A stretch of DNA of 64,000 bases from Calditrichia bacterium. GTDB taxonomy: Bacteria > Calditrichota > Calditrichia > RBG-13-44-9 > J075. A program made the translations under genes and the position numbers. The notes under the pieces were generated by a model. It was not told the origin of the DNA, did no database searches, and saw nothing but the letters and a program-made list of their open reading frames with translations. This document shows positions 1 through 64,000 of the stretch, one piece after another. The stretch lies in contig JANQQU010000085.1 in assembly GCA_028284905.1 (NCBI GenBank), positions 124,001 to 188,000 of the forward strand, read 5' to 3'. Positions within the stretch are counted from its first letter, which is position 1. Every line of letters starts with the position of its first letter.

Positions 1-1
1 T

Positions 2-1087
2 CTAGCAGGGCAGGATCTTACTTTTGAAGAATATGATCCACCCTCCACATTGGTTGTGCCGGGCACGGAAGTTACCCGGGCAAAATTCCCTTTCATTGAT
101 GTTCATAATCATCAGTTTGGCATGCCCACCCAGGATATTCAGGAATTGATTGTCGAGATGGATAAATTGAATATGGGCGTTATGGTTAACCTCAGTGGCC
201 GTGGTTTTCAGCGTATTCCGACGGCTGATGGTCAGTTCCGTTTCGGATTGAATGATGGCGATTATTTAAAACAAGCGGTGAGTAATGCCAATCAATCTGC
301 CCCGGGGCGATTTATCGTTTTTACCAATATTGATTTCTCCAACCTCGATCAAACGGGATGGCAGGAAGAAACCCTGCGGCAATTGGAGATCGATGTCAAA
401 AATGGGGCTAATGGATTGAAGGTTTACAAAAGTCTGGGGATGGATACCCGGGACAGCCAGGGCAATCGCATTGCCGTTGACGATCCGCGTATCGACCCGA
501 TTTGGGCAAAGTGCGGGGAGTTGGGGATTCCGGTGCTGATCCATTCGGCCGACCCGGCCCCTTTCTGGCAAGCGCATGACAAGGAAAACGAGCGCTGGCT
601 GGAGTTAAAGCTGCGCCCCCGCCGTAAGCGGGATACTGCCACGGATCCATCCTGGGAGCAAATTATGAAGGAGCAGCATAATGTGTTCCGGAAGCATCCG
701 GAAACGAACTTCATCAATGCGCATCTTGGCTGGATGGGAAACGATTTGGGCCGCCTCGGTAAGCTGATGGACGAGCTGCCGAATATGTATACCGAGATTG
801 GCGCCGTGCTGGCAGAATTGGGCCGTCAGCCACGGGCAGCGCGGAAGTGGTTCATTAAATATCAGGATCGGGTAATGTTCGGGAAGGATTCCTGGCGACC
901 GTTGGAATACCATGTCTATTTCCGGGTATTGGAAACCGAAGACGATTATTTCGACTATTACCGCCGTTATCATGCATTTTGGAAGATGTATGGATTAGGA
1001 TTGCCGGATGATGTGCTCAAGAAACTCTATTATAAAAATGCCTTGCGGGTAATTCCGAATATCGATGCATCACGATTTCCGGAATAG
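2..1087 (+). CDS. Amidohydrolase family protein (5' end outside window)
   Basis: The reading frame is open from the first bases of the window, so the gene starts upstream and only its C-terminal ~361 residues are seen; the TTG at 50 is not a convincing start. The frame carries the TIM-barrel metallo-hydrolase signatures of the amidohydrolase-2 (PF04909) group: 'FIDVHNHQ' for the first metal ligands, 'VLIHSADP' and 'FINAHLGWMG' for later histidines, and 'MFGKDSW' where the family has its catalytic Asp. The family hydrolyses or decarboxylates small cyclic or carboxylate substrates; the substrate cannot be read from sequence. The next gene lies 6 bp away on the other strand, so the two converge. 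Family assignment is firm, function is not. Confidence 0.85.
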   Translation, partial: LAGQDLTFEEYDPPSTLVVPGTEVTRAKFPFIDVHNHQFGMPTQDIQELIVEMDKLNMGVMVNLSGRGFQRIPTADGQFRFGLNDGDYLKQAVSNANQSAPGRFIVFTNIDFSNLDQTGWQEETLRQLEIDVKNGANGLKVYKSLGMDTRDSQGNRIAVDDPRIDPIWAKCGELGIPVLIHSADPAPFWQAHDKENERWLELKLRPRRKRDTATDPSWEQIMKEQHNVFRKHPETNFINAHLGWMGNDLGRLGKLMDELPNMYTEIGAVLAELGRQPRAARKWFIKYQDRVMFGKDSWRPLEYHVYFRVLETEDDYFDYYRRYHAFWKMYGLGLPDDVLKKLYYKNALRVIPNIDASRFPE

Positions 1088-1093
1088 GAGTAA

Positions 1094-1594
1094 CTACTTT
1101 TTTTCGTTCTCTAGTTTGCGAAGATATTTTGCGGCCTCGTCAATCTGAAATTCATTAAAAACTTTGATGCGATTATTGTCCAGGAGGGTAGCGGTAATTC
1201 CGCTGCCCTGACGTTTTTTACCACTAAAGGAACCATCGTAAATGAAACGCCATCCGCAGGAAGGGCTGTTTTCTTTCAGTATTGCAATGCGTATTCTGTT
1301 CCGGCGGGCGGTTCGCAGCGCAACCTTTGCCCCTTTTACAAATGGCGTCGTTAAATCTTCACCTTCCTTGGTAATAACCTTCGCATAATCCGCCAATACC
1401 GATGCACCATCCCCACCTTCAATTTCCGCCGGGGGACGTGGCACCGGCAAGCCGCCTTCTACTTCTGGACACACGGTTACCAGTCTGCCTTCTTCATACC
1501 ACTTTGCCAGTTTCGGGTGAATGAGCTCAATCTTTTTTGCATTGTAGCGAACAATTTCACCCAACAAGCATGCGCTTATCAGTATCTTCTCCAT
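1094..1594 (-). CDS. DUF523 family protein
   Basis: A 166-residue protein of the DUF523 (YbbK-like) family. The family's conserved cysteines are present in 'SACLLG' near the N-terminus, 'CPEVEGGLPVPR' around residue 42 and 'ENSPSCG' around residue 110; the Cys-rich pattern suggests a thiol or metal site, but no reaction is established for the family. It ends with a charged tail (LENEKK). It converges on the amidohydrolase and is divergent from the RNA methyltransferase at 1736, sharing a ~140-bp intergenic region. Identification is by these motifs; the function stays open. Confidence 0.85.
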   Translation of the reverse strand: MEKILISACLLGEIVRYNAKKIELIHPKLAKWYEEGRLVTVCPEVEGGLPVPRPPAEIEGGDGASVLADYAKVITKEGEDLTTPFVKGAKVALRTARRNRIRIAILKENSPSCGWRFIYDGSFSGKKRQGSGITATLLDNNRIKVFNEFQIDEAAKYLRKLENEKK

Positions 1595-1735
1595 ACAAGC
1601 GCTAACTTACAAAATTTTTGTCTGGGGAAAAGCACTTTTATCTTTAAATTACTGCGATTTATATCGAGCAATAACGGCGAATTAATCATTGAAAAAGTTG
1701 GAAACTAACATAGCCATTTTACCGGCGGGAAGAAT

Positions 1736-2881
1736 ATGAAGAAAATTATTGAGTCCATTTATGTCGTTTGTCCGCCAGGGCTGGAAAACATTGCTGCTCG
1801 GGAAATGGAGGAGGTCGGATTACTGGCTTCGGATGAAAAGCCGGTAATTATTCCGGGGAGCGGCGGTATTGAATTCTCCGGTGGCATACCGGCACTTGTT
1901 CAGGCAAATTATTCATTACGCAGTGCCACGCGAATTTTAGTACGAATGGGTAGTTTTATAGCAACCGGCTTTCCGGAGTTGAAACGAAAAGTTAAACGAT
2001 TACCCTGGCAGCAGTTTTTACAAAAAGATAGCCGGCTGGCACTGCGAGTGACCTGTAAAAAATCCCGCCTGTATCATTCCGGTGCAGTAGAAGAGCGGGT
2101 GCTGGCAGCCATTCGCTCTGCGACCGGGTATAAGCTGCCCGTCGTAAAGGATGATAGCGAGACCACTGCGCAGCTGATTGTTGTGCGTTTGCAGCGGGAT
2201 AAATGCACCATAAGCATTGATGCTTCCGGGGAAGCGCTATATCGCCGGGGATACCGCCAGGCAGTGGCGAAGGCGCCGCTGCGTGAGAATATCGCCGCAG
2301 CAATGTTACTAAGTAGCGGTTGGGATGGCGAAGCACCGTTGGTCGATCCTTTTTGCGGTTCCGGGACAATTCCCCTCGAAGCAGCTTTAATGAGCAGGGG
2401 AATAAATCCGGGCAGCCAGCGGCAATTTGCCTTTCAGAAATGGCCAATGTTTGATATGAAGCAGTGGGAGATGTTTCAGGAAAAATTCACCGGGCAACCG
2501 CTGGACAAACAGCCGATTATTATTGCTGCAGACCGCGACGCCGGGGCTATTGATGCGTGTAAGGCTAATGCCGAACGCGCTGCTGTGCTGGAAAATCTCA
2601 CTGTAATCAATCAAAGCTTTTCGGCGATCATACCCCCGGAAAATGGACCGGGTTGGATTGTGTCCAATTTGCCCTACGGGGTTCGTGTTAGCAAAAACAA
2701 AGATTTGCGTAACCTCTATACAAAAATGGGCACAGTGTTTCGGGAAAAATTTTCCGGATGGCGGTTTACGCTATTGGTAAATGATCTGCAGTTGTTCGGG
2801 CATTCACGTTTGAAACATGCGAAACCGGTTGGTTTTTCAAATGGCGGGGTGCGGGTTTTTTTGGTACGGGGGAAAATTTAA
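1736..2881 (+). CDS. THUMP-domain class I RNA methyltransferase (RlmL/YpsC-like)
   Basis: A 381-residue S-adenosylmethionine-dependent methyltransferase. The N-terminal ~160 residues fit a ferredoxin-like plus THUMP RNA-binding module ('VVCPPGLENIAAREMEEVG', then 'LALRVTCKKSRLYHSGAVEERV'). The Rossmann domain has motif I 'DPFCGSGT' at about residue 204 and the N2-guanine/N6-adenine type catalytic motif 'SNLPYG' at about residue 311. Known members methylate a guanine of 23S rRNA (G2445 for RlmL N-terminal half, and YpsC homologues). It lacks the second methyltransferase (RlmK) domain of the E. coli fusion, as usual outside gammaproteobacteria. The target base is inferred, not shown. Confidence 0.88.
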   Translation: MKKIIESIYVVCPPGLENIAAREMEEVGLLASDEKPVIIPGSGGIEFSGGIPALVQANYSLRSATRILVRMGSFIATGFPELKRKVKRLPWQQFLQKDSRLALRVTCKKSRLYHSGAVEERVLAAIRSATGYKLPVVKDDSETTAQLIVVRLQRDKCTISIDASGEALYRRGYRQAVAKAPLRENIAAAMLLSSGWDGEAPLVDPFCGSGTIPLEAALMSRGINPGSQRQFAFQKWPMFDMKQWEMFQEKFTGQPLDKQPIIIAADRDAGAIDACKANAERAAVLENLTVINQSFSAIIPPENGPGWIVSNLPYGVRVSKNKDLRNLYTKMGTVFREKFSGWRFTLLVNDLQLFGHSRLKHAKPVGFSNGGVRVFLVRGKI

Positions 2882-2892
2882 TCCCACCACCA

Positions 2893-3633
2893 TCATTCAT
2901 CCACAACCCCGGGCAAAACCGCAAAACGCCCCAATTTGATGGCAGTGTTCTCATCCTCTATCACCCAATAATAAACTCCCGGTGACAATGCATCCCGAAA
3001 AATATATTCCTTTCCGTTCAAAGGCGTGGATGTTACCGGTTGCAGCTGGTTGTTCATTACAGTGAACGTCAGCGGGCGTTCATCCGGGTTGTTTTCCCAG
3101 CGAAAGACCAATTGATCCCGCATGATCGTCAGGCGGTCCGGACTCTCGATTTTTAACGCACCAGTGGCAGTGCTGCGTCGGGCATTGTCCATGCGCGCTT
3201 CAAATGCAGGAGATAGCTGGAAGGCGGCACCGTGAGTGTCGGCATAGGCAACAAAAGGATCGTCTGGAGTTGGAGTGGTCGAGAACTGCCAATTATATAG
3301 CAATAATGCCAATAGCACGGCTGCAGCAGCATAAATCCATAAGTGTTGTCGGGGACGGCGAGCCGGCATTCTGGTAATATTTCCGGCGCTATCCGCTGCT
3401 TCGTTGCCTGGTTGGTAATTCGGCACTAGTTTTTTGCCATGCTGCTTGATATGCTGGATAATCTTTTCCCGCCGCTGCATCTGCTGGAAACAGATATCAC
3501 AATCAAAGTAATGGCTTTCGACACTTTCCATTGCATCAGCATCAAGATTGCCGAGCAAATAATCATCAATCATTTGATTGCTGGGATTGTCACATTTTGC
3601 GCCGCTGGATTTTTTTGAAGAATGTTCTGCCAT
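2893..3633 (-). CDS. Membrane-anchored zinc-finger anti-sigma factor
   Basis: A 246-residue protein with a cytoplasmic zinc-binding anti-sigma (zf-HC2) module at residues ~15-50 ('HYFDCDICFQQM', the His-x3-Cys-x2-Cys pattern), a single transmembrane helix around residues 97-115 ('LWIYAAAAVLLALLLYNW') and a C-terminal extracytoplasmic part that looks like an Ig/fibronectin-type beta domain ('FRWENNPDERPLTFTV ... LSPGVYYWVIED'). It lies 96 bp downstream of the ECF sigma factor at 3730-4293 in the same direction, the classic sigma/anti-sigma arrangement. Expected role: to hold the sigma factor at the membrane until an envelope signal arrives. The signal is unknown. Confidence 0.8.
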   Translation of the reverse strand: MAEHSSKKSSGAKCDNPSNQMIDDYLLGNLDADAMESVESHYFDCDICFQQMQRREKIIQHIKQHGKKLVPNYQPGNEAADSAGNITRMPARRPRQHLWIYAAAAVLLALLLYNWQFSTTPTPDDPFVAYADTHGAAFQLSPAFEARMDNARRSTATGALKIESPDRLTIMRDQLVFRWENNPDERPLTFTVMNNQLQPVTSTPLNGKEYIFRDALSPGVYYWVIEDENTAIKLGRFAVLPGVVDE

Positions 3634-3729
3634 AAATCGTCTTGTTTTTTAGCCGCAAATTCTGCCGGCGAAATTCGATGCCTTCACTATCATATATACA
3701 TTGCTATTAATTGATAATATTCAGAAAAA

Positions 3730-4293
3730 TTATTCTATTTTTTCCAATTCGACTTCCAATAACTCCAGGGCGTAATGGATCCTGCTGTAAACCTGGGTCG
3801 CACTTAATCCCAACTGATCGGCAATTTCCGGGATTGAATAGTTCTCATAATAACGGAGCATCAGCACTTGCTGATATTTTAATGCAAGATTTTTAATGGA
3901 GCGACTGAGCACTTCCGCCGTCTCGTTATCTTCCAGGGACAAATCTTCATAAATCTGATGGGTTTCATCAATTTCGGATGTTTGCCGCTTAATAACTTCA
4001 GTCGGGCGGAGGTAATTGCGAATCCTGTTGCGCGCGATCCCGAAAGCATAATTTCCCAATGAGCCTTTTTCCGGATCGAACATTCCCTTCCGAAGATTGA
4101 TCAAGAGGGAGGCGATAATGTCGCTGATAAGATCCGCTTCAGCATCCGGATCGGCCTGAATGCGATGACGCACCATCATGCGAATCTTATCGTATAATTT
4201 AAAATGTTCGAATAAAAGCTGCTCCGCCTCACTATCCCCGGAGGCAATCCGCTTTAACAAAGCACTTTCATCCAATTCAGGCCGTTCCGTCAT
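3730..4293 (-). CDS. ECF-type RNA polymerase sigma factor
   Basis: A 187-residue sigma-70 family protein of ECF architecture. Region 2 covers residues ~10-85 ('GDSEAEQLLFEHFKLYDKI', 'ISDIIASLLINLRKG', 'LGNYAFGIARNRIRNYLR'), and region 4 with its helix-turn-helix lies at ~130-185 ('LMLRYYENYSIPEIADQLGL' then 'SATQVYSRIHYALELL'). A linker of about 35 acidic residues separates them. It is followed by the anti-sigma gene on the same strand. The 260 bp between this gene and the divergent sigma-54 activator at 4554 are AT-rich and probably hold both promoters; no clear -35/-10 pair was assigned. Confidence 0.9.
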   Translation of the reverse strand: MTERPELDESALLKRIASGDSEAEQLLFEHFKLYDKIRMMVRHRIQADPDAEADLISDIIASLLINLRKGMFDPEKGSLGNYAFGIARNRIRNYLRPTEVIKRQTSEIDETHQIYEDLSLEDNETAEVLSRSIKNLALKYQQVLMLRYYENYSIPEIADQLGLSATQVYSRIHYALELLEVELEKIE

Positions 4294-4553
4294 ATCCTGC
4301 GCAGCTCAGTTGATTAAATATTAGTTCAATGGATATTTCAATAAAGTGAAGTTTTTTTCTAAAAAAAAGCCTCAAACGCCAATAAACTTAAAAGTATATG
4401 GTCGAGGGATTATAGTCAAATTTTTTCTAATCGTCAATACCTGTTGGGCGTTATGGAATGCAGAAAAGCCTTTGACGGTGATCGCAGAGGGAATTTTATG
4501 CTGGAAAATAAATGTGATGATATCGATTAATAGTTGCAAAATGGGGGAAATTT

Positions 4554-5912
4554 ATGACTGATGTTACTATTGCCTGGTTGGGAGGTTTTTCCAATCACCG
4601 GAAATGTCCGCTGGAGGATTTACGAAAGCTTTTTCGAATGAAAGTTTTTCAGGAGACGGATGCATTATCGCGGACGGAAAACCTTGAAAAATACCCAGTC
4701 GTGTTAATTAGTGAGGAATTTGCCGGGAAGCAAATGCAGGCGATTGTAAAACAGATCAAGCGCGCTTTACCACAAATCGTTGTTGTTGTCGTCGCATCCA
4801 GGGAGGTTCGGGCGATCGATCGCCTGTCCGGATGTTATTATTTGTCGTTACCAGCTGAAAGCAAGCAAACGAATATCTTTCTGATGCAATTCCTTCAGTT
4901 AATGATGGGCTGCTATCATCCGCTTCGCAAAACAGCCAATGCGCCGGATGCCCCGGTGATTGCCGAGAGTGCCGTCTTTAAAAGCACCCTGGCTTATGTT
5001 CGAAAAATTGCCGCGTTCGATGAAAATGTCCTTATCACCGGAGAAACCGGCACTGGCAAGGATATGCTTGCCAGGTATCTCCATCGGCATAGCTTTCGTG
5101 CTGCCCACCCTTGTCAAATTGTGAACTGCGCCGCGATCTCACCGGAGTTATTCGAATCGGAATTCTTTGGTCATACCAAGGGGGCATTTACCGGTGCGGC
5201 CCGCGAGAAAGTCGGGCATTTTGTGATTGCGAACCAGGGCACTTTAGTGTTGGATGAGATCACCGAAATGGATCGTCGTTTTCAGGTAAAATTGTTGCGA
5301 GCGATAGAAAACCAGGAGGTTTATCCGGTGGGCAGCCAGCAGGTCGTTCGCCTGAATCTGCGAATTGTTGCACTAAGCAATCGCAATCTCCCGGAAATGA
5401 TCCGCCTGGGGAAATTCCGCGCAGATCTTTTTTATCGCTTGAATAAATATAACATCCCGGTACCAGCTTTGAGTGAACGCGAGGGTGATATTCAGCCATT
5501 GGTAGAGTATTTTCTGGAGAATAGCTGGTATGCACTGTTGAAGAACTGGCGGGAAAATGTCGATCCGGAAATATATAGTTATTTGCAAAAACTGCGTTTA
5601 TCCGGGAATGTGCGGGATTTACAAAATCTGGTTCTGAAAGTGCTCTCATATAAGACGCCGGCGGATATTTGCCTGACCCGGGAAGATTTCGAACGAATCG
5701 TCATTAAGGATGGTTATCAATTTAAAACTGCTGCTGCCGGGGAGGATTTGATCGCATATTTACAGCGGATGGAATATCGGAAGATTATTACCGCTCTGGA
5801 TGAAAATGATCAGAACATCACCCGTGCTGCCCGTCAGCTGGGCGTTTCCCGGCAAAATCTGCAATACCGGCTACGACGACTGCGGCGTAATGATCTGCAA
5901 AAAGGAGCATGA
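4554..5912 (+). CDS. Sigma-54-dependent transcriptional activator with degenerate receiver
   Basis: A 452-residue bacterial enhancer-binding protein. Residues ~1-120 resemble a receiver domain in size and strand/helix alternation, but the place of the phospho-acceptor Asp reads 'YPVVLISEEF', so phosphorylation there is unlikely. The AAA+ domain (~135-370) has Walker A 'GETGTGKD' near residue 163, the sigma-54 contact loop 'GAFTGA' near 211-216 and Walker B 'GTLVLDEITEM'. A Fis-type helix-turn-helix closes the protein ('NITRAARQLGVSRQNLQYRL'). It is followed after 3 bp by the secretion/pilus ATPase, strongly suggesting one transcript and a role in controlling pilus or secretion genes. How the protein is switched on is unclear given the missing phosphosite. 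Confidence 0.92.
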   Translation: MTDVTIAWLGGFSNHRKCPLEDLRKLFRMKVFQETDALSRTENLEKYPVVLISEEFAGKQMQAIVKQIKRALPQIVVVVVASREVRAIDRLSGCYYLSLPAESKQTNIFLMQFLQLMMGCYHPLRKTANAPDAPVIAESAVFKSTLAYVRKIAAFDENVLITGETGTGKDMLARYLHRHSFRAAHPCQIVNCAAISPELFESEFFGHTKGAFTGAAREKVGHFVIANQGTLVLDEITEMDRRFQVKLLRAIENQEVYPVGSQQVVRLNLRIVALSNRNLPEMIRLGKFRADLFYRLNKYNIPVPALSEREGDIQPLVEYFLENSWYALLKNWRENVDPEIYSYLQKLRLSGNVRDLQNLVLKVLSYKTPADICLTREDFERIVIKDGYQFKTAAAGEDLIAYLQRMEYRKIITALDENDQNITRAARQLGVSRQNLQYRLRRLRRNDLQKGA

Positions 5913-5915
5913 TGA

Positions 5916-7385
5916 ATGGCCGCTAATCTGGCATCTCTCCCGGGAAAATATTTGCTGGAACATCAGATTTATCCGCTGATTGAAGATGCGGAAAATGCAC
6001 GCTTTGCCGCTGCGGAAAATTTACCAGCGCCACTGATCCATGAGCTGCAATTTTTGCTCGCCAAAAAAGTTGAAGTGGAGATTTGGCCGAAGGAGAAATT
6101 GAGCGAAGCCTTGTTAAAGTTCGCGCCAGATTCACAAGCGGCGGCGAGCAACGGAATTGGTGATCAGTTTGAGCATGTCGATAAGTCGATCGTAAATCAG
6201 ATCGAATCTGCCCATTTAGTAAATGAAGATCAGGTAGTCATTCAGCTAGTCAATACACTCATCAGCGAAGCGATTCGCCGGAAAGCCAGCGATATTCATC
6301 TGGAAAGCTATGAAGACGATTTCCGGATTCGCTTACGCATCGATGGGAAATTACAGATCTATCCGGCACCGGAAAAACGTTTGAAAAATGCGGTCATTTC
6401 CCGCCTGAAAATAATGGCCGATATGGACATCGCGGAGAAACGCCGGCCCCAGGACGGGCGGATCCGGATGAAATCTTCGGATCGCTTTACTGATATTCGA
6501 GCATCAACATTGCCAACCGATTTTGGTGAGAAAATGGTGCTGCGTATTCTCGATAAATCTGCCCTGAATCTTTCTTTGGAGAATTTGGGCATGCCGGATG
6601 ATATTCTTGAAAAATATCGCCAGGTGTTGTCTGCGCCGTATGGAATGGTGTTGGTTACCGGTCCGACCGGCAGCGGGAAAACGACGACGCTGTATGCCGG
6701 GCTCAATTATATTAATCGTCCGGACATCAATATTCTTACCATAGAAGATCCCATCGAGTATAATCTTGGCGGGATTAATCAAACTATGGTTAAGCCATCT
6801 ATTGGATTAACATTCGCTGCAATTTTACGCACCGCGCTGCGCCAGGACCCTAACACGATTATGTTAGGGGAAATCCGCGATAGCGAAACCGCTGAGATTG
6901 CCATACGAGCCTCGCTGACCGGGCATTTGCTCCTCAGTACACTGCACACCAATGATGCCATTAGCACCATTACCCGCCTCATTGATATGAAAATCCCACC
7001 TTTTTTGCTGGCCGGCGCATTAAAGCTGATTCTTTCCCAACGCCTGGTTCGGAAAATCTGCCCGGATTGTAAAACCCCTGAGAAGATTAGTGGGGAAATG
7101 ATTCGACGAGGCCGACTTCCCAGGTCGCTTGCCCGGGAAACTTTCTATAAAGGGGCCGGTTGTGAAAACTGCAATTTTAGCGGATACCGGGGGAGAGAAG
7201 CGGTAGTTGAAGCGTTAGTGATAGACGAAACCTTTAGCGAAAATATACTGAGTGGGAGCAGCCCCGGAAAGTTACGGGCGATAGCAAAAGAAAAAGGAAT
7301 ACGCTCGCTTTTTGATGCAGCATTGGATAAAGCCCGGCAGGGCATTACAAGCATTTCAGAGGTGCTCTTTGAAACCGGTTTTTAA
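5916..7385 (+). CDS. GspE/PulE/PilB-family secretion or type IV pilus assembly ATPase
   Basis: A 489-residue hexameric ATPase of type II secretion or type IV pili. After a short, diverged N-terminal domain (~110 residues) come the PAS-like/N2 region ('RKASDIHLESYEDDFRIRLR'), Walker A 'GPTGSGKTT' near residue 249, the Asp box 'ILTIEDPIEY', Walker B 'NTIMLGEIRDSETAEIA', and the His box 'TGHLLLSTLHTNDA'. The C-terminal zinc site is complete: 'CPDC' near 382 and 'CENC' near 416. The ATG at 5916 has an AAAGGAG ribosome site about 9 bp upstream, inside the end of the sigma-54 activator gene. No pilin, GspF/PilC or secretin gene is nearby, so which machine it powers is unknown. Confidence 0.92.
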   Translation: MAANLASLPGKYLLEHQIYPLIEDAENARFAAAENLPAPLIHELQFLLAKKVEVEIWPKEKLSEALLKFAPDSQAAASNGIGDQFEHVDKSIVNQIESAHLVNEDQVVIQLVNTLISEAIRRKASDIHLESYEDDFRIRLRIDGKLQIYPAPEKRLKNAVISRLKIMADMDIAEKRRPQDGRIRMKSSDRFTDIRASTLPTDFGEKMVLRILDKSALNLSLENLGMPDDILEKYRQVLSAPYGMVLVTGPTGSGKTTTLYAGLNYINRPDINILTIEDPIEYNLGGINQTMVKPSIGLTFAAILRTALRQDPNTIMLGEIRDSETAEIAIRASLTGHLLLSTLHTNDAISTITRLIDMKIPPFLLAGALKLILSQRLVRKICPDCKTPEKISGEMIRRGRLPRSLARETFYKGAGCENCNFSGYRGREAVVEALVIDETFSENILSGSSPGKLRAIAKEKGIRSLFDAALDKARQGITSISEVLFETGF

Positions 7386-7553
7386 CCGAGAAGAAATTTA
7401 CTGCTTATAAATAAACAGGGGTTTTTTAAATTCATTTCTTTTAGCAGAGTTTTTGCCTGGACTACAAATACGTAACCCCAAAAAAACAATTGCTTTTTGT
7501 TGATGCACAATCGAAATTGGTGATTTAACTAATCCCGAATTTAAAGGTAGATA

Positions 7554-7745
7554 ATGACTCAGGTAAATATCCACGAAGCGAAAACACGTCTTTCAAAGCT
7601 AATAGAATTGGTTCTTAATGGAGAAGAGATAATTATCGCTAAAAGAAATAAACCAGTTGCGAAACTCGTATCCATTAATTCGCTGGAACCGAAAAGAAAA
7701 ATTGGATCAGCAAAAGGTCAAATAACAATTGGTAAAGACTTTTGA
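7554..7745 (+). CDS. Phd/YefM-family antitoxin
   Basis: A 63-residue protein with the whole Phd/YefM (prevent-host-death) fold signature: 'VNIHEAKTRLSKLIELVLNG' followed by 'EEIIIAKRNKPVAKLV'. These antitoxins bind their own promoter and neutralise a partner toxin, here expected to be a PIN RNase. An AAAGG site lies about 7 bp before the ATG. Its toxin partner downstream is only a fragment, so this looks like an orphan antitoxin. The ~170 bp upstream of it are AT-rich and would hold its promoter/operator; no inverted repeat stood out there. Confidence 0.85.
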   Translation: MTQVNIHEAKTRLSKLIELVLNGEEIIIAKRNKPVAKLVSINSLEPKRKIGSAKGQITIGKDF

Positions 7746-7885
7746 TAAATCTGTTGGAAGTTTATTCCATTGAAACAATGCCATTTCATCATAAAGATCC
7801 TTTTGACAGGTTAATCATCGCGCAGAGTATCAGCAGGAATTATCCGATACTTAGCGCGGATGTGGCATTTGCGGTTTATTGGGTG
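7742..7885 (+). pseudogene. PIN-domain (VapC-like) toxin remnant
   Basis: The frame starting at the TTG overlapping the antitoxin stop encodes only a toxin start ('INLLEVYSIETM') joined directly to the C-terminal signature of short PIN toxins ('PFHHKDPFDRLIIAQS' and 'NYPILSADVAFAVYWV'). A typical VapC of this type has about 130 residues, with about 70 residues and the first catalytic acidic residues between these parts; those are missing here. Right after 'AFAVYWV' the sequence enters the 28-bp palindrome of the mobile element, so the last residues are lost too. The frame stays open to 7990, but that part is element DNA. The product is very unlikely to be an active RNase. Confidence 0.75.
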
Positions 7886-8249
7886 GTAGAGAAAATTCAT
7901 GAATTTTCTCTACGGAACCACCATCACCATCATTCAACCGAACAATCCGTTTCGATATCCCATTATCAAAATCGTAATCCCCTAAAATAATAACGAAATG
8001 AATATGATCCGGCATAACCACCCAGATATCCATAATTACTCGTGGATGATATTCCGGAATTTTAATCAGATGATAGGCGACAATATGCCCTTCATTGGAG
8101 AATCTCACTTTCCCTTTGATAACCTGACCTAATATCCTTTTACGTTGATGTACACAAACGGTTAGAAAATAGGCGCCCGGCGATGAATAATCCCAGGTCT
8201 GCAGACGATTCGGTTCAATCCGATATTTATTTCGAAATTTATCGGCCAT
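7851..8249 (-). CDS. REP-associated tyrosine transposase (Y1/HUH), C-terminally truncated
   Basis: A 132-residue frame with the N-terminal features of IS200-like RAYT transposases: 'WDYSSPGAYFLTVCVHQRKR' and the metal-binding HUH motif in 'VVMPDHIHFVI' near residues 90-100. Full-length relatives run to 165-200 residues and carry the nucleophilic Tyr on a helix after the HUH motif. Here the frame passes from 'DFDNGISKRIVRLNDGDGG' into the palindrome ('VEKIHEFSL') and then into antisense PIN DNA, so the catalytic Tyr is absent. An AGGGGA ribosome site precedes the ATG by 5-6 bp. It is probably inactive, and the element would need a full-length transposase elsewhere in the genome to move. Confidence 0.75.
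   Translation of the reverse strand: MADKFRNKYRIEPNRLQTWDYSSPGAYFLTVCVHQRKRILGQVIKGKVRFSNEGHIVAYHLIKIPEYHPRVIMDIWVVMPDHIHFVIILGDYDFDNGISKRIVRLNDGDGGSVEKIHEFSLPPNKPQMPHPR
7886..7913. repeat. Perfect 28-bp palindrome (REP-like element end)
   Basis: The half-site GTAGAGAAAATTCA is followed directly by its exact reverse complement, giving a perfect palindrome that can form a 14-bp hairpin. It is shared with 8368-8395 and lies in the 3' part of the truncated transposase gene, encoding VEKIHEFSL on both strands. Confidence 0.9.
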
Positions 8250-8367
8250 TTTATTCCCCTGAAATGGTATATAGGTTTTAATAATCCATTACCGGTTTTC
8301 TGCCCTTTTCAGAAATTTATGTTGTCAATATCGCATTTATCATTTTTTACCGACGCGATGATTCACC

Positions 8368-8395
8368 GTAGAGAAAAATCATGAATTTTCTCTAC
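8368..8395. repeat. 28-bp palindrome, second copy with one change
   Basis: Identical to the palindrome at 7886 except for one base in the left arm (GTAGAGAAAAATCA instead of GTAGAGAAAATTCA); the right arm is unchanged. It lies 118 bp upstream of the transposase start and about 120 bp before the next gene. Confidence 0.9.
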
Positions 8396-8518
8396 GCCCA
8401 ACGCCCAAAATCTGACGAAATTAAAAAACTAAAACGCATTTGCCGCCGGCGTGTATTATATTACTGTTCTGTAATTCGGCCTGTTTGGGAAATCTGCGTA
8501 GAAGTGTGAGGAGTGAAG

Positions 8519-11296
8519 ATGCAGCGAGATTCGGTAAATAAATTTTTTGCAGCGTTTGTTTTTCTAACCAGCTTCATCGTTTATGGCTTGACGATGGCGC
8601 CATCCGTATCCTTTTGGGATTGTGGTGAATTTATTGCCAGCTCCTATCGCCTGGCGATTCCCCATCCGCCCGGTGCGCCGCTTTATCTGCTGGTTGGCCG
8701 GGTATTTACCCTGATACCGGCATTTCTGATGTCCGATATCGCCAGCCGCGTTAACCTGATATCTGTGCTCTCCAGTGCCTTCACCGTGCTGTTCCTTTAT
8801 CTCTGTATTGTCCATCTCATCCGCCAGTATTTGAAAGAAACTGACGGCTTTTTACGCTATGTGCCCTATGCCGGTGCAATGATCGGCTCCCTGGTTTTCG
8901 CATTTTCCCACAGCTTCTGGTTTAATGCCGTGGAAGCGGAAGTATATGCGCCTTCCATGTTTTTTACCGGTATTATCGTTTGGTTAGTCTTTCGCTGGAG
9001 TGAGCGCCACGAAGAGATTGGCAACGAGAAATACCTGCTCCTGATCGCCTACCTGGTTGGTCTGGCCCTTGGGGTGCATTTGCTTAACGTCCTTGCTCTG
9101 CCGATGATTTTCCTGATCGTCTATTATCGCCGTTACGAAATGACCGTGAAAAGTTTTTTGATATTCGCTGTTGTTGGACTGCTGTTGATGCTGCTGGTCT
9201 ATCCGGTGATGGTCCATCGTATTCCCTGGCTGGTAAGTAAGATTGATTTTATCGGATTGGTTTTTGTTGTGCTCTTGATGATTGGCGGACTTTTTTACGC
9301 CATCAACAACCGTCAGCACATCCTTTCCCTGCTTCTTTCCGCGATTTTATTAATTATGATCGGATACGCTTCTTACCTGACTATTTATATCCGCTCCGGA
9401 TTAGATCCCAACATCGATGAAAACGATCCGGAAACCATCGAGGAATTCATCAAGTACATGGGGCGGGAACAGTATGGCGAACATCATTACGATCGCGATC
9501 GCCGCTGGCGGGAATCTGATAACGGCAAAAATTATGAGAGCGCTTCCCAGTTTTTCTGGGACTACCAGATCAACAAAATGTATGTGCGGTATTTCCTCTG
9601 GAATTTTGCCGGGGTGTCTGATAATAAGGTCGATTTTGATCTAAGCAAATTCTGGTTAATTCCGCTATTGCTTGGCATCGGGGGAATGGCCTATCATTTT
9701 CGCCGGGATCGAAAGCATGGGTTTGCCGTCTTTGTGCTGTTCTTTATGACCGGCCTGGCAATTGTTTTATATCTCAATCAACCGGATCCCCAGCCGCGGG
9801 AAAGGGATTACAGTTACGTCGGCTCCTTCTTCGCTTTTGCCATGTGGGTAGGGATTGGTGCTGCCGCCGCTCTGGAGATGCTGGTAAAATATACCCGGAA
9901 AACCTCTGAGGGATTGAGCAATAATCTCGGTTGGGCGCTCACCATTCTTCTCCTGCTTGCCGGACCGGGCAGAATGCTGGCAATGAATTATGACACCCAC
10001 GATCGTACCGGTAATTATGTTGCCTGGGATTATTCATATAATATGTTAGTTTCCTGCGAAACAGGCGGTGTCCTCTTTACTAACGGTGATAATGACACCT
10101 TTCCCCTCTGGTATCTGCAGGAAGTGGAAGGCATTAAAACCGATGTGCGCATTGCCAACCTCAGCCTGCTGAATACTTCCTGGTATATCGAGCAGCTAAA
10201 AAAGCGCGAGCCCCGCGTGCCAATTTCATTGTCAGATGAAAGAATCGCCAACGTCAATCTGGTAATGTGGCCGGAGGAGCAGGAGTTCGAAGTACCGATT
10301 GTCAAAAAGAGAAACTGGCGGGCAGAAGCGGATCGTTACCAATTGGCGTTGGATATGGACAGCGCATCCGTTCCGCAAAGCATGAAATTTAAAGTAAAAC
10401 CGAAACTCACCTTGCCGACCCCGGACGGGCAAATGGTCGGCGTGCTGCGGGTGCAGGATTTAATGATTCTGAATATCCTTACCGCTAACCAATTTGAAAA
10501 ACCACTCTATTTCTCCTTCACTACCGGCACTGGTAATCAGCTGGACGGTTTGCAGGATTATATGCGCATGGATGGCATTCTATTGCGAATCACCCCGTAT
10601 AAAGACTGGGATATCGCCCCGGATCGCGCCTATGATCTTATAATGAATAAGTTCAAATTCCGTAATTTGAACAATCCCGATGTATATTACGATGCTAGCA
10701 CCATCCGCCTGCTGCAAAACTATCGCTCGGCCTATTACCGCCTCGCCGATCATTTTCTGAAGACGAATGACAAGGAGCGTTTTGTCAAGCTGACGGAAAA
10801 AATGAATGATGTGATGCCGGAGTCGGTAATTCCCTTTAACAATCCAACCCTGCGCCGGGTAATGACCGGTCTGGCATTTATGGCAGAGGTTCGTCCGCTT
10901 GAGGAGATGGAAAAAGAAGAATTCTCCCTGATGGATTTGCGCATTTTCGGAGAGATGGGAGAGCAATATAATTATCCGAGAGTAGGCATTCCTGCTTTGG
11001 AAAAAGTGCTCGAAGTAGCGCTCAATGATCCGACAAATCCCGGTATCGAAGAACAAATCCGCAGTGTTTTCCGGCAGGATAGTTATTATCAACAGGCCTC
11101 GGAAGCTGAAAAGGAAATGGTCCGGAAAAAAGCGGTCGTTGAACCAGTGCGGCAGCGACTGGTTACCATGTATGAAAAAGTGGGTGAAATCGGAAAAGCC
11201 CGGGATATTTTAGTTAAATGGCAGGAAGAAGAACCGGGAAATCGTTTTATTAATGAAAACCTGCCGCGGATCGAACAAAAGCTTGAAGAAGAGTAG
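8519..11296 (+). CDS. DUF2723 membrane protein, putative glycosyltransferase (copy 1)
   Basis: A ~925-residue multi-span membrane protein of the DUF2723 family (related to TMEM260-type O-mannosyltransferases, CAZy GT117). The family signature is at the N-terminus: 'FWDCGEFIASSYRLAIPHPP' and 'NAVEAEVYAPSM'. About 11-13 membrane helices fill residues ~10-490, including a 'NQPDPQPRERDYSYVGSFFA' loop. The C-terminal ~400 residues are soluble, and the last ~150 look helical and TPR-like. The ATG at 8519 is preferred over GTG 8513 because AGGAG at 8509-8513 ends 5 bp before it. It is closely similar to the gene at 12679, and a GT2 gene lies between them. Likely role: sugar transfer from a lipid-linked donor to exported proteins or glycans (inference). 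Confidence 0.88.
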   Translation: MQRDSVNKFFAAFVFLTSFIVYGLTMAPSVSFWDCGEFIASSYRLAIPHPPGAPLYLLVGRVFTLIPAFLMSDIASRVNLISVLSSAFTVLFLYLCIVHLIRQYLKETDGFLRYVPYAGAMIGSLVFAFSHSFWFNAVEAEVYAPSMFFTGIIVWLVFRWSERHEEIGNEKYLLLIAYLVGLALGVHLLNVLALPMIFLIVYYRRYEMTVKSFLIFAVVGLLLMLLVYPVMVHRIPWLVSKIDFIGLVFVVLLMIGGLFYAINNRQHILSLLLSAILLIMIGYASYLTIYIRSGLDPNIDENDPETIEEFIKYMGREQYGEHHYDRDRRWRESDNGKNYESASQFFWDYQINKMYVRYFLWNFAGVSDNKVDFDLSKFWLIPLLLGIGGMAYHFRRDRKHGFAVFVLFFMTGLAIVLYLNQPDPQPRERDYSYVGSFFAFAMWVGIGAAAALEMLVKYTRKTSEGLSNNLGWALTILLLLAGPGRMLAMNYDTHDRTGNYVAWDYSYNMLVSCETGGVLFTNGDNDTFPLWYLQEVEGIKTDVRIANLSLLNTSWYIEQLKKREPRVPISLSDERIANVNLVMWPEEQEFEVPIVKKRNWRAEADRYQLALDMDSASVPQSMKFKVKPKLTLPTPDGQMVGVLRVQDLMILNILTANQFEKPLYFSFTTGTGNQLDGLQDYMRMDGILLRITPYKDWDIAPDRAYDLIMNKFKFRNLNNPDVYYDASTIRLLQNYRSAYYRLADHFLKTNDKERFVKLTEKMNDVMPESVIPFNNPTLRRVMTGLAFMAEVRPLEEMEKEEFSLMDLRIFGEMGEQYNYPRVGIPALEKVLEVALNDPTNPGIEEQIRSVFRQDSYYQQASEAEKEMVRKKAVVEPVRQRLVTMYEKVGEIGKARDILVKWQEEEPGNRFINENLPRIEQKLEEE

Positions 11297-11508
11297 TCAT
11301 AAGCACATCCGGCATATCTTTGCAGATAATCGCTCTTCGGATACCGGCGAGTGATAAGAAGGGAAATCGGATAGGATTGCATCGAAATCTACATTCTGCC
11401 CGGGCGCAAACAAATATCTATGGGATCAACTGTATTTATTTGCTTGCGAAAATTTCCGATTTTTCTTAATATCGACGATGTTTTTTACTGGATTAGATAG
11501 ACGCGCCT

Positions 11509-12639
11509 ATGAATAACAGGGATGAGAAACCACTGGTTTCTATAGTAACACTGAATTATAATGGCAAACGCTTTTTGGCTGATTTATTTGATGCTTTACG
11601 GGCGTGTAGCTATGATAATTTAGAAATCATCATGGTAGATAACGATTCGCATGATGACAGCGTGGCATTTGTTCGCGAGCATTATCCGGAAGTTATTGTT
11701 CACGAGACCGGGGAAAATCTGCTTTATGCCGGTGGCAACAACGAAGGGATAAAGATTGCCAATGGGCGCTATATCTGCCTGTTAAATAACGACGTTACCG
11801 TGGCTGCGGATTTCATTGAACCTGTCGTTGCCTTATTCGAGGATAATGAGAAGGTTGCCGCTATTCAGCCAAAAATTTTAGCGATGAAAGCCCCGGACCA
11901 TCTGGAATACGCTGGCGCCTGCGGTGGATTTCTTGATTGGTTTGGGTATCCGTTTCTGCGTGGCCGTATTCTGGAAACGACCGAAAGGGACGACGGGCAA
12001 TATGATTCTCCCATGAAACTATTCTGGGGGAGCGGTGCCTGTCTTTTTTTACGTAAGGATGTCATTGAAGAAACCGGTCTGCTCGATGTAGAATTCGGTT
12101 TACATATGGAAGAAATTGACCTTTGCTGGCGGATTCACTTACAGGGCAAGGAAATTTGGTGCCTGCCGGAATCGCGGATTTGGCATCTCGGCGGTGGCAC
12201 ATTGCCGCAACATAATCCGCAAAAGATGTATTGGAATTTTCGCAATAACATTTTTCTGCTGGTGAAAAACCTGGGAATTTTTAATTTGCTGTTAAGATTA
12301 CCACTAAGAATTATGCTGGATATATTGGCAATGCTTGCCGAATTCGCCAAAGGGCATTTTGGGGGAGGATTCGCAATTATTCGGGCATATGGCTGGCTGC
12401 TCAGTCATGTGGGAACAATGTTTCGGCACCGCCGGGTTGTGCAGCGGCAACGAAAGGTGAGTGACCGGGAAGTTGCCCGCCGGATGTATCCCGGCAGTGT
12501 CATTCTGGAATATCTCCTACTTGGCCGCAAAAAAATTACCAACCTGATATTCTACAAAAAACTGGCCCGCCGTAATCAGGCAGAATACTCTACTGCATTT
12601 AACGAATTGTTGAAAACCACGAATTTGATAAAAACTTGA
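11509..12639 (+). CDS. Glycosyltransferase family 2
   Basis: A 376-residue GT-A enzyme of family GT2, rhamnosyltransferase-like. It opens with 'PLVSIVTLNYNGKRFL', has the nucleotide-sugar site 'IIMVDNDSHDDSV', the DxD-equivalent 'LLNNDVTV' near residue 95, and 'WGSGACLFLRKDVIEETG' with 'MEEIDLCWRIHLQGKEIWC' typical of the acceptor half. A membrane-associated helix follows ('LLLRLPLRIMLDILAMLAEF'), and the C-terminal tail is basic. It sits between the two DUF2723 paralogues, 40 bp before the second. No strong Shine-Dalgarno site precedes the ATG; the 212 bp upstream carry no recognisable gene and may hold a promoter. Donor and acceptor sugars are unknown. Confidence 0.9.
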   Translation: MNNRDEKPLVSIVTLNYNGKRFLADLFDALRACSYDNLEIIMVDNDSHDDSVAFVREHYPEVIVHETGENLLYAGGNNEGIKIANGRYICLLNNDVTVAADFIEPVVALFEDNEKVAAIQPKILAMKAPDHLEYAGACGGFLDWFGYPFLRGRILETTERDDGQYDSPMKLFWGSGACLFLRKDVIEETGLLDVEFGLHMEEIDLCWRIHLQGKEIWCLPESRIWHLGGGTLPQHNPQKMYWNFRNNIFLLVKNLGIFNLLLRLPLRIMLDILAMLAEFAKGHFGGGFAIIRAYGWLLSHVGTMFRHRRVVQRQRKVSDREVARRMYPGSVILEYLLLGRKKITNLIFYKKLARRNQAEYSTAFNELLKTTNLIKT

Positions 12640-12678
12640 AGATAGACGGATCCAATAAAACGAGGAGTAATCGATTTA

Positions 12679-15483
12679 ATGAACGATAAAATGCAGCATC
12701 GACTGTTTGCAGGCTTTTCTTTCCTCCTTAGCCTGGCTATTTATCTGAAAACGATGGCACCCACAGTTGCATTCTGGGATTGCGGTGAATTTATCGCTTG
12801 TGCCTATCGTTTGGCAATACCACACCCGCCCGGCGCACCGCTCTACTTATTGGTAGGCCGTGTCTTCACTTTAATCCCGGCGTTTATTATTGAAGATATC
12901 GCGAAACGCGTGAATCTGATTTCCGCCCTGTCCAGCGCGGTGACGATTCTTTTCCTGCATATGACCATCGTGCATCTCATTAAGGAATACATGCGGGAAG
13001 AGCTCGCAGATCCGTTCCTGAAGTATGTGCCGCATATTGGTGCAGTCATCGGCTCGCTGGCTTTTGCATTCAGCCATAGTTTCTGGTTCAATGCTGTAGA
13101 AGCAGAAGTTTATGCGCCGTCTATGCTCTTTACCGGCATCTGTGTTTGGTTAGTATTTCGCTGGAGCGAGAAAAGCGATGAGATTGGCAATGAAAAATAT
13201 CTGCTGCTAATCGCCTACATGATGGGCCTTGCCATCGGCGTTCACTTGCTGAACGTACTTACGCTACCGATGATTTTCCTGGTGATTTATTACAAGCGTT
13301 TCGAAATCAACATGACCACATTTTTCACCATGGTTGCCATAGGATTAGGATTAACCTTACTGGTATATCCCGGCATGGTAAAAGGAATACCGGTGCTTGT
13401 GCACCAAATTGGTTTTGAGGGAATGATCTTCCTCGTCGTCGCTGCCGGCGGTATATTGGGCTATGCGGTAAATAATGGCCAAAAAGCGTTAGCACTGGTG
13501 ATTACCTGCCTCTTGCTGATTACCATCGGATACTCCTCTTATTTAATGATTTACATCCGTTCCGGACTGGATCCCAATATCGATGAAAACAATCCGGAAA
13601 CGGTTGAGAAGTTTATCAGCTATATGAATCGCGAGCAGTATGGAGAACATCACTTCGACCGAGCCCGTCGCTGGAAAGAATCGCCGAATGGCAATCAATA
13701 CAGCAGCGGTATGGATTTCTTCTGGCGTTATCAGATCAACGAAATGTATGTGCGCTATTTCCTCTGGAATTTCGGTGGTATCGAAGAAAACACCAACTTT
13801 TCCCGGGAGCGAAAACGGGCGGATGTGATGCGATTCTGGGCATTACCGTTATTGCTCGGCCTCATCGGAGGATATTATCATTTCATGAAAGATCGAAGGC
13901 ATGGCCTGGCGATTTTTGTATTGTTCTTTATGACCGGCCTGGCAATCGTGCTCTATCTTAACCAACCGGACCCGCAGCCAAGGGAAAGGGACTACAGTTA
14001 TGTCGGTTCGTTTTTTGCCTTTTCGATTTGGATTGGGATTGGTGCTGCGGCAATCCTGGAAAATATTTATAAAGCGGTGGCGAAAAAAGAAGGTGCCGGC
14101 GGTGCTATCGGCTGGATCGTTGCGGTACTGCTGTTTGCCCTGGTGCCGATGCGCATGATGGCAGTAAACTATAACGTTCATGATCGCACCGGCAACTTTG
14201 TCGCCCACGATTATTCCCGTAATATGCTCGCCTCCGCAGGACCAAACGGTATTATGTTCACCAATGGTGATAATGATACTTTTCCCTTATGGTATTTGCA
14301 GGAAGTCGAGAAATATCGTACCGATGTTCGTGTCGCGAATCTTAGCCTGCTGAATACTTCCTGGTATATTGAGCAGCTTAAGAACAAAGAGCCGAAAGTG
14401 CCGATCAGTTTTAGCGATACAGAAATTGAGGCAATGAAGTATCCGGTTCCCTGGAAGGAAAGAAAGGTAGAGGTGTCTACCATTTCGGAAACTGCCCGCC
14501 GGGCGGAAGCGGAACGATACCGTCTCTCACTGGGTATCGATGATAGCTTGACAATACCGGATAAAGTGACATTCAATGTGAAACCGAAGATGCAAATTCC
14601 CGGCAGGGGAGGGGCATTGCGAATTCAGGACTGGATGATCCTGAATATTCTCATCACCAACCAATTCGAGAATCCGATTTATTTCGCGGTGACAACTTCC
14701 GATCAGAACCGTCTGGATGAATTGAAAAGATATCAGAAGATGGATGGTTTACTGTTCCAGGTTACCAGTATTAGGGATTGGACGATTGAGCCGGAAAAGC
14801 TTTATGATAACCTGATGAACAAATTCGTTTATCGAAATCTGAACAACCCGGATGTTTACTATAATGAGAACATTATCGGGTTGCTGCAAAATTATCGCTC
14901 GGCTTTCTTCCGCCTGGGAACTCATTATCTTGATAGTGGGAACGAGGCGCGTTTCGAGGAAGTTATGCAAAGACTATATGAAATAATGCCGCCGGAGGTG
15001 ATACCATTTACCCATAATCAGTTCGAAGAAGTGCTCACGGCATTTGCTACTATGGCGAATGTTTACAGCAAGGATCAGCTAACTGTGGATTCAATGGGCA
15101 TGCGCCAATTGCAGGCCGTCGGAGAAATTTCTCTGAATTATAAAAAATACGATCTGGCCGAGGTCGCTTATCAACAAGTGCTTGCCCCATTATTGGATAA
15201 CCCGCAGGGCGAACTGGTGCAATCGTACATGCGCGGTATTACCCGCAATCCGGCGCTGTACGATCAGGCGACCGAAGATCAGCGGAATCAGATCTTACAG
15301 TCGGCTATTTCGCAAATCAAGCGGCAGATTGTAACCGTCTATAAAGATAGCAAAAATTACGACACTGCCATTGAAGTGCTTAATGGCTGGTTGAGCAAAG
15401 ACGCCAACGATCAATACGCCAAACAGCAGCTGGATGCCTTTAAAAATCTGAAAGCAACTGCGGAAGCGCCTGAGGGTACCTGA
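12679..15483 (+). CDS. DUF2723 membrane protein, putative glycosyltransferase (copy 2)
   Basis: A 934-residue paralogue of the protein at 8519, aligning along its whole length with long identical runs such as 'EFIACAYRLAIPHPPGAPLY', 'EIGNEKYLLLIAYMMG' and 'NQPDPQPRERDYSYVGSFFA'. The N-terminal half holds about a dozen membrane helices; the C-terminal part (from ~490) is soluble and ends in TPR-like helices. GAGGAG lies about 12 bp before the ATG. Its 3' end is 14 bp from the UPF0104-type protein, so the two are probably co-transcribed. The pair most likely arose by local duplication and may differ in acceptor; this is inferred from similarity and position only. Confidence 0.88.
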   Translation: MNDKMQHRLFAGFSFLLSLAIYLKTMAPTVAFWDCGEFIACAYRLAIPHPPGAPLYLLVGRVFTLIPAFIIEDIAKRVNLISALSSAVTILFLHMTIVHLIKEYMREELADPFLKYVPHIGAVIGSLAFAFSHSFWFNAVEAEVYAPSMLFTGICVWLVFRWSEKSDEIGNEKYLLLIAYMMGLAIGVHLLNVLTLPMIFLVIYYKRFEINMTTFFTMVAIGLGLTLLVYPGMVKGIPVLVHQIGFEGMIFLVVAAGGILGYAVNNGQKALALVITCLLLITIGYSSYLMIYIRSGLDPNIDENNPETVEKFISYMNREQYGEHHFDRARRWKESPNGNQYSSGMDFFWRYQINEMYVRYFLWNFGGIEENTNFSRERKRADVMRFWALPLLLGLIGGYYHFMKDRRHGLAIFVLFFMTGLAIVLYLNQPDPQPRERDYSYVGSFFAFSIWIGIGAAAILENIYKAVAKKEGAGGAIGWIVAVLLFALVPMRMMAVNYNVHDRTGNFVAHDYSRNMLASAGPNGIMFTNGDNDTFPLWYLQEVEKYRTDVRVANLSLLNTSWYIEQLKNKEPKVPISFSDTEIEAMKYPVPWKERKVEVSTISETARRAEAERYRLSLGIDDSLTIPDKVTFNVKPKMQIPGRGGALRIQDWMILNILITNQFENPIYFAVTTSDQNRLDELKRYQKMDGLLFQVTSIRDWTIEPEKLYDNLMNKFVYRNLNNPDVYYNENIIGLLQNYRSAFFRLGTHYLDSGNEARFEEVMQRLYEIMPPEVIPFTHNQFEEVLTAFATMANVYSKDQLTVDSMGMRQLQAVGEISLNYKKYDLAEVAYQQVLAPLLDNPQGELVQSYMRGITRNPALYDQATEDQRNQILQSAISQIKRQIVTVYKDSKNYDTAIEVLNGWLSKDANDQYAKQQLDAFKNLKATAEAPEGT

Positions 15484-15497
15484 GGAAATCCTGCCAG

Positions 15498-16478
15498 ATG
15501 AAAAAAACCGGTATGAATATTCTGCGAGCAGTCATTAGTTTCGGGCTGCTCGCTTATCTTATCTCGATCGCCGATATCGCCCAGATCTACGAAACGATCA
15601 AGCAGGCGAATTTGGCCTATCTCGGGTTGGCCCTGCTTATTTTTACCGCGGCGATCTTCGTACTATCACTTCGTTGGCAGATTTTGCTCAACCAGGTTGA
15701 TATACGACCGGGTTATTTTCGCCTGGTCATCTTCTATTTTATCGGATATTTCCTGAACAACTTTTTACCCACCAGTATCGGTGGGGATGTCAGCCGCGCC
15801 TATAATATTGCCAAAACCAGTGGGAGGCATGGTACCGGTGTCGCCAGTGTTCTGCTGGAAAGAATGCTCGGATTACTGGCAACTTTAACCCTGGCCTCTT
15901 TATCAGTATTCTGGGTTGCAGAACTGTTTCAAACCGATCTGATCATTATTGTTACGATCGGGATGCTTGCTTTTGTGGTTTTTGTTTTATTGAATCTCTT
16001 TAACCCAACGCTTTTTGGCTTCTCTTCCCGCCTTCTCAAGAAAATTCATTGGTGGGGGATCGGTGATAAAATCGTGGAAGTGTTCGCCACCATACACGAT
16101 TACCGCCAATCAAAAGCAGCGGTGTTGCAGGCCTACCTTCTATCCCTATGTGCCCAGTTTTTGGTTGTGGTAATGAATTACGTCCTCGCCCAGGCGCTAG
16201 CTCTCAAGAACATTACCTTTGGATATTTGTTGCTGGTTATTCCAGTCACTTTCGTTATTAGCATGGCACCGTCAATTAATGGTCTGGGCGTGCGGGATTT
16301 CGGATACGAAAGCTTATTAAGTAAAATAGGCATTGATACTTCCCAGGCCTTATCCTTATCTTTCCTGAACACTCTGACGCCGATGATCATCAGTATAATC
16401 GGGGGAGTGATGTTGATCTTTTACCGGAATAAAGCAGCGATTGCAGTTGCGCCGATCGAAGATAAAGAAAAAATTTAG
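15498..16478 (+). CDS. UPF0104 / LPG-synthase-TM family membrane protein (flippase-like)
   Basis: A 326-residue polytopic protein with about 8 helices and the family's hallmarks: 'LGLALLIFTAAIFVLSLRWQ', 'YFLNNFLPTSIGGDVSRAY' near residues 85-105, 'VASVLLERMLGLLATL', and the late 'MAPSINGLGVRDFGYESLL'. The family includes the membrane part of MprF and archaeal AglD-associated proteins, and is often described as a lipid or polyprenyl-sugar flippase, though direct evidence is limited. GAGGAAATCC lies just upstream of the ATG. It follows the second DUF2723 gene by 14 bp, supporting a role in moving a lipid-linked substrate for those enzymes (inference). Confidence 0.85.
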   Translation: MKKTGMNILRAVISFGLLAYLISIADIAQIYETIKQANLAYLGLALLIFTAAIFVLSLRWQILLNQVDIRPGYFRLVIFYFIGYFLNNFLPTSIGGDVSRAYNIAKTSGRHGTGVASVLLERMLGLLATLTLASLSVFWVAELFQTDLIIIVTIGMLAFVVFVLLNLFNPTLFGFSSRLLKKIHWWGIGDKIVEVFATIHDYRQSKAAVLQAYLLSLCAQFLVVVMNYVLAQALALKNITFGYLLLVIPVTFVISMAPSINGLGVRDFGYESLLSKIGIDTSQALSLSFLNTLTPMIISIIGGVMLIFYRNKAAIAVAPIEDKEKI

Positions 16479-16560
16479 GCAGTAATCTGGAAACATCGCC
16501 GGATATTGGCGTGTAATGGTTATACTTGAGCGATGCGCCATTTTTACCAGGAGGTGTGAA

Positions 16561-17607
16561 TTGAAAAACGTTGTGCAAATAATCATTCTGTTATTCGTTA
16601 CTGGACTGATGATGCTGGTCTCCAGTTGCGATCACAAACCCGATAGCAAAGGTAACCTGGACGAGATTATTGTTTTCGCCGATTCTCTGGAGTGGGTCGA
16701 TTACAAAGATGCGCTGGGTAGTCACTTCTCCAAAATCTATCGAATGCCGACCATGGAACGGGAATATGTTATTACCCGGAAACCCATCGAAAAACTTCAC
16801 TTGTTTCAAAATCGCCGCAATATTGTATTTCTCGGCACCTTGAATGGTCAGGGTGAGGTTTCTCAGCAAATCCGAGGTATTCTCTCGGAAAATGTTGTCG
16901 AAGGCATTAACAAAGGCGATTACTTCTATATTCCCCGCGAGGATGAGTGGGCTGCTGATCAATATGTCGTTTACCTGGTGGCACCGGACAAGGATGCCAT
17001 GTTAACCCGGATTTATGATTTGGGAGAGTTGGTTTACGACAATTTTAAAGAATCCTATTATAAGCGCTTGAAAAAAGATATGTATTCCTGGGGAGAACAA
17101 ACAGAAGTGGAAAGATTTCTGTTTGATAACTACCCTTTTACATTGAGAATTCAGCACGACTATCACCTTGTAGATCAGTCCATTGAAGAGAATTATGTTT
17201 GGCTGCGACGTTTTAACCCCGATCGGTCCATGTTTATTCATTGGATTCCCTATGAGGATTCAGTGAAAATCAGTTTCGACTGGATCGTTGCCCAGAGAAA
17301 TAACCTCGCCGAAAAAATCTATGAAGGTGACATCGTCGTGGAAAATGAAACGGACATGGAGCAGGTGCAATTTAATAATTCTCCCGCTCTGCGCCTGGAA
17401 GGCACCTGGAAAAATCCCAAGCACTTCATTGGTGGCCCCTTCCGCAATACCACATTTATCGATAAAGAAAATAAGTTGATCTATATGGTCGATTTTTATG
17501 TTCAGGCAGTTGGAAAGCGAAAGAAGCCATTTCTCGATCAACTGGATGTAATGGCACATACATTCCGCACCCGCAAACTGGACGAAAACGGTAAACAATC
17601 ACTCTAA
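16561..17607 (+). CDS. DUF4837 family lipoprotein
   Basis: The start is set at TTG 16561 because AGGAGG at 16549-16554 stands 6 bp before it, and because this gives a clean lipoprotein signal: a KN start, hydrophobic 'IIILLFVTGLMMLV' and lipobox 'LVSSC' with Cys at residue 23. The 348-residue product then runs through 'EIIVFADSLEWVDYKDALG' and 'PREDEWAADQYVVYLVAPDK' to 'FIGGPFRNTTFIDKENKLIY', all typical of DUF4837 proteins, which are known mainly from Bacteroidota and relatives. It should be anchored to an outer or inner membrane. Its function is unknown. purE follows after 24 bp. Confidence 0.85.
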   Translation: MKNVVQIIILLFVTGLMMLVSSCDHKPDSKGNLDEIIVFADSLEWVDYKDALGSHFSKIYRMPTMEREYVITRKPIEKLHLFQNRRNIVFLGTLNGQGEVSQQIRGILSENVVEGINKGDYFYIPREDEWAADQYVVYLVAPDKDAMLTRIYDLGELVYDNFKESYYKRLKKDMYSWGEQTEVERFLFDNYPFTLRIQHDYHLVDQSIEENYVWLRRFNPDRSMFIHWIPYEDSVKISFDWIVAQRNNLAEKIYEGDIVVENETDMEQVQFNNSPALRLEGTWKNPKHFIGGPFRNTTFIDKENKLIYMVDFYVQAVGKRKKPFLDQLDVMAHTFRTRKLDENGKQSL

Positions 17608-17631
17608 ATGAAAATTATCAGGAGATAGAGA

Positions 17632-18090
17632 ATGGGCAAAGTGGCCATTTTAATGGGTAGCGAATCTGATCGCGCAGCAGTGAGTCCCTCAATGGATTAT
17701 TACAAATTTTTTGGTGTGGATGCGGAAATGATGGTAATGTCCGCACATCGAACCCCGGAAAAAGTGCATGATTTTGCAGTGAATGCACGGAAAAATGGTT
17801 ACAGTGTTATCGTGGCTTGCGCCGGAATGGCTGCACATTTACCCGGCGTTGTGTCTGCATATACAACCTTGCCTGTTATTGGCGTACCATTGTCCGGCAG
17901 CGATTTAAATGGCCTGGATGCCCTTTATTCAATCGTTCAGATGCCCTCTGGCGTACCGGTTGCGACAATGGGAATCGGCAAAGCCGGTGCCCGCAATGCA
18001 GCTGTTCTAGCAGCGGAAATTATTTCCCTGAATGACGAGGCTGTCGCGGAAAGACTGGTCGCTTTTAAAGCGCAGGAGTGCAAGCTCTAG
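17632..18090 (+). CDS. purE: N5-carboxyaminoimidazole ribonucleotide mutase (PurE)
   Basis: A 152-residue class I PurE, which interconverts N5-CAIR and CAIR in de novo purine synthesis in the cytoplasm. The diagnostic motifs are all there: 'ILMGSESD' at the N-terminus, 'MSAHRTPEKV' around residue 38, 'ACAGMAAHLPGVVSAYTTLP' around residues 62-81, and 'PSGVPVATMGIGKAGARNAA' near 103-122. AGGAG precedes the ATG by 9-10 bp. No purK is adjacent. The kinase gene follows at once (its ATG is 2 bp after this stop), so the two are co-transcribed. Confidence 0.95.
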   Translation: MGKVAILMGSESDRAAVSPSMDYYKFFGVDAEMMVMSAHRTPEKVHDFAVNARKNGYSVIVACAGMAAHLPGVVSAYTTLPVIGVPLSGSDLNGLDALYSIVQMPSGVPVATMGIGKAGARNAAVLAAEIISLNDEAVAERLVAFKAQECKL

Positions 18091-18092
18091 GA

Positions 18093-19016
18093 ATGAAAGT
18101 CGCTGTTGTCGGTACTATAAACAAGGACTTGATCTTACCCTACGAGAACAGTCCGATAGAAAGCTTTGGCGGCATCTTTTATGATATCGCCGTACTGGCA
18201 CAAATTCTGGACCGGGATAATGATTCTATTATCCCGGTCGCTTATATCGGGGCGGATATAGCAGCGGCTTTTACTGCGTTGCTGGTCAATATGCAAAATG
18301 TTTCCCGGGAAGGATTGCAACCCTTCGGAGAACGCAATCATAAAGTCATCCTCGAATATCATTCCCCGGAAGAGCGGGAAGAAAAATCGCTTTTCCCGTT
18401 TCCCCCATTAAACTGGGAAGATATCGCCGCCCCGGTGAAGGCTGCTGATATGATTATTGTGAATTTAATCAGCGGCTGGGATCTCAGTCTGGAAGCCTTA
18501 AAAAAACTGGCGGAGGTTTCCCGGGAAAAAATTTATCTGGATGTTCATTATTTGACGATGGACCGGGATGAACTGGGGCGACGCTCCCCTCGCAAACCGG
18601 ACAATTTTCAGGATTGGCTGGCCTGTGCGAAATTTATTCAAATGAATGAAGTGGAATTCGGGTTGCTCTCGGCGGAGTGTCGTAGCGATATTCACTTCTT
18701 TCAAACCCATTGCCAGCCGGATCAGCTCTTGCTTATTACCAAAGGTGCCGCCGGTGTAACGCTGTTGTATCAGCGCGATGGGATTGTTGGCCGGAAGGAA
18801 ATTCCCGGATATAAAGTTGATCGGATTATCGATACCACCGGTTGCGGGGATTCTTTTGGCGCCGGATTCGTGGCCGCTTATTTAAAAGATGGAGATGCGG
18901 AAAAAGCCGCCGCCTTCGGCAATCTTGTCGCCGCTGGCAAACTCACCTTGCGCGGCACCAATGAGATGGATAAGTTAGCGGCTATGATGACGGAAATTGA
19001 AGCAGGAAATCGATAA
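18093..19016 (+). CDS. PfkB-family carbohydrate/nucleoside kinase
   Basis: A ~307-residue ribokinase-like (PfkB) protein. The N-terminal 'VAVVGTINKDLI' and the C-terminal catalytic signature 'DTTGCGDSFGAGFVAAYL' (anion hole plus catalytic Asp) define the family; 'LLLITKGAAGVTLLY' precedes it. ATG 18093 is chosen over GTG 18078, which would lie inside the end of purE and right against its AGGAG. The typical N-terminal sugar-binding pattern is weak, so the substrate is not predicted. Being between purE and a nucleotide-sugar reductase suggests a nucleoside or sugar salvage role, but that is only context. Confidence 0.85.
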   Translation: MKVAVVGTINKDLILPYENSPIESFGGIFYDIAVLAQILDRDNDSIIPVAYIGADIAAAFTALLVNMQNVSREGLQPFGERNHKVILEYHSPEEREEKSLFPFPPLNWEDIAAPVKAADMIIVNLISGWDLSLEALKKLAEVSREKIYLDVHYLTMDRDELGRRSPRKPDNFQDWLACAKFIQMNEVEFGLLSAECRSDIHFFQTHCQPDQLLLITKGAAGVTLLYQRDGIVGRKEIPGYKVDRIIDTTGCGDSFGAGFVAAYLKDGDAEKAAAFGNLVAAGKLTLRGTNEMDKLAAMMTEIEAGNR

Positions 19017-19031
19017 GAACAGGATGTTGTT

Positions 19032-19922
19032 TTGAAGAAAATAATGATTACCGGGGCCAGTGGTTTGTTGGGGCAGGCGCTTGTGCGCACGTTTGGCGGG
19101 AAGTATGAAGTGATTGCAACCGCTAAATCGGAGCTGCCGGATGCGTTGGTAAATAAAGTTGAATTTCATCAGCTGGACATCAGTGATGCCACTCGCTGTA
19201 AGGATTTGATTCAGGAGCTGGATCCTGACGTAATCATCAATGCTGCAGCCTATACGAATGTCGATGGCTGTGAGGATCAACGGGAAGTATGCTGGCGCGC
19301 CAATGTGAAAGGTGTGGAGAATCTTGCCGTTGCTGCCAGAAAAAATATGGCACTGCTGGTGCAATTATCGACGGATTATATCTTTGATGGTGAAGATGGT
19401 CCCTATGGCGAAGATGATACTCCAAATCCCCTTGGTTATTATGGGAAAGCAAAGTTGGCTTCGGAGAATGCCGTACGGGTGGTTGGGATCCCTTACGCGA
19501 TTATCCGAACCAATGTTATTTTCGGCACTGGTATTGATGTGAAAAACAACTTCTTTCTTTGGTTGTATAACAGTTTGAAGGCTGGTCAAAATATACGAGT
19601 GGTTACCGATCAGTATAATAATCCGGTTGCAGCAGACGATCTAGCTTTAGGGATTCGCCAACTGGTGGATGAATCCAAATATGGTGTTTTTCATTTGGGC
19701 GGAAAAGAGTATTTAAATCGCTACGAGTTTGCTGTGCAACTAGCTGAGGTCTTTGGATTTTCTACAGAATTAATTGCCCCGATAGAGACCGGCGAATTAC
19801 AACAAAAAGCACCCCGTCCGATGAAGGGCGGCTTAAAGATAGATAAAGCAGCCAAAACGTTTGGTTATGCGCCAAGACCGCTGGAATCGGTTTTTAACTC
19901 GTTGAAAAATCGCCTGAAATAG
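19032..19922 (+). CDS. dTDP-4-dehydrorhamnose reductase-like SDR (RmlD family)
   Basis: A 296-residue NAD(P)-dependent reductase of the RmlD branch of extended SDRs. It has the nucleotide-binding 'ITGASGLLGQALV', the RmlD hallmark 'PDVIINAAAYTNVDGCEDQ' around residue 65, 'LSTDYIFDGEDGPYGEDDTP' near 117-136 and the catalytic Tyr-x3-Lys in 'GYYGKAKLASE'. RmlD makes dTDP-L-rhamnose; several relatives act on other nucleotide sugars. The TTG at 19032 starts MKKIM and is kept; ATG 19044 is the alternative. The other rml genes are not in the window. The gene lies with glycosyltransferases, consistent with supply of a deoxysugar donor. Confidence 0.87.
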   Translation: MKKIMITGASGLLGQALVRTFGGKYEVIATAKSELPDALVNKVEFHQLDISDATRCKDLIQELDPDVIINAAAYTNVDGCEDQREVCWRANVKGVENLAVAARKNMALLVQLSTDYIFDGEDGPYGEDDTPNPLGYYGKAKLASENAVRVVGIPYAIIRTNVIFGTGIDVKNNFFLWLYNSLKAGQNIRVVTDQYNNPVAADDLALGIRQLVDESKYGVFHLGGKEYLNRYEFAVQLAEVFGFSTELIAPIETGELQQKAPRPMKGGLKIDKAAKTFGYAPRPLESVFNSLKNRLK

Positions 19923-19948
19923 GCCTGTAAAGTTTGTCCGGGAGATTC

Positions 19949-20668
19949 ATGAAAAAGACGCTGGTAATTGTACCGACTTATAATGAGCGTGAAAATATTG
20001 AGACGTTGCTGGAAATTGTTTTTGGTCTGGGAGTTCCCGATTTATCGGTGCTGATTGTGGATGATAATTCTCCTGATCAAACTGCTGATATTATTAAGGG
20101 ACTGATGAAGAAATACGACCGCCTTCATCTGCTGGAGCGGGAAGGAAAGCTGGGGCTCGGCACTGCTTATATTGCCGGCTTTCGCTTTGCTTTAAAGGAA
20201 GGGTTCGATTACATCATGGAAATGGATGCGGACCTCTCCCATAATCCGAAGGATATTCCCCGTTTTCTGGAAATGATTGAAGATGCGGATTTAGTGATTG
20301 GCTCCCGTTACTTGAAAGGGGTAAATGTCATCAATTGGCCGCTAGCGCGTTTGGCTTTAAGTCTCTTCGCCAGTCAGTACACCCGCATCATTACCGGGAT
20401 GCCGATTAGTGACTGTACCGGCGGATTCAAGTGTTTTCGCAGGGAAGTGCTGGAGCAAATTCCGCTTGATCAAGTTCGCTCGAATGGCTATGGCTTTCAG
20501 ATAGAGATGAACTTTAAGGCCTGGAAACGCGGATTTGTTATCCGGGAACTACCAATAATCTTTACCGACCGCACCGTTGGAAAGTCTAAAATGTCCCGCA
20601 AAATAGCTATTGAAGCAGCATTCATGGTTTGGAAAATAAAAATCTTGAGCTGGTTTGGTAAGTATTAG
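19949..20668 (+). CDS. Polyprenol-phosphate mannose synthase-like GT2 (Dpm1 family)
   Basis: A 239-residue GT2 enzyme of the dolichol/polyprenol-phosphate mannosyltransferase type: 'VIVPTYNERENIETLLEIV', 'VLIVDDNSPDQT', 'LLEREGKLGLGTAYIAGF', the DxD 'IMEMDADLSHNP' and 'RSNGYGFQIEMNFKAWKRGF'. It is the soluble, single-domain form without the C-terminal GtrA membrane part. ATG 19949 is preferred over the in-frame start 15 bp upstream because GGGAG lies 4-5 bp before it. A polyprenyl-phosphate-sugar is the kind of donor that DUF2723/GT-C enzymes use, so this gene may feed the 8.5-15.5 kb enzymes (inference). Confidence 0.9.
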   Translation: MKKTLVIVPTYNERENIETLLEIVFGLGVPDLSVLIVDDNSPDQTADIIKGLMKKYDRLHLLEREGKLGLGTAYIAGFRFALKEGFDYIMEMDADLSHNPKDIPRFLEMIEDADLVIGSRYLKGVNVINWPLARLALSLFASQYTRIITGMPISDCTGGFKCFRREVLEQIPLDQVRSNGYGFQIEMNFKAWKRGFVIRELPIIFTDRTVGKSKMSRKIAIEAAFMVWKIKILSWFGKY

Positions 20669-20838
20669 CGAGCTTTTTCACCCAGATGGTGAATATATTA
20701 TTCCCCTCATCAAAGTCTTCAGAAAGAGATGAACTGTTCTTGTGGATGTGGATTTGAATGGATTTATCTTTGATACTTTTTATATCGGATAGAATGTTGT
20801 AAATTGAGCGCAACCTGAGAAAATAAGAGGACGACATT

Positions 20839-21804
20839 GTGAAAAAAACACTACGCGCAGTTCTGGACTTTGAAAAACCTGTCGTTGAACTTCATAATAA
20901 AATTGCTGAAATGGAAAAGTTGGCAGAAGAAAGCGGTGTCAATTTAACTGATGACACTAAGCGTCTGAAAAAGAAAGCCGACACCCTCCAAAAAGAAATT
21001 TATGCGAAATTAACTCCCTGGCAACGCGTGCAGCTTGCCCGCCATATAGACCGGCCGTATACCCTCGATTACCTGGAAAGAATTACCACAGACTTTGTTG
21101 AATTGCATGGCGATCGTTTTTTTGCCGACGATCCGGCCATGGTTTGCGGTTTGGCCCGCATTGATGATTTCCGGGTTGTGATCGTTGGTCAACAAAAAGG
21201 CCGCGATGTTAAGGAAAATCTCCACCGTAATTTCGGCATGCCAAATCCGGAAGGCTATCGGAAAGCATTGCGAGTAATGAAACTGGCCGCGAAGTTTAAC
21301 CTGCCAATTTTAACCTTTGTCGATACGATGGGCGCTTATCCCGGTATCGGGGCAGAAGAACGCGGGCAGGCAGAAGCAATTGCCAAAAATTTATTTGAGA
21401 TGGCCTCTCTGCCGGTGCCGATTATTGTGTCGGTAATTGGAGAGGGCGCATCTGGTGGCGCATTGGGGATTGGGGTTGGCGATGTGATCCTGATGCTGGA
21501 AAACTGCTGGTATTCCGTAATTTCTCCGGAAGGATGCGCCGCAATTCTCTGGAAGGATAATGCCAAAGCCTCCTATGCTGCCGATGCTATGAAGCTAACC
21601 GCGCCGGACCTATTAAAGCAGGGCGTTATCGATAAAATTATTAAGGAACCTCCCGGCGGCGCGCACTGGGACTGGGATAAGGCGGCAGAGTATTTGAAGA
21701 TCAGCCTGGTTAGCGAATTAAAAAAGCTGACCAAGCTAACCCCGGAAAAGCTGGTGGAAAAACGCATCGCGAAATACGAAAAAATGGGTTTCTGGGACGA
21801 ATAA
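20839..21804 (+). CDS. accA: Acetyl-CoA carboxylase carboxyltransferase subunit alpha
   Basis: A 321-residue AccA, which with AccD transfers the carboxyl group from biotin to acetyl-CoA in the first step of fatty acid synthesis. Diagnostic stretches: 'LDFEKPVVELHNKIAEMEKL', 'LARHIDRPYTLDYLERI', 'ELHGDRFFADDPAMVCGLAR', 'VDTMGAYPGIGAEERGQAEA' and 'GEGASGGALGIGVGDVILML'. The start is GTG with AAGAGG 9 bp upstream. accD is not in the window. The 170 bp before it contain a short TTCACC/GGTGAA hairpin at about 20689 and probably the promoter. A Trm112-like gene follows after 15 bp. Confidence 0.96.
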   Translation: MKKTLRAVLDFEKPVVELHNKIAEMEKLAEESGVNLTDDTKRLKKKADTLQKEIYAKLTPWQRVQLARHIDRPYTLDYLERITTDFVELHGDRFFADDPAMVCGLARIDDFRVVIVGQQKGRDVKENLHRNFGMPNPEGYRKALRVMKLAAKFNLPILTFVDTMGAYPGIGAEERGQAEAIAKNLFEMASLPVPIIVSVIGEGASGGALGIGVGDVILMLENCWYSVISPEGCAAILWKDNAKASYAADAMKLTAPDLLKQGVIDKIIKEPPGGAHWDWDKAAEYLKISLVSELKKLTKLTPEKLVEKRIAKYEKMGFWDE

Positions 21805-21819
21805 TAAAGGTTTTTACCA

Positions 21820-22008
21820 GTGAGAGAAGAATTACTGCAAATTCTATTATGCCCGTCCTGTAAAGGAAAATTAAGGCATGAACCCCTGGATAATAATCCG
21901 CAGAAGGGACGCCTGATTTGCGCTCAATGCCAGGTATATTATCCGGTTGAGGACGGGCTACCGAATCTGGTACGCAGTGAAGCAAAACCGCTGAAGCAAC
22001 AATCCTGA
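21820..22008 (+). CDS. Trm112-family zinc-ribbon protein (YcaR/UPF0434-like)
   Basis: A 62-residue protein starting at GTG, with two CxxC knuckles ('LCPSCKGKL' and 'ICAQCQVYYPVEDGLPNLV'), the standard form of bacterial Trm112/UPF0434. Eukaryotic Trm112 activates several methyltransferases; a similar partner role is proposed for bacterial members. It follows accA by 15 bp and is followed by a strong terminator, so it ends the transcript. Confidence 0.9.
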   Translation: MREELLQILLCPSCKGKLRHEPLDNNPQKGRLICAQCQVYYPVEDGLPNLVRSEAKPLKQQS

Positions 22009-22014
22009 CTTTTG

Positions 22015-22043
22015 AAAACGCTCATCCTTTGATGGGCGTTTTT
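22015..22043 (+). terminator. Rho-independent terminator after the accA-trm112 transcript
   Basis: The 12-nt arm AAAACGCTCATC at 22015-22026, a CTTT loop, and the complementary arm GATGGGCGTTTT (one G-T wobble) running into TTTTT. The A-tract/T-tract symmetry means it could also act on the minus-strand operon ending at 22084. Confidence 0.88.
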
Positions 22044-22083
22044 CACTGATGGAATAGACCAACCAATCAAATCAGTAACCTGC

Positions 22084-23118
22084 TTATTTTAACACCTTTT
22101 CATAGATGTCAATCGTATCCCGAGAGATTTTTTCCCAAAGGAAATGCTTGGCGATATACTGCTTCAATCTTTCATCTTTTGGAGCGTTGAGGGCTTTTTC
22201 GATGCCACGGCGAATATCGGCAATGCTGTACGGATCAACATACTCCGCCATATCGCGGAAATAGTCTTTGGTGCCACCATGCGGGGTAATAACAACCTTG
22301 GCACCGGCCAGTGCGGCTTCCAATGCGGCGCGTCCGGGCGTTTCAAACTGCGACGGCAGCACAAAAACATCACAGGCGGCGAAGGCGGAGGCCAGCATTG
22401 GGGATCTATTTGGCAAACCTTCGATCAACAATAGATTTTTATTCTTCCGGGTTTCCTCCAATATCGCTGCTGTTTCCCCGGTATTCAGCACCCGGGTAAT
22501 CAATACAGCGGGATGATCAATATCGGCCAGCGCCTTTACCAGGGCCAGCATGTTTTTGCGATGGGGACCGATATGGCCGACATTCAAAATGAATTTATCC
22601 ATACCGTATTCTTTCCGAAACAATGCAGGATCGGCATCGAGGAATTCCCGGGAAACACCATTGTGAATGACCCGGATTTTTTCTTTGGGAATACCCATCC
22701 CGCGGGAAATGATATTACCCTCTTCGCTGGTATTGGGAAGCACCATTTCCGACCATTCGCAAATATCCCGGGTAAAGCCAAAGTCCCACCACATACCGCG
22801 CATCAAACGGCGACTGATCTTATCAACTTCGGTAATTGTTCGGATAAATGCGGGGGAGCGCCGGGAATAAAAAATGGTATTCACCACGAACTTCTTTTGC
22901 CAGGTTTGTAGCAGTCGAGCGATATTGTAAACCGCGAAATTGGCAGAAAAAAGATGGACTAAATCGCAATCAAGAATTTTCTCCCGATCCTGCCAGATAT
23001 TCAAATATTCAACGGTGACGCCCATTTCTTCCAGATGCTTTTTGGTCGCACGCATTTTAACGTAGGGGCCGCCGCCATAAAGCGGCACTCCCTCGTGGGT
23101 GGCAAATATGATTTTCAT
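22084..23118 (-). CDS. Glycosyltransferase family 4 (GT-B)
   Basis: A 344-residue GT4 enzyme. The N-terminal acceptor half starts 'IIFATHEGVPLYGGGPYVKM'; the donor half has 'VIHNGVSREFLDADPALF', 'ILNVGHIGPHRKNMLALVKA' and the family's C-terminal signature 'VFVLPSQFETPGRAALEAAL' (the E-x7-E type motif) followed by 'GGTKDYFRD'. It is the last gene of the minus-strand polysaccharide operon; its ATG overlaps the stop of the deacetylase by 4 bp (ATGA). The sugar donor is unknown. Confidence 0.9.
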   Translation of the reverse strand: MKIIFATHEGVPLYGGGPYVKMRATKKHLEEMGVTVEYLNIWQDREKILDCDLVHLFSANFAVYNIARLLQTWQKKFVVNTIFYSRRSPAFIRTITEVDKISRRLMRGMWWDFGFTRDICEWSEMVLPNTSEEGNIISRGMGIPKEKIRVIHNGVSREFLDADPALFRKEYGMDKFILNVGHIGPHRKNMLALVKALADIDHPAVLITRVLNTGETAAILEETRKNKNLLLIEGLPNRSPMLASAFAACDVFVLPSQFETPGRAALEAALAGAKVVITPHGGTKDYFRDMAEYVDPYSIADIRRGIEKALNAPKDERLKQYIAKHFLWEKISRDTIDIYEKVLK

Positions 23119-24668
23119 TGTTTTGATTTCCCGTAATGCCAGGTTAAGTCATGAACCAGCATTTGTTTGTTATATCTTCGAAGTCTTTTTGGAGAATAGG
23201 GCCGCGGCAACTGCATTGGCGCTATTGTTATACATTCCTTGGCGAAAGGATATTTTGAATTCAGTAGTGCTAGCTGGGAACGGCCATCCGGGTAATCGGC
23301 AATCGCAGCGATTTCCTTCCCGAAAGCACCATATTCGATTTCAATTTTGTCCTTATTTAAGTGCGCCAGCCAGGAAAATGCCTGTCGCTTTCTCCACCAT
23401 TCCGCATACTCTCCCAGGGAGATTGCCGGCAATCCCTGCTCCTGCACTTCCCGGAAAAGGGATTCGAAGACCGTCCAACGTTGTTGCCCGGGATGGTGGT
23501 AGAAAATAGCAGGTTCGTTAGCATTCACTTTTTCCGTCAGCCGATTGAGGTAATAGGCTATCATCTGTGCTTCCGAAAATCGCGCCCAGCGCAACCGGCC
23601 AACGCTAATCGGGTGAATCGGAATTTGTAATACTTTGCTAAATTGTCCGTTCACATAAGGATAAAAGGGGAGGTCATCAAAACCAAGACTGAACTCGGAA
23701 GAATACTGGAAGCCAAACTCCTCGATAAGCTCACCGAGTGCCGGATGCCACTCGCCGTAGGGCGCTGCATAGCCATTAGGAGCGATGCCATTTTGCTGCA
23801 AAAGTGCCAGTCCGGTTTGAAAATCGATTTTATTCCGCTCATACCCCGGAAAAATACGATGGCGGTAACAATGATAGGCAATTTCCTGATCTGCCATATC
23901 AGCATATTGGGAAAGCCGGTTTTCTGCTGAGCGGGTTTCTACAAACCAGCTGGCGGGAATTTTATATTCCCGGCAAAGTTGATAGAGCTTCTCGATATTT
24001 TTCTCTGAGCCAAAGTCTGTATCAATCCGAAATGCAAAGAGACTCGTCTCTGCCCGGGGAAAGGGAGAAAGATGCACGAATGGTAATCCACGGTAATGAA
24101 AAAGATGCTTAAGCCCCATTTGAACAACACGCCGAATACCTTGTTTACCGATGCGGGCCACTCTTTCCGAAGGGAAGCGCTCACCATTGGCTGGTGGAAA
24201 ATTTACCCGGCGAATGCCATAATCAAGTAGCGCAGCGGTAAATCCGGAAGGTAATATGAGAATGCGCCCTTTCCCAATTGCGCTCACAGCGATGACTGAC
24301 TTGCCGTTCTGACGGGAAAGATGCGCGGCTTCTGCAGGCACCAGGCATAAGCGCTGAATATCACTCACCGGGATGTTACCGAAAATCGCGTCTGCTTCAG
24401 CATAAATATATTGCAGGTAACGCCGCTGTACAGGAATCCCAAATAATTCCTTCGCGGTATCGGCCTCCATCATCGCAGCACCGCCGTTTGTAAGATATTG
24501 CTGGAGAACTTCCTGATGCTCGGCACAGTTTTCGCGCGAGACAATCCAAACCGCGGAATTGCGCGGATCTGTGCGACTGCTGCCGAGCACTTCCCAGGGA
24601 ATGCCGATCTGATCCAACAGTAATGCCCAGGCAGGGGATGCAGCAGTTATGGTAATATTTAGTCTCAA
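23115..24668 (-). CDS. Polysaccharide deacetylase-like (NodB/CE4-fold) protein with N-terminal extension
   Basis: A 517-residue protein. Residues ~215-400 resemble a NodB-type polysaccharide deacetylase: 'FAFRIDTDFGSEKNIEKLYQ' gives the first Asp pair, 'ASWFVETR' the next strand, and 'AYHCYRHRIFPGYERN' a His-rich metal site, followed by 'GYAAPYGEWHPALG'. The ~200 residues before it look like a GATase/ThuA-like alpha/beta domain ('ILPSGFTAALLDYGIR'). The C-terminal ~100 residues are unassigned. It starts at a TTG that overlaps the flippase stop (TTGA). Being between a flippase and a GT4, it probably trims or senses a surface glycan; no signal peptide is evident. Confidence 0.75.
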   Translation of the reverse strand: MRLNITITAASPAWALLLDQIGIPWEVLGSSRTDPRNSAVWIVSRENCAEHQEVLQQYLTNGGAAMMEADTAKELFGIPVQRRYLQYIYAEADAIFGNIPVSDIQRLCLVPAEAAHLSRQNGKSVIAVSAIGKGRILILPSGFTAALLDYGIRRVNFPPANGERFPSERVARIGKQGIRRVVQMGLKHLFHYRGLPFVHLSPFPRAETSLFAFRIDTDFGSEKNIEKLYQLCREYKIPASWFVETRSAENRLSQYADMADQEIAYHCYRHRIFPGYERNKIDFQTGLALLQQNGIAPNGYAAPYGEWHPALGELIEEFGFQYSSEFSLGFDDLPFYPYVNGQFSKVLQIPIHPISVGRLRWARFSEAQMIAYYLNRLTEKVNANEPAIFYHHPGQQRWTVFESLFREVQEQGLPAISLGEYAEWWRKRQAFSWLAHLNKDKIEIEYGAFGKEIAAIADYPDGRSQLALLNSKYPFAKECITIAPMQLPRPYSPKRLRRYNKQMLVHDLTWHYGKSKQ

Positions 24669-26074
24669 CGAAATGCGCTCCGAATGTAATCAAACTCCGC
24701 CTTTCGCACGCCGCTAAACCAGATCGTCAGCGGGATTGCCAGGAAAATTACCAGTAGACAGTTGATTCCCCAATGGAGTTGCCAATATAAAAGTAGTGGG
24801 AGAAAGGCGAAAAACACCAATAGCATCGGCGGAATAATGTAGCGGAATAATGGCGGTTGGAGACGCTGCCGGACCTGCCAGGCCATAATGAGCATCGCGG
24901 TCAACTGGTAGAGAACCATGGCGAGGATAACCCCGGGAATATCGAGAAATTCTTTTAAGGGATAAATAGTTAGCAGCAAAACCAGTAAGCCGCCAACGAA
25001 AGCAGCCGTAAATATACGATCCGCTTTTAAGCCGATTAAAGTGTACCCGACAACAGAATTGATCATGGAGAGAACAAAGTAAACTGTCATGATTTGAAAA
25101 TACGGCACGGCCGAGACATATAAATCGCTGAAGATCACAGTTACTAATACTTCCGCGGATACAATGGCCAGCATGCTGATCGACAGGGTAACAGCAACCA
25201 CAATTTTCGTACTACGCTGAACAATAGCGGTCAATTGTTCCGGCTGTTGCTGCGCGCTGTGGCTGATGGCCGGAAAGAAGACGTTGTAGAACATGCGGTC
25301 GAATATCATTAATAGCAAGGTTAGCCGAAGGGCCGCGCTAAATACGCCGACCTCATCAGCAGTTGCCGTCCATCCGAGGTAAATGATCGGAAATTGAATC
25401 ACCAATTGGGAAATGGAACTGACCAGACCGAGCGGGAAACCCTTTTTCAAAAGCGCCAGCGGCTGAAAATTCCGGAAACGGAAACTAAGTGGAAAGTCTG
25501 CTCTTTTAAACAATACCCACAAAAAAATCATGTGAACCACACCGCCGATAAACCATCCCCAGGCGGTGAGCAATGTGTCCGCCGGCTGCTGCACCCAAAT
25601 CAAAATAAATATCAGGTAGCTAAACATGCCCAGGGCGTTCCCCACTGCAATCGCCCCCATTTGCTGCTCGCCCTGAAAATACCAGTCTGGCAACAGGGTT
25701 GAAGGAAAAAGGAAAAACATATAGATGATGATGATTTCCAAAGCCAGCTCAGAAGGCGCAGTCAGCGGGATAATGATAAACGCAATAATAAACGCTGTAA
25801 TGGATAATAAGAAGCGGGTGGTGAAAATTTGCCCGGCAAATTCACCGGGGTTTTTATCTTTTGCCGCGATATGGCGGGTACCGAGTGTCGGAAGGCCAAA
25901 ATGAGCAACCAACATCGCATAAGACAACAGTGCCATTCCCAGATGAATAAGCCCAAAATTTGCCTTTCCCAAAACACGGGCGAGGTAGACGGTTGCGAGA
26001 AAGCCGGCTACCCGACTGAGAATATCGCCGGAGAAAAGGTAGAACATATTTTGCAAATGTTTCTTTAGCACCAT
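24665..26074 (-). CDS. Wzx-type polysaccharide flippase (MOP superfamily)
   Basis: A 469-residue protein with about 12-14 membrane helices. The start 'LFSGDILSRVAGFLATVYLA' and 'RVLGKANFGLIHLGMAL' are the N-terminal signature of PST/MOP flippases, and 'FPSTLLPDWYFQGEQQMGAI' and 'LLKKGFPLGLVSSISQLVIQ' follow the family layout. It would translocate undecaprenyl-linked oligosaccharides across the inner membrane. Its start overlaps the upstream GT4 by 10 bp and its stop overlaps the deacetylase start, so all four genes of this operon are translationally coupled. Confidence 0.9.
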   Translation of the reverse strand: MVLKKHLQNMFYLFSGDILSRVAGFLATVYLARVLGKANFGLIHLGMALLSYAMLVAHFGLPTLGTRHIAAKDKNPGEFAGQIFTTRFLLSITAFIIAFIIIPLTAPSELALEIIIIYMFFLFPSTLLPDWYFQGEQQMGAIAVGNALGMFSYLIFILIWVQQPADTLLTAWGWFIGGVVHMIFLWVLFKRADFPLSFRFRNFQPLALLKKGFPLGLVSSISQLVIQFPIIYLGWTATADEVGVFSAALRLTLLLMIFDRMFYNVFFPAISHSAQQQPEQLTAIVQRSTKIVVAVTLSISMLAIVSAEVLVTVIFSDLYVSAVPYFQIMTVYFVLSMINSVVGYTLIGLKADRIFTAAFVGGLLVLLLTIYPLKEFLDIPGVILAMVLYQLTAMLIMAWQVRQRLQPPLFRYIIPPMLLVFFAFLPLLLYWQLHWGINCLLVIFLAIPLTIWFSGVRKAEFDYIRSAFR

Positions 26075-27060
26075 TTCTCCAGTATTTGCTTTAATTCGCT
26101 TTCATCCTGAAATAAAGTGATGTTTTTTCCGGAGAGATCTTTCAGGCAACCTTTCGCCGGCGCGATAATCTTTTGCTGATAGTTCTTTGCAAGCACAACC
26201 CCACCGGAATTAAGAATGTCGCGATAGTTAAAGAGGACATAATCTACTGCGGACATGAGCACCGGCATCTGATCTCCCGGGATAAAGTCGCCGGCGAGAA
26301 AAATATTCGATGTGCCGGCAGCGGCTTCGGAAATCTTTTCCCAGTAGGCTTCATTGCCCCATTTAACCGGTCCGGCGATCAATAGTTGAATATCCGGGGA
26401 AACGCTTTTCACTAATTCTATCACTTCCCAAATGCCTTTGTAATCGGCGATATAACCAAACATGAGGAAAAGTGGTTTTTCAGAAAAGTTGAATTGCGGA
26501 AACAGCGCCGCCAGCTGTTTTCGGGCATCTGCCTTAGGCAGTGCTGCTGCCGGATAATCCGGATGTGAATGAACAAAAAACTTCTTCGGAGAAATACTGA
26601 GGATCTCGGCCATCTCAGCAGCAGCAGCAGGGCAATGAACATGGATACGCTGGGGCAGGCGTGCCCAAAGATAACGCAACCAGCGATTGCTGCGCCGATA
26701 TTGCCGGTGATGTGGATAGCGGTTATGAACCGTCCAGACAATCTTACCGCCCATCAGTCTGAACATCATTAAAATTTTAATTTTCCAGATAGCGTTGAGA
26801 AAAGAGCGCAGATCATGAAACTGGAACCAGTGATGATGAAGCACTGCTTTTTCTCCCAATAATCTGCGAAGGAGGATTGCCGGAGATAAAAAAGAAAAAC
26901 TGTGCAGGGAAATGTTCGGCGCTTCGCTGTCTAATGGTTTATAAAGCAGGGAGAGGTAGCAATTCCGTGCTGCCGTTCGCCGGATATCGGGGATTACATA
27001 AATTTTTTCCAGTGCCGGTTGTAATTCACGGTAGACTGTCAGCAGTTCATTCTTTGCCAT
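26065..27060 (-). CDS. Glycosyltransferase family 4-like protein
   Basis: About 331 residues if started at the ATG at 27060; the frame is open to a TTG at 27123, and neither start has a convincing ribosome site, so the 5' end is uncertain. Features of GT4: 'VLHHHWFQFHD' and 'KIVWTVHNRYPHHRQY' in the acceptor half, then 'PLFLMFGYIADYKGIWEVIE', 'IQLLIAGPVKWGNEAYWEKI' and 'VDYVLFNYRDILNSGGVVLA' in the donor half. It is the first gene of the minus-strand operon and divergent from the lytic transglycosylase gene. The promoter probably lies in 27061-27200. Confidence 0.82.
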   Translation of the reverse strand: MAKNELLTVYRELQPALEKIYVIPDIRRTAARNCYLSLLYKPLDSEAPNISLHSFSFLSPAILLRRLLGEKAVLHHHWFQFHDLRSFLNAIWKIKILMMFRLMGGKIVWTVHNRYPHHRQYRRSNRWLRYLWARLPQRIHVHCPAAAAEMAEILSISPKKFFVHSHPDYPAAALPKADARKQLAALFPQFNFSEKPLFLMFGYIADYKGIWEVIELVKSVSPDIQLLIAGPVKWGNEAYWEKISEAAAGTSNIFLAGDFIPGDQMPVLMSAVDYVLFNYRDILNSGGVVLAKNYQQKIIAPAKGCLKDLSGKNITLFQDESELKQILEKWC

Positions 27061-27235
27061 TAGCGTCACGGTCCCTGTTGGTGGTAGCCTATCAATGATA
27101 CATAATGCTCCTCCCGTGGGCAATGGTTTTTTTCAGGATGATTGGGGTAAAAAATATGCGAAAAATACTCAACTTTTTTGCTGTATTGGAATATTCTGTT
27201 ATATTATAAAAACTACAAGGAAGAGAAAACTGCTG

Positions 27236-30043
27236 TTGAGGCTATTGATGAGAAGTATTGCGCGGTTCCTGGGAGTTGTGACACTAGCGCTCTTTTTTAC
27301 CCAGTGTTCAGTATTACAGCAAACGACCTACGAACCATCCGAAAGAGACATCACCAACGATTTGCGGGAGCGTTGCTACGCTATCGTTGATGCTTATCGA
27401 CTGGGGAATTATGATATTGCCCGCCAGGAGCTGAGCTATGCCTTTCATATCCTCAATGACCTTGGCCTGCGCACCGATGCGGATAAGATTGATTACCTCG
27501 ATCGGAAATACCCACCGCGCGAATGGGGACTTACCTACGCAATTATTACCGAAGAGCTTGCCTGGAGCAGCAATCGGAACAGTTATCAGAGCTCCGATCT
27601 GGTGGTAACCGCCAGCAATACAAGTGATGCCGGGGGAAGCGAATACCTCGATACTGCAAAAGAAGATGCCTATGTTTATGACCGTGGCGCGCCCGTGCAG
27701 CAATCGACAGCATCAGCGAATATCGGGAGAAAAAATTATTTTGATGGCGACCTTCATCGTTTTATCCAGAAGGAAATCCGGGAAGTTGCTATTGGAATGG
27801 GGGAGCCGAAAGACTTCACTTTGCCGGATGATTTTGTTAAGGAAATAGAATATTATATTCGCCGTTATCAGAATAAAGAACATTACCGAAAATTTTTCCA
27901 GCGTACCCTGAAGCGTTCCCGAAAATATGTGCCGGCATTGCGCAAGTATTTCATTGAAAAAGGGTTTCCGGAAGAAATTATGTACCTCGCTTTTATCGAG
28001 TCGGGCTTTAATCCGGTTGCCCGCAGTCGCGCCAATGCGGTGGGAATGTTTCAATTCATTCGCTCTACCGGGCGGGAATATGGCTTAAAAGTGAATAGCA
28101 GTATCGATGAGCGACTGTCCCCGGTTAAATCTGCAATTGCCTGCCGGGAGTATCTCCATGATCTGCTCCTGGAACTGGGCAGTTTTACGATGGCACTAAG
28201 TTCATATAATTCCGGGCCGGGGAAAACCCGCCGGGCATTACGGCAGCTCGATGATTTCCGGGATCGCAATTTTTGGTCTTTGCGGGAGAAAACAACTGTT
28301 TTGAAGCGGGAAACCCGGGAATATATCCCCCAGATTTTTGCTTCCATCGTGATGGCAAAACCGGGCAATGTTGAGAAATTCGGATTTGCCGATGTGCCTT
28401 TTCCCGATAAATCCCGCTACCGGATGATTATCGTGCCTCGTCAGGTTAACCTGAAAAATTTGGCCAGTAGCGTTGGGATTAGTTTGCGGGAAATTATCGT
28501 TTTGAATCCCGATCTGCCATCCAATGCAACGGTTACGCCGGCAAAAATTCTCGACTACCCGCTATTCGTGCCAAAATCTGCTTCGAAAGCAATTGTCGAT
28601 CGCCTGAATAATCTGGAGCGCCAGCGCCAGGAGGCGATTGCCCGTTCCAATCGTAACCGGCAGAAAATTAGTCGCTTAAGTGCAGAGCAGCTGGTAAAAA
28701 CCGGAAAGAAGCGCTACCACACAATTAAGCGCGGTGAATCGCTTTCGGTCATTTCCCAGCGGTATGGCGTTAGCATTGGCGCGATTAAAGTTTGGAATAA
28801 ATTAAGAAACGATCGTATTCGCGAAGGCAAGCGATTGGTGATTTATGAGCCGTCACAAAAATATACGCCACCGGCCCCGGTTGCATTAAAGAATGGCGGT
28901 TTTTATCATAGCGTTAAACCGGGTGAATCGTTGTCCGTGTTATCGGATAAATACCGGGTAAAAATTGCTGATATAAAAAAGTGGAATAATCTGCGCAGTA
29001 ACCGGATTATTACCGGCGATCAACTGATTATCTATCCTCCCTCACAGCGTCAGCAAACGACGGTAGCCAGCAGTCAAAGACAGAATACGAATATAAGTTA
29101 TCATTTGGTTCAATCCGGGGAAACACTTTCTTCCATTGCGGAGAAATATCGATTGAGCATCGCGGATATCATTCGCTGGAATAATCTTCCGAATCATCGA
29201 ATTATTGCCGGAAACCGCCTCATTGTTCGCCCGGCGTCCAGTGGACAGACCGCAAGCGCAAGCAGTAGTAATCGGATCAGCCATACCGTAAAGGCCGGGG
29301 AATCGCTTTCTGTGTTGTCCGATCGTTATCGGGTGAAGATTGCTGATATTAAACGCTGGAATAATCTGGATCGCGATTTATTATCGATTGGCAAGAAACT
29401 GGTCATCTATTTACCGGAAAGCAAGCCACGCAATACAAGTCAAACTAATCTTGCCGGTAGTAAAATGCATCAGGTGGCTTCCGGGGAATCGCTTTCCGCA
29501 ATTGCTGTTCAATACGGCGTGTCGGTGCGGGATATTAAATCCTGGAATCGTCTGAATAGTGATCGCATTAAGGTCGGCGATCGCCTGGTTATCCGGGAGA
29601 GCAATAATCGCAATAATGGCGGTATGCAAATCCAAATGGCCAGCTTATCTCAGGATAGTTTTAGCAGCAGTGGAACGAATGGGAATCACAGTATTTCCGA
29701 AGCCAACATTGTTGTGTCGCAAGCGATTAACAAAGGGGAGCGTTTCATGTATGCGGTTGCGAATGGCAATTCCCTCGGTGAGATCGCCAGCTTGTTCCGG
29801 GTAACTGTCAGTGATATTAAACGCTGGAATGGACTGGTTTCGAATTTTCTGCGGGTAGGTCAGCGTTTGAAGATTGTTTCCGGCAAACGGATGCGCTTTT
29901 ATAAATATCAGGTTCAGGCCGGAGACAGTATGGAAGCAATCGCCCGTCGATTTAACAGCAACGCAGCCCTCATCCTGACAACAAATGGCAAGACCAGTAA
30001 TGCTTTACGGGCCGGTGAAATCCTCAGTATCTATTCCCAGTAA
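27236..30043 (+). CDS. LysM-rich membrane-bound lytic murein transglycosylase (MltD-like lipoprotein)
   Basis: A ~935-residue peptidoglycan enzyme. TTG 27236 is favoured because AGGAAGAG lies 10 bp upstream; ATG 27248 is the alternative. Either gives a lipoprotein signal with lipobox 'ALFFTQC'. The SLT domain covers ~215-340 with the catalytic Glu at about residue 255 in 'LAFIESGFNPVARSRANAVG' and 'ALSSYNSGPG'. After a degenerate LysM-like stretch come seven clear LysM repeats from ~490 to the end, each with a 'GESLS' start and 'IKxWNxL' core. It should cleave glycan strands at the periplasmic face of the envelope. MltD of E. coli has only two or three LysM copies. Confidence 0.92.
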   Translation: MRLLMRSIARFLGVVTLALFFTQCSVLQQTTYEPSERDITNDLRERCYAIVDAYRLGNYDIARQELSYAFHILNDLGLRTDADKIDYLDRKYPPREWGLTYAIITEELAWSSNRNSYQSSDLVVTASNTSDAGGSEYLDTAKEDAYVYDRGAPVQQSTASANIGRKNYFDGDLHRFIQKEIREVAIGMGEPKDFTLPDDFVKEIEYYIRRYQNKEHYRKFFQRTLKRSRKYVPALRKYFIEKGFPEEIMYLAFIESGFNPVARSRANAVGMFQFIRSTGREYGLKVNSSIDERLSPVKSAIACREYLHDLLLELGSFTMALSSYNSGPGKTRRALRQLDDFRDRNFWSLREKTTVLKRETREYIPQIFASIVMAKPGNVEKFGFADVPFPDKSRYRMIIVPRQVNLKNLASSVGISLREIIVLNPDLPSNATVTPAKILDYPLFVPKSASKAIVDRLNNLERQRQEAIARSNRNRQKISRLSAEQLVKTGKKRYHTIKRGESLSVISQRYGVSIGAIKVWNKLRNDRIREGKRLVIYEPSQKYTPPAPVALKNGGFYHSVKPGESLSVLSDKYRVKIADIKKWNNLRSNRIITGDQLIIYPPSQRQQTTVASSQRQNTNISYHLVQSGETLSSIAEKYRLSIADIIRWNNLPNHRIIAGNRLIVRPASSGQTASASSSNRISHTVKAGESLSVLSDRYRVKIADIKRWNNLDRDLLSIGKKLVIYLPESKPRNTSQTNLAGSKMHQVASGESLSAIAVQYGVSVRDIKSWNRLNSDRIKVGDRLVIRESNNRNNGGMQIQMASLSQDSFSSSGTNGNHSISEANIVVSQAINKGERFMYAVANGNSLGEIASLFRVTVSDIKRWNGLVSNFLRVGQRLKIVSGKRMRFYKYQVQAGDSMEAIARRFNSNAALILTTNGKTSNALRAGEILSIYSQ

Positions 30044-30045
30044 AA

Positions 30046-30078
30046 GTCTGCAATTTACAAATTTACAAATTTGCAGAC
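30046..30078. repeat. Intergenic hairpin built on an 8-nt word
   Basis: GTCTGCAA at 30046-30053 pairs with TTGCAGAC at 30071-30078. The loop is an iteration of CAAATTTA-like octamers. It fills the 52 bp between two convergent genes and could serve as a two-way stop, though it has no clear U-tract. Confidence 0.6.
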
Positions 30079-30095
30079 GCTCTCCAAATTCTCTC

Positions 30096-32015
30096 CTAGG
30101 CACTCTGCCGGGTGATTTTCGCCCGCACCGGCAAAATGACGTTAAAAGTGCTACCCTTTCCGACTTTACTTTCCACTGTAATTCTGCCTGAATGTTTTTC
30201 AACAATATGACTGGAAGTGCAAAGCCCTAATCCGGCTTTGATTCGGTTCCCTTTGCTGGAAAAATCCGGCGTGAATAACTGTGACAGCTTTTTGGCGGGG
30301 ATGCCGCAGCCATTGTCCCGCACGCTAATAATAACTTCATCATCTTCGCTTCGGGTACAAATTTCGATACGCCCTTCCCCGGAAATTGCCTGCGCTGCAT
30401 TGAGGATAATGTGCATAAATACCTGGTTGATTTCTCCGGCATAGCAACCGATTTCCGGAATTTCTCCATAATTTTTCTCTATGGTGATCCGCGCTTCGTA
30501 TTCATGCTTAAAAAAGTCGATGACGCTGTCGAGCGAATGATGCAAATTGGTTACCTTAAAAGCGGATGCGTCCAGCGCAGCAAAATGCTTCAGGCTTTCA
30601 CCAATGCCATGGATGCGCTTGCTGGCGGTCTTGTTTAACTCGATACTGTTTCCTAATGCTGCGAGGATTGTCTGCAATCGTTTCCTGTTGCTTCCTGCAT
30701 CGAGATCCTCAAGCGCTTCGATCAGGCGTTTCAGGGACCGTTCACCCACATCGGTGGCACTCTTTAAAACGCCCAGTGGGGTATTTAGCTCGTGGCACAT
30801 TCCTGCTGCGACCTGACCCAACACAGCCATTTTTTCGGCATTCACTAATTGGCTCTGGGTATCATTCAATTCGTTAAGCAAAGATTCCAGCTGATCATTC
30901 TTTTCCCGCAATGCGATGTTCTTCAGGCGGTAAATTTCCATTTCCCGCTGGGCAGTTTCCTGCTCATGCATCGCCTGCAGATATTTAAATCGATTCTCCG
31001 CGGTCGTCCGGCAAACCGCTCTTTCGAATTGATGAAACTCCTGATGGTGTTCATAGGCGCTGGCAAACTCTTCCATGTTGGCATAAACATTCGCAAGCGC
31101 CTTATGGGCCCGGGCAGTTTTCGGATGAGAACACAATTGTTTCGCCAGCGCCAGCGCTTCCAGGAGTGCATCCCGGGCGGGAATGTAAGCCTGCATCGTG
31201 TTGTATAAATCACCGAGATCCAGCAAACTGCTCACCAGCCCAACGGTATGGCCGATTTCCCGGCGAACACGAATGCTATCGTTAATGTAATTCAGCGCCT
31301 TGCCATGTTTCCCGAGGGTATGATAAATTTTCCCAATCTCATTAAGAATGCGCGATTCTGCCTGATGGTTATGATAGCGTTTGAAAATTTGCAGCGCCAT
31401 ATATTGATACTTCAGCGCTTTATCCGGCTCACCAAGGCAGTGATAATTATTGCCGATACAATTGAGGGAACGGACCAGGCCTTCATCGCTTTGCAAGTGA
31501 TGAAAAATTCGGTTTGCCTGCCGACAATAAGTCAGTGACTGGCAATAGTTTTCTTCATCACAACAAAAACCTCCGAGCATGGTGAGCGCCCAGGCCTCAC
31601 CATGGCGATCTTCCGCAGAACGTGCTAAAGAAAGGGCACGAGAAACACTTTCGTACCCGCGGGTCTGGTCGCCATTTTCCCAGTAAATTAGTCCAAGAAA
31701 AAAATGACATTCGCCCTGCCCAACGGGATGATTCAGCGCCTCGAATGTTTCAAGCGCCTGTTGGAACTTTTGCTTCGCTCCTACCATCTTTTGACTGAAA
31801 TATTCCAGCATGGCAGTATTTCGAATATGATAAACTTCGCCAAGCGGATCAGCGAGCTCGCTGGTAAGCGTATAGGCCTGATCAGCCAATGCTGCAGCTT
31901 CTGTGATATCAACATTGATGGTTTCAAAAAACAGATCGTTCAAGGCCATAATGCGCCCGGAAGAGCGCGGCTCGGAACTTTTCAGATTCTTTTTAAGCAC
32001 TTGAAGTCTGGTCAT
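30096..32015 (-). CDS. Soluble TPR-domain sensor histidine kinase
   Basis: A 639-residue kinase without signal peptide or membrane helix. Residues ~30-330 are a run of TPR helices ('HFFLGLIYWENGDQTRGYES', 'YHCLGEPDKALKYQYMAL', 'IYHTLGKHGKALNYI'), followed by a coiled coil (~345-390). The kinase core has the phosphorylated His at residue ~408 in 'GMCHELNTPLG', the N box 'IILNAAQAISGEGRIE', G1 'VRDNGCGIP' and G2 'AGLGLCTSS'. The TPR array presumably senses a protein partner. No response regulator gene is adjacent, so it is an orphan. It lies 30 bp downstream of the methyltransferase gene on the same strand. Confidence 0.9.
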   Translation of the reverse strand: MTRLQVLKKNLKSSEPRSSGRIMALNDLFFETINVDITEAAALADQAYTLTSELADPLGEVYHIRNTAMLEYFSQKMVGAKQKFQQALETFEALNHPVGQGECHFFLGLIYWENGDQTRGYESVSRALSLARSAEDRHGEAWALTMLGGFCCDEENYCQSLTYCRQANRIFHHLQSDEGLVRSLNCIGNNYHCLGEPDKALKYQYMALQIFKRYHNHQAESRILNEIGKIYHTLGKHGKALNYINDSIRVRREIGHTVGLVSSLLDLGDLYNTMQAYIPARDALLEALALAKQLCSHPKTARAHKALANVYANMEEFASAYEHHQEFHQFERAVCRTTAENRFKYLQAMHEQETAQREMEIYRLKNIALREKNDQLESLLNELNDTQSQLVNAEKMAVLGQVAAGMCHELNTPLGVLKSATDVGERSLKRLIEALEDLDAGSNRKRLQTILAALGNSIELNKTASKRIHGIGESLKHFAALDASAFKVTNLHHSLDSVIDFFKHEYEARITIEKNYGEIPEIGCYAGEINQVFMHIILNAAQAISGEGRIEICTRSEDDEVIISVRDNGCGIPAKKLSQLFTPDFSSKGNRIKAGLGLCTSSHIVEKHSGRITVESKVGKGSTFNVILPVRAKITRQSA

Positions 32016-32045
32016 TATCTTTTCCCCTATGATGGGTTCTGGTTT

Positions 32046-32864
32046 TTATTTTTCTCCGCTAACGACAACAAATTCTCCCGGAACGTGGTAGCCTTTATCA
32101 TCGCGAAATTCTTCGATAGATTGGAGATACTCCAATTCCGCTTCTTCCCGGGTGCTATCATCAAAGCGATGATAAGCCAGCGCTACCGGGCCGCCGGCGA
32201 ATACAGCGCCACTGGCGATCTCGGCAGTTTCGTAGTAAAGCGTTGTGGAAATGCGCTCGTAACGAATACTGCGGAAGCCGGCCATCTCGAATTGCATTTT
32301 TAATGATTCACCGGTGCCCAGTTGGAAGAACATCGGGCAAACATCGGAATCAACCCGGGCATCGACAATCGGAAAAATTTCTGCCCAGCCGCAGTTCGAG
32401 CGTTTGCCCCATACGGCTGCCACCGCATTGCCGCCGGGCTTTATCGTTCGGTGCATTTCTTTGACTGCGGTCAGGGGATCCGGCGCATACATCAGGCCCA
32501 GAGAGCAAAGGGCGCTGTCTACACTATTGTCCGGCAGTTCGATCTTTTCCGCATCCATTCGCTGGAAATCGATATTGTTAAACCCTTTGTCCCGGGCAAT
32601 TTCCCGGGCGATAACCAACATGCCCTCGGAAATATCCGTAGCGATCATCTTCCCACTGTCGCCGATAATGCTGGCTGCGGGAAAGGTGACCAGGCCGGTG
32701 CCACAGGCGATGTCCAGCACGGTTTTTCCCGGTTTTAGATCGGCCATATCCAATAACAGGTCCTGGGCCGGTTTCAGTTGCTGCTGCCAGAAGGGGTCGT
32801 AATAGGTTGCTGCTTTATTCCAGCCATAGCGCTGGATTCGTTTTTGAAATTTTCCATCCATCAT
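32046..32864 (-). CDS. Class I SAM-dependent methyltransferase (UbiE-like)
   Basis: A 272-residue methyltransferase. It has motif I 'VLDIACGTGLVTFPAA' around residues 49-64, an acidic end of strand 2 ('MIATDISEGMLVIA'), 'QRMDAEKIELPDNSVDSALC' and 'MHRTIKPGGNAVAAVWG', the pattern of the UbiE/Methyltransf_11 group that acts on small molecules. Its start overlaps the end of the OsmC gene by 4 bp (ATGA), so the two are coupled. The substrate is unknown; the neighbourhood (OsmC, a second methyltransferase) hints at detoxification or thiol chemistry, which is only an inference. Confidence 0.87.
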   Translation of the reverse strand: MMDGKFQKRIQRYGWNKAATYYDPFWQQQLKPAQDLLLDMADLKPGKTVLDIACGTGLVTFPAASIIGDSGKMIATDISEGMLVIAREIARDKGFNNIDFQRMDAEKIELPDNSVDSALCSLGLMYAPDPLTAVKEMHRTIKPGGNAVAAVWGKRSNCGWAEIFPIVDARVDSDVCPMFFQLGTGESLKMQFEMAGFRSIRYERISTTLYYETAEIASGAVFAGGPVALAYHRFDDSTREEAELEYLQSIEEFRDDKGYHVPGEFVVVSGEK

Positions 32865-33397
32865 GATGCAATCTCCATTGTTGAAATGTTTACTTTTCTT
32901 TTCATTTTTTGTGGGTTCGCGAAAATATCCAGATAGGCGCAGTGAGCATCGGCATCATCCAGCATGCGGGTGATTTCCGCCGCCGGCGCATCGCTCTGAA
33001 TATTGACGACATAAGTAACTTGCCGGTAACCGGGGGGAATGCCTTCATCGGTGTAAAATCCCCGGGTATCATAATCGGCATGAATTTCTACGTCAATCGA
33101 CTCGAAGGGAATACCAAATTTACAGGCCCAGGTGACGTAAGTGATCGCCAGGCAGCTACCTAAAGCGGCACGGCCAAAAATGCCCGGATTTGGACCGCTA
33201 TTATTGCCACCGTGCTTTTCGCCCATATCAACTTTGAATTTCCAACTACCTTCTTCGATCTCGCAGGTAATTCCCTGACGGGCGCTTACTTTGGTGATCG
33301 CGGTATTCTGAGCAATCGCAGGCCGCAGTTGTACTGCCCGGGAATTCCGTTCGAAGGCTTTTTTTATCGCGGCAAGTTTTTCCGGACCATAGTCCAT
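32861..33397 (-). CDS. OsmC family protein
   Basis: A 178-residue OsmC/Ohr-fold protein, a family of thiol-dependent peroxidases acting on organic hydroperoxides. The two expected cysteines are present: one in 'ALGSCLAITYVTWACKFGI' (residue ~81) and one in 'DDADAHCAYLDIF' (residue ~152), preceded by the 'IDVEIHADYDTRGF' strand. An AAGGAG site stands before the ATG. It is followed by the UbiE-like methyltransferase with a 4-bp overlap, and preceded by 150 bp that contain a long perfect hairpin (33485-33530). Confidence 0.88.
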   Translation of the reverse strand: MDYGPEKLAAIKKAFERNSRAVQLRPAIAQNTAITKVSARQGITCEIEEGSWKFKVDMGEKHGGNNSGPNPGIFGRAALGSCLAITYVTWACKFGIPFESIDVEIHADYDTRGFYTDEGIPPGYRQVTYVVNIQSDAPAAEITRMLDDADAHCAYLDIFANPQKMKRKVNISTMEIAS

Positions 33398-33484
33398 GAT
33401 TTTCTCCTTATCTAATCGATTCTTATTCTTTTAATTATTGCCCGGACAAAAATATTTAGATTGTGCCCAATTCGCGAATTCTTG

Positions 33485-33530
33485 TTGCCCATTTGCCCAT
33501 TTGCATATTTACAAATGGGCAAATGGGCAA
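33485..33530. repeat. Perfect 19-bp inverted repeat built from an 8-nt word
   Basis: TTGCCCATTTGCCCATTTG at 33485-33503 and its exact reverse complement at 33512-33530, separated by 8 nt. Each arm is itself two copies of an octamer (TTGCCCAT). It lies between two minus-strand genes in the same operon-like cluster, 19 bp downstream of the 33549-34634 gene. No U-tract follows on either strand. Confidence 0.9.
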
Positions 33531-33548
33531 TAGGTGTTAGTTTGTACA

Positions 33549-34634
33549 TCAGGGCTTTGCCTCAAACACCATATTAAAAGGCGTCTCCGCAACCCTTTGA
33601 AATTGCGTAAATCCACCCATGGTAACCACTTCCCGGATACTGTTTTCACCGGCCTGGGCGCCCAGTGCCATACCGACTTCCTGGTTCAGGGCATTGGGTG
33701 TACAAAACATGGTGGAAGCGGCATATAAGGCCCGCCCCAGTGGATTGAGATTTTCTGATACCCGGTCACTGGCCTGCGGTTCAACAATCATCCAGCTACC
33801 GCCGGGATTAAGATTGCGCAGTACGTTTGCTGCGGCGCCTACCGGATCACCCATGTCATGCAGTGCATCGAATGTGGTGATAAGATCATAGCCATCGCTG
33901 TAAAATTCCTGGGCACTGGCAGTATAGAAAGAAACCCGATCGGCAACACCAGCGTCAGCGACTTTTTGCCGGGCAGCATCAATAGAAGCGTCATGGTAAT
34001 CGATGCCGACGAAGGTTGAGTTCGGGAATTCCTGCGCCATGATAATCAGGGCGGCACCATGTCCGCAGCCAACATCCGCCACGCGAATACCAGCCTCCAG
34101 TTTTGCCGTTATACCCTTCAGCGAGGGTAACCAGCTGCTGATCAGGTTGGAAGCATAAGCCGGTTTAAAAAAACGCTCCGTGCCATGGAAAAGGCCGCAG
34201 TCATGTTCATGCCAGCCAACGCCATTCCCGTTTTGAAATGCCCCGAGAAGATTGTCGTAAGATTTTGCCGCTGCCAACGCTGCCTGGAATCCACCAATGA
34301 CGAACATAGGACTGTCTTCATCGGCAAAGAGCAACGCTTGCTCTTCGCTCATGCTGTAACGGTCACTCTCTTCATTGTAAGAAACAAACCCGCTGGCAGC
34401 CTGGGCGCGAATCCATTCCCGCACGTATCTTTCGACTGTGCCGGTTTTTTCCGCCAATTCCCGGGTAGACAATGGTCCATCGCTGGCGATTGCTTTGTAT
34501 AAACCTAATTTATCCCCGATCAAAATAAGCGGTGCGTTCATTGCCGCGCCGAATTCTACCAGGCTTTGGTTGAGCAGTTGATGCAAATTTGCTTCATTAT
34601 AGCGGGTGTCTTGCTTTGCTTGAATTGTTGCCAT
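33549..34634 (-). CDS. SAM-dependent methyltransferase with N-terminal winged-helix (Rv2258c-like)
   Basis: A 361-residue protein. The first ~110 residues form a winged-helix dimerisation domain ('LILIGDKLGLYKAIASDGPL', 'STRELAEKTGTVERYVREWI'), as in O-methyltransferases and Rv2258c-type enzymes. The Rossmann part has motif I 'VADVGCGHGAALIIMAQEFP' near residue 186, the acidic 'FVGIDYHDASIDAA', and 'LITTFDALHDMGDPVGAAAN'. It ends 'PFNMVFEAKP'. The substrate is not predicted. It is the second gene of the minus-strand group that starts at 35170. Confidence 0.88.
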   Translation of the reverse strand: MATIQAKQDTRYNEANLHQLLNQSLVEFGAAMNAPLILIGDKLGLYKAIASDGPLSTRELAEKTGTVERYVREWIRAQAASGFVSYNEESDRYSMSEEQALLFADEDSPMFVIGGFQAALAAAKSYDNLLGAFQNGNGVGWHEHDCGLFHGTERFFKPAYASNLISSWLPSLKGITAKLEAGIRVADVGCGHGAALIIMAQEFPNSTFVGIDYHDASIDAARQKVADAGVADRVSFYTASAQEFYSDGYDLITTFDALHDMGDPVGAAANVLRNLNPGGSWMIVEPQASDRVSENLNPLGRALYAASTMFCTPNALNQEVGMALGAQAGENSIREVVTMGGFTQFQRVAETPFNMVFEAKP

Positions 34635-34696
34635 GTTTTTCTACCTTTCAAAAGTCTCATTATCAAATATGTTTTCGTTATTGCGCTTTTTGCTGC

Positions 34697-35170
34697 TTAC
34701 AGTTGAACGACCTGCAATTGTTCTGCTGCCTTGTTAAGCGTGCTGTCGACAAAACTGGCAGACTGCATTGTGCAGTTTTTGTCCGATACCATGATTACCC
34801 GAAACGCAGGGTTTGCCGCCTGTAAAAATGACGAGATGCTTGTTAGCGTTTCTACAGACTGGCAGGAGAGTGCAATCACTGTTGCTCTTTTCTCCTGCCC
34901 GAGCGTCATCAACTCCATTGCGGAAAGTTGATTCTTCGGAAATATTAAGTCCGCGTTTGCCAGCATTGCAGCATCGAGTAATGCATGCCCCGGTGCATGA
35001 TCCAGAGAAATTTCAGAGAGAATACAGTCCTGCTCACTAAACGAGAACTTTTTTAATTGGCTGAGATAGCGCATGGCATATTCGTGCTCGCTGCTATCCA
35101 TTGTGCTAAAGTAGGGAGCGTTTGTCGCTACCGGTTTTTCAGAAAATGTGCTTGAGGATAAAGTTTTCAT
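34697..35170 (-). CDS. Hypothetical protein, possible cobalamin-binding-like Rossmann fold
   Basis: A 157-residue protein not recognised as a known family. It is probably real: GAGGTG stands 7-8 bp before the ATG, and it heads a co-directional gene cluster. Residues ~58-140 alternate strands and helices in a way that recalls B12-binding domains: 'DHAPGHALLDAAMLANADLI' where that fold has Asp-x-His-x-x-Gly and a helix, then 'EKRATVIALSCQSVETLTSI' and 'FRVIMVSDKN'. The cobalamin-ligating pattern is not intact, so cobalamin binding is doubtful. A receiver-like or universal-stress-like fold is another option. Confidence 0.6.
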   Translation of the reverse strand: MKTLSSSTFSEKPVATNAPYFSTMDSSEHEYAMRYLSQLKKFSFSEQDCILSEISLDHAPGHALLDAAMLANADLIFPKNQLSAMELMTLGQEKRATVIALSCQSVETLTSISSFLQAANPAFRVIMVSDKNCTMQSASFVDSTLNKAAEQLQVVQL

Positions 35171-35343
35171 TGTAACACCTCGCTTTGTTTTAATTTGCTG
35201 CCGTTTCGTTTATCAATGCTGCGATAGCAAGATAGAAAAACAGCCGTTAGATATCTTTTAACTATGTGTCAATGTTTTATAAACATGTACCGCTTAAACG
35301 GCGATTTTGCCGGTATTCCGGCTATTTGCCGAAAAGCTTGAAA

Positions 35344-35376
35344 TTATGTATCATTGATTTGCAGTTATGTAACATT
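35344..35376 (+). promoter_or_regulatory. Pair of 12-bp direct repeats, 21 bp apart, upstream of the ECF sigma gene
   Basis: TTATGTATCATT at 35344-35355 and TTATGTAACATT at 35365-35376 differ in one base and are spaced by two DNA turns. They lie ~70 bp upstream of the sigma factor start within a 275-bp AT-rich region that separates divergent genes. A similar but weaker copy (CTATGTGTCAAT) is at about 35262. This is the layout of an activator or repressor site; the binding protein is unknown. Confidence 0.45.
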
Positions 35377-35445
35377 TGCACCTTTTTATGAAAAAGTGCG
35401 CAAGTTTGCGAAAAAAGCGTCGTCTCAGTATTTGAAGAATATTTA

Positions 35446-36051
35446 ATGGGTCGGAGTCCGTTGGATAAGGAACTGGTACTACAGTTAAAATCAGGCAGTG
35501 CTGCAGCTTTTCGTACGTTGGTAGAAACTCATCAGGAACGGGTAATAAACACCTGTTACCGGTTTCTGCTTAGTCGGGAAGATGCAGAAGATGTCGCCCA
35601 GGAAGTTTTCCTGGAGGTGTATAAATCTATTCGGGATTTTCGCGAGGAGGCGAAACTTTCTACCTGGATTTATCGCATTGCTGTTACCCGCTCCCTGGAT
35701 TTAATCCGGAAGCGAAAGCGGAAGAAGCGGATGAGCTTTCTGAAGAGCTCTCTGGGGCTGGAGGAAGTTGCTGAGAGAATACCGGCGTCTCACGGTGGGA
35801 ATCCTGATAGCAAACTGGAAAACCGGGAGCGACAACAAGTGCTTCAAACTGCTTTAAATTCGCTGGCGGATAATCAACGGACAGCCTTTGTGCTGAGTAA
35901 ATATGAGGAATACAGTTACCAGGAGATTGCCGATATTATGGGCACCTCCCTTTCTGCGGTGGAGTCGTTGATCCACCGGGCAAAAAAATCGCTGCAGAAA
36001 AAGCTGGCGAATTATTACGAAAAAAATCAATCAGGTAATAAGGCAGTATAA
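35446..36051 (+). CDS. ECF-type RNA polymerase sigma factor (RpoE/CnrH-like)
   Basis: A 201-residue ECF sigma factor. Region 2 ('FRTLVETHQERVINTCYRFL', 'SREDAEDVAQEVFLEVYKSI', 'STWIYRIAVTRSLDLIRKRK') and region 4 ('LADNQRTAFVLSKYEEYSYQ', 'EIADIMGTSLSAVESLIHRA') match the family well. The next two genes are a small membrane protein and a CnrX/Spy-like sensor, spaced by 25 and 54 bp, giving a sigma / anti-sigma / metal-sensor operon. The start ATG 35446 has only a weak GAAGAA site upstream. Confidence 0.93.
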   Translation: MGRSPLDKELVLQLKSGSAAAFRTLVETHQERVINTCYRFLLSREDAEDVAQEVFLEVYKSIRDFREEAKLSTWIYRIAVTRSLDLIRKRKRKKRMSFLKSSLGLEEVAERIPASHGGNPDSKLENRERQQVLQTALNSLADNQRTAFVLSKYEEYSYQEIADIMGTSLSAVESLIHRAKKSLQKKLANYYEKNQSGNKAV

Positions 36052-36076
36052 TAACAAATTCTAAAAGGGTAAGTAT

Positions 36077-36415
36077 ATGAGTAAACGCGACCATATTAAT
36101 GACGAAGTCCAGAAGACGCTGGCCGCTATGGATAATATGGAGCCATTGGCAGCGGATCCTTATTTTTACACCCGCCTGAATGCCAAAATTCAGGAGATGG
36201 AGCGAACAGAGCAACCATTGGAGAGTCGCCGGGGACTGTTAGGCTATATATTGCCTGCAATGCTGGTGATGTTGGTTGCGGTCAATCTATTTTCAGTCTA
36301 TTGGGTCTTTCAGGGAAGTAATGAAGGTGGCGGTGACCGGGAATCGGCACTGTCTGCATTTGCAGAGGAATATTCTCTGAATCAGAGTAGCGATAGCTTC
36401 ATCTGGGAAGAATAA
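36077..36415 (+). CDS. Small membrane protein, probable anti-sigma factor
   Basis: A 112-residue protein with a cytoplasmic N-terminal half ('DEVQKTLAAMDNMEPLAADP', 'YFYTRLNAKIQEME'), one membrane helix near residues 57-78 ('LLGYILPAMLVMLVAVNLFS') and an acidic tail outside. It has no zinc-finger motif. The size, topology and place between an ECF sigma gene and a CnrX-like gene fit a CnrY-type anti-sigma factor; the 'PYFYTRL' stretch is common in short anti-sigma proteins of this sort. AAGGGTAAG precedes the ATG. Confidence 0.75.
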   Translation: MSKRDHINDEVQKTLAAMDNMEPLAADPYFYTRLNAKIQEMERTEQPLESRRGLLGYILPAMLVMLVAVNLFSVYWVFQGSNEGGGDRESALSAFAEEYSLNQSSDSFIWEE

Positions 36416-36469
36416 GGAAGCCAAACGCATATTTTTTAAGTGACGTAAAAAATATTGAAGTAGGGTGCT

Positions 36470-36997
36470 ATGGACATTTTTAAGAAAAACCGGTTAACAA
36501 TGTGGGTTATTGTTTTACTGGTTGTACTGAATTTGCTGACGATCTCGGCAATATGGATGAAAAATTTCCCCCGGTTTGATAAGCGAAAAAGCGGGGGAGA
36601 GGCATTTCTTATTGAGGAGTTAAAACTAACCGACGAGCAGGCCGAGCAATTCCGGGAGCTTCGCGACATTCATTTTGATGAAACGAAAGAAATACATCGG
36701 GAAATGAACGACCTCCGTAAGGCGATAACGGACGAACTGTTTCGGGAAAATCCTGATTCCGCAAAAGTAATGCGCTGGGCCCGGGAAGTGGGGGAAATGC
36801 ATAGTGCGATCGAAAGAGCACGTTTTCTGCACTTTCAGGCATTAAAAGAAACCCTTGAACCGGAACAGCGTGAGAAATTCCGGTCTGTGATGCGGGAATT
36901 GCAACGCAAAAGACCGGGACCCGGTGGTCCGCCGGGGCGTGGTCCCCGTGGTCCGAAACCACGTCGGCGAGGCAATGGCCCGCCCGGTGGTTTTTGA
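36470..36997 (+). CDS. Spy/CpxP/CnrX-family periplasmic sensor or chaperone
   Basis: A 175-residue protein anchored by an N-terminal helix (residues ~10-30, 'LTMWVIVLLVVLNLLTISAI') with an extracytoplasmic helical hairpin carrying the LTxxQ-type signature twice: 'LKLTDEQAEQFRELRD' and 'ETLEPEQREKFRSVMREL'. Histidines and methionines in 'RDIHFDETKEIHREMND' and 'GEMHSAIERARFLHF' sit where CnrX/Spy-like proteins bind metal or client protein. The C-terminus is a Pro/Gly/Arg-rich tail. Together with the preceding sigma and anti-sigma genes it resembles the CnrYXH metal-response system. Confidence 0.82.
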   Translation: MDIFKKNRLTMWVIVLLVVLNLLTISAIWMKNFPRFDKRKSGGEAFLIEELKLTDEQAEQFRELRDIHFDETKEIHREMNDLRKAITDELFRENPDSAKVMRWAREVGEMHSAIERARFLHFQALKETLEPEQREKFRSVMRELQRKRPGPGGPPGRGPRGPKPRRRGNGPPGGF

Positions 36998-37019
36998 TAT
37001 CCTCTATATAAAAACTATT

Positions 37020-37049
37020 CTGCCATCTATCGAAGTTATACTTCGGCAG
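37020..37049 (+). other. Bulged hairpin between the sensor operon and the YHYH gene
   Basis: CGAAGT at 37031-37036 pairs with ACTTCG at 37040-37045 around a 3-nt loop, extended by CTGC / GCAG with a bulge on the left. It has no T-run, so it is a poor terminator; the 269-bp spacer shows no gene. Confidence 0.35.
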
Positions 37050-37266
37050 ATGCGTTTCTAATATTGTCCTACCAATTATCTCCTTTATGAATTCTCTTTT
37101 CAAAGCATCTTGGTTATCAGAGCAGAGTTTAGGTCCAGGAGAATAAAAGCCCTTCTGACCGCAAGTTTTCCTGAAAGCTATCGTCAATTATTTAGAATGT
37201 GATTAGGCTTGCCGTTGACGGCATCATTCAGAAATGAAACTTGAGATTCATTTTGAGGAGACACAA

Positions 37267-38022
37267 ATGAAAACCTTTATCAGCGTAGCAATATTCGCCA
37301 GCTTGATTTTAATCCTGGCCTGCTCGGACAGCACCGCCCCGGAAGATAGTAACAGTAATACAAATAATTCTAATATCGACCTCTCCGGATTGAGTGCCTA
37401 TTTTTCCGATGAAGTCACTGTTTACACCGATGGCAACTTCATTGTTCTGGAAAGCAATGGCGTGCCAAATCATCCTAGCCCGTACTTTAATAGCACAGAT
37501 TCCCGCTATGAAACCTACAATGGAAATAATACAAATTTCCGGCTGAATCCCAATCGAATTGCCGAACAGGATCTCGTTTTACGCATCCCATTAAATCCTG
37601 CGGAAGCATCCTCTCATCAATCGACTTCCCTGGGGCCGATCGGGATGGCTATAAATGGCGTGCCGCTCTATAACCAGTATGCCGCTGGTAATCAGCCCCT
37701 GACTTTTGAAATAGATTCTTTTGATCAATATAATGGGCATCCACAGCAGATGGGCGGTTATCACTATCATATTGAGCCATTATATTTGACAGATTTGAAT
37801 GGACGCTCCTCCTTAATCGGATTTCTGCTGGATGGTTTCCCGGTCTATGGCCCGGAAGAGGATGGCGCAAGTGTGCTGAACGACGACCTGGATGATTATC
37901 ATGGACATAGCCATGCCACCCCGGAGTTTCCGGATGGTATCTATCATTATCATATTACTTCAGACGCTCCTTATATCAACGGCGGTCAGTATTTTGGCAC
38001 ACCGGGAACAGTTAGCTTCTAA
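37267..38022 (+). CDS. YHYH-domain lipoprotein
   Basis: ATG 37267 is chosen because GAGGAG ends 6 bp before it; this gives a 251-residue lipoprotein with signal 'FISVAIFASLILILACSDS' (Cys at residue 19). The body has the YHYH-domain (PF14240) hallmarks: 'GPIGMAINGVPLYNQYAAGN', 'GGYHYHIEPLYL', 'DDYHGHSHATPEFPDGIYHY' and 'GFLLDGFPVYGPEEDG'. The many paired His residues suggest metal binding, but the biochemical role of the family is not established. It begins a three-gene set with the MORN lipoprotein (33 bp later) and SCO. Confidence 0.88.
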   Translation: MKTFISVAIFASLILILACSDSTAPEDSNSNTNNSNIDLSGLSAYFSDEVTVYTDGNFIVLESNGVPNHPSPYFNSTDSRYETYNGNNTNFRLNPNRIAEQDLVLRIPLNPAEASSHQSTSLGPIGMAINGVPLYNQYAAGNQPLTFEIDSFDQYNGHPQQMGGYHYHIEPLYLTDLNGRSSLIGFLLDGFPVYGPEEDGASVLNDDLDDYHGHSHATPEFPDGIYHYHITSDAPYINGGQYFGTPGTVSF

Positions 38023-38055
38023 GCTGATAACCGGTTATTTAAGGGAAAATGGGAT

Positions 38056-38667
38056 ATGAAAAATCTTCAATATATAATCACTTTGCTTTTTGCTGTCTTT
38101 ATCGTGGCTTGTCAGGATAATCAGCCAGTACTCGAAGCAGTCGCTCCAGAGATACCCGCGGTTGTACTGCCTGCCGGTCATCCGGATTTGATAATCAAAA
38201 ATGGGGTGCATTACTATCTTGGAAATCCGTTTTCGGGCTATACAGAAGAACTGCACACGGAAAATGGGGCGCTCAAATCCAGGATCGGTTATTGGCAGGG
38301 ACGAAAATCCGGAGAAGCTCTGAAATGGTATCCTGACGGCCAGTTATACACCCGACGTTTTTACCTGGAGGGCCGTAAGCATGGTGTTCATGAAGGCTGG
38401 TGGCCGAATGGGCAGCAGCAATTCCGTTTAAATTTTGTTGATGGAAATTATCATGGGGAGGTTCGCGAATGGCATCCCAATGGCCAGTTGGCTGCAGCCT
38501 ACCAATATGAAAATGGACGGGAGAATGGGCAGCAGCAAGCCTGGCGGGAAAATGGGAAATTACATGTCAATTATGTCGCTAAAGATGGCCGGCGTTATGG
38601 AATGATCAAAGCGCGCCTCTGTTACAGTGTGAAAGATGGAGAAGGACAATATGTGGCAAAAAAATAA
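38056..38667 (+). CDS. MORN-repeat (YwqK-like) lipoprotein
   Basis: A 203-residue lipoprotein: signal 'NLQYIITLLFAVFIVACQDN' with Cys at residue 19, then about five MORN-like repeats of ~22 residues ('GEALKWYPDGQLYTRRFYLE', 'GVHEGWWPNGQQQFRLNFVD', 'GEVREWHPNGQLAAAYQYEN'). Automated annotation often names this family 'toxin-antitoxin system YwqK family antitoxin'; nothing here supports a toxin partner. Its 3' end overlaps the SCO gene by 17 bp, so the two are coupled. Confidence 0.85.
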   Translation: MKNLQYIITLLFAVFIVACQDNQPVLEAVAPEIPAVVLPAGHPDLIIKNGVHYYLGNPFSGYTEELHTENGALKSRIGYWQGRKSGEALKWYPDGQLYTRRFYLEGRKHGVHEGWWPNGQQQFRLNFVDGNYHGEVREWHPNGQLAAAYQYENGRENGQQQAWRENGKLHVNYVAKDGRRYGMIKARLCYSVKDGEGQYVAKK

Positions 38668-39304
38668 GTATCTGATGATTGCATTAATGCTGGTACTTTT
38701 ATCCGGCTGCCATTCCGAAGAAGCGGAAACAACCAGCTTGCCTTTTTATACTGGCCCGGATTTTACCCCGCATTGGCTGACAAGCGATGATCCTGACAGA
38801 GAAAATTTGCATATGATCGCGCCATTCAGCTTTATCAATCAGAACGGTGAAGAAGTTCGTGAATCTCTGTTTGAAGGAAAGATATACGTTGCTGATTTTA
38901 TTTTTACCACCTGTCCGGGCATTTGCCCGAAAATGAGTCGAAATATGGTGCGTTTACAAAAGGAGACTGCTGCTGATGAAGAAATTCTCCTGCTCTCGCA
39001 TACCGTTACGCCGGAAATTGATACCGTGCCGGTGCTGAAAAAGTATGCCGACCGTCAGGGAGCGATATCCGGGAAGTGGCATTTAGTAACCGGAGAGCGG
39101 AAAGCGATTTATGATATCGCCCGAAAATCCTATTTTGCAGATGAAGACCTCGGTTTTCAAAAGGATGAGAATGATTTCCTGCATAGCGAGAATTTTATTC
39201 TGGTAGATAAACAACGGCGGATTCGTGGTGTTTACAACGGCACCTTACCCGCGGAAATGCGAAGATTGTTAGAGGACATCGAAATTTTAAAAATGGAAGG
39301 ATGA
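38651..39304 (+). CDS. SCO1/SenC family copper chaperone lipoprotein
   Basis: A 217-residue thioredoxin-fold protein. ATG 38651 is preferred (GAAGGA 4 bp upstream); it gives a lipoprotein signal ending 'LVLLSGC' with Cys 20. The copper site of the family is intact: 'FTTCPGICPKMSRNM' (Cys-x3-Cys) and the distal His in 'DFLHSENFILVDKQRRIRG'. SCO proteins deliver copper to the CuA site of cytochrome oxidase or act as envelope thiol reductases. The gene ends 25 bp before the convergent membrane protein at 39330. No oxidase gene is in the window. Confidence 0.93.
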   Translation: MWQKNKYLMIALMLVLLSGCHSEEAETTSLPFYTGPDFTPHWLTSDDPDRENLHMIAPFSFINQNGEEVRESLFEGKIYVADFIFTTCPGICPKMSRNMVRLQKETAADEEILLLSHTVTPEIDTVPVLKKYADRQGAISGKWHLVTGERKAIYDIARKSYFADEDLGFQKDENDFLHSENFILVDKQRRIRGVYNGTLPAEMRRLLEDIEILKMEG

Positions 39305-39329
39305 TGTCCGTATGTAAACAATCCCAAAA

Positions 39330-39710
39330 TCAAAGATACAAAAACAAAACCATCAATGGTACCAAAAACGGCAAGGAAAACGAAACAACGCATTCGATTT
39401 TGTATAAACGTTTACGAAAAGCAGATTTATCGTCCGGGTCTACCATCTTTTCTGCAACGGGTCCCAGTAAATAAAGCAGGTTCGCAAAGGCAAGCATTAG
39501 CGCGTAAACCAGAAGGAGGAAAACGACAGTTTCTAGCGAAATCTCGGCGTGCGGCTCTTGCGGGAATACCAGCAAAAGCATAATTAAACAGTAGATAGTA
39601 AATGCGATGCTGCCGGCGATCATAAATCCCATATTATACTGCCGGCGCATATTACGCCACCATTCTTCAGGGCCTACCGGTTGGACAAACTCCTGAATAT
39701 TTACATCCAT
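39330..39710 (-). CDS. Small hypothetical membrane protein
   Basis: A 126-residue protein with three likely membrane helices: ~29-50 ('MIAGSIAFTIYCLIMLLLVF'), ~62-86 ('VVFLLLVYALMLAFANLLYL') and ~110-126 at the very C-terminus. The N-terminus is hydrophilic ('FVQPVGPEEWWRNMRRQYN'). AAGGGG about 6 bp before the ATG supports translation. No family was recognised. Confidence 0.6.
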   Translation of the reverse strand: MDVNIQEFVQPVGPEEWWRNMRRQYNMGFMIAGSIAFTIYCLIMLLLVFPQEPHAEISLETVVFLLLVYALMLAFANLLYLLGPVAEKMVDPDDKSAFRKRLYKIECVVSFSLPFLVPLMVLFLYL

Positions 39711-40117
39711 GACATTACCCCTTATTTCTCTCCATTGAAATTAAGTACATCTAAATATTGCAAAGAACAATAAATTCTATCTTAGAATTATCTTTGGGCC
39801 GGGTGGTATTTGAATTAGTCTTCGATCAGCATATTTTGTGGTGGCTATTAAAATATATTTCTCCTGTATCTTAATCACAAGATAAAAGTTGTGTGCCTGT
39901 AAAAATTGCTGTAAATCAAATTGCGATATTTTCTTTGCGATTCGTAAAGCTAACGATGCTTCTATAACTTATACTCCTTAATCTTGAAATCCCCGACAGC
40001 TAAAAATTTGCTTTTTCATACTGGTTTTAAGCGTCGGATATTTGTATGTAAAGAGCACTACAACGATATTAAATTCTCATGAATTTAATTGTTCTCTTTT
40101 TGCGAGGAGTTATAAGT
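39711..40117. other. Gene-free AT-rich divergent promoter region
   Basis: About 400 bp between the minus-strand membrane protein and the ROK kinase gene. It holds no convincing frame, tRNA or repeat apart from the palindrome at 40068-40089. Its AT-rich character and the divergent flanking genes suggest promoters for both; no -35/-10 pair could be fixed. Confidence 0.5.
40068..40089. promoter_or_regulatory. 22-bp palindrome upstream of the ROK kinase gene
   Basis: ATTAAATTC, a TCAT spacer, then GAATTTAAT: perfect 9-bp arms. It ends 28 bp before the start codon and 14 bp before the GAGGAG site, a common place for a repressor operator. Confidence 0.45.
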
Positions 40118-40969
40118 ATGCAAGATGTTTATATCGGTTTAGACATTGGTGGTACGAAGATTATGGCGGCCGCTGCAAACGGAGCGGGGGAGCTGTTAGA
40201 AAGAACCCGGGTAACAACACCACAGGCACTGGATGACGGTATTGCATTGTTGTTGGATATGGTGGAAAAACTGCGTAGGGGAAAGCGGCTAATGGTCATC
40301 GGGGCGGCCATCGGTGGTCCACTGGACTGGGAAAATGGTGTTGTTTCGCCACTGCATCAACCGGAATGGCGGGATGTTCCTCTGAAGAGAATTATAGAAG
40401 ATGCCTGTGCAGCTCCATTTCGTGTTGAAGTCGATACAGACGCGGCAGTATTAGGGGAATATTATTTTGGCGCGAGTAAACCAAAACGACTGCTTTACAT
40501 CACTGTAAGTACTGGTATGGGGGGAGGCCTGTTGATTGATGGCCAAATTTTTCGAGGTTGGGAAGGCGCCCATCCGGAAGCAGGACATCAAGCGGTGCCC
40601 TATCGCTGCAAATATCCGGAGAGAATTTCCTGTGAATGTGGTGCGCCTGATTGCCTGGAAGCATTGGTCTCCGGCAATGGCATACAGCGAATTTACGGAA
40701 AACCGGCTGAGCAATTAACTGATGAAGAATGGGCAGAAGTCGGATATAACCTCGGACAGGGATTACGAAATCTAGCGGTTCTCTATGCCCCGGAAAAAAT
40801 TGTCCTCAGTGGTGGGGTGGCAATGGGTGGAGGAGAGAGATTGCTGGGTCCGGCCCGCCATGTGGTTACAGAGAGAATGAAATTAGTACCACAGCCGGAA
40901 ATTTTGATTAGCAACGCCGGATATGATGCCGCATTAATTGGAGCGATTGCATTGGCCCTGATTTCATGA
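40118..40969 (+). CDS. ROK-family sugar kinase (glucokinase-like)
   Basis: A 283-residue ROK protein. ATG 40118 is chosen because GAGGAG stands 8 bp before it and the family start 'YIGLDIGGTKIMAAAANG' follows at once. It has 'GAAIGGPLDWENGVV', the substrate loop 'VEVDTDAAVLGEYYFGASK', the ROK zinc motif 'CECGAPDCLEALVSGNG' near residue 180, and 'KIVLSGGVAMGGG'. There is no helix-turn-helix, so it is a kinase rather than a ROK repressor. It is expected to phosphorylate glucose or an N-acetyl hexosamine in the cytoplasm. It converges on the 40977 gene with 7 bp between stops. Confidence 0.92.
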   Translation: MQDVYIGLDIGGTKIMAAAANGAGELLERTRVTTPQALDDGIALLLDMVEKLRRGKRLMVIGAAIGGPLDWENGVVSPLHQPEWRDVPLKRIIEDACAAPFRVEVDTDAAVLGEYYFGASKPKRLLYITVSTGMGGGLLIDGQIFRGWEGAHPEAGHQAVPYRCKYPERISCECGAPDCLEALVSGNGIQRIYGKPAEQLTDEEWAEVGYNLGQGLRNLAVLYAPEKIVLSGGVAMGGGERLLGPARHVVTERMKLVPQPEILISNAGYDAALIGAIALALIS

Positions 40970-40976
40970 AACAAGG

Positions 40977-41438
40977 TTATCTGTAAGTTTCCCGCAAAAA
41001 AGACTTCAATTGAGAAAAATCCGTGAACATCTCGGTGGTGCAACCGATGATCCAGCTGCTAATCTCTGCCGGTGGCATTGTATGCACCATATAAACCGGG
41101 ATATTGTGGTAATAGGAAATTGTCAGTTCCCCATGCGTGCCGCCGCCGCGAGTGACGTATTCATCCCAAAGACAGATCAGGTAATCGGTATGGTTGATGA
41201 CGGTTTTTAAATCAAGATCGATAAATTTCCGCGCTGTGTTCCGGAAACGGGCAGTGTCATTTGCTTTCCAGTTGCGGAAGTTTGCTATTTCTTCTTCGGT
41301 CAGCACTTTATCCTGTTCTTCGCAGGGATTAAAACAGTCATGTCCTAATTCTCCCCGGATGAACCCAGCCATTTCACTTCGCCAGGCTGCCCCCTCGTCC
41401 GGCGCATATTCCATGGCGCCTGCCAGATATGTTCGCAT
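40977..41438 (-). CDS. Nucleoside 2-deoxyribosyltransferase-like protein (DUF4406-type)
   Basis: A 153-residue protein starting at the ATG at 41438, with AAAGGATCG just upstream; a longer open frame to 41558 runs through an inverted repeat and is unlikely to be coding. The start 'RTYLAGAMEYAPDEGAAWRS' and 'TDYLICLWDEYVTRGGGTHG' followed by 'ELTISYYHNIPVYMV' match the nucleoside-deoxyribosyltransferase-like fold, with the Glu of 'HGEL' in the catalytic position. The family includes base-exchange enzymes and nucleotide hydrolases; the substrate here is unknown. Confidence 0.78.
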   Translation of the reverse strand: MRTYLAGAMEYAPDEGAAWRSEMAGFIRGELGHDCFNPCEEQDKVLTEEEIANFRNWKANDTARFRNTARKFIDLDLKTVINHTDYLICLWDEYVTRGGGTHGELTISYYHNIPVYMVHTMPPAEISSWIIGCTTEMFTDFSQLKSFLRETYR

Positions 41439-41457
41439 ATCGATCCTTTCTTTTTTT

Positions 41458-41570
41458 ATTCGTTGATCGTTCTTCGTTGTTCGTTCTTCGAGTGGTCTTC
41501 CCCAAAAAGGTAGACTTGAATTTAAACTGCACAATCTATCTGTTCGAACAACGATCAACGATCAACGAAT
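41458..41570. repeat. 26-bp inverted repeat made of iterated 7-nt words
   Basis: Arms at 41458-41483 and 41545-41570 match at 24 of 26 positions around a 61-nt spacer. The left arm and flank read as heptamers CGTTGAT, CGTTCTT, CGTTGTT, CGTTCTT; the right arm as AACGATC, AACGATC, AACGAAT. It lies in the 5' leader of the minus-strand gene at 40977 and upstream of the plus-strand dehydrogenase. Confidence 0.85.
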
Positions 41571-41715
41571 CGGATTTAACCAATTTTCTTTTTTACTAAA
41601 GAGCGAAGATAGCGATTGATTTTTAATCTGGCAAATCCCCGGTATTTATCCCCGTTTTTGGGTACGGATTTTGAGCAACCGCTAGCTAAGTTCTTTATAA
41701 AAATCAGGAGGAATT

Positions 41716-43182
41716 ATGTCGAAACGCTTCTATCTGATATTGTTCTTAGTTTTGACGGTTGCCGCAAATGTCCTTTCGGCGCAAACCATCGGATTTCAAT
41801 TGGCTTTTCCGAATTTAACATTTGTCAATCCGGTAGATATTCAATCCGCGAATGATGGCAGCGATCGCACCTTTGTGGTGGAACAGGCCGGGCGCATCAA
41901 GGTTTTTGATAATGATGATTCCGTGACAAGTGCTGGCGATTTTCTTGATATTCGCACCAGCGTTCTTAGCGATGACCGCTTTGGGATGCTCGGGATGACT
42001 TTCCATCCGAACTATGCGGAAAATGGCTATTTCTTTCTGCACTACACAGCGGCAAATCCGCAACGGAGTGTAATCTCCCGCTTCACTGTTAGTGCCGGTG
42101 ATCCGAATATTGCTGATCCTGGTAGTGAGTTGGTCCTTCTGGAAATTGGTCAGCCCCATAAATTTCATAATGGCGGCCAGCTGGCATTCGGGCCACAGGA
42201 TGGTTATCTCTATATCGGTATGGGGGATGGAGGGCCAGGGTCGGATCCTTCCGGGCATGGCCAAAACCGGGAGACATTGCTGGGATCGTTTCTGCGAATT
42301 AATCCGGATAGTTCAGCAAATGGTTTAAATTACATTATTCCCGAGGATAACCCATTTATTGGCAATGCGATGGGCTACCGGGAAGAGACCTATGCCTGGG
42401 GATTCCGCAATCCCTGGCGCTTTTCCTTCGATCCCGTTACCGGATGGCTGTGGTCCGCCGGGAATGGTGAAAATCTCTGGGAAGAAATCGACCTGGTAGA
42501 AAAAGGGAAAAATTATGGCTGGAAGATAATGGAAGGAAACAGCTGCTTCTCTCCGTCGATCGGCTGCGACACAAGCGGTCTGGCGTTGCCGGTTTGGGTA
42601 TATGGCGGGAATCCCAACATTCGTCGCTCAGTTGTCGGGGGATTTGTCTATCGTGGCAGCGAGCAACCCTCATTAGCCGGGAAATATATTTATGGCGATT
42701 TTCTGCTGGGAGATATCTGGGCGTTATCCTACGACGGCATAAATCCCCCGGAAAATACCCTGATTGCGAATAACTTTCCCTGGCTAAGCACATTTGGGCT
42801 GGATGAAGCCGGTGAGCTGCTAATGGCAGATTGGATCAATGGGCATATTTACCAGTTTGTTCCGCCGACGGCAATTGATGAAGATATGGGGCAAGTGCTG
42901 CCGGCAACCTTCGAACTGGATCAAAATTATCCGAACCCGTTTAATCCCAGTACGAATATTCGATTTCGGATTTCGGAATTTGGATTTGTGTCTTTGAAAA
43001 TTTATGATCTTAGCGGTAAGCTAATCAGAGGGCTGGTCAATGAGAATTTGACACCGGGCAGTTATGAAATGCAGTGGGACGGGCGGAATAATGCTGGAAT
43101 TGAGATGCCCTCCGGGGTCTACTTTTATCGTTTGCAATCCGGAACGAGATCATCAACCCGCCGGATGTTATTGATTCGCTGA
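41716..43182 (+). CDS. Secreted PQQ-dependent sugar dehydrogenase (GSDH family) with T9SS sorting domain
   Basis: A 488-residue exported protein. A Sec signal ('LILFLVLTVAANVLSAQ') leads to a six-bladed soluble aldose sugar dehydrogenase-type propeller: 'NPVDIQSANDGSDRTFVVEQ', 'GLLGMTFHPNYAEN'-like 'GMLGMTFHPNYAENGYFFLH', 'HNGGQLAFGPQDGYLYIGMG', 'WGFRNPWRFSFDPVTGWLW' and 'GGFVYRGSEQPSLAGKYIYG'. Residues ~393-488 are a Type IX secretion C-terminal domain ('FELDQNYPNPFNPSTNIRF', 'LKIYDLSGKLIRGL', 'GVYFYRLQSG'). AGGAGG precedes the ATG. It should oxidise sugars, or be a Hedgehog-interacting-like binder, at the cell surface. Confidence 0.92.
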   Translation: MSKRFYLILFLVLTVAANVLSAQTIGFQLAFPNLTFVNPVDIQSANDGSDRTFVVEQAGRIKVFDNDDSVTSAGDFLDIRTSVLSDDRFGMLGMTFHPNYAENGYFFLHYTAANPQRSVISRFTVSAGDPNIADPGSELVLLEIGQPHKFHNGGQLAFGPQDGYLYIGMGDGGPGSDPSGHGQNRETLLGSFLRINPDSSANGLNYIIPEDNPFIGNAMGYREETYAWGFRNPWRFSFDPVTGWLWSAGNGENLWEEIDLVEKGKNYGWKIMEGNSCFSPSIGCDTSGLALPVWVYGGNPNIRRSVVGGFVYRGSEQPSLAGKYIYGDFLLGDIWALSYDGINPPENTLIANNFPWLSTFGLDEAGELLMADWINGHIYQFVPPTAIDEDMGQVLPATFELDQNYPNPFNPSTNIRFRISEFGFVSLKIYDLSGKLIRGLVNENLTPGSYEMQWDGRNNAGIEMPSGVYFYRLQSGTRSSTRRMLLIR

Positions 43183-43250
43183 CTGCGGTTTTCTGAAAGG
43201 TATATTGATTTCAATTAAAAAAGGGCTAACTTTCGAGGGTGTGTTGAAAA

Positions 43251-45650
43251 TTGAACAGCGCACCCTTAGCTGGCATTGATATCGATATCGTGATTCAGGA
43301 GGCTGCTTTGAAGATTGATCCTACCGCTGATCTGCTCGACGTCATTATCTCCGAGACGCCGGGGCTTTTGACCGTTTTGCCAATACTTTACGTCGCCTGG
43401 GCCGACGGTGAATTATCCCCGGAAGAGCTGCATTCCATTCGTCAGAAACTTCAGGAAAAAGAATGGTTTTCCAGTAAAGAAAAGGCTTCCATTGCGCGTT
43501 GGCTGGATCCTGATCGTCCTCCGTCTCCACAATTGCTGAATGCCTGGTTGAAAGTGATTCGCGCGCATTCCGATGAGATCGACCCGGCAGTTCGCCGCTC
43601 TCTGGCATCCTGGGGGATTGAAATTGCCCAGGCAAGCGCCCACACCGAGGCGGAACACCTAGCAGATCCGAAAACGCAAACCGCCCTGGAAGAGATCGAA
43701 TCCATACTGGGGATTCTCAGTAACGAAGCAGTGCGGGAGATTCTTACAGATGCAACGGCCCTTCACCGCGATGAACCTTTTGGGGAATCGTCCCTTGATG
43801 TCGTTGCGATGAATCGCTTGCTGGAAGGTGAGCATCATGAACTGATGCACGACTTGTTTGCAATACTTTCCCGCCCGGAATTTCAGTATCCCTATGATAT
43901 TAAAAACGACGATTATCGGGAAAAAGTGCTTTCCTGGTGCCAAATACTGGCGGAGAAAGATTATGGCAAACTTTCTTTTCCCGAGGCGTATGGCGGAAAG
44001 GAAGATACGGCGGCTTTTGTTACCGCTTTTCAGACAATTGCTTATCATGACCTTAGCTTAGTGGTAAAATTTGGGGTGCAGTTCGGCTTGTTTGGTGGTA
44101 GCGTTTACAACCTTGGCAGCGAACACCATCACGAAAAATACCTGGCCGATATCGGGAGCATGGCCCTGCCCGGATGTTTTGCCATGACGGAAATCGGGCA
44201 TGGATCGAACGTACGCGATATCGAAACCACTGCTACCTATGATGCCGATAGCGACAGTTTTATTATCCATACGCCGCATGAAAATGCCCGGAAAGCTTAT
44301 ATCGGAAATGCCGCTGCCCATGGCGAGATGGCCACGGTTTTCGCCCAGCTGGAAATAGGGGAGAATAACTATGGCGTGCATGCCTTCGTCGTTCCGACTC
44401 GCGATAAAAAAGGAATGCCGTTGCCGGGCATCCAAATTGAAGATCATGGCCATAAGCTTGGATTGAACGGGGTTGATAATGGCATGATCAGTTTTGATCA
44501 GATAAAAATTCCCCGGGAAAATTTGCTCGATCGATTTGCCCAGGTGAACGAAGATGGCATCTACCATAGTGAAATCAATAGCGCCAGTAAACGCTTCTTT
44601 ACCATGCTGGGAACATTGGTTGGTGGCAGGGTGAGCATCGCTGCTGCTGCACTGAGTGCCGCCAAGTCCGCGTTAACGATTGCTGTGCGCTATGCCGGGC
44701 AGCGTCGCCAGTTTGGGCCGGCAGGTGCGCCGGAAACTCTGCTGCTGGATTATCCCAGCCATCAGCGCCGCTTGCTGCCACAAATCGCCAGTGCATACGC
44801 GCTGGATTTTGCTGTCAAGAAGCTGGTCGCCGATTATACTGCCAATGCTGCTGCCCCTTCCCGGGAAGTAGAAACGCTCGCCGCTGCGTTGAAGGCTTAC
44901 AGCTCCTGGCATGCCCGTGATGTGATTCAGGAATGCCGCGAATGTTGCGGGGGCGCTGGTTACATGGCAAACAATCGTTTTGCAAACTTAAAGGCGGACA
45001 CGGAGATATTCACGACCTTTGAAGGCGATAATATGGTGCTGATGCAGCTGGTGGCGAAAGGCCGTCTGACGGAATACAAACATCAATTCCACAATATGAA
45101 ACTCTTTGGACTATTGAAGTATGTGATTAGCCAGTCCGGGAAAAAGCTGGCGGAAATGAATGCGCTGGTAACCCGAATGACCGATCCGGAGCATCTCCGT
45201 GATGTGGACTTTCAGATGGGCGCTTTTGAATTCCGCGAGCATCATTTGCTGGTAACTGTCGCCCGCCGCCTGAAAAAACGGCTCGATGATGGTATGGATT
45301 CCTACCAGGCCTTTATGGAGTGTCAAAATCATTTGATCAACATGGCGCATGCCAGCGTCGAACGGGAAATTTTGGAAGCGTTTATCGCCGGCATCGCAAG
45401 CGTTGAAGATGAAGATTTGAAACGAATGCTGAAAACCCTGCGCAGCCTTTTTGCTCTCTACCGCATCGAGCGGGATAAAGGCTGGTTTATGGAAAATGGG
45501 TATATTGAAGAGGGAAAATCCAAGGCGATTCGCAAGGAAGTTGCGCGCCTTTGCCGGGAAATTCAACCGGATGCCATCAATTTAGTTAATGCCTTTGGTA
45601 TCCCGGATAGTTTGTTAGCTGCACCGATTGCTATGGGCACGGATGCCTGA
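43251..45650 (+). CDS. Acyl-CoA oxidase/dehydrogenase with N-terminal TerB-like domain
   Basis: A 799-residue protein, about 150 residues longer at the N-terminus than classical acyl-CoA oxidases. Residues ~35-150 look like a TerB/tellurite-resistance helical domain ('VLPILYVAWADGELSPEELH', with the acidic ADGxxSxEE motif). From ~190 the acyl-CoA oxidase fold follows: 'LSFPEAYGGKEDTAAFVTAF', 'FAMTEIGHGSNVRDIETTAT', 'RYAGQRRQFGP', 'CRECCGGAGYMANNRF' and the catalytic Glu at ~591 in 'TTFEGDNMVLMQ'. It would oxidise fatty acyl-CoA with FAD, making H2O2 or passing electrons to ETF. The start is a TTG; GAGGG lies 11 bp upstream. Confidence 0.87.
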   Translation: MNSAPLAGIDIDIVIQEAALKIDPTADLLDVIISETPGLLTVLPILYVAWADGELSPEELHSIRQKLQEKEWFSSKEKASIARWLDPDRPPSPQLLNAWLKVIRAHSDEIDPAVRRSLASWGIEIAQASAHTEAEHLADPKTQTALEEIESILGILSNEAVREILTDATALHRDEPFGESSLDVVAMNRLLEGEHHELMHDLFAILSRPEFQYPYDIKNDDYREKVLSWCQILAEKDYGKLSFPEAYGGKEDTAAFVTAFQTIAYHDLSLVVKFGVQFGLFGGSVYNLGSEHHHEKYLADIGSMALPGCFAMTEIGHGSNVRDIETTATYDADSDSFIIHTPHENARKAYIGNAAAHGEMATVFAQLEIGENNYGVHAFVVPTRDKKGMPLPGIQIEDHGHKLGLNGVDNGMISFDQIKIPRENLLDRFAQVNEDGIYHSEINSASKRFFTMLGTLVGGRVSIAAAALSAAKSALTIAVRYAGQRRQFGPAGAPETLLLDYPSHQRRLLPQIASAYALDFAVKKLVADYTANAAAPSREVETLAAALKAYSSWHARDVIQECRECCGGAGYMANNRFANLKADTEIFTTFEGDNMVLMQLVAKGRLTEYKHQFHNMKLFGLLKYVISQSGKKLAEMNALVTRMTDPEHLRDVDFQMGAFEFREHHLLVTVARRLKKRLDDGMDSYQAFMECQNHLINMAHASVEREILEAFIAGIASVEDEDLKRMLKTLRSLFALYRIERDKGWFMENGYIEEGKSKAIRKEVARLCREIQPDAINLVNAFGIPDSLLAAPIAMGTDA

Positions 45651-45710
45651 TTTGTAAACGATATCAGATCCTTGAAATAATATTATCAACTGTCAAACGC
45701 TGGAGATTTT

Positions 45711-46268
45711 ATGAAGAATGCTTATCTGGAGCCCTTGCTGGAAATGATTGAATCGGTAAATAAACAGGTAGAAAGTGAATTCAAGCATTTAAGCGAGGCG
45801 CAACTTAACTGGAAACCCAATCCGAAATCCTGGAGTGTCGCCGAAAATCTAAGCCATATTATGACAACGAATCGGCAATATGATAAAATCTTTTCGGCAG
45901 CATTGAGTGGCAATTTAACATCAAATTTCTGGCAAAAAATTCCCGGGTTTCCCAGTCTTTTCGGAAATATGTTAAAAAAAGGCGTTCATCCGGATACGCC
46001 TCGTAAATTGAAAACGGCTGCAGCCTTCGAGCCCACCAGCAGCGATTTATCGGCGAATATCGTTAAAGAATTTATTAAGCAGCAAAAAAGTTTGTCCGAG
46101 ACTCTAGAAAAGCTGGATGCTGCCGATCATACTAAAATTGTATCCTCACCGATAGCGGATATGATTGTTTACAGTCTGCAGGATGCAATAACGATCATTG
46201 TTACCCACGAGCAGCGCCATGTCAATCAGGCACGGCAGGTAATGGAAATGGCCGAATTTCCCAAGTAA
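45711..46268 (+). CDS. DinB superfamily protein
   Basis: A 185-residue four-helix protein of the DinB/YfiT-like metalloenzyme fold. The start 'LEPLLEMIESVNKQVESEFK' and 'LNWKPNPKSWSVAENLSHIM' give the first metal His; 'ITIIVTHEQRHVNQARQVME' near the C-terminus gives the last two. Many members are metal-dependent thiol (bacillithiol, mycothiol) S-transferases, others have no known reaction. CTGGAG precedes the ATG by 7 bp. Confidence 0.85.
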   Translation: MKNAYLEPLLEMIESVNKQVESEFKHLSEAQLNWKPNPKSWSVAENLSHIMTTNRQYDKIFSAALSGNLTSNFWQKIPGFPSLFGNMLKKGVHPDTPRKLKTAAAFEPTSSDLSANIVKEFIKQQKSLSETLEKLDAADHTKIVSSPIADMIVYSLQDAITIIVTHEQRHVNQARQVMEMAEFPK

Positions 46269-46296
46269 GTTAGATCGAATAAAGGACTATGGATTC

Positions 46297-47628
46297 ATGT
46301 TGAAGGAAACGATTGTGAAGCGTGTTTATTGGCAGATTATTCTACTTCTCTTATTCATTATTCTCTCCGCCTGTAGTAAAGATGGAGAAAAAGAAACGCC
46401 CGCAGCACCGATTGTTAAAGATGTTATTTACTATTATTCCGCCGCTTTTCAGGCTTATGAGCAACAGGATTTTGGGGCTTTTCTGGCAAATATGCGCGAA
46501 GTTGCCAAAGTCCGCAAAAAGAACCCTCGGGTGATGTATAATCTCGCCGTAGCACACACCCTGTTTAATCAGCCGGACAGTGCCATTCTTCTCCTGGAGA
46601 AAATCGCCGCAGCCGGTTTGGCTTACCCGGCAGCAACAGACAATGATTTTCTAGCGCTACAAGAATTACCGGCATTCCAGGAAGTGATAAAGAAATTCGA
46701 GAAAAATCGTGAGCCGGTCGGCAGTAGTAGTATGGCTTTCCGTATTGAAGAAAAGGGGTTGATTCATGAAGGTATCGCTTTTGATGAATATGGGGAACAT
46801 TTTTACGTCAGCAGCGTGCGGGAACGGAAAATCTTTCAAGTGCTTGCCGGAGAGAAGACCTTGCGATTTAGTAAGATCGATGACGGTCTCTGGGGCGTCT
46901 TTGGTATGAAGGCTGATGCCAATCGCCGCATATTATGGGTTTGCACCGGTACTGTGCCGGAGATGGCCGGATTTAATAGTAATGCGAAGAAGCAAACCGG
47001 TCTCTTCAAATATGACCTCGAAGAAGAAAGTATTACTGGTAGGTATCTGCTGGAAGATAACGGAGAGCATCTCTTTGGCGATTTGGCATTGGCCGCGAAT
47101 GGTGATGTTTACCTCTCGGACAGTTTTTCCCCGACAATTTACCGCCTGAAAAATGGTGCTGATTCTTTGGAGATTTTCATTCAGGACGAACGATGGGGAT
47201 CGCCGCAAGGGATCACTTTTTCCACGGATGAAAGTTATCTCTTTGTTGCGGATTATCTTAGCAACATCTACCGCATTGACCTGAATAGCAGGGAGGTTCT
47301 CGAGCTACCGCATCCGGAAAATGCGATTGTCAGCGGCATTGATGGCTTGTACTTCCATAAGGGAGATTTACTGGCGATTCAGAACGGCGTTTTGCCACAC
47401 CGGATTATTCGCGTGCATTTGAGTGAGACGATGGATGAAATTAGCCAGGTGAGTGTCCTGGAAGCTAATAATCCACTTTTTAACGAACCAACTCTCGGTG
47501 TGCCGGTGGGGAATATTTTCTACTTTGTTGCAAATAGCCAATGGGGCAGCACCCTGGATGCGGAAGGCAATCGTCAGCCAGATGAAAAATTACAATTCGC
47601 CCGCATTATGAAAATGCGCTTGTGGTAA
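46297..47628 (+). CDS. Lipoprotein with SMP-30/NHL-like beta-propeller
   Basis: A 443-residue lipoprotein; GTG 46315 is an alternative start with GAAGGAA 8 bp upstream and an equally good signal ('WQIILLLLFIILSACSKDG'). A short TPR-like segment (~45-130: 'YYYSAAFQAYEQQDFGAFLA', 'PRVMYNLAVAHTLFNQPDSA') leads to a propeller (~145-443) of the gluconolactonase/SMP-30 kind: 'LIHEGIAFDEYGEHFYVSSV', 'GDLALAANGDVYLSDSFSP', 'SPQGITFSTDESYLFVADYL'. The reaction, if any, is unknown. Confidence 0.75.
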   Translation: MLKETIVKRVYWQIILLLLFIILSACSKDGEKETPAAPIVKDVIYYYSAAFQAYEQQDFGAFLANMREVAKVRKKNPRVMYNLAVAHTLFNQPDSAILLLEKIAAAGLAYPAATDNDFLALQELPAFQEVIKKFEKNREPVGSSSMAFRIEEKGLIHEGIAFDEYGEHFYVSSVRERKIFQVLAGEKTLRFSKIDDGLWGVFGMKADANRRILWVCTGTVPEMAGFNSNAKKQTGLFKYDLEEESITGRYLLEDNGEHLFGDLALAANGDVYLSDSFSPTIYRLKNGADSLEIFIQDERWGSPQGITFSTDESYLFVADYLSNIYRIDLNSREVLELPHPENAIVSGIDGLYFHKGDLLAIQNGVLPHRIIRVHLSETMDEISQVSVLEANNPLFNEPTLGVPVGNIFYFVANSQWGSTLDAEGNRQPDEKLQFARIMKMRLW

Positions 47629-47697
47629 AATCGCTATTTCATAGCAGTTGCGTTTGCAAATTATAACTGAGTCGTTCAAGGGGTATTCAGTGTTATG

Positions 47698-47804
47698 TAA
47701 GGATGCCCGCAAAACACGCGAATCACGCAAAAAAAGAGTCGGTCCAATTTTTTATATACTTTCCAATATTTTCGCGTATTTCGAGTGTTTTGCAAGCATC
47801 CTTA
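47698..47804. repeat. Imperfect ~35-bp inverted repeat with a 9-nt periodic word
   Basis: The arm at 47698-47732 (TAAGGATGCCCGCAAAACAC and onward) and the arm at 47769-47804 match at about 30 of 36 positions in inverted orientation. The left arm iterates a 9-mer (CGCAAAACA, CGCGAATCA, CGCAAAAAA). It lies between the convergent lipoprotein and DoxX genes and may stop transcription from both sides. Confidence 0.8.
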
Positions 47805-47809
47805 TTCAT

Positions 47810-48196
47810 TTATTTTCTCGCCGGGTTGTTGCTTAAAACAACCTGAAAGTGCTCCCAATACGCATAAATCAAAACTCCTAAAGCAGCAATAATCAGAATC
47901 GCCATTGGCAATAGCTGTGGATCGAGAAAAAAGTGGAAGAGAAAGATAGTTACCGCAACAGGCGTTAGCAGGGTAATCGCCAATAGCGGATAGCGATTGA
48001 GCAGCAACAGCAGTCCGCCGGCAACTTCAACTGCTTTTACAACATAGAGCATTCCGCTGGAAATTAAAATTCCCATAAAATTGGCGGCTTCACCACTCAT
48101 TGGCGGTGGTTGGATGAAAACAAAAAAGCCATTCAATCCAAAAACAAAAAATACTGCACCGAGAAAAATACGGGCAAGCATCACAGCGATTTTCAT
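47810..48196 (-). CDS. DoxX family membrane protein
   Basis: A 128-residue protein with four membrane helices. The start 'VMLARIFLGAVFFVFGLNGF' and 'GMLYVVKAVEVAGGLLLLLN' followed by 'RYPLLAITLLTPVAVTIFLF' are typical of DoxX/DoxX-like proteins. GGGAGATG before the ATG supports the start. The family is linked loosely to quinone or thiol redox processes in the membrane; no specific role can be given. Confidence 0.85.
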   Translation of the reverse strand: MKIAVMLARIFLGAVFFVFGLNGFFVFIQPPPMSGEAANFMGILISSGMLYVVKAVEVAGGLLLLLNRYPLLAITLLTPVAVTIFLFHFFLDPQLLPMAILIIAALGVLIYAYWEHFQVVLSNNPARK

Positions 48197-48383
48197 AACA
48201 TCTCCCTAATTAGTATTCAAATTTATTTGAAGTGCTTCAATGATCGTCAGTATCGCTAAATCCAGAGAAATATGAAAGAATTTCTGCACTTTTGGAGTAC
48301 ATTATGTTTTTTTCTGTATTTTTGGTAATATGATGAATTGGTAGCGGAAAATAATAAGATGAATCAGCGATTCAGGAGATAAA

Positions 48384-49499
48384 ATGACGGAATCCACGGG
48401 AAAAAAGAATAAGAAATCTTTTGAAGATACTGTGATAACGCTGGCCATTCTGATTGGTTTGGGCGGCGGCGTTTGGTTGTTGTTTTTGCGGAATAGCGGC
48501 ATGTACACTGCCTCAGCAATCTTTTTCGGATTGGCGCTAACGGCATTTACGCATCGCTTTTTGGGAGGCATCGATAATAACACCAATTTCACCATCGGTA
48601 CTTTGAAGGTAACCGGGACGATTGCTGTTCTGCTCGGCTCCTTTTGGTTGATCAATAATTCTCTGAAAGAATCGATTGCTGAAGGCCCCCAGGGTTTTAT
48701 GCTGCCAGCGGCAATTCAGCAAGGCAATGTATTCTTCTTTGACGAAAAAGGAGAACCGCTGGAATTTACTTTTGAGAATGATGGTGCCGACCCATTAATT
48801 GTACCGAAAGTGCCGGCGAATAAGTTTAAAACAACCTCCCGGGATCTTTCTATTGAAAGTGGTCAGGCTTTCGTAAAAGCGAAGGATAGCGATATTTACC
48901 TCGGCGTTATCGGTCAGAATCTCAGTGACATCAGTGATCAATTCCTAACGCCGCGGCAGAATCTTAGCCTGGGCATGTATTACAGTCAGGTAACGGATAA
49001 GAAGACTTCTCCGCAAACCCGGCGGGATGCGAATCAGGCAATTCATTATCTCCGAAAAGTATTGCAGGGAAAAAATACGGACAGCGTTATCCGCTTGCAG
49101 GCGCTCAATCAGATGTATTTCCTTACCCAATATTTGAAAAAAGCCACAGATTTCGAATTAGTGCTGAGCAGCCTGCAGGAACTGAAGCATGGTTACCAGA
49201 TGCACCTGGAATTAGGTGGTGTTTACATTGCTTATGCAAATACATCTGCTGCGGATCCCACTCTTCAACGTAAGAAAGCCTTACTGCAGTATCTGAAAAG
49301 CCTTAGTCGCACGCCTCGCCTCGACGATAAGAAAAATAAATCGGAGATCGCTATTGTAAAAACCTTGCTGAATGTCTATCTCTCTTCCCGGGACGACTTC
49401 TTCCGCCGGGAGGCAAAGAACATCCTGCGCAGCATTGATAAAAATGATCGCCGTAAATTGAATGAGTATATTAGTGCGATTGAGTCATCTTTAGGGTAG
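48384..49499 (+). CDS. Hypothetical membrane protein
   Basis: A 371-residue protein of no recognised family. Three membrane helices lie in the first ~95 residues ('ITLAILIGLGGGVWLLFL', 'YTASAIFFGLALTAF', 'LKVTGTIAVLLGSFWLI'), followed by a large soluble part. Residues ~130-175 look beta-rich, and from ~195 the protein is helical and may be TPR/HEAT-like ('TRRDANQAIHYLRKVLQG', 'RLQALNQMYFLTQYLKKATD', 'EAKNILRSIDKNDRRKLNEY'). AGGAG stands before the ATG. It converges with msrAB. Confidence 0.65.
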   Translation: MTESTGKKNKKSFEDTVITLAILIGLGGGVWLLFLRNSGMYTASAIFFGLALTAFTHRFLGGIDNNTNFTIGTLKVTGTIAVLLGSFWLINNSLKESIAEGPQGFMLPAAIQQGNVFFFDEKGEPLEFTFENDGADPLIVPKVPANKFKTTSRDLSIESGQAFVKAKDSDIYLGVIGQNLSDISDQFLTPRQNLSLGMYYSQVTDKKTSPQTRRDANQAIHYLRKVLQGKNTDSVIRLQALNQMYFLTQYLKKATDFELVLSSLQELKHGYQMHLELGGVYIAYANTSAADPTLQRKKALLQYLKSLSRTPRLDDKKNKSEIAIVKTLLNVYLSSRDDFFRREAKNILRSIDKNDRRKLNEYISAIESSLG

Positions 49500-49545
49500 G
49501 GAAGCTAACTAAGAAATTATTATAACAGAGTTTCGCAAGAAAATA

Positions 49546-49573
49546 CGTTCCCAAAGTCGAAACTTTGGGAACG
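49546..49573. terminator. Perfect 12-bp hairpin between convergent genes
   Basis: CGTTCCCAAAGT, loop CGAA, ACTTTGGGAACG. It lies 46 bp after the plus-strand gene and 25 bp after the msrAB stop. It has no long T-run but is well placed as a two-way stop; it may also be one copy of a dispersed repeat. Confidence 0.6.
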
Positions 49574-49598
49574 AGATTAAAACGTTTATTAAGGCGCC

Positions 49599-50678
49599 CT
49601 ATTCAAACAACTTCACAAACTCGCCATATCCCTCTTTCTGCAAATCATCTTTCGGGATAAACCGTAAAGATGCCGAATTAATGCAATAGCGTAAGCCGGT
49701 CGGTCGCGGACCATCCGGGAAGACATGACCAAGGTGGGAATCTCCAATTTTGCTGCGCACTTCCGTCCGTTCTACCCAAAGTTTTCGGTCCACTTTCTCA
49801 ACGATGTTTTCTGCAAGCAGCGGACGGGTAAAACTTGGCCAGCCGGTGCCGGATTTATACTTGTCGGTCGAGCTAAACAGTGGCTCTCCGGAGACAATAT
49901 CCACATAAATGCCTTCCGCTTTGTTATCCCAAAACTCATTAGAAAAAGCGCGTTCGGTGCCATCTTCCTGGGTTACATAGTATTGTAGCTGGGAGAGCGT
50001 GTTTTTTAAGGTCGCATCATCCGGTTTCTCGAAATTCCGCCAGCTGGTTTTGCTACTGGTCTTGCTGCTGCTTTTGCTACTGTTTCTCCAGGTTTGCTCG
50101 ATAAACTTGTCCCGTCCGGAACCGGTGCGGTAGCGCTGATAATGCGCCGGGTTCTTCTTGTAATAATCCTGATGATATTCCTCCGCCGGATAAAACTTAC
50201 CCGCCGGGCGAATCGGGGTGACAATCGACTTGTCGAAAACACCGGACGCATCTAATACGGTCTTTGATTTTTCCGCCAGGGCTTTCTGATTGTCATCGTG
50301 ATAGAAAATTGCCGAGGTATATTGATGGCCGCGATCGTAAAAAGAACCGCCGGCATCGGTCGGGTCAAATTGTCTCCAGAAATAATCCAGCAATTCCTGG
50401 TAACTCACTTTTTTCGGGTCAAATGTTATTTCAACAGCTTCGATATGGCGGGTTTGGCCGGAGCTGACCTGCTTATATGTCGGGTTGACTATCTCACCAC
50501 CGGTGTATCCGGATACTGCAGATTCTACACCATCCAGCTTATCAAATGGTGCTTCGATGCACCAGAAACAACCACCGGCAAAAGTGGCTTTTTCCAGACG
50601 GGGCTGATTTGCATAGAGAAAGCCGAATACTACTAAAATGAACAAAATTAAATTGACAGGTTTAAATACAGTTTTCAT
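49599..50678 (-). CDS. msrAB: Exported bifunctional peptide methionine sulfoxide reductase MsrA/MsrB
   Basis: A 359-residue fusion. ATG at 50678 has GGAG 6-7 bp upstream and gives a Sec signal ('[18 protein letters not shown]'). MsrA is at ~28-190 with the catalytic Cys 37 in '[11 protein letters not shown]', '[20 protein letters not shown]' and '[20 protein letters not shown]'. A low-complexity Ser/Lys/Thr linker (~200-220) leads to MsrB (~225-359) with '[10 protein letters not shown]'-type '[13 protein letters not shown]', '[19 protein letters not shown]' and catalytic Cys 332. The CxxC zinc sites found in many MsrB proteins are absent. It repairs both sulfoxide epimers of oxidised methionine in the envelope. 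Confidence 0.94.
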
Positions 50679-50923
50679 GGTATCTCCAGATTGCGCTTTT
50701 AGATATTTACTCACATTCACTTGAGCTTTAACGTTTCAAAAACATCGAATAATCATTGTAAATCTTACGATGATTCTGAATTTCGTATCCCTAAAATAAG
50801 CGTTTTCAGAAAATTCTGTGTAATTACCATGACAAAAATTAAAAACATTCGCTGTCACATATAGCATTCACTCAAATCCTGCAAGGTACCGCAGTAACAA
50901 ACAATCATAGTTGCCCAACTACT

Positions 50924-50951
50924 TAAAGCCTAAAGCCTTCTGCCTATGGCC
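50924..50951. repeat. Degenerate 7-nt tandem array at the 3' end of the ada-like gene
   Basis: Four heptamers in a row: TAAAGCC, TAAAGCC, TTCTGCC, TATGGCC. It covers the stop codon of the minus-strand gene. Unlike the other periodic loci it has no clear inverted partner nearby. Confidence 0.55.
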
Positions 50952-51813
50952 TGCTTTCCAAAGCCACTTCCCGCTGTGCAGCTTCCCAGCCAATAATCGC
51001 TTTCTTCCGGGCAGCCCCCCAGCGATACTTATGAATAATGCCCATTTTGCGAATGACCCGGTGACAGGGAATCAAAAAGGCGATCGGATTATTGGCCACG
51101 GCGCTGGCCACTGCCCGCACTGCCCTGGGATTACCGATTTGCCGGGCAATATCTTCATAGGATAACACCATCCCGGAAGGTATTGTCAGTAACGCTTCCC
51201 AAACCTTGATTTGAAAATTGGTGCCTTTTAAGACCAGGTGTAACGGTTTATCAAGAGATTGGTTCGCCCCACCAAAAACTTGTTGAATCAGCAGCTGTGC
51301 ACCAGCTTGATCATACTCGATATTGGCATTCTGCCAGTGGCTCTTTAATTCTGTTTCGGCATCCCGGGGATGATCTTCCGGGAGGAACATTAAGTTACAA
51401 ATACCTCGCTCTGTAAAAGCCAGCAGGCACTGCCCAAATGGGCTGGGATGAATGCCGTAGCGAATAGTGAGCCCTGCGCCCTTGTTCTTGAATTCTCCCG
51501 GCGTTACCGCTTCGCAGCTGACGAAGAGATCGTGCAAGCGGCTGGGACTGGAAAAGCCGCTATCAAATGTGGTATCGAGCAGATTCTGTGATTCATGCAG
51601 TAAGGTCTTCGCGTATTCCTTGGTGAGGAACTGCAAAAATCGTTTTGGGCTGATGCCGATCCAGCGACTGAATATCCGTTGAAAATGAAATTCACTGACA
51701 TTCGCCGCTGCTGCGACAGCCGCCAGTTCCGGTTGATTTTGCACATTTGCTTCCAGGAACTCTATTGCTTTTTCTATTTTCTGAAAATCTTCCGAGGATT
51801 GTTTCAGGTCCAT
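50944..51813 (-). CDS. AraC-type regulator fused to O6-methylguanine-DNA methyltransferase (Ada-like)
   Basis: A 289-residue fusion. Residues ~10-105 are an AraC/XylS helix-turn-helix ('LAAVAAAANVSEFHFQRIFS', 'GISPKRFLQFLTKEYA'); ~115-285 are the Ogt/AGT domain with 'FQIKVWEALLTIPSGMVLSY', 'NPRAVRAVASAVANNPIAFL' and the alkyl-acceptor Cys 250 in 'IPCHRVIRKMG'. It lacks the N-terminal zinc domain of E. coli Ada whose Cys senses methylphosphotriesters, so transcriptional switching, if any, must work differently. It removes alkyl groups from guanine in DNA irreversibly. The ~265 bp between it and msrAB are AT-rich. Confidence 0.92.
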   Translation of the reverse strand: MDLKQSSEDFQKIEKAIEFLEANVQNQPELAAVAAAANVSEFHFQRIFSRWIGISPKRFLQFLTKEYAKTLLHESQNLLDTTFDSGFSSPSRLHDLFVSCEAVTPGEFKNKGAGLTIRYGIHPSPFGQCLLAFTERGICNLMFLPEDHPRDAETELKSHWQNANIEYDQAGAQLLIQQVFGGANQSLDKPLHLVLKGTNFQIKVWEALLTIPSGMVLSYEDIARQIGNPRAVRAVASAVANNPIAFLIPCHRVIRKMGIIHKYRWGAARKKAIIGWEAAQREVALESRP

Positions 51814-52014
51814 TTTATCCCTTTCTTTTGCTTTTTCAATATCTGTAAATATGATACACTGCGCCAGTAATTTCTGCCACCCGATTCTTGCGGAAGATTT
51901 GGTTTAACAGGCATCTTTTCGGAGGTGGAAGAATAAAGTAGAATCAAAGATTGTTATTTCAGTTGCTTGGCGACTATATTGTTTGAAATTGTTTTACAGG
52001 GAGAAAGAAAATCA

Positions 52015-52809
52015 ATGCAGTTTCTGAAAGATAAAGTTGCAGTCGTCACCGGGGCGAGCCAGGGCGTTGGCAGCACCGCTGCCGCATTAATGGCTGCGAG
52101 AGGTGCCGCTGTCGTTCTAAATGCCCGGCGGGGAGATATGCTGCAGTCTGTCGCCGCAAATATCCGGCAAGCGGGCGGAGAGGCGACCGCTATTGCCGGC
52201 GACGTGAGTGATCCGGCCCAGGTGAAATTGTTAGTAAAAGAAACCATTGCCAAATATGGGAAAGTCGATATTCTGGTCAACAATGCCGCCGTTATCCGGC
52301 CATTCGGCAAGGTTTGGGAAGCGGATCCCGAGGCCTGGCTACAGCTGCTCAAGATCAACGTATACGGGCCATTTCTCTGCACCCGCGAGGTGTTGCCGGG
52401 AATGCTCGGCCGCAATTGGGGGAGAATTATTAATATCTCCTCTGGCGTTGCCGACTATAACTTGACCGGCACCAGTGCATACAACAGCAGTAAGGCGGCA
52501 CTCGAGCGCTTTAGCGGCACCCTCGCTGAGGAAGTGAAAGATAGTGGCGTCGTCGTTACCGCATTACGTCCGGGCAAAGTGGATACCGGCATGCAGATTG
52601 AAATTCGCCAAACATCCGACAGCGAATTCCCCCGGGCGGAAGAATGGCGGGAAGTGCATCGGAAAGGAAAATTGCTCGATCCGAAAGTGCCCGGCAGTGT
52701 AATTTGCTGGCTGGCTGGTGAGTTTGGCGCAAGCTTGAATGGAGAAACATTATCCGTAAAGGACAGCGATTTTATGACCCAGGTTGCCCGGGATTTGGCA
52801 ATAGACTGA
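52015..52809 (+). CDS. SDR-family NAD(P)-dependent oxidoreductase
   Basis: A 264-residue classical short-chain dehydrogenase. ATG 52015 follows GGGAG by ~11 bp and starts right before the family N-terminus 'FLKDKVAVVTGASQGVGSTA'. It has 'DILVNNAAVIRPFGKVW' around residue 83, the catalytic Ser in 'IINISSGVADYNLTGTSAYN', and Tyr-x3-Lys in 'AYNSSKAALERFSGTLAEEV'. The substrate is unknown. The rhodanese gene follows after 31 bp. Confidence 0.9.
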   Translation: MQFLKDKVAVVTGASQGVGSTAAALMAARGAAVVLNARRGDMLQSVAANIRQAGGEATAIAGDVSDPAQVKLLVKETIAKYGKVDILVNNAAVIRPFGKVWEADPEAWLQLLKINVYGPFLCTREVLPGMLGRNWGRIINISSGVADYNLTGTSAYNSSKAALERFSGTLAEEVKDSGVVVTALRPGKVDTGMQIEIRQTSDSEFPRAEEWREVHRKGKLLDPKVPGSVICWLAGEFGASLNGETLSVKDSDFMTQVARDLAID

Positions 52810-52840
52810 TATTCCAGAATCTAGCCATAAAGAGGAAAAT

Positions 52841-53692
52841 ATGTACACTACATTTATTTCAGCCGCAGAATTAGCAACCCATATTAATGATGATAACTGG
52901 CGAATCGTGGATTGCCGTTTTGCACTAAAAGATACTGAAAAAGGCCGCAATGCGCATCGGGTAAGCCATATTCCCAATGCTGTATATGCCCATCTCAATG
53001 ATGACTTGTCCGGAGAAATTGTTGCCGGTAAAACCGGACGTCATCCGTTGCCGGATCCGGAAAAACTTGCGGAAACATTTTCCCACTGGGGAATTGATCG
53101 CGAAACGCAGGTTGTTGCGTATGATGATATGGGGGGAGCAATCGCCTCTCGTTTATGGTGGATGTTGCGCTGGATGGGGCACACCGCTGTCGCTGTGCTG
53201 GAGCGTGGCTGGCAGGGCTGGCTGGCGGAAAATCACCCGGTGTCCAGCGATATATTTACCCCACAGCCCCGGAAGTTTTTAGCAGCGCAAAGAGATGAAA
53301 TGCTCGTCGATATCAAAACTGTCACGGAAATTTATAGCGATCCGCAATATATTTTGCTGGATGCCCGTGCCTCCGCCCGCTATTCCGGAGAAGTGGAACC
53401 GATTGATCCCGTCGCCGGACATATTCCCAATGCCTTAAATATACCATTCAAAGAGAATATGAATGAGGATCAAACCGTTAAACCCCGGGAAGATTTATAC
53501 CGGCAATTCCGCGAAACGTTGGGCAGTAAACAACCCTCGGAAAATGTTGTTTGCTATTGTGGATCCGGGGTAACCGGTTGTTTTAACGTGCTGGCGATGA
53601 ATCATGCCGGCCTGGGAATGGCAAAATTATACGTCGGCTCCTGGAGCGAATGGATTGTTGATGACAGCCGTCCCAACGGACTGGATGAATAA
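52841..53692 (+). CDS. Tandem-rhodanese sulfurtransferase (thiosulfate/3-mercaptopyruvate type)
   Basis: A 283-residue two-domain rhodanese. The N-terminal domain lacks a catalytic Cys ('VVAYDDMGGAIASRLWWMLR'), as is normal; the C-terminal domain has the active loop 'CYCGSGVTGCFN' with Cys 240. Landmarks: 'WRIVDCRFALKDTEKGRNAH', 'IPNAVYAHLNDDLSG', 'LLDARASARYSGEVEPIDPV' and 'AGHIPNALNIPFKEN'. The CGSGVT loop is closer to the mercaptopyruvate sulfurtransferase form than to CRKGVT thiosulfate enzymes. It moves sulfane sulfur in the cytoplasm. Confidence 0.93.
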   Translation: MYTTFISAAELATHINDDNWRIVDCRFALKDTEKGRNAHRVSHIPNAVYAHLNDDLSGEIVAGKTGRHPLPDPEKLAETFSHWGIDRETQVVAYDDMGGAIASRLWWMLRWMGHTAVAVLERGWQGWLAENHPVSSDIFTPQPRKFLAAQRDEMLVDIKTVTEIYSDPQYILLDARASARYSGEVEPIDPVAGHIPNALNIPFKENMNEDQTVKPREDLYRQFRETLGSKQPSENVVCYCGSGVTGCFNVLAMNHAGLGMAKLYVGSWSEWIVDDSRPNGLDE

Positions 53693-53878
53693 CCATTCTA
53701 CGGATTTTGACCTACGGCACGGTATTCAAATCAAAAAACACTTCTTTATGAGGGCATAAGCATCAGTTCACTTTGTTGGCAGGGCGATGCCGGTTCGTTA
53801 ATGTTTATGCCGATATCCTCGAATTTGAAAGTAATTGAGAATCGACCGGCAACGCCGAATGGATGGCGATAATAATCT

Positions 53879-56461
53879 ATGAAGAGCAGACAACTACTCC
53901 CTTTTGCATTTATCCTTTTTACGCTGCTGTTCCTCTCCTGTAAAATTTTACAGCCGTTTAAAAAGCAACCGGCCGGTCCTCCACCGGAGGCCGCCATTAT
54001 TGCCGAAATTGAAGAGCGGTTAAGTGATGCCGCTATCCAACTCCTGGCAACCGATGCCGATATTACCCCTCGTAAGTATGCCGATCGCAAAAAGATTTTT
54101 GAAGCTGTATTGGATGAATACATGCAATTGACCGGTTTTCGGAAGCAGATCACGCTAAAAACCCGGGTCGATGGCCGCACAATTTATCTGCCGCTGAAAA
54201 TTGTGGAAGTAACACCGCGGGCAACGGAGATTCTTGCAGATACGGTCACGACGATTGGCGTTCTGCAGGACGAAAAATTTAGCGGTGAAATTATTGATAT
54301 GGCCTGGAGTGCGGAACGGAAAAGCGCTCCTTTTCAATTGCAATTACTTTTCGCAGATTCCCTAAGAATTATTCAATGGCCGCAGGATTCCGCTAAGGCA
54401 TTCACTTATCCTTTTTCCCCGGATGATTTAAAAAGTGTTTCTCCAACCATTCCCCTGGGAACGATTACATCGATAGAAAATAACACCAAGTCTTCCAATA
54501 ATATCCTTCTTTCAGGCAGTGCACTCACAAAACCGCAAATCTTCAGTGTTTCGGAAGGAAAATTTTTAGAGCCGGATTCAACGATGGATACAACCTGGGT
54601 GTATGCTACGGCGAACCGCTTTGTTTCCCAAAAGGGTAAGGATAGCAGCGGCTTTTTTGTGCAGCGGGAATTGGCAGATGGACAGCATAAAGTAGCGCTC
54701 AACAAAGAAGGTTATTTACAGCTGTATGAGAACAATAACCGACTGCCAATCTGGCAATCGGATTACCCAATCGGAAGCCGCTTGTTTTTGCTGGATGAAA
54801 AAACAATCGCAGTGTGTGCCGACAATCAGCGCTTTTTTTCTGCGTTTTACCAAGAGGAAAAGTCTTTGAAATATATCGGCAGATCTCCTCGTTTTGAGGG
54901 GCCTGTTCGTGGAGTTCTCCTTGCCCGATTTAGTGAAAAAAGGAAAAGTTACCTGGTAGCAGTTCTCAATCATAACAGGGCCGGAGTTCCTATTAGTCGC
55001 TTAAGGGAAGTGGATGATGATAAATTCCGCTGGGATACCACAGATCTTCCGGATAGCGCCTATTTCCCTCAGGAAAGAAAATCGTTAACACTGGTCCGGG
55101 AAGGAAACCGGCAAATTTCACTGGCCTCTTATTACAGCATTCCCCCTGCAGTTCGCTACAATGTTTTTGAAACTCCGATCCGCTTGAATCGCGCTGGCGA
55201 ACCGGACAAATTATTGCTGGAATCTGCTACGTCTGCTGACTCTAATCAAAGTTGGACGCTGGTATTCCGGAAAAATCTCCGTTTTTCTGATGGTAGTCCA
55301 TTGACGTCTACCAGTGTTATCCGTAGCTGGCTGATTAACTGGCGTTCGGATAAGCGCCATGCCCCTTCAACAGCCTGGCTTTGGGAAGATATTGAAGGCG
55401 CCCGTGCCTACAATGCTCAGGCGGCAGGTAGTGTCAGCGGCCTTTCCATTGTGGATTCGCAGACTGTTCATATTCAGCTAACCGCGCCACGCCCGGATTT
55501 TCTCCGCCACCTGGCACAGCCGGCATTCCGGATCGTTAAGCGCGGGGATAAAAGCGCTATCGGCAGTGGCCCTTACCGGATCACCCGAATTCGCAATGGA
55601 CAAAATACTTCCATGGTAGTGTGCGAACGCAATCCATTATATCACCTTGGCCAACCAATGATTCAATCGTTGCAATTCGTTTATCGCGGCGAGAAATTGC
55701 CAGAGGTCAGTTTACGTGGTGGAGAGACCGGCGTCATTGTTCAACAACGAATGAATGTTGATTATTTTCGTCAAATAGATGACACGCGTATGATTTCTTT
55801 CCCGAAGAAAGCCACATATTTTTTGGCGATGAATCCATATAAAACGACATCCACAGCCAGTATGAATTTGCGGAAAAGTATCGGGACGTCAGTTTTGCGC
55901 AAAGAAATTCTTGCCGGGATTATTACCGGCGGGGAGAGCTGGGTGACGAATCATTTCTTCTCAGCGCCGTATGAGCCTATTGCCGAGCCTGCTGTGAAAA
56001 TTCGGGATTTTCCGCAAGAGCCGCTGCGGATTATCTATCGCTCCGGAGATATGGTCGCCAGCCAGATTGCCGGACGACTATCGGCCCGTCTTGCACAAAC
56101 TGGTCTGGCTGCGAAATTACCGCTTGCCCTGGCGGAAAATGAATTTCAGACTGCGATAACCAGTGCGAACTACGATATTCTCATTGATCATTGCCAAACG
56201 CAGTTCTTTTCGCCTGCTTATGATCTCCTGCAACTCTTGCAGCGGGGCTACGCAGTGCCGGGAATGATCCAAGATACACTGATGGCAGATCTTAGCGGAG
56301 GGCTGGACAATAGCTATCAGGCTGAGAGAACCTTGATTGATCAGGCGATTTTGTATCCATTAGTCACTGTGAAAACGTTTGCCGTATTGCCGGAAACTGC
56401 CCGGGGAATTAGGCTGCATGGGACAGAAACTCTGGATTGCGCCCGGGCATGGTTGAAATAG
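53879..56461 (+). CDS. Lipoprotein with family 5 extracellular solute-binding domain and long N-terminal extension
   Basis: An 860-residue lipoprotein: signal 'LPFAFILFTLLFLSCKI' (Cys ~21). Residues ~25-420 match nothing recognised and look beta-rich, possibly a propeller. From ~425 the SBP_bac_5 (DppA/OppA) fold begins: 'FETPIRLNRAGEPDKLLLES', 'WTLVFRKNLRFSDGSPLTS', 'GSGPYRITRIRNGQNTSM', 'YFLAMNPYKTTSTASMNLRK'. Classical members have ~500-550 residues in all and work with an ABC permease; none is nearby. The next gene is a sensor kinase, so a sensory role is possible. The 186 bp upstream show no gene. Confidence 0.8.
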   Translation: MKSRQLLPFAFILFTLLFLSCKILQPFKKQPAGPPPEAAIIAEIEERLSDAAIQLLATDADITPRKYADRKKIFEAVLDEYMQLTGFRKQITLKTRVDGRTIYLPLKIVEVTPRATEILADTVTTIGVLQDEKFSGEIIDMAWSAERKSAPFQLQLLFADSLRIIQWPQDSAKAFTYPFSPDDLKSVSPTIPLGTITSIENNTKSSNNILLSGSALTKPQIFSVSEGKFLEPDSTMDTTWVYATANRFVSQKGKDSSGFFVQRELADGQHKVALNKEGYLQLYENNNRLPIWQSDYPIGSRLFLLDEKTIAVCADNQRFFSAFYQEEKSLKYIGRSPRFEGPVRGVLLARFSEKRKSYLVAVLNHNRAGVPISRLREVDDDKFRWDTTDLPDSAYFPQERKSLTLVREGNRQISLASYYSIPPAVRYNVFETPIRLNRAGEPDKLLLESATSADSNQSWTLVFRKNLRFSDGSPLTSTSVIRSWLINWRSDKRHAPSTAWLWEDIEGARAYNAQAAGSVSGLSIVDSQTVHIQLTAPRPDFLRHLAQPAFRIVKRGDKSAIGSGPYRITRIRNGQNTSMVVCERNPLYHLGQPMIQSLQFVYRGEKLPEVSLRGGETGVIVQQRMNVDYFRQIDDTRMISFPKKATYFLAMNPYKTTSTASMNLRKSIGTSVLRKEILAGIITGGESWVTNHFFSAPYEPIAEPAVKIRDFPQEPLRIIYRSGDMVASQIAGRLSARLAQTGLAAKLPLALAENEFQTAITSANYDILIDHCQTQFFSPAYDLLQLLQRGYAVPGMIQDTLMADLSGGLDNSYQAERTLIDQAILYPLVTVKTFAVLPETARGIRLHGTETLDCARAWLK

Positions 56462-56527
56462 CTCGATATAACAATAACAAATGATCTTTTCAAACGCTGC
56501 TTTTAAAGAAAAGGATAATAGCTGAGT

Positions 56528-58276
56528 ATGGCATTTTTGTCCAAACCATCTTTTTCGCTAAAAATAGGCATCACTTTTGTTGTCCTGTTTGGTTTTATAA
56601 TGGCAGCAGTTGTTATCACCATTAGCAACGAAGTGGAAAGAAAATACACACGTCAATATGAAGAAACCGTTTCTGCTACCTTAACTGCCACCCGGGAAGA
56701 GATCGCTGCCCGTCATAATCATATGCGCGGTCAATTGAAAGGGTTGGCGGAAATTGCCAGCAGGGAAAACGCATTTCAACTAATGGCGAGCGGGGCGTTT
56801 AAATACTATCAAACCCCGGTTGTCGATTTTGCGATGTCCCATCAACCAACCATGGGGCTGGATGCACTAACCATTGCGGATTGGAATGGTATGATCCTTA
56901 GCGCCGCCCATTACCGGATGGACTTTGAACGGCAATTTGGGGCGGAGATCGCTCGCCTGGAGGAATACTCGGAAAACAGTGTTATCATGAGCTTCCTGCG
57001 CCAAACCGGACCGTTTCCCTGCTTCGCAGCGCTGGAAAAAATCCGGATCCAGGGGAAGACGTTATATGTACTCGGTGGTTTGGAAATTACCCCGAAAATG
57101 GTTCAGTTATTTCGGGGAGATGCTAATAACGCGGTTGTTTTGGCATTGCCGAATGAAACGATTGCCGGCTCGGATAGCATCGATCTACCGGATATCAAGC
57201 ACATTAATTTTTCGAAAAAGCTGGCTAGTGGTATCGCTATTGGTGTCGAAGAAAATTACTCTATCGGGAAAATCACCCTGCCATATGTTATGGCGGACTC
57301 TACAGATCTGGCGACGCTATATCTTTTTCATCCCCGGGACGAGTTAAACCAACTTCTCGACCAGTTGGCCAATTTGCTGATGATTATTGGAATTTCCGGA
57401 GCGCTGCTCATATTGATTCTCACCCCTGTTCTTGTTAAAATCTTACTTGCGCCCCTGGAAGACCTTGCAGAGGAAGCAGACAAACTAACCCTGGATAACC
57501 TCGATGTTAATTTTAAAAGCGGCGCCAAAGATGAAACCGGGGTGTTGGCAGATGCGTTGAACCGAATGGTTGCCGGCCTGCTGCGTAGCCGGCGGAAATT
57601 GGCCGCAGCAGAAAAAAAAGCCGCTTTAGGAGAACTGGCGAGGCAAGTGAATCATGATGTTAAGAATGGCTTTTTGCCGATCAAAAACGTGATGCAGCAC
57701 TGGGAAGAAGTGGCTGATAATGAACCGGAAAACTTACGGGAAGTTTTTGATGACCGGAAATCCGTGGTGAAAAACAGTCTGCAGTATATGGAAAAGCTAA
57801 CCCGCAATTACCTGCGTCTGCAGCCGAAATATGATCCGGAGCGTATTGAAATAAACCAGTTGATTGCCGGCGTCGCGGACAGTTTTCAGGAAATTCCCGA
57901 AAAGAAAATTTCTCTGGAGACAGCCCTGAGCGATAATCCATTGGTATATGCGGACCGGGTGCAGCTACAACGGGCTTTCGAAAATGTGCTGAAAAACAGC
58001 ATTGAGGCGATCGAAACGGATGGCTTTATTCGCATTTCCACAGATACGCAAAATGGCAGCGTTGTTATTCGCTGGGAAGATAATGGCGTCGGTATTCCAC
58101 CCGAAATCCGCGAGCAGCTGTTCACCACGCAAATTACCACAAAGCCGGATGGAACTGGTATCGGTCTGGCGAATGTCAAGCGTATTGTCGAGGAAGCTGC
58201 CGGACAATTGAATATTGACAGTGAACTGGGCAAGGGTACCCGGGTGAATATATCATTACCATTGCATAATCGGTAA
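56528..58276 (+). CDS. Membrane sensor histidine kinase (NtrB/AtoS-like)
   Basis: A 582-residue kinase with membrane helices at ~10-32 and ~282-305 around a ~250-residue extracytoplasmic sensor domain, a HAMP domain at ~305-360 ('PLEDLAEEADKLTLDNLDVN'), and the kinase core: phosphorylated His ~376 in 'RQVNHDVKNGFLPIKNVM', N box 'FENVLKNSIEAIETDGFIRI', G1 'WEDNGVGIPPEI' and G2 'GTGIGLANVKRIVEEA'. The H box in this form is that of kinases feeding NtrC-type regulators, and such a regulator follows after 13 bp. The signal is unknown; it may be linked to the solute-binding lipoprotein upstream. Confidence 0.93.
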   Translation: MAFLSKPSFSLKIGITFVVLFGFIMAAVVITISNEVERKYTRQYEETVSATLTATREEIAARHNHMRGQLKGLAEIASRENAFQLMASGAFKYYQTPVVDFAMSHQPTMGLDALTIADWNGMILSAAHYRMDFERQFGAEIARLEEYSENSVIMSFLRQTGPFPCFAALEKIRIQGKTLYVLGGLEITPKMVQLFRGDANNAVVLALPNETIAGSDSIDLPDIKHINFSKKLASGIAIGVEENYSIGKITLPYVMADSTDLATLYLFHPRDELNQLLDQLANLLMIIGISGALLILILTPVLVKILLAPLEDLAEEADKLTLDNLDVNFKSGAKDETGVLADALNRMVAGLLRSRRKLAAAEKKAALGELARQVNHDVKNGFLPIKNVMQHWEEVADNEPENLREVFDDRKSVVKNSLQYMEKLTRNYLRLQPKYDPERIEINQLIAGVADSFQEIPEKKISLETALSDNPLVYADRVQLQRAFENVLKNSIEAIETDGFIRISTDTQNGSVVIRWEDNGVGIPPEIREQLFTTQITTKPDGTGIGLANVKRIVEEAAGQLNIDSELGKGTRVNISLPLHNR

Positions 58277-58289
58277 ACAGGAGCAAAAA

Positions 58290-59645
58290 ATGGGGACAGT
58301 TTTAATCGTCGATGATACCGAGCCGTTACGCGAGCAATATGCATACGATCTCAAGCGAAAGGGTGGCTTTGAAGTACTAACTGCTGCCAATGGGGAAGAA
58401 GCATTTTCGATACTTGCCGAAAATGACATCGATGTTGTAATCCTCGATTTGGAAATGCCGGTGATGAGCGGGCTGGAGATGCTCGAAAAAATGTATCGGG
58501 AAGGGCCGGAGGAAATTCCGGTCATCGTTTATACTGCCACCGGTAATTTTCAGAAATGTGTGCGGGCTACTCAACTGGGCGCTTATAACTTCTTCTCCAA
58601 AGATGAGGTGAATATGGACCAGTTGGTGCGTAGCATCGAAAATGCCCTGGACCACCGGCGCTTACGTCTGGAGAATATGGCGCTAAGGGATGATTCTACT
58701 TTGGTGGGCAAGAGCGAAGCGATGCGGGAATTACAGACCCATATCGAAAAGGTCGCAAAGGTGCCCAGTAACGTGGTCATTCTTGGCGAGAGCGGCACTG
58801 GCAAGGAGCTGGTTGCGAAAGAAATTCATCGCCTTAGCGAACGGGCAAAGCACCCCTTTGTAGCGCTGAATTGCGCTGCGTTGCCGGAAAATCTGGTGGA
58901 AAGTGAGTTGTTTGGCTTCGAGAAAGGGGCCTTCTCCGGTGCAGTGCGTACCACCCGCGGGAAGTTCGAGATTGCCAAGGGCGGCACCCTTTTTCTCGAT
59001 GAAATTGGTGATATGCCGCTGGCGATTCAGGCCAAACTACTTCGCGTCTTGCAGGAAAATGAAATATCCCGGCTGGGCAGCGAAGGCCGGCTGATTAAAG
59101 TGGATACCCGGGTAATCGCGGCAACCCATCAGGATCTTGACAAAGCGGTGTCGGAAGGACGATTCCGCCAGGACCTTTTTTACCGGATCTGCACCCATGT
59201 TATCAACGTGCCGCCGCTGCGGGAAAGATTGAATGATATCCGGCCGCTGGCGGAATATTTCGTTGAACAAACTTGCCGGCGCTTCGGTATTGCTCCAAAA
59301 GTTGTTCTGGAGGAAACAGTTAGCGCATTACAAAATTACCAATGGGAAAAGAATAATATTCGTGAACTCCAAAATATCGTCGAGCGGATGATTATTCAGT
59401 GCGATGGCGATCGCTTGATGCCGGCCCATTTGCCCCGGGATATTTTTCCCCAGGAAGCTGAGATCGTTGTGGACCCCGGAAAGAACTTTCAGGAATTAAA
59501 ACAGGATGCCGAACGGCAAATTCTGCTTCGCTATCTGACGGCAAATGACTGGCATATTACCAACACCGCCCATGCGCTTGGGATTGCCAATCACTCAAAC
59601 TTATTGAAAATGATGCGTCGGTTGGGGATTCGCCGTAACGAATAG
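58290..59645 (+). CDS. NtrC-family sigma-54 response regulator
   Basis: A 451-residue response regulator. The receiver (~1-120) is complete: 'VLIVDDTEPLREQYAYDLKR', phospho-acceptor Asp 53 in 'VVILDLEMP', and Lys in 'FFSKDEV'. The AAA+ domain has Walker A 'GESGTGKE', sigma-54 loop 'GAFSGA' at 213-218 (Ser replaces the usual Thr), and Walker B 'GTLFLDEIGDM'. The C-terminus has a Fis-like helix-turn-helix ('NTAHALGIANHSNLLKMMRR'). AGGAG precedes the ATG. It should be phosphorylated by the kinase upstream and activate RpoN promoters; the targets are not visible here. Confidence 0.95.
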   Translation: MGTVLIVDDTEPLREQYAYDLKRKGGFEVLTAANGEEAFSILAENDIDVVILDLEMPVMSGLEMLEKMYREGPEEIPVIVYTATGNFQKCVRATQLGAYNFFSKDEVNMDQLVRSIENALDHRRLRLENMALRDDSTLVGKSEAMRELQTHIEKVAKVPSNVVILGESGTGKELVAKEIHRLSERAKHPFVALNCAALPENLVESELFGFEKGAFSGAVRTTRGKFEIAKGGTLFLDEIGDMPLAIQAKLLRVLQENEISRLGSEGRLIKVDTRVIAATHQDLDKAVSEGRFRQDLFYRICTHVINVPPLRERLNDIRPLAEYFVEQTCRRFGIAPKVVLEETVSALQNYQWEKNNIRELQNIVERMIIQCDGDRLMPAHLPRDIFPQEAEIVVDPGKNFQELKQDAERQILLRYLTANDWHITNTAHALGIANHSNLLKMMRRLGIRRNE

Positions 59646-59906
59646 TGCGGGTCAGCCATCGGATAATATGGTGGCATAACTCTTTAAATTGACTTATATT
59701 TATCGAAATGTTTACCACGTTGCCGGGATTTTGCATGAAAAACGACCGCCGGCAAATCGATCTGTATACACATTAAGATCTCGAAGATTAAAAATTATCT
59801 TTCAGACCGTCTGTTTAGTCCGGCGCTGAAACGGTTTGAAAAATATTTGTATTTTCCGTAAAAGTCTGCTTTTACTCACATTCGAAAACCCTTAAAGGCT
59901 TACATT

Positions 59907-61454
59907 ATGGGCAATAATAGAAGTCTGACAAATAATGGTCTGGAAGATATGGCGCTGGTCGCATTTATTGGAGAAACGTCCTCGGAATTAGCCGGACGAA
60001 TCGGGGAGAGTCTCAAAGCCGCAGGCATGAAAATTCATGTTTTCAGCAGCATGGACGATTTAGTCGAAAATACAGAGAAAACTCTTCCCGATATATTATT
60101 GCTCAATCCGAAATTAGTCAAAAATGGCGTTGCCGCCAAAGTCCTTTACCCGAAAACCCCCACAATGATTTACAGCTCGCAGATGGATGCTGACCAACGG
60201 CTGGATTATTACAGCCAGGGGGTAAAGCGCGTTATCGTTGAACCGGAAGATCTCGCCGAAAGAGTGGCTTCTGCTGCCGGAATGATGATCTATCGCCGGA
60301 ACGATATGCGCATGGCTCGCTTGCAATCGCTGACACATGGCACTGTCAAAGCATTTTCCTTGCAGGAAGTACTGCAAAACGCCTTGTTGGAAGAAAAAAA
60401 CCTTATCCTGAAGATCAAGAATGATGCCTGGGATGCCAAACTTCGCCTTTTTCAGGGACATATCGTAAACGCATTTACTGCGAATCTCAGCAACGAAGCT
60501 GCAGTCCTGAAAACGCTGCAATTATCCAAGGGATCTTTCGTTATTCGTGGATACCAAAAGCTGGAAGAGTTTTCCCCGATGTCGGCTTCTACGCTGGCAA
60601 TTTTGGCGGAAACAAAATTCGAGAAAAAATATACCCGGCATTTTCTGGAACTGCGCTGTAATGGCGTGGACAATCCGGAATTCGAAACTGTTCCAGCCGG
60701 CCTGGAAGGCGCGCTTTCCGACGAGCAAAACAAAATTATGCTCCAGTTGATTGAGCGTTACCGGAATTTCCAGGATATTCTTTTACATAGCCCCTATGCA
60801 ATTTTGAAGTCTTTGCGGGTATTGGATCGTTTATCCGAAATGGGTGCGATTGCCCCGGCAGGCGAACAGCCGGCCCCGCCACGGGAAAGTTTTCGGGAAA
60901 GTTTTAGTGAAAGTGATATCGAGTTTCTGCGTGAGCTTTTTCCGGAAAATGCGAAAGTCGGTAGCCTGGCTGTTCTCGGTGCGCCTACTTCCGGCCGGAG
61001 TGAGCTGATTCGCGCTGTAGCCGGTTTTCAGCAGTCAACGGTTAAAACAGTCAAGTCAGTCGATTTTGCACGGATTCCCATTCGGAAAGATACGATTTTA
61101 ACACTTTTTGGTGTTTCCATCGAAGAGGCTTTTTTGCCGATTCTGGAAAAGATATCCGAAAGCCTGATCGGCTGCCTTTTTCTGATCGACTGTAGTAATC
61201 CCGGAACGTTTGAATTTATTAATTACCTAGCCAGCCGGATTATTCAAATCTATGAAGTGCCCTTTGCAGTTGGCTTGACCAACACCGGCGATGATGTTGA
61301 AGCAGCAATGAAAACTTACCGGCAGCATTTTAAGCTCCCGGGAGATATTCCGGTGATTCCGGTGCAGGCGGATAAATTTTCTGACGCCAAGGCGTTGCTT
61401 TATCAATTGAAACAAGAAGATGATGAATTAGAAGAAGATAGCGAGGAAGTTTAA
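59907..61454 (+). CDS. Pseudo-receiver / PATAN (DUF4388) / pseudo-GTPase protein
   Basis: A 515-residue cytoplasmic protein with three parts. Residues ~14-130 look like a receiver domain in which the phospho-acceptor Asp is replaced ('PDILLLNPKLV'). Residues ~140-330 resemble DUF4388/PATAN ('GTVKAFSLQEVLQNALLEEK', 'LRLFQGHIVNAF', 'SKGSFVIRG'). Residues ~345-505 resemble an MglA/COG2229-type small GTPase, but the P-loop reads 'GAPTSGRSEL' (Lys lost), the G3 region reads 'TLFGVSIEEAF' where relatives have FGTPGQE, and the G4 motif reads 'LTNTGDD' instead of NKxD. It is the first gene of a three-gene overlapping operon. Molecular role unknown; a non-catalytic scaffold is likely. Confidence 0.7.
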   Translation: MGNNRSLTNNGLEDMALVAFIGETSSELAGRIGESLKAAGMKIHVFSSMDDLVENTEKTLPDILLLNPKLVKNGVAAKVLYPKTPTMIYSSQMDADQRLDYYSQGVKRVIVEPEDLAERVASAAGMMIYRRNDMRMARLQSLTHGTVKAFSLQEVLQNALLEEKNLILKIKNDAWDAKLRLFQGHIVNAFTANLSNEAAVLKTLQLSKGSFVIRGYQKLEEFSPMSASTLAILAETKFEKKYTRHFLELRCNGVDNPEFETVPAGLEGALSDEQNKIMLQLIERYRNFQDILLHSPYAILKSLRVLDRLSEMGAIAPAGEQPAPPRESFRESFSESDIEFLRELFPENAKVGSLAVLGAPTSGRSELIRAVAGFQQSTVKTVKSVDFARIPIRKDTILTLFGVSIEEAFLPILEKISESLIGCLFLIDCSNPGTFEFINYLASRIIQIYEVPFAVGLTNTGDDVEAAMKTYRQHFKLPGDIPVIPVQADKFSDAKALLYQLKQEDDELEEDSEEV

Positions 61455-62590
61455 TGCGCGATCTGTTAATCTATTTGTTGGACACAGAGTATGCCGAGCA
61501 TATTCGTTACCTGTTTTCCGGCGAATCTTATAAAATTACCATTATCGAAAACCTCGAGGATGTCGTTGAGGCTTGCCAGCAGGAATTATTCGACCTGGCA
61601 ATGGTTTGGCCGGCGAGTGTGGAGAAAACGGTTAATTTCCTCACCCTGATGGAAACCAGCCTCTTTAATTACGTGCCGGTCATTGCGGTGACTCCCGAAG
61701 ACGAGGCTTTGGCACCCTATTATAAGCTACAGCTGGTAGAATTGATGAAGCTGCCGGTAGAGAAAGTAGAATTCCTCAATATCCTCGATAGCGTGCTTCT
61801 CGACGTCGAAACGGAATCCACTGTGGTTGAGGGAATGAACTGGCAGGGAAGTCTGGAAGAATATAATCTGATCGATCTTATTCAAATGGTCGAAACCGGT
61901 GGGCGAGATGCGGAATTGACTATCACGGAAAATGATATCAGCGCCTCCGTCTTTTTTCATCAGGGACAATTAATCAGCGCCCGGCTGGATTCTTTACAGG
62001 GATTGGATGCGCTCAAGAAACTGATTTTCTGGCCGCGCGGGCATTTCCAAACCAAGTTAACCGAATTAGGATCCAGCAAGGATGAAATCGGTACCAGCAA
62101 TGCCGATATCCTGATGGTGCTGATGGAATCCCTGGTAAAACAGGAACAGCTCTATCAGGGACTGCCGGAGCCATTCGATGAGATTCTCCGAAATCCATTG
62201 GAAACCGTTGAGGAAATGACACCGTTGCAACATCGGATTTCCGAGTGTTGCCAGCGCCCGTTAACAGTATGGGAATTGCTGATGACCCTGACGGATAGTA
62301 ATGAAGACATTATGCTTGAGCTTAAGATAATGATGCAAATGGAGTTGATCGGTTACCGCTCGGAAGTCGAGAAACTGGTGCGCGATCATGAGGAACAGTC
62401 CGGTATCGAAAAATTCTTCTCTTCCATTTCTTCCATGTTTAAAAAGAAAGATGCGGCAGAAGAAGGATACTATTTTTATGATGAGATGAATGGCGAATAT
62501 CTCACCCCGAAATTAGAAGTCAATCCATTAAAATTGCATCGCCGCGAATTAGAGAAAATCACAAAAAAACTTGAAGAACTTGCGGAATGA
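61454..62590 (+). CDS. Pseudo-receiver / PATAN (DUF4388) protein
   Basis: A 378-residue protein. Residues ~1-115 form a receiver-like domain whose phosphosite reads 'FDLAMVWPASV', so it cannot be phosphorylated in the usual way. Residues ~125-235 are a clear DUF4388/PATAN domain ('WQGSLEEYNLIDLIQMVETG', 'ASVFFHQGQLISARLDSLQG', 'LIFWPRGHFQTKL'). The C-terminal part (~255-378) is helical, with a possible winged-helix ('TVWELLMTLTDSNEDIMLEL'). Its ATG overlaps the previous stop (TAATG) and its end overlaps the next start (ATGA). PATAN domains in cyanobacterial PatA-type regulators act in phototaxis and pilus control. Confidence 0.78.
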   Translation: MRDLLIYLLDTEYAEHIRYLFSGESYKITIIENLEDVVEACQQELFDLAMVWPASVEKTVNFLTLMETSLFNYVPVIAVTPEDEALAPYYKLQLVELMKLPVEKVEFLNILDSVLLDVETESTVVEGMNWQGSLEEYNLIDLIQMVETGGRDAELTITENDISASVFFHQGQLISARLDSLQGLDALKKLIFWPRGHFQTKLTELGSSKDEIGTSNADILMVLMESLVKQEQLYQGLPEPFDEILRNPLETVEEMTPLQHRISECCQRPLTVWELLMTLTDSNEDIMLELKIMMQMELIGYRSEVEKLVRDHEEQSGIEKFFSSISSMFKKKDAAEEGYYFYDEMNGEYLTPKLEVNPLKLHRRELEKITKKLEELAE

Positions 62591-63066
62591 AAATCGTAGA
62601 AACAGCAGTTTGGACGCATAATCAGAACCTTTTTGAAGAATTAAGCCAACGTTTGCCATTGGATAAAACTTCAGTTATGAATATAGATGTGCATCGTTTT
62701 GAAATCGATGATGAGCTGGTGGTATTGATGTATGAATTCCGCAATGGCGTTAAATATCCTCCGGAATTACTTGACCATCTCGAACATCATTTGGCCGGTT
62801 TGCTGATCGTAACGGAAAGTAAGAACGCGCTTGAGATTGCCGAAACGCCGGAAGATGTAGATAAGCTGGCAGAAAAGTTGGTTGACAAGCCGACGGTAAT
62901 GGCGGTGAAACTTGCACCGGGAAAAATATCCGCAATGAATGGTGCGATTAGCGAAGATGGATTTTATCTTTCTCCGCGGGGACGTATAGCATTCTGGCAT
63001 CCGGAAGCCGGGGATTCCACCCTGAAAGTTTGGGAAATGATCTGGAAATCCTTGCAGGTATCCTGA
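62587..63066 (+). CDS. Hypothetical protein, degenerate MglA-like GTPase fold
   Basis: A 159-residue protein. It follows the strand order of small MglA/COG2229-type GTPases ('VMNIDVHRFEIDDELVVLMY', 'HLAGLLIVTESKNALEIAE', 'DKPTVMAVKLAPGK'), but the P-loop region reads 'ETAVWTHNQNLFEEL', with no GxxxxGK, and the NKxD site is absent. Nucleotide binding is thus unlikely. It is coupled to the PATAN protein by a 4-bp ATGA overlap and is the last gene of the operon; a GGGAA/TTCCC hairpin near 63075 follows. The fold call is by eye and tentative. Confidence 0.6.
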   Translation: MKIVETAVWTHNQNLFEELSQRLPLDKTSVMNIDVHRFEIDDELVVLMYEFRNGVKYPPELLDHLEHHLAGLLIVTESKNALEIAETPEDVDKLAEKLVDKPTVMAVKLAPGKISAMNGAISEDGFYLSPRGRIAFWHPEAGDSTLKVWEMIWKSLQVS

Positions 63067-63106
63067 TTCGTCTTAGGGGAAAATAATTCCCTTTCACCCA
63101 CCGAAA

Positions 63107-64000
63107 TTATTCTTTCAATAATCCCTGGAAAATTTTATACCGTGGATCGCTGCTGTTTGCCGGTACGCGTTTCAGGGTTTCCCGTGCCAGCGTTTTCTTC
63201 CCGGTCTGTAAGTATACCCTGGTGAGGTCCAGGAGCATATTGGCATCTGCTGGCAGCTGATTGATGAGCCGTTCCAGCAACGTGCCGGCGTCCGGGAAAT
63301 TCTCCTGTTTTAGGTAGATGCGCGACAATAAAAACATCGCGGAAGTGTGCCAGGGGTGAATCGCCAAAGTATGCTGCCAGGCATCGATTGCTGCAAGTGT
63401 GTCCTGGTTGGCCAGATGAATTTTCCCCCGATAGAATGCCGGTGGATTTACTTCAGGATCAAGGTGATATAAAGATTCTTCGGTAGTCTTTAATAGATTA
63501 ATTGCTGCTGACGGGGATGCATCGCTGCTGCTGATCGCTGCTTTTATATTTGATTCCATCTCCCAATGATTAAATATATTTAACATAATAACACCGGAAA
63601 GCAGTATTCCTGTGCCGCACATAAGCCGAAAAATTTTTCGATTCAGCACTTTTGCCGGATGAAATATTCGGTAATAATTTACGCTGATAATCGCAAAGTT
63701 AAGCATGATAATCGTCATGTGAACCATGCGCTCTTTCGGGTAGGAAAATAAAGCAATAACCAGAAATATCGCTATTGATAGCAGTTGTAGTAGGGTTAAG
63801 AGTCTGGTCTTCTGATCTGTTTCATGGGATAACAGCCTGATGCAATAGTAAATAATCAATAGAAAAATAAGCAAATAACAGACGATGCCAGCAATGCCAC
63901 TTTCCGCCATTACCCAAAGGTAATCGTTATGGGGGCGAAGTGCATGACCAATATTGGCAGGATTGCTATCCCGGTAAAGCCCGTACGCCGGGGCAAAAAT
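63107..64000 (-). CDS. O-antigen ligase-like membrane protein with C-terminal TPR (5' end outside window)
   Basis: The frame is open through the right edge of the window, so only the C-terminal 297 residues are seen. Just upstream of the first in-window Met it reads 'LRPHNDYLWVMAESG', the conserved periplasmic-loop/active-site signature of the Wzy/O-antigen ligase (WaaL) family, followed by about four membrane helices. Residues from ~145 of the visible part are TPR repeats ('GKIHLANQDTLAAIDAWQHT', 'MFLLSRIYLKQENFPDAGTL'). It is expected to polymerise or ligate surface glycans at the periplasmic face. Confidence 0.82.
   Translation of the reverse strand: MFAPAYGLYRDSNPANIGHALRPHNDYLWVMAESGIAGIVCYLLIFLLIIYYCIRLLSHETDQKTRLLTLLQLLSIAIFLVIALFSYPKERMVHMTIIMLNFAIISVNYYRIFHPAKVLNRKIFRLMCGTGILLSGVIMLNIFNHWEMESNIKAAISSSDASPSAAINLLKTTEESLYHLDPEVNPPAFYRGKIHLANQDTLAAIDAWQHTLAIHPWHTSAMFLLSRIYLKQENFPDAGTLLERLINQLPADANMLLDLTRVYLQTGKKTLARETLKRVPANSSDPRYKIFQGLLKE

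Follow-up and report, generated by a model that had tools for sequence, protein, structure and literature searches.

Pseudo-GTPases and pseudo-receivers are known singly, and a locus in a Calditrichia bacterium raises the question of what an operon uniting both might do—that is, whether it is a signalling operon in decay or a system maintained for a purpose other than catalysis. Within the window, by which we mean the whole 64,000-nucleotide stretch of DNA analyzed, three overlapping open reading frames were called on the plus strand between positions 59907 and 63066, and are designated here G1, G2, and G3. The junctions TAATG (G1/G2) and ATGA (G2/G3) on which the original prediction of a three-gene operon was based are both present in the sequence. 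We propose, with a probability of roughly 0.55, that the three proteins act together as a conserved signalling adaptor that is largely non-catalytic, descends from a PATAN/MglA-type module, and would function as a membrane-associated heteromer. The comparisons described below cover 40 genomes of the class and 345 other genomes.

Domain composition of the operon

G1 (59907..61454; 515 aa) contains a pseudo-receiver, a PATAN domain, a winged-helix-like region, and a degenerate Arf/MglA-like G domain, as assigned from the ORF call, AlphaFold, Foldseek, and its orthologues. G2 (61454..62590; 378 aa) contains a pseudo-receiver, a PATAN domain, a winged-helix-like region, and a tail, the assignment being based on the ORF call, a profile match, and collinearity with residues 19–327 of G1. 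G3 (62587..63066; 159 aa) is a stand-alone G domain without a P-loop, identified from the ORF call, AlphaFold, Foldseek, and collinearity with residues 354–512 of G1.

Two PATAN (DUF4388; Pfam PF14332) domains had been expected in the operon, and both were recovered, with different degrees of directness. On profile evidence the domain is certain in G2, in which residues 131–225 matched with an E value of 5e-13 and 49.5 bits against a cut-off of 25 (domain placed at approximately residues 130–230; 61841..62143). The match in G1 is weak (E 6e-5 and 23.5 bits, just below the Pfam cut-off; residues 144–214), and the assignment there is supported via the orthologues, 28 of 30 of which matched the profile at E ≤ 0.05 (approximately residues 141–250; 60327..60656).

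Structure models based on alignments of orthologues bore out the predicted receiver and GTPase folds for G1 and G3. The G1 model (pLDDT 87.4) showed Foldseek matches in the PDB to both receivers and Arf/Ras GTPases; its receiver matched that of VicR with a TMt of 0.83, and PDB profile matches were found as well. For the G3 model (pLDDT 89.8, pTM 0.86), the top 50 Foldseek matches in the PDB were all G-protein folds, mostly of the Arf/Ras type. The receiver and winged-helix regions of G2 are putative assignments from profile comparison with G1 (hhalign). Identification of G3 as a PF10015 or PF15517 protein was rejected, the matches being weak and below the cut-off, and the fold giving no support. 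The triplet had no match in PHROGs or PADLOC, and hence these collections gave no indication of a link to phages or defence.

Receiver domains without phosphorylation residues

Both receivers lack the phospho-acceptor Asp, as had been read from the sequence. In the G1 pseudo-receiver (residues 16–126; 59952..60284; PDB profile matches, Foldseek, and alignment), Asn67 (60105–60107) was found by alignment to replace the Asp residue, and in G2 the position is occupied by Trp52 (61607..61609; alignment with 33 orthologues). Indeed, the G2 position is Trp, Val, Ala, or Ile in all 33 orthologues, and never Asp. The corresponding G1 position is Asp in some class genomes and many other residues elsewhere, and no class G1 in which that region is present has the switch Lys, the window G1 included. 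Outside the class, the G1 of genome G229 has an acidic pair, Asp, Lys, and a P-loop that all look intact, and Pfam recognizes an ordinary receiver in it.

G domains and the state of the P-loop

The G domain of G1 (residues 335–505; 60909..61421; Foldseek, alignment, and hhalign) carries the degenerate P-loop GAPTSGRS (60978..61001; sequence and alignment), in which Lys is replaced by Arg; the G3 motif (TPGQ/DxxG) is replaced by FGVSIEE and the G4 motif (NKxD) by GLTNTGDD. The original description of this domain, namely a P-loop GAPTSGRS with Lys lost and no NKxD motif, was thus correct in each element but overstated the loss, since the loop is preserved apart from a Lys-to-Arg substitution. 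In the window family the loop reads GxPx[SA]GRS in four of six members and GMPESGRS in the other two; since the altered loop is well kept apart from this substitution, the G1 proteins of this family may still bind nucleotide or phosphate.

Across the class, the P-loop of G1 exists in three states, with Lys in 8, Arg in 7, and the loop lost in 22 of 37 genomes. The Arg state is shared by G038 and all six window-family genomes in the sample, and the G1 proteins of family f6 have no P-loop. A tree of the 37 proteins requires at least 8 changes among the three states, pointing to several independent losses. The G3 and G4 motifs are kept in no G1, even where the P-loop is intact, and the Thr of the G2 motif is absent from those members that were aligned.

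The stand-alone G3 protein has gone further. A motif search combined with the model revealed no P-loop (GxxxxGK[S/T]), no TPGQ/DxxG, and no NKxD in it, in agreement with the prediction that the last protein would lack a P-loop. In the model, strand beta-1 and helix alpha-1 are linked by two residues, indicating that the phosphate-binding loop is absent as a structure and not merely as a motif. G3 can therefore be classed, by its predicted fold, the absence of motifs, and selection (dN/dS 0.08–0.22), as a probable pseudoGTPase.

Judged by motifs, the G2 receiver and G3 appear to be non-catalytic in every class copy seen. Homologues with an intact P-loop and Asp, which the original prediction regarded as the sign of a local decay, do exist for G1—8 class proteins with respect to the P-loop, and the G229 protein with respect to both P-loop and receiver—but G2 and G3 are never intact in the class. 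The intact P-loops suggest that G1 was once competent and has been eroded repeatedly. G2 and G3, with no intact copy in the class, would have died early.

These homologues also lend some weight to the view that G1 is still a nucleotide-regulated switch, with G2 and G3 as its dedicated non-catalytic partners in an asymmetric pair of active and pseudo copies; the retained P-loop Lys and the well-kept loop of the window family are what such a switch would be expected to show. However, this view has to accommodate the absence of the G3 and G4 motifs from all G1 proteins, the missing G2-motif Thr, and the complete and repeated disappearance of the loop elsewhere in the class, and we regard it as unlikely.

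Origin by duplication

Profile comparisons relate all parts of the operon to G1. With hhalign, G2 matched residues 19–327 of G1 (99.8%, E 7e-28) and G3 matched residues 354–512, within the G domain (96.1%, E 3e-9), so that G2 is collinear with the N-terminal half of G1 and G3 with the C-terminal half, the two together covering it from end to end. Furthermore, G2 and G3 form one ORF in three genomes (G027, G030, and G039), and the alignment of this ORF with G1 is almost full-length. Taken together, the collinearity and the fused frame show, at the level of profiles and models, a duplicated REC-PATAN-winged-helix-G-domain protein, with G1 as the first copy and G2 plus G3 as a split second copy. 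The simplest account would be duplication, after which either the second copy was split or its parts were rejoined later in a single clade. The three fusion loci (L055, L063, and L073) belong to family f5; the frame at L055 is shorter, and one stop was read through there.

Both G domains also matched intact TPGQ-type GTPases with hhalign (99.7%, E 2e-26 for G1; 96.7%, E 4e-10 for G3). Relatives with intact catalytic motifs occur in other lineages, as single-domain TPGQ GTPases whose genes adjoin those of PATAN or Roadblock proteins.

Genomic context and suggested partners

The PATAN domains invite comparison with type IV pilus control, which had been suggested as a role for the triplet. In Synechocystis, PATAN-CheY proteins bind the PilB motor (PMC10519157, PMC7690835), and a PilB/GspE-type ATPase is encoded in the window itself (5916–7385). 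However, three class genomes (G016, G028, and G038) keep the triplet with no match to a PilB/PilT/GspE-type protein at E ≤ 1e-30, so a general role in pilus control is not supported; in addition, the triplet proteins differ in domain order, with the receiver first, and no PilT was found above the cut-off in the 100% complete window genome. Regulation of pili by the triplet, in the manner of the cyanobacterial response regulators, is consequently improbable. The ATPase in the window may serve a secretion system or a non-retracting pilus system. Directly upstream of its gene lies that of an NtrC-like sigma-54 activator (4554–5912), the N-terminal receiver region of which looks degenerate by eye. 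Two very similar membrane proteins of 927 and 934 aa (8513–11296 and 12679–15483), with a glycosyltransferase-like gene between them, are also encoded in the window and look like a tandem duplication.

The most regular neighbours of the triplet are RNA methyltransferases: in 29 of the 30 class loci whose upstream sequence could be read, the triplet is immediately preceded, on its own strand, by an RlmD-like or SpoU gene, and a function of the triplet tied to these enzymes might be supposed from this adjacency. The window is the sole exception. In its genome the RlmD-like/SpoU block is intact 28 kb away, without NtrBC and with an acetyltransferase-like gene following it instead, so the two have been parted and neither has been lost. 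Moreover, the triplets and pairs found outside the class have other neighbours, and no domain of the three proteins points to RNA binding; a functional tie thus has little to recommend it.

A read-out of the NtrB/NtrC pair, which is adjacent to the triplet on the same strand in the window and had been put forward as its possible input, is very improbable: the arrangement is unique to the window genome and hence local, 29 of 30 class loci adjoining the methyltransferases instead, and the receivers lack the residues for phosphorylation. The possibility of a sigma-54 promoter ahead of G1 was dismissed, since the best candidate has 3 mismatches and sites of this kind occur less often than chance would predict; scans for sigma-70 promoters and terminators gave results close to background.

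Roadblock proteins were detected in 39 of the 40 class genomes. In the window genome, the only Roadblock match is on contig C7, beside an intact MglA, and there is none in the triplet operon. The C7 locus (L077, G000:C7:82000-98000; 4585–10833) encodes a histidine kinase, a receiver, PATAN and Roadblock proteins, and the intact MglA (GPGMCGKTT, NKRD). A complete kinase-REC-PATAN-Roadblock-MglA cluster, and with it a canonical switch, therefore coexists with the triplet in this genome. Since nearly every genome of the class has both the triplet and MglA, their co-occurrence carries no information. Peptidase_MA_2-like genes were noted near the G359 triplet and the G084 G1-G2 pair (L122, 5561–6526, and L116, 5880–6824), and a similar gene adjoins the MglA cluster described above (L077, 11007–11939); this neighbour, compared by eye, suggests a possible link between the triplet and MglA modules.

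Distribution and selection

Class relatives have the three genes in an unchanged order, and orthologous triplets were recovered in nearly all of the 40 sampled genomes. G3 is present in 38 of them, and the two without it are 86–88% complete. Among the 345 genomes outside the class, G359 has the full triplet, and G229 and G084 have the G1-G2 pair. G1 and G2 are joined by a stop-start overlap or short spacing in most genomes. The window genome measures 8.55 Mb. Scans of genome contigs for close relatives returned none for G3 and two for G2, in the same family as the window. Across all three genes, dN/dS ranged from 0.03 to 0.22 in three congeneric pairs, in one of which dS is saturated.

Although several catalytic sites are substituted, local decay of an ordinary signalling operon is ruled out for practical purposes by this class-wide retention, the strong purifying selection, and the absence of frameshifts from the window copy, in line with the original view of a maintained system.

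Proposed mechanism

The reading that we prefer is that of a largely non-catalytic adaptor. The three proteins would assemble into a single heteromer, with the G domain of each copy contacting its counterpart in the other, as the co-operonic arrangement of the genes and the fusion in three related genomes indirectly suggest. The receivers and G domains would act as binding surfaces of a scaffold, and a signal would pass by binding and conformation rather than by phosphorylation or GTP hydrolysis.

Placement of the complex on the membrane is a weaker element of this mechanism, and could be provided by the tail of G2. A conserved basic amphipathic segment, QSGIEKFFSSISSMFKKK (residues 315–332; 62396..62449; moment-and-charge score), is the most conserved part of this tail, with Phe329 nearly invariant, and is a candidate helix for binding a membrane or a partner. 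The D factor, which combines moment and charge, was never below 1.1 there in the 33 G2 proteins and had its protein-wide maximum at the motif in 22 of them; the other 11 score higher in another window of the protein, and the outgroup G2 proteins gave no clear signal. The D factor is a rule of thumb, and the motif was picked after its conservation had been seen; the segment suggests, at this level, a candidate membrane-binding helix.

As to the target, our best guess, made with low confidence, is an MglA-type polarity or envelope module; speculatively, the complex might scaffold or position some partner belonging to the MglA/Roadblock/PATAN polarity module. The most specific form of the proposal is an obligate membrane-anchored hetero-assembly of two duplicated REC-PATAN-G-domain copies, operating without phosphoryl transfer or GTP hydrolysis, in which the loss of chemistry would be derived and selected, the nucleotide site of G1 having been lost several times independently and the complex kept class-wide. 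This full form is tentative, and we consider it possible rather than probable.

Relation to known systems

Literature searches found no paper describing this triplet; the known systems that come closest share parts of it. MglA-family small GTPases (PF03029/Arf-like, TPGQ type) are often encoded beside PATAN and Roadblock proteins (PMC4316618), and PATAN genes occasionally occur near Group 1 and 5 MglA genes (Wuichet and Sogaard-Andersen 2014, PMC4316618, citing Makarova et al. 2006 for MglB). By profile comparison, both G domains of the triplet are homologous to this family, and PATAN genes adjoin TPGQ-type GTPases in genomes G052 and G200. Unlike the MglA family, G1 is fused to REC-PATAN, motifs G2–G4 are lost, the P-loop is altered or absent, and the operon has no Roadblock GAP. 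The combination of REC and PATAN is shared with the phototaxis regulators PixG, PixE, and PilG (PMC7690835, PMC10519157), which, however, have an N-terminal PATAN domain and bind PilB; in the triplet the receiver comes first and is non-phosphorylatable, and PilB/PilT is dispensable for co-occurrence.

A pseudo-receiver is also found in FrzS of Myxococcus, where it serves polarity and motility by binding proteins (PMC11580455), but FrzS has a coiled coil and neither a PATAN nor a G domain. The pseudoGTPase domains of p190RhoGAP likewise keep G folds without GTPase chemistry in a multidomain regulator (PMC5593906); that protein is eukaryotic and has no receiver or PATAN domain, and the likeness is one of retained fold and lost chemistry. 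New here are the class-wide retention under selection, the G1-derived duplication with a split copy, the class-wide survey of sites, and the conserved G2 segment.

For finding the triplet in new genomes, the RlmD-like/SpoU adjacency is a reliable handle. The proteins form a natural series—from G229, with its intact-looking P-loop and receiver, through the Arg P-loops of the window family, to G3 and the G1 of family f6 without a P-loop—in which the step from switch to scaffold can be tested. If the proposal is true, receiver and G-domain folds can be maintained solely for the binding surfaces they offer.
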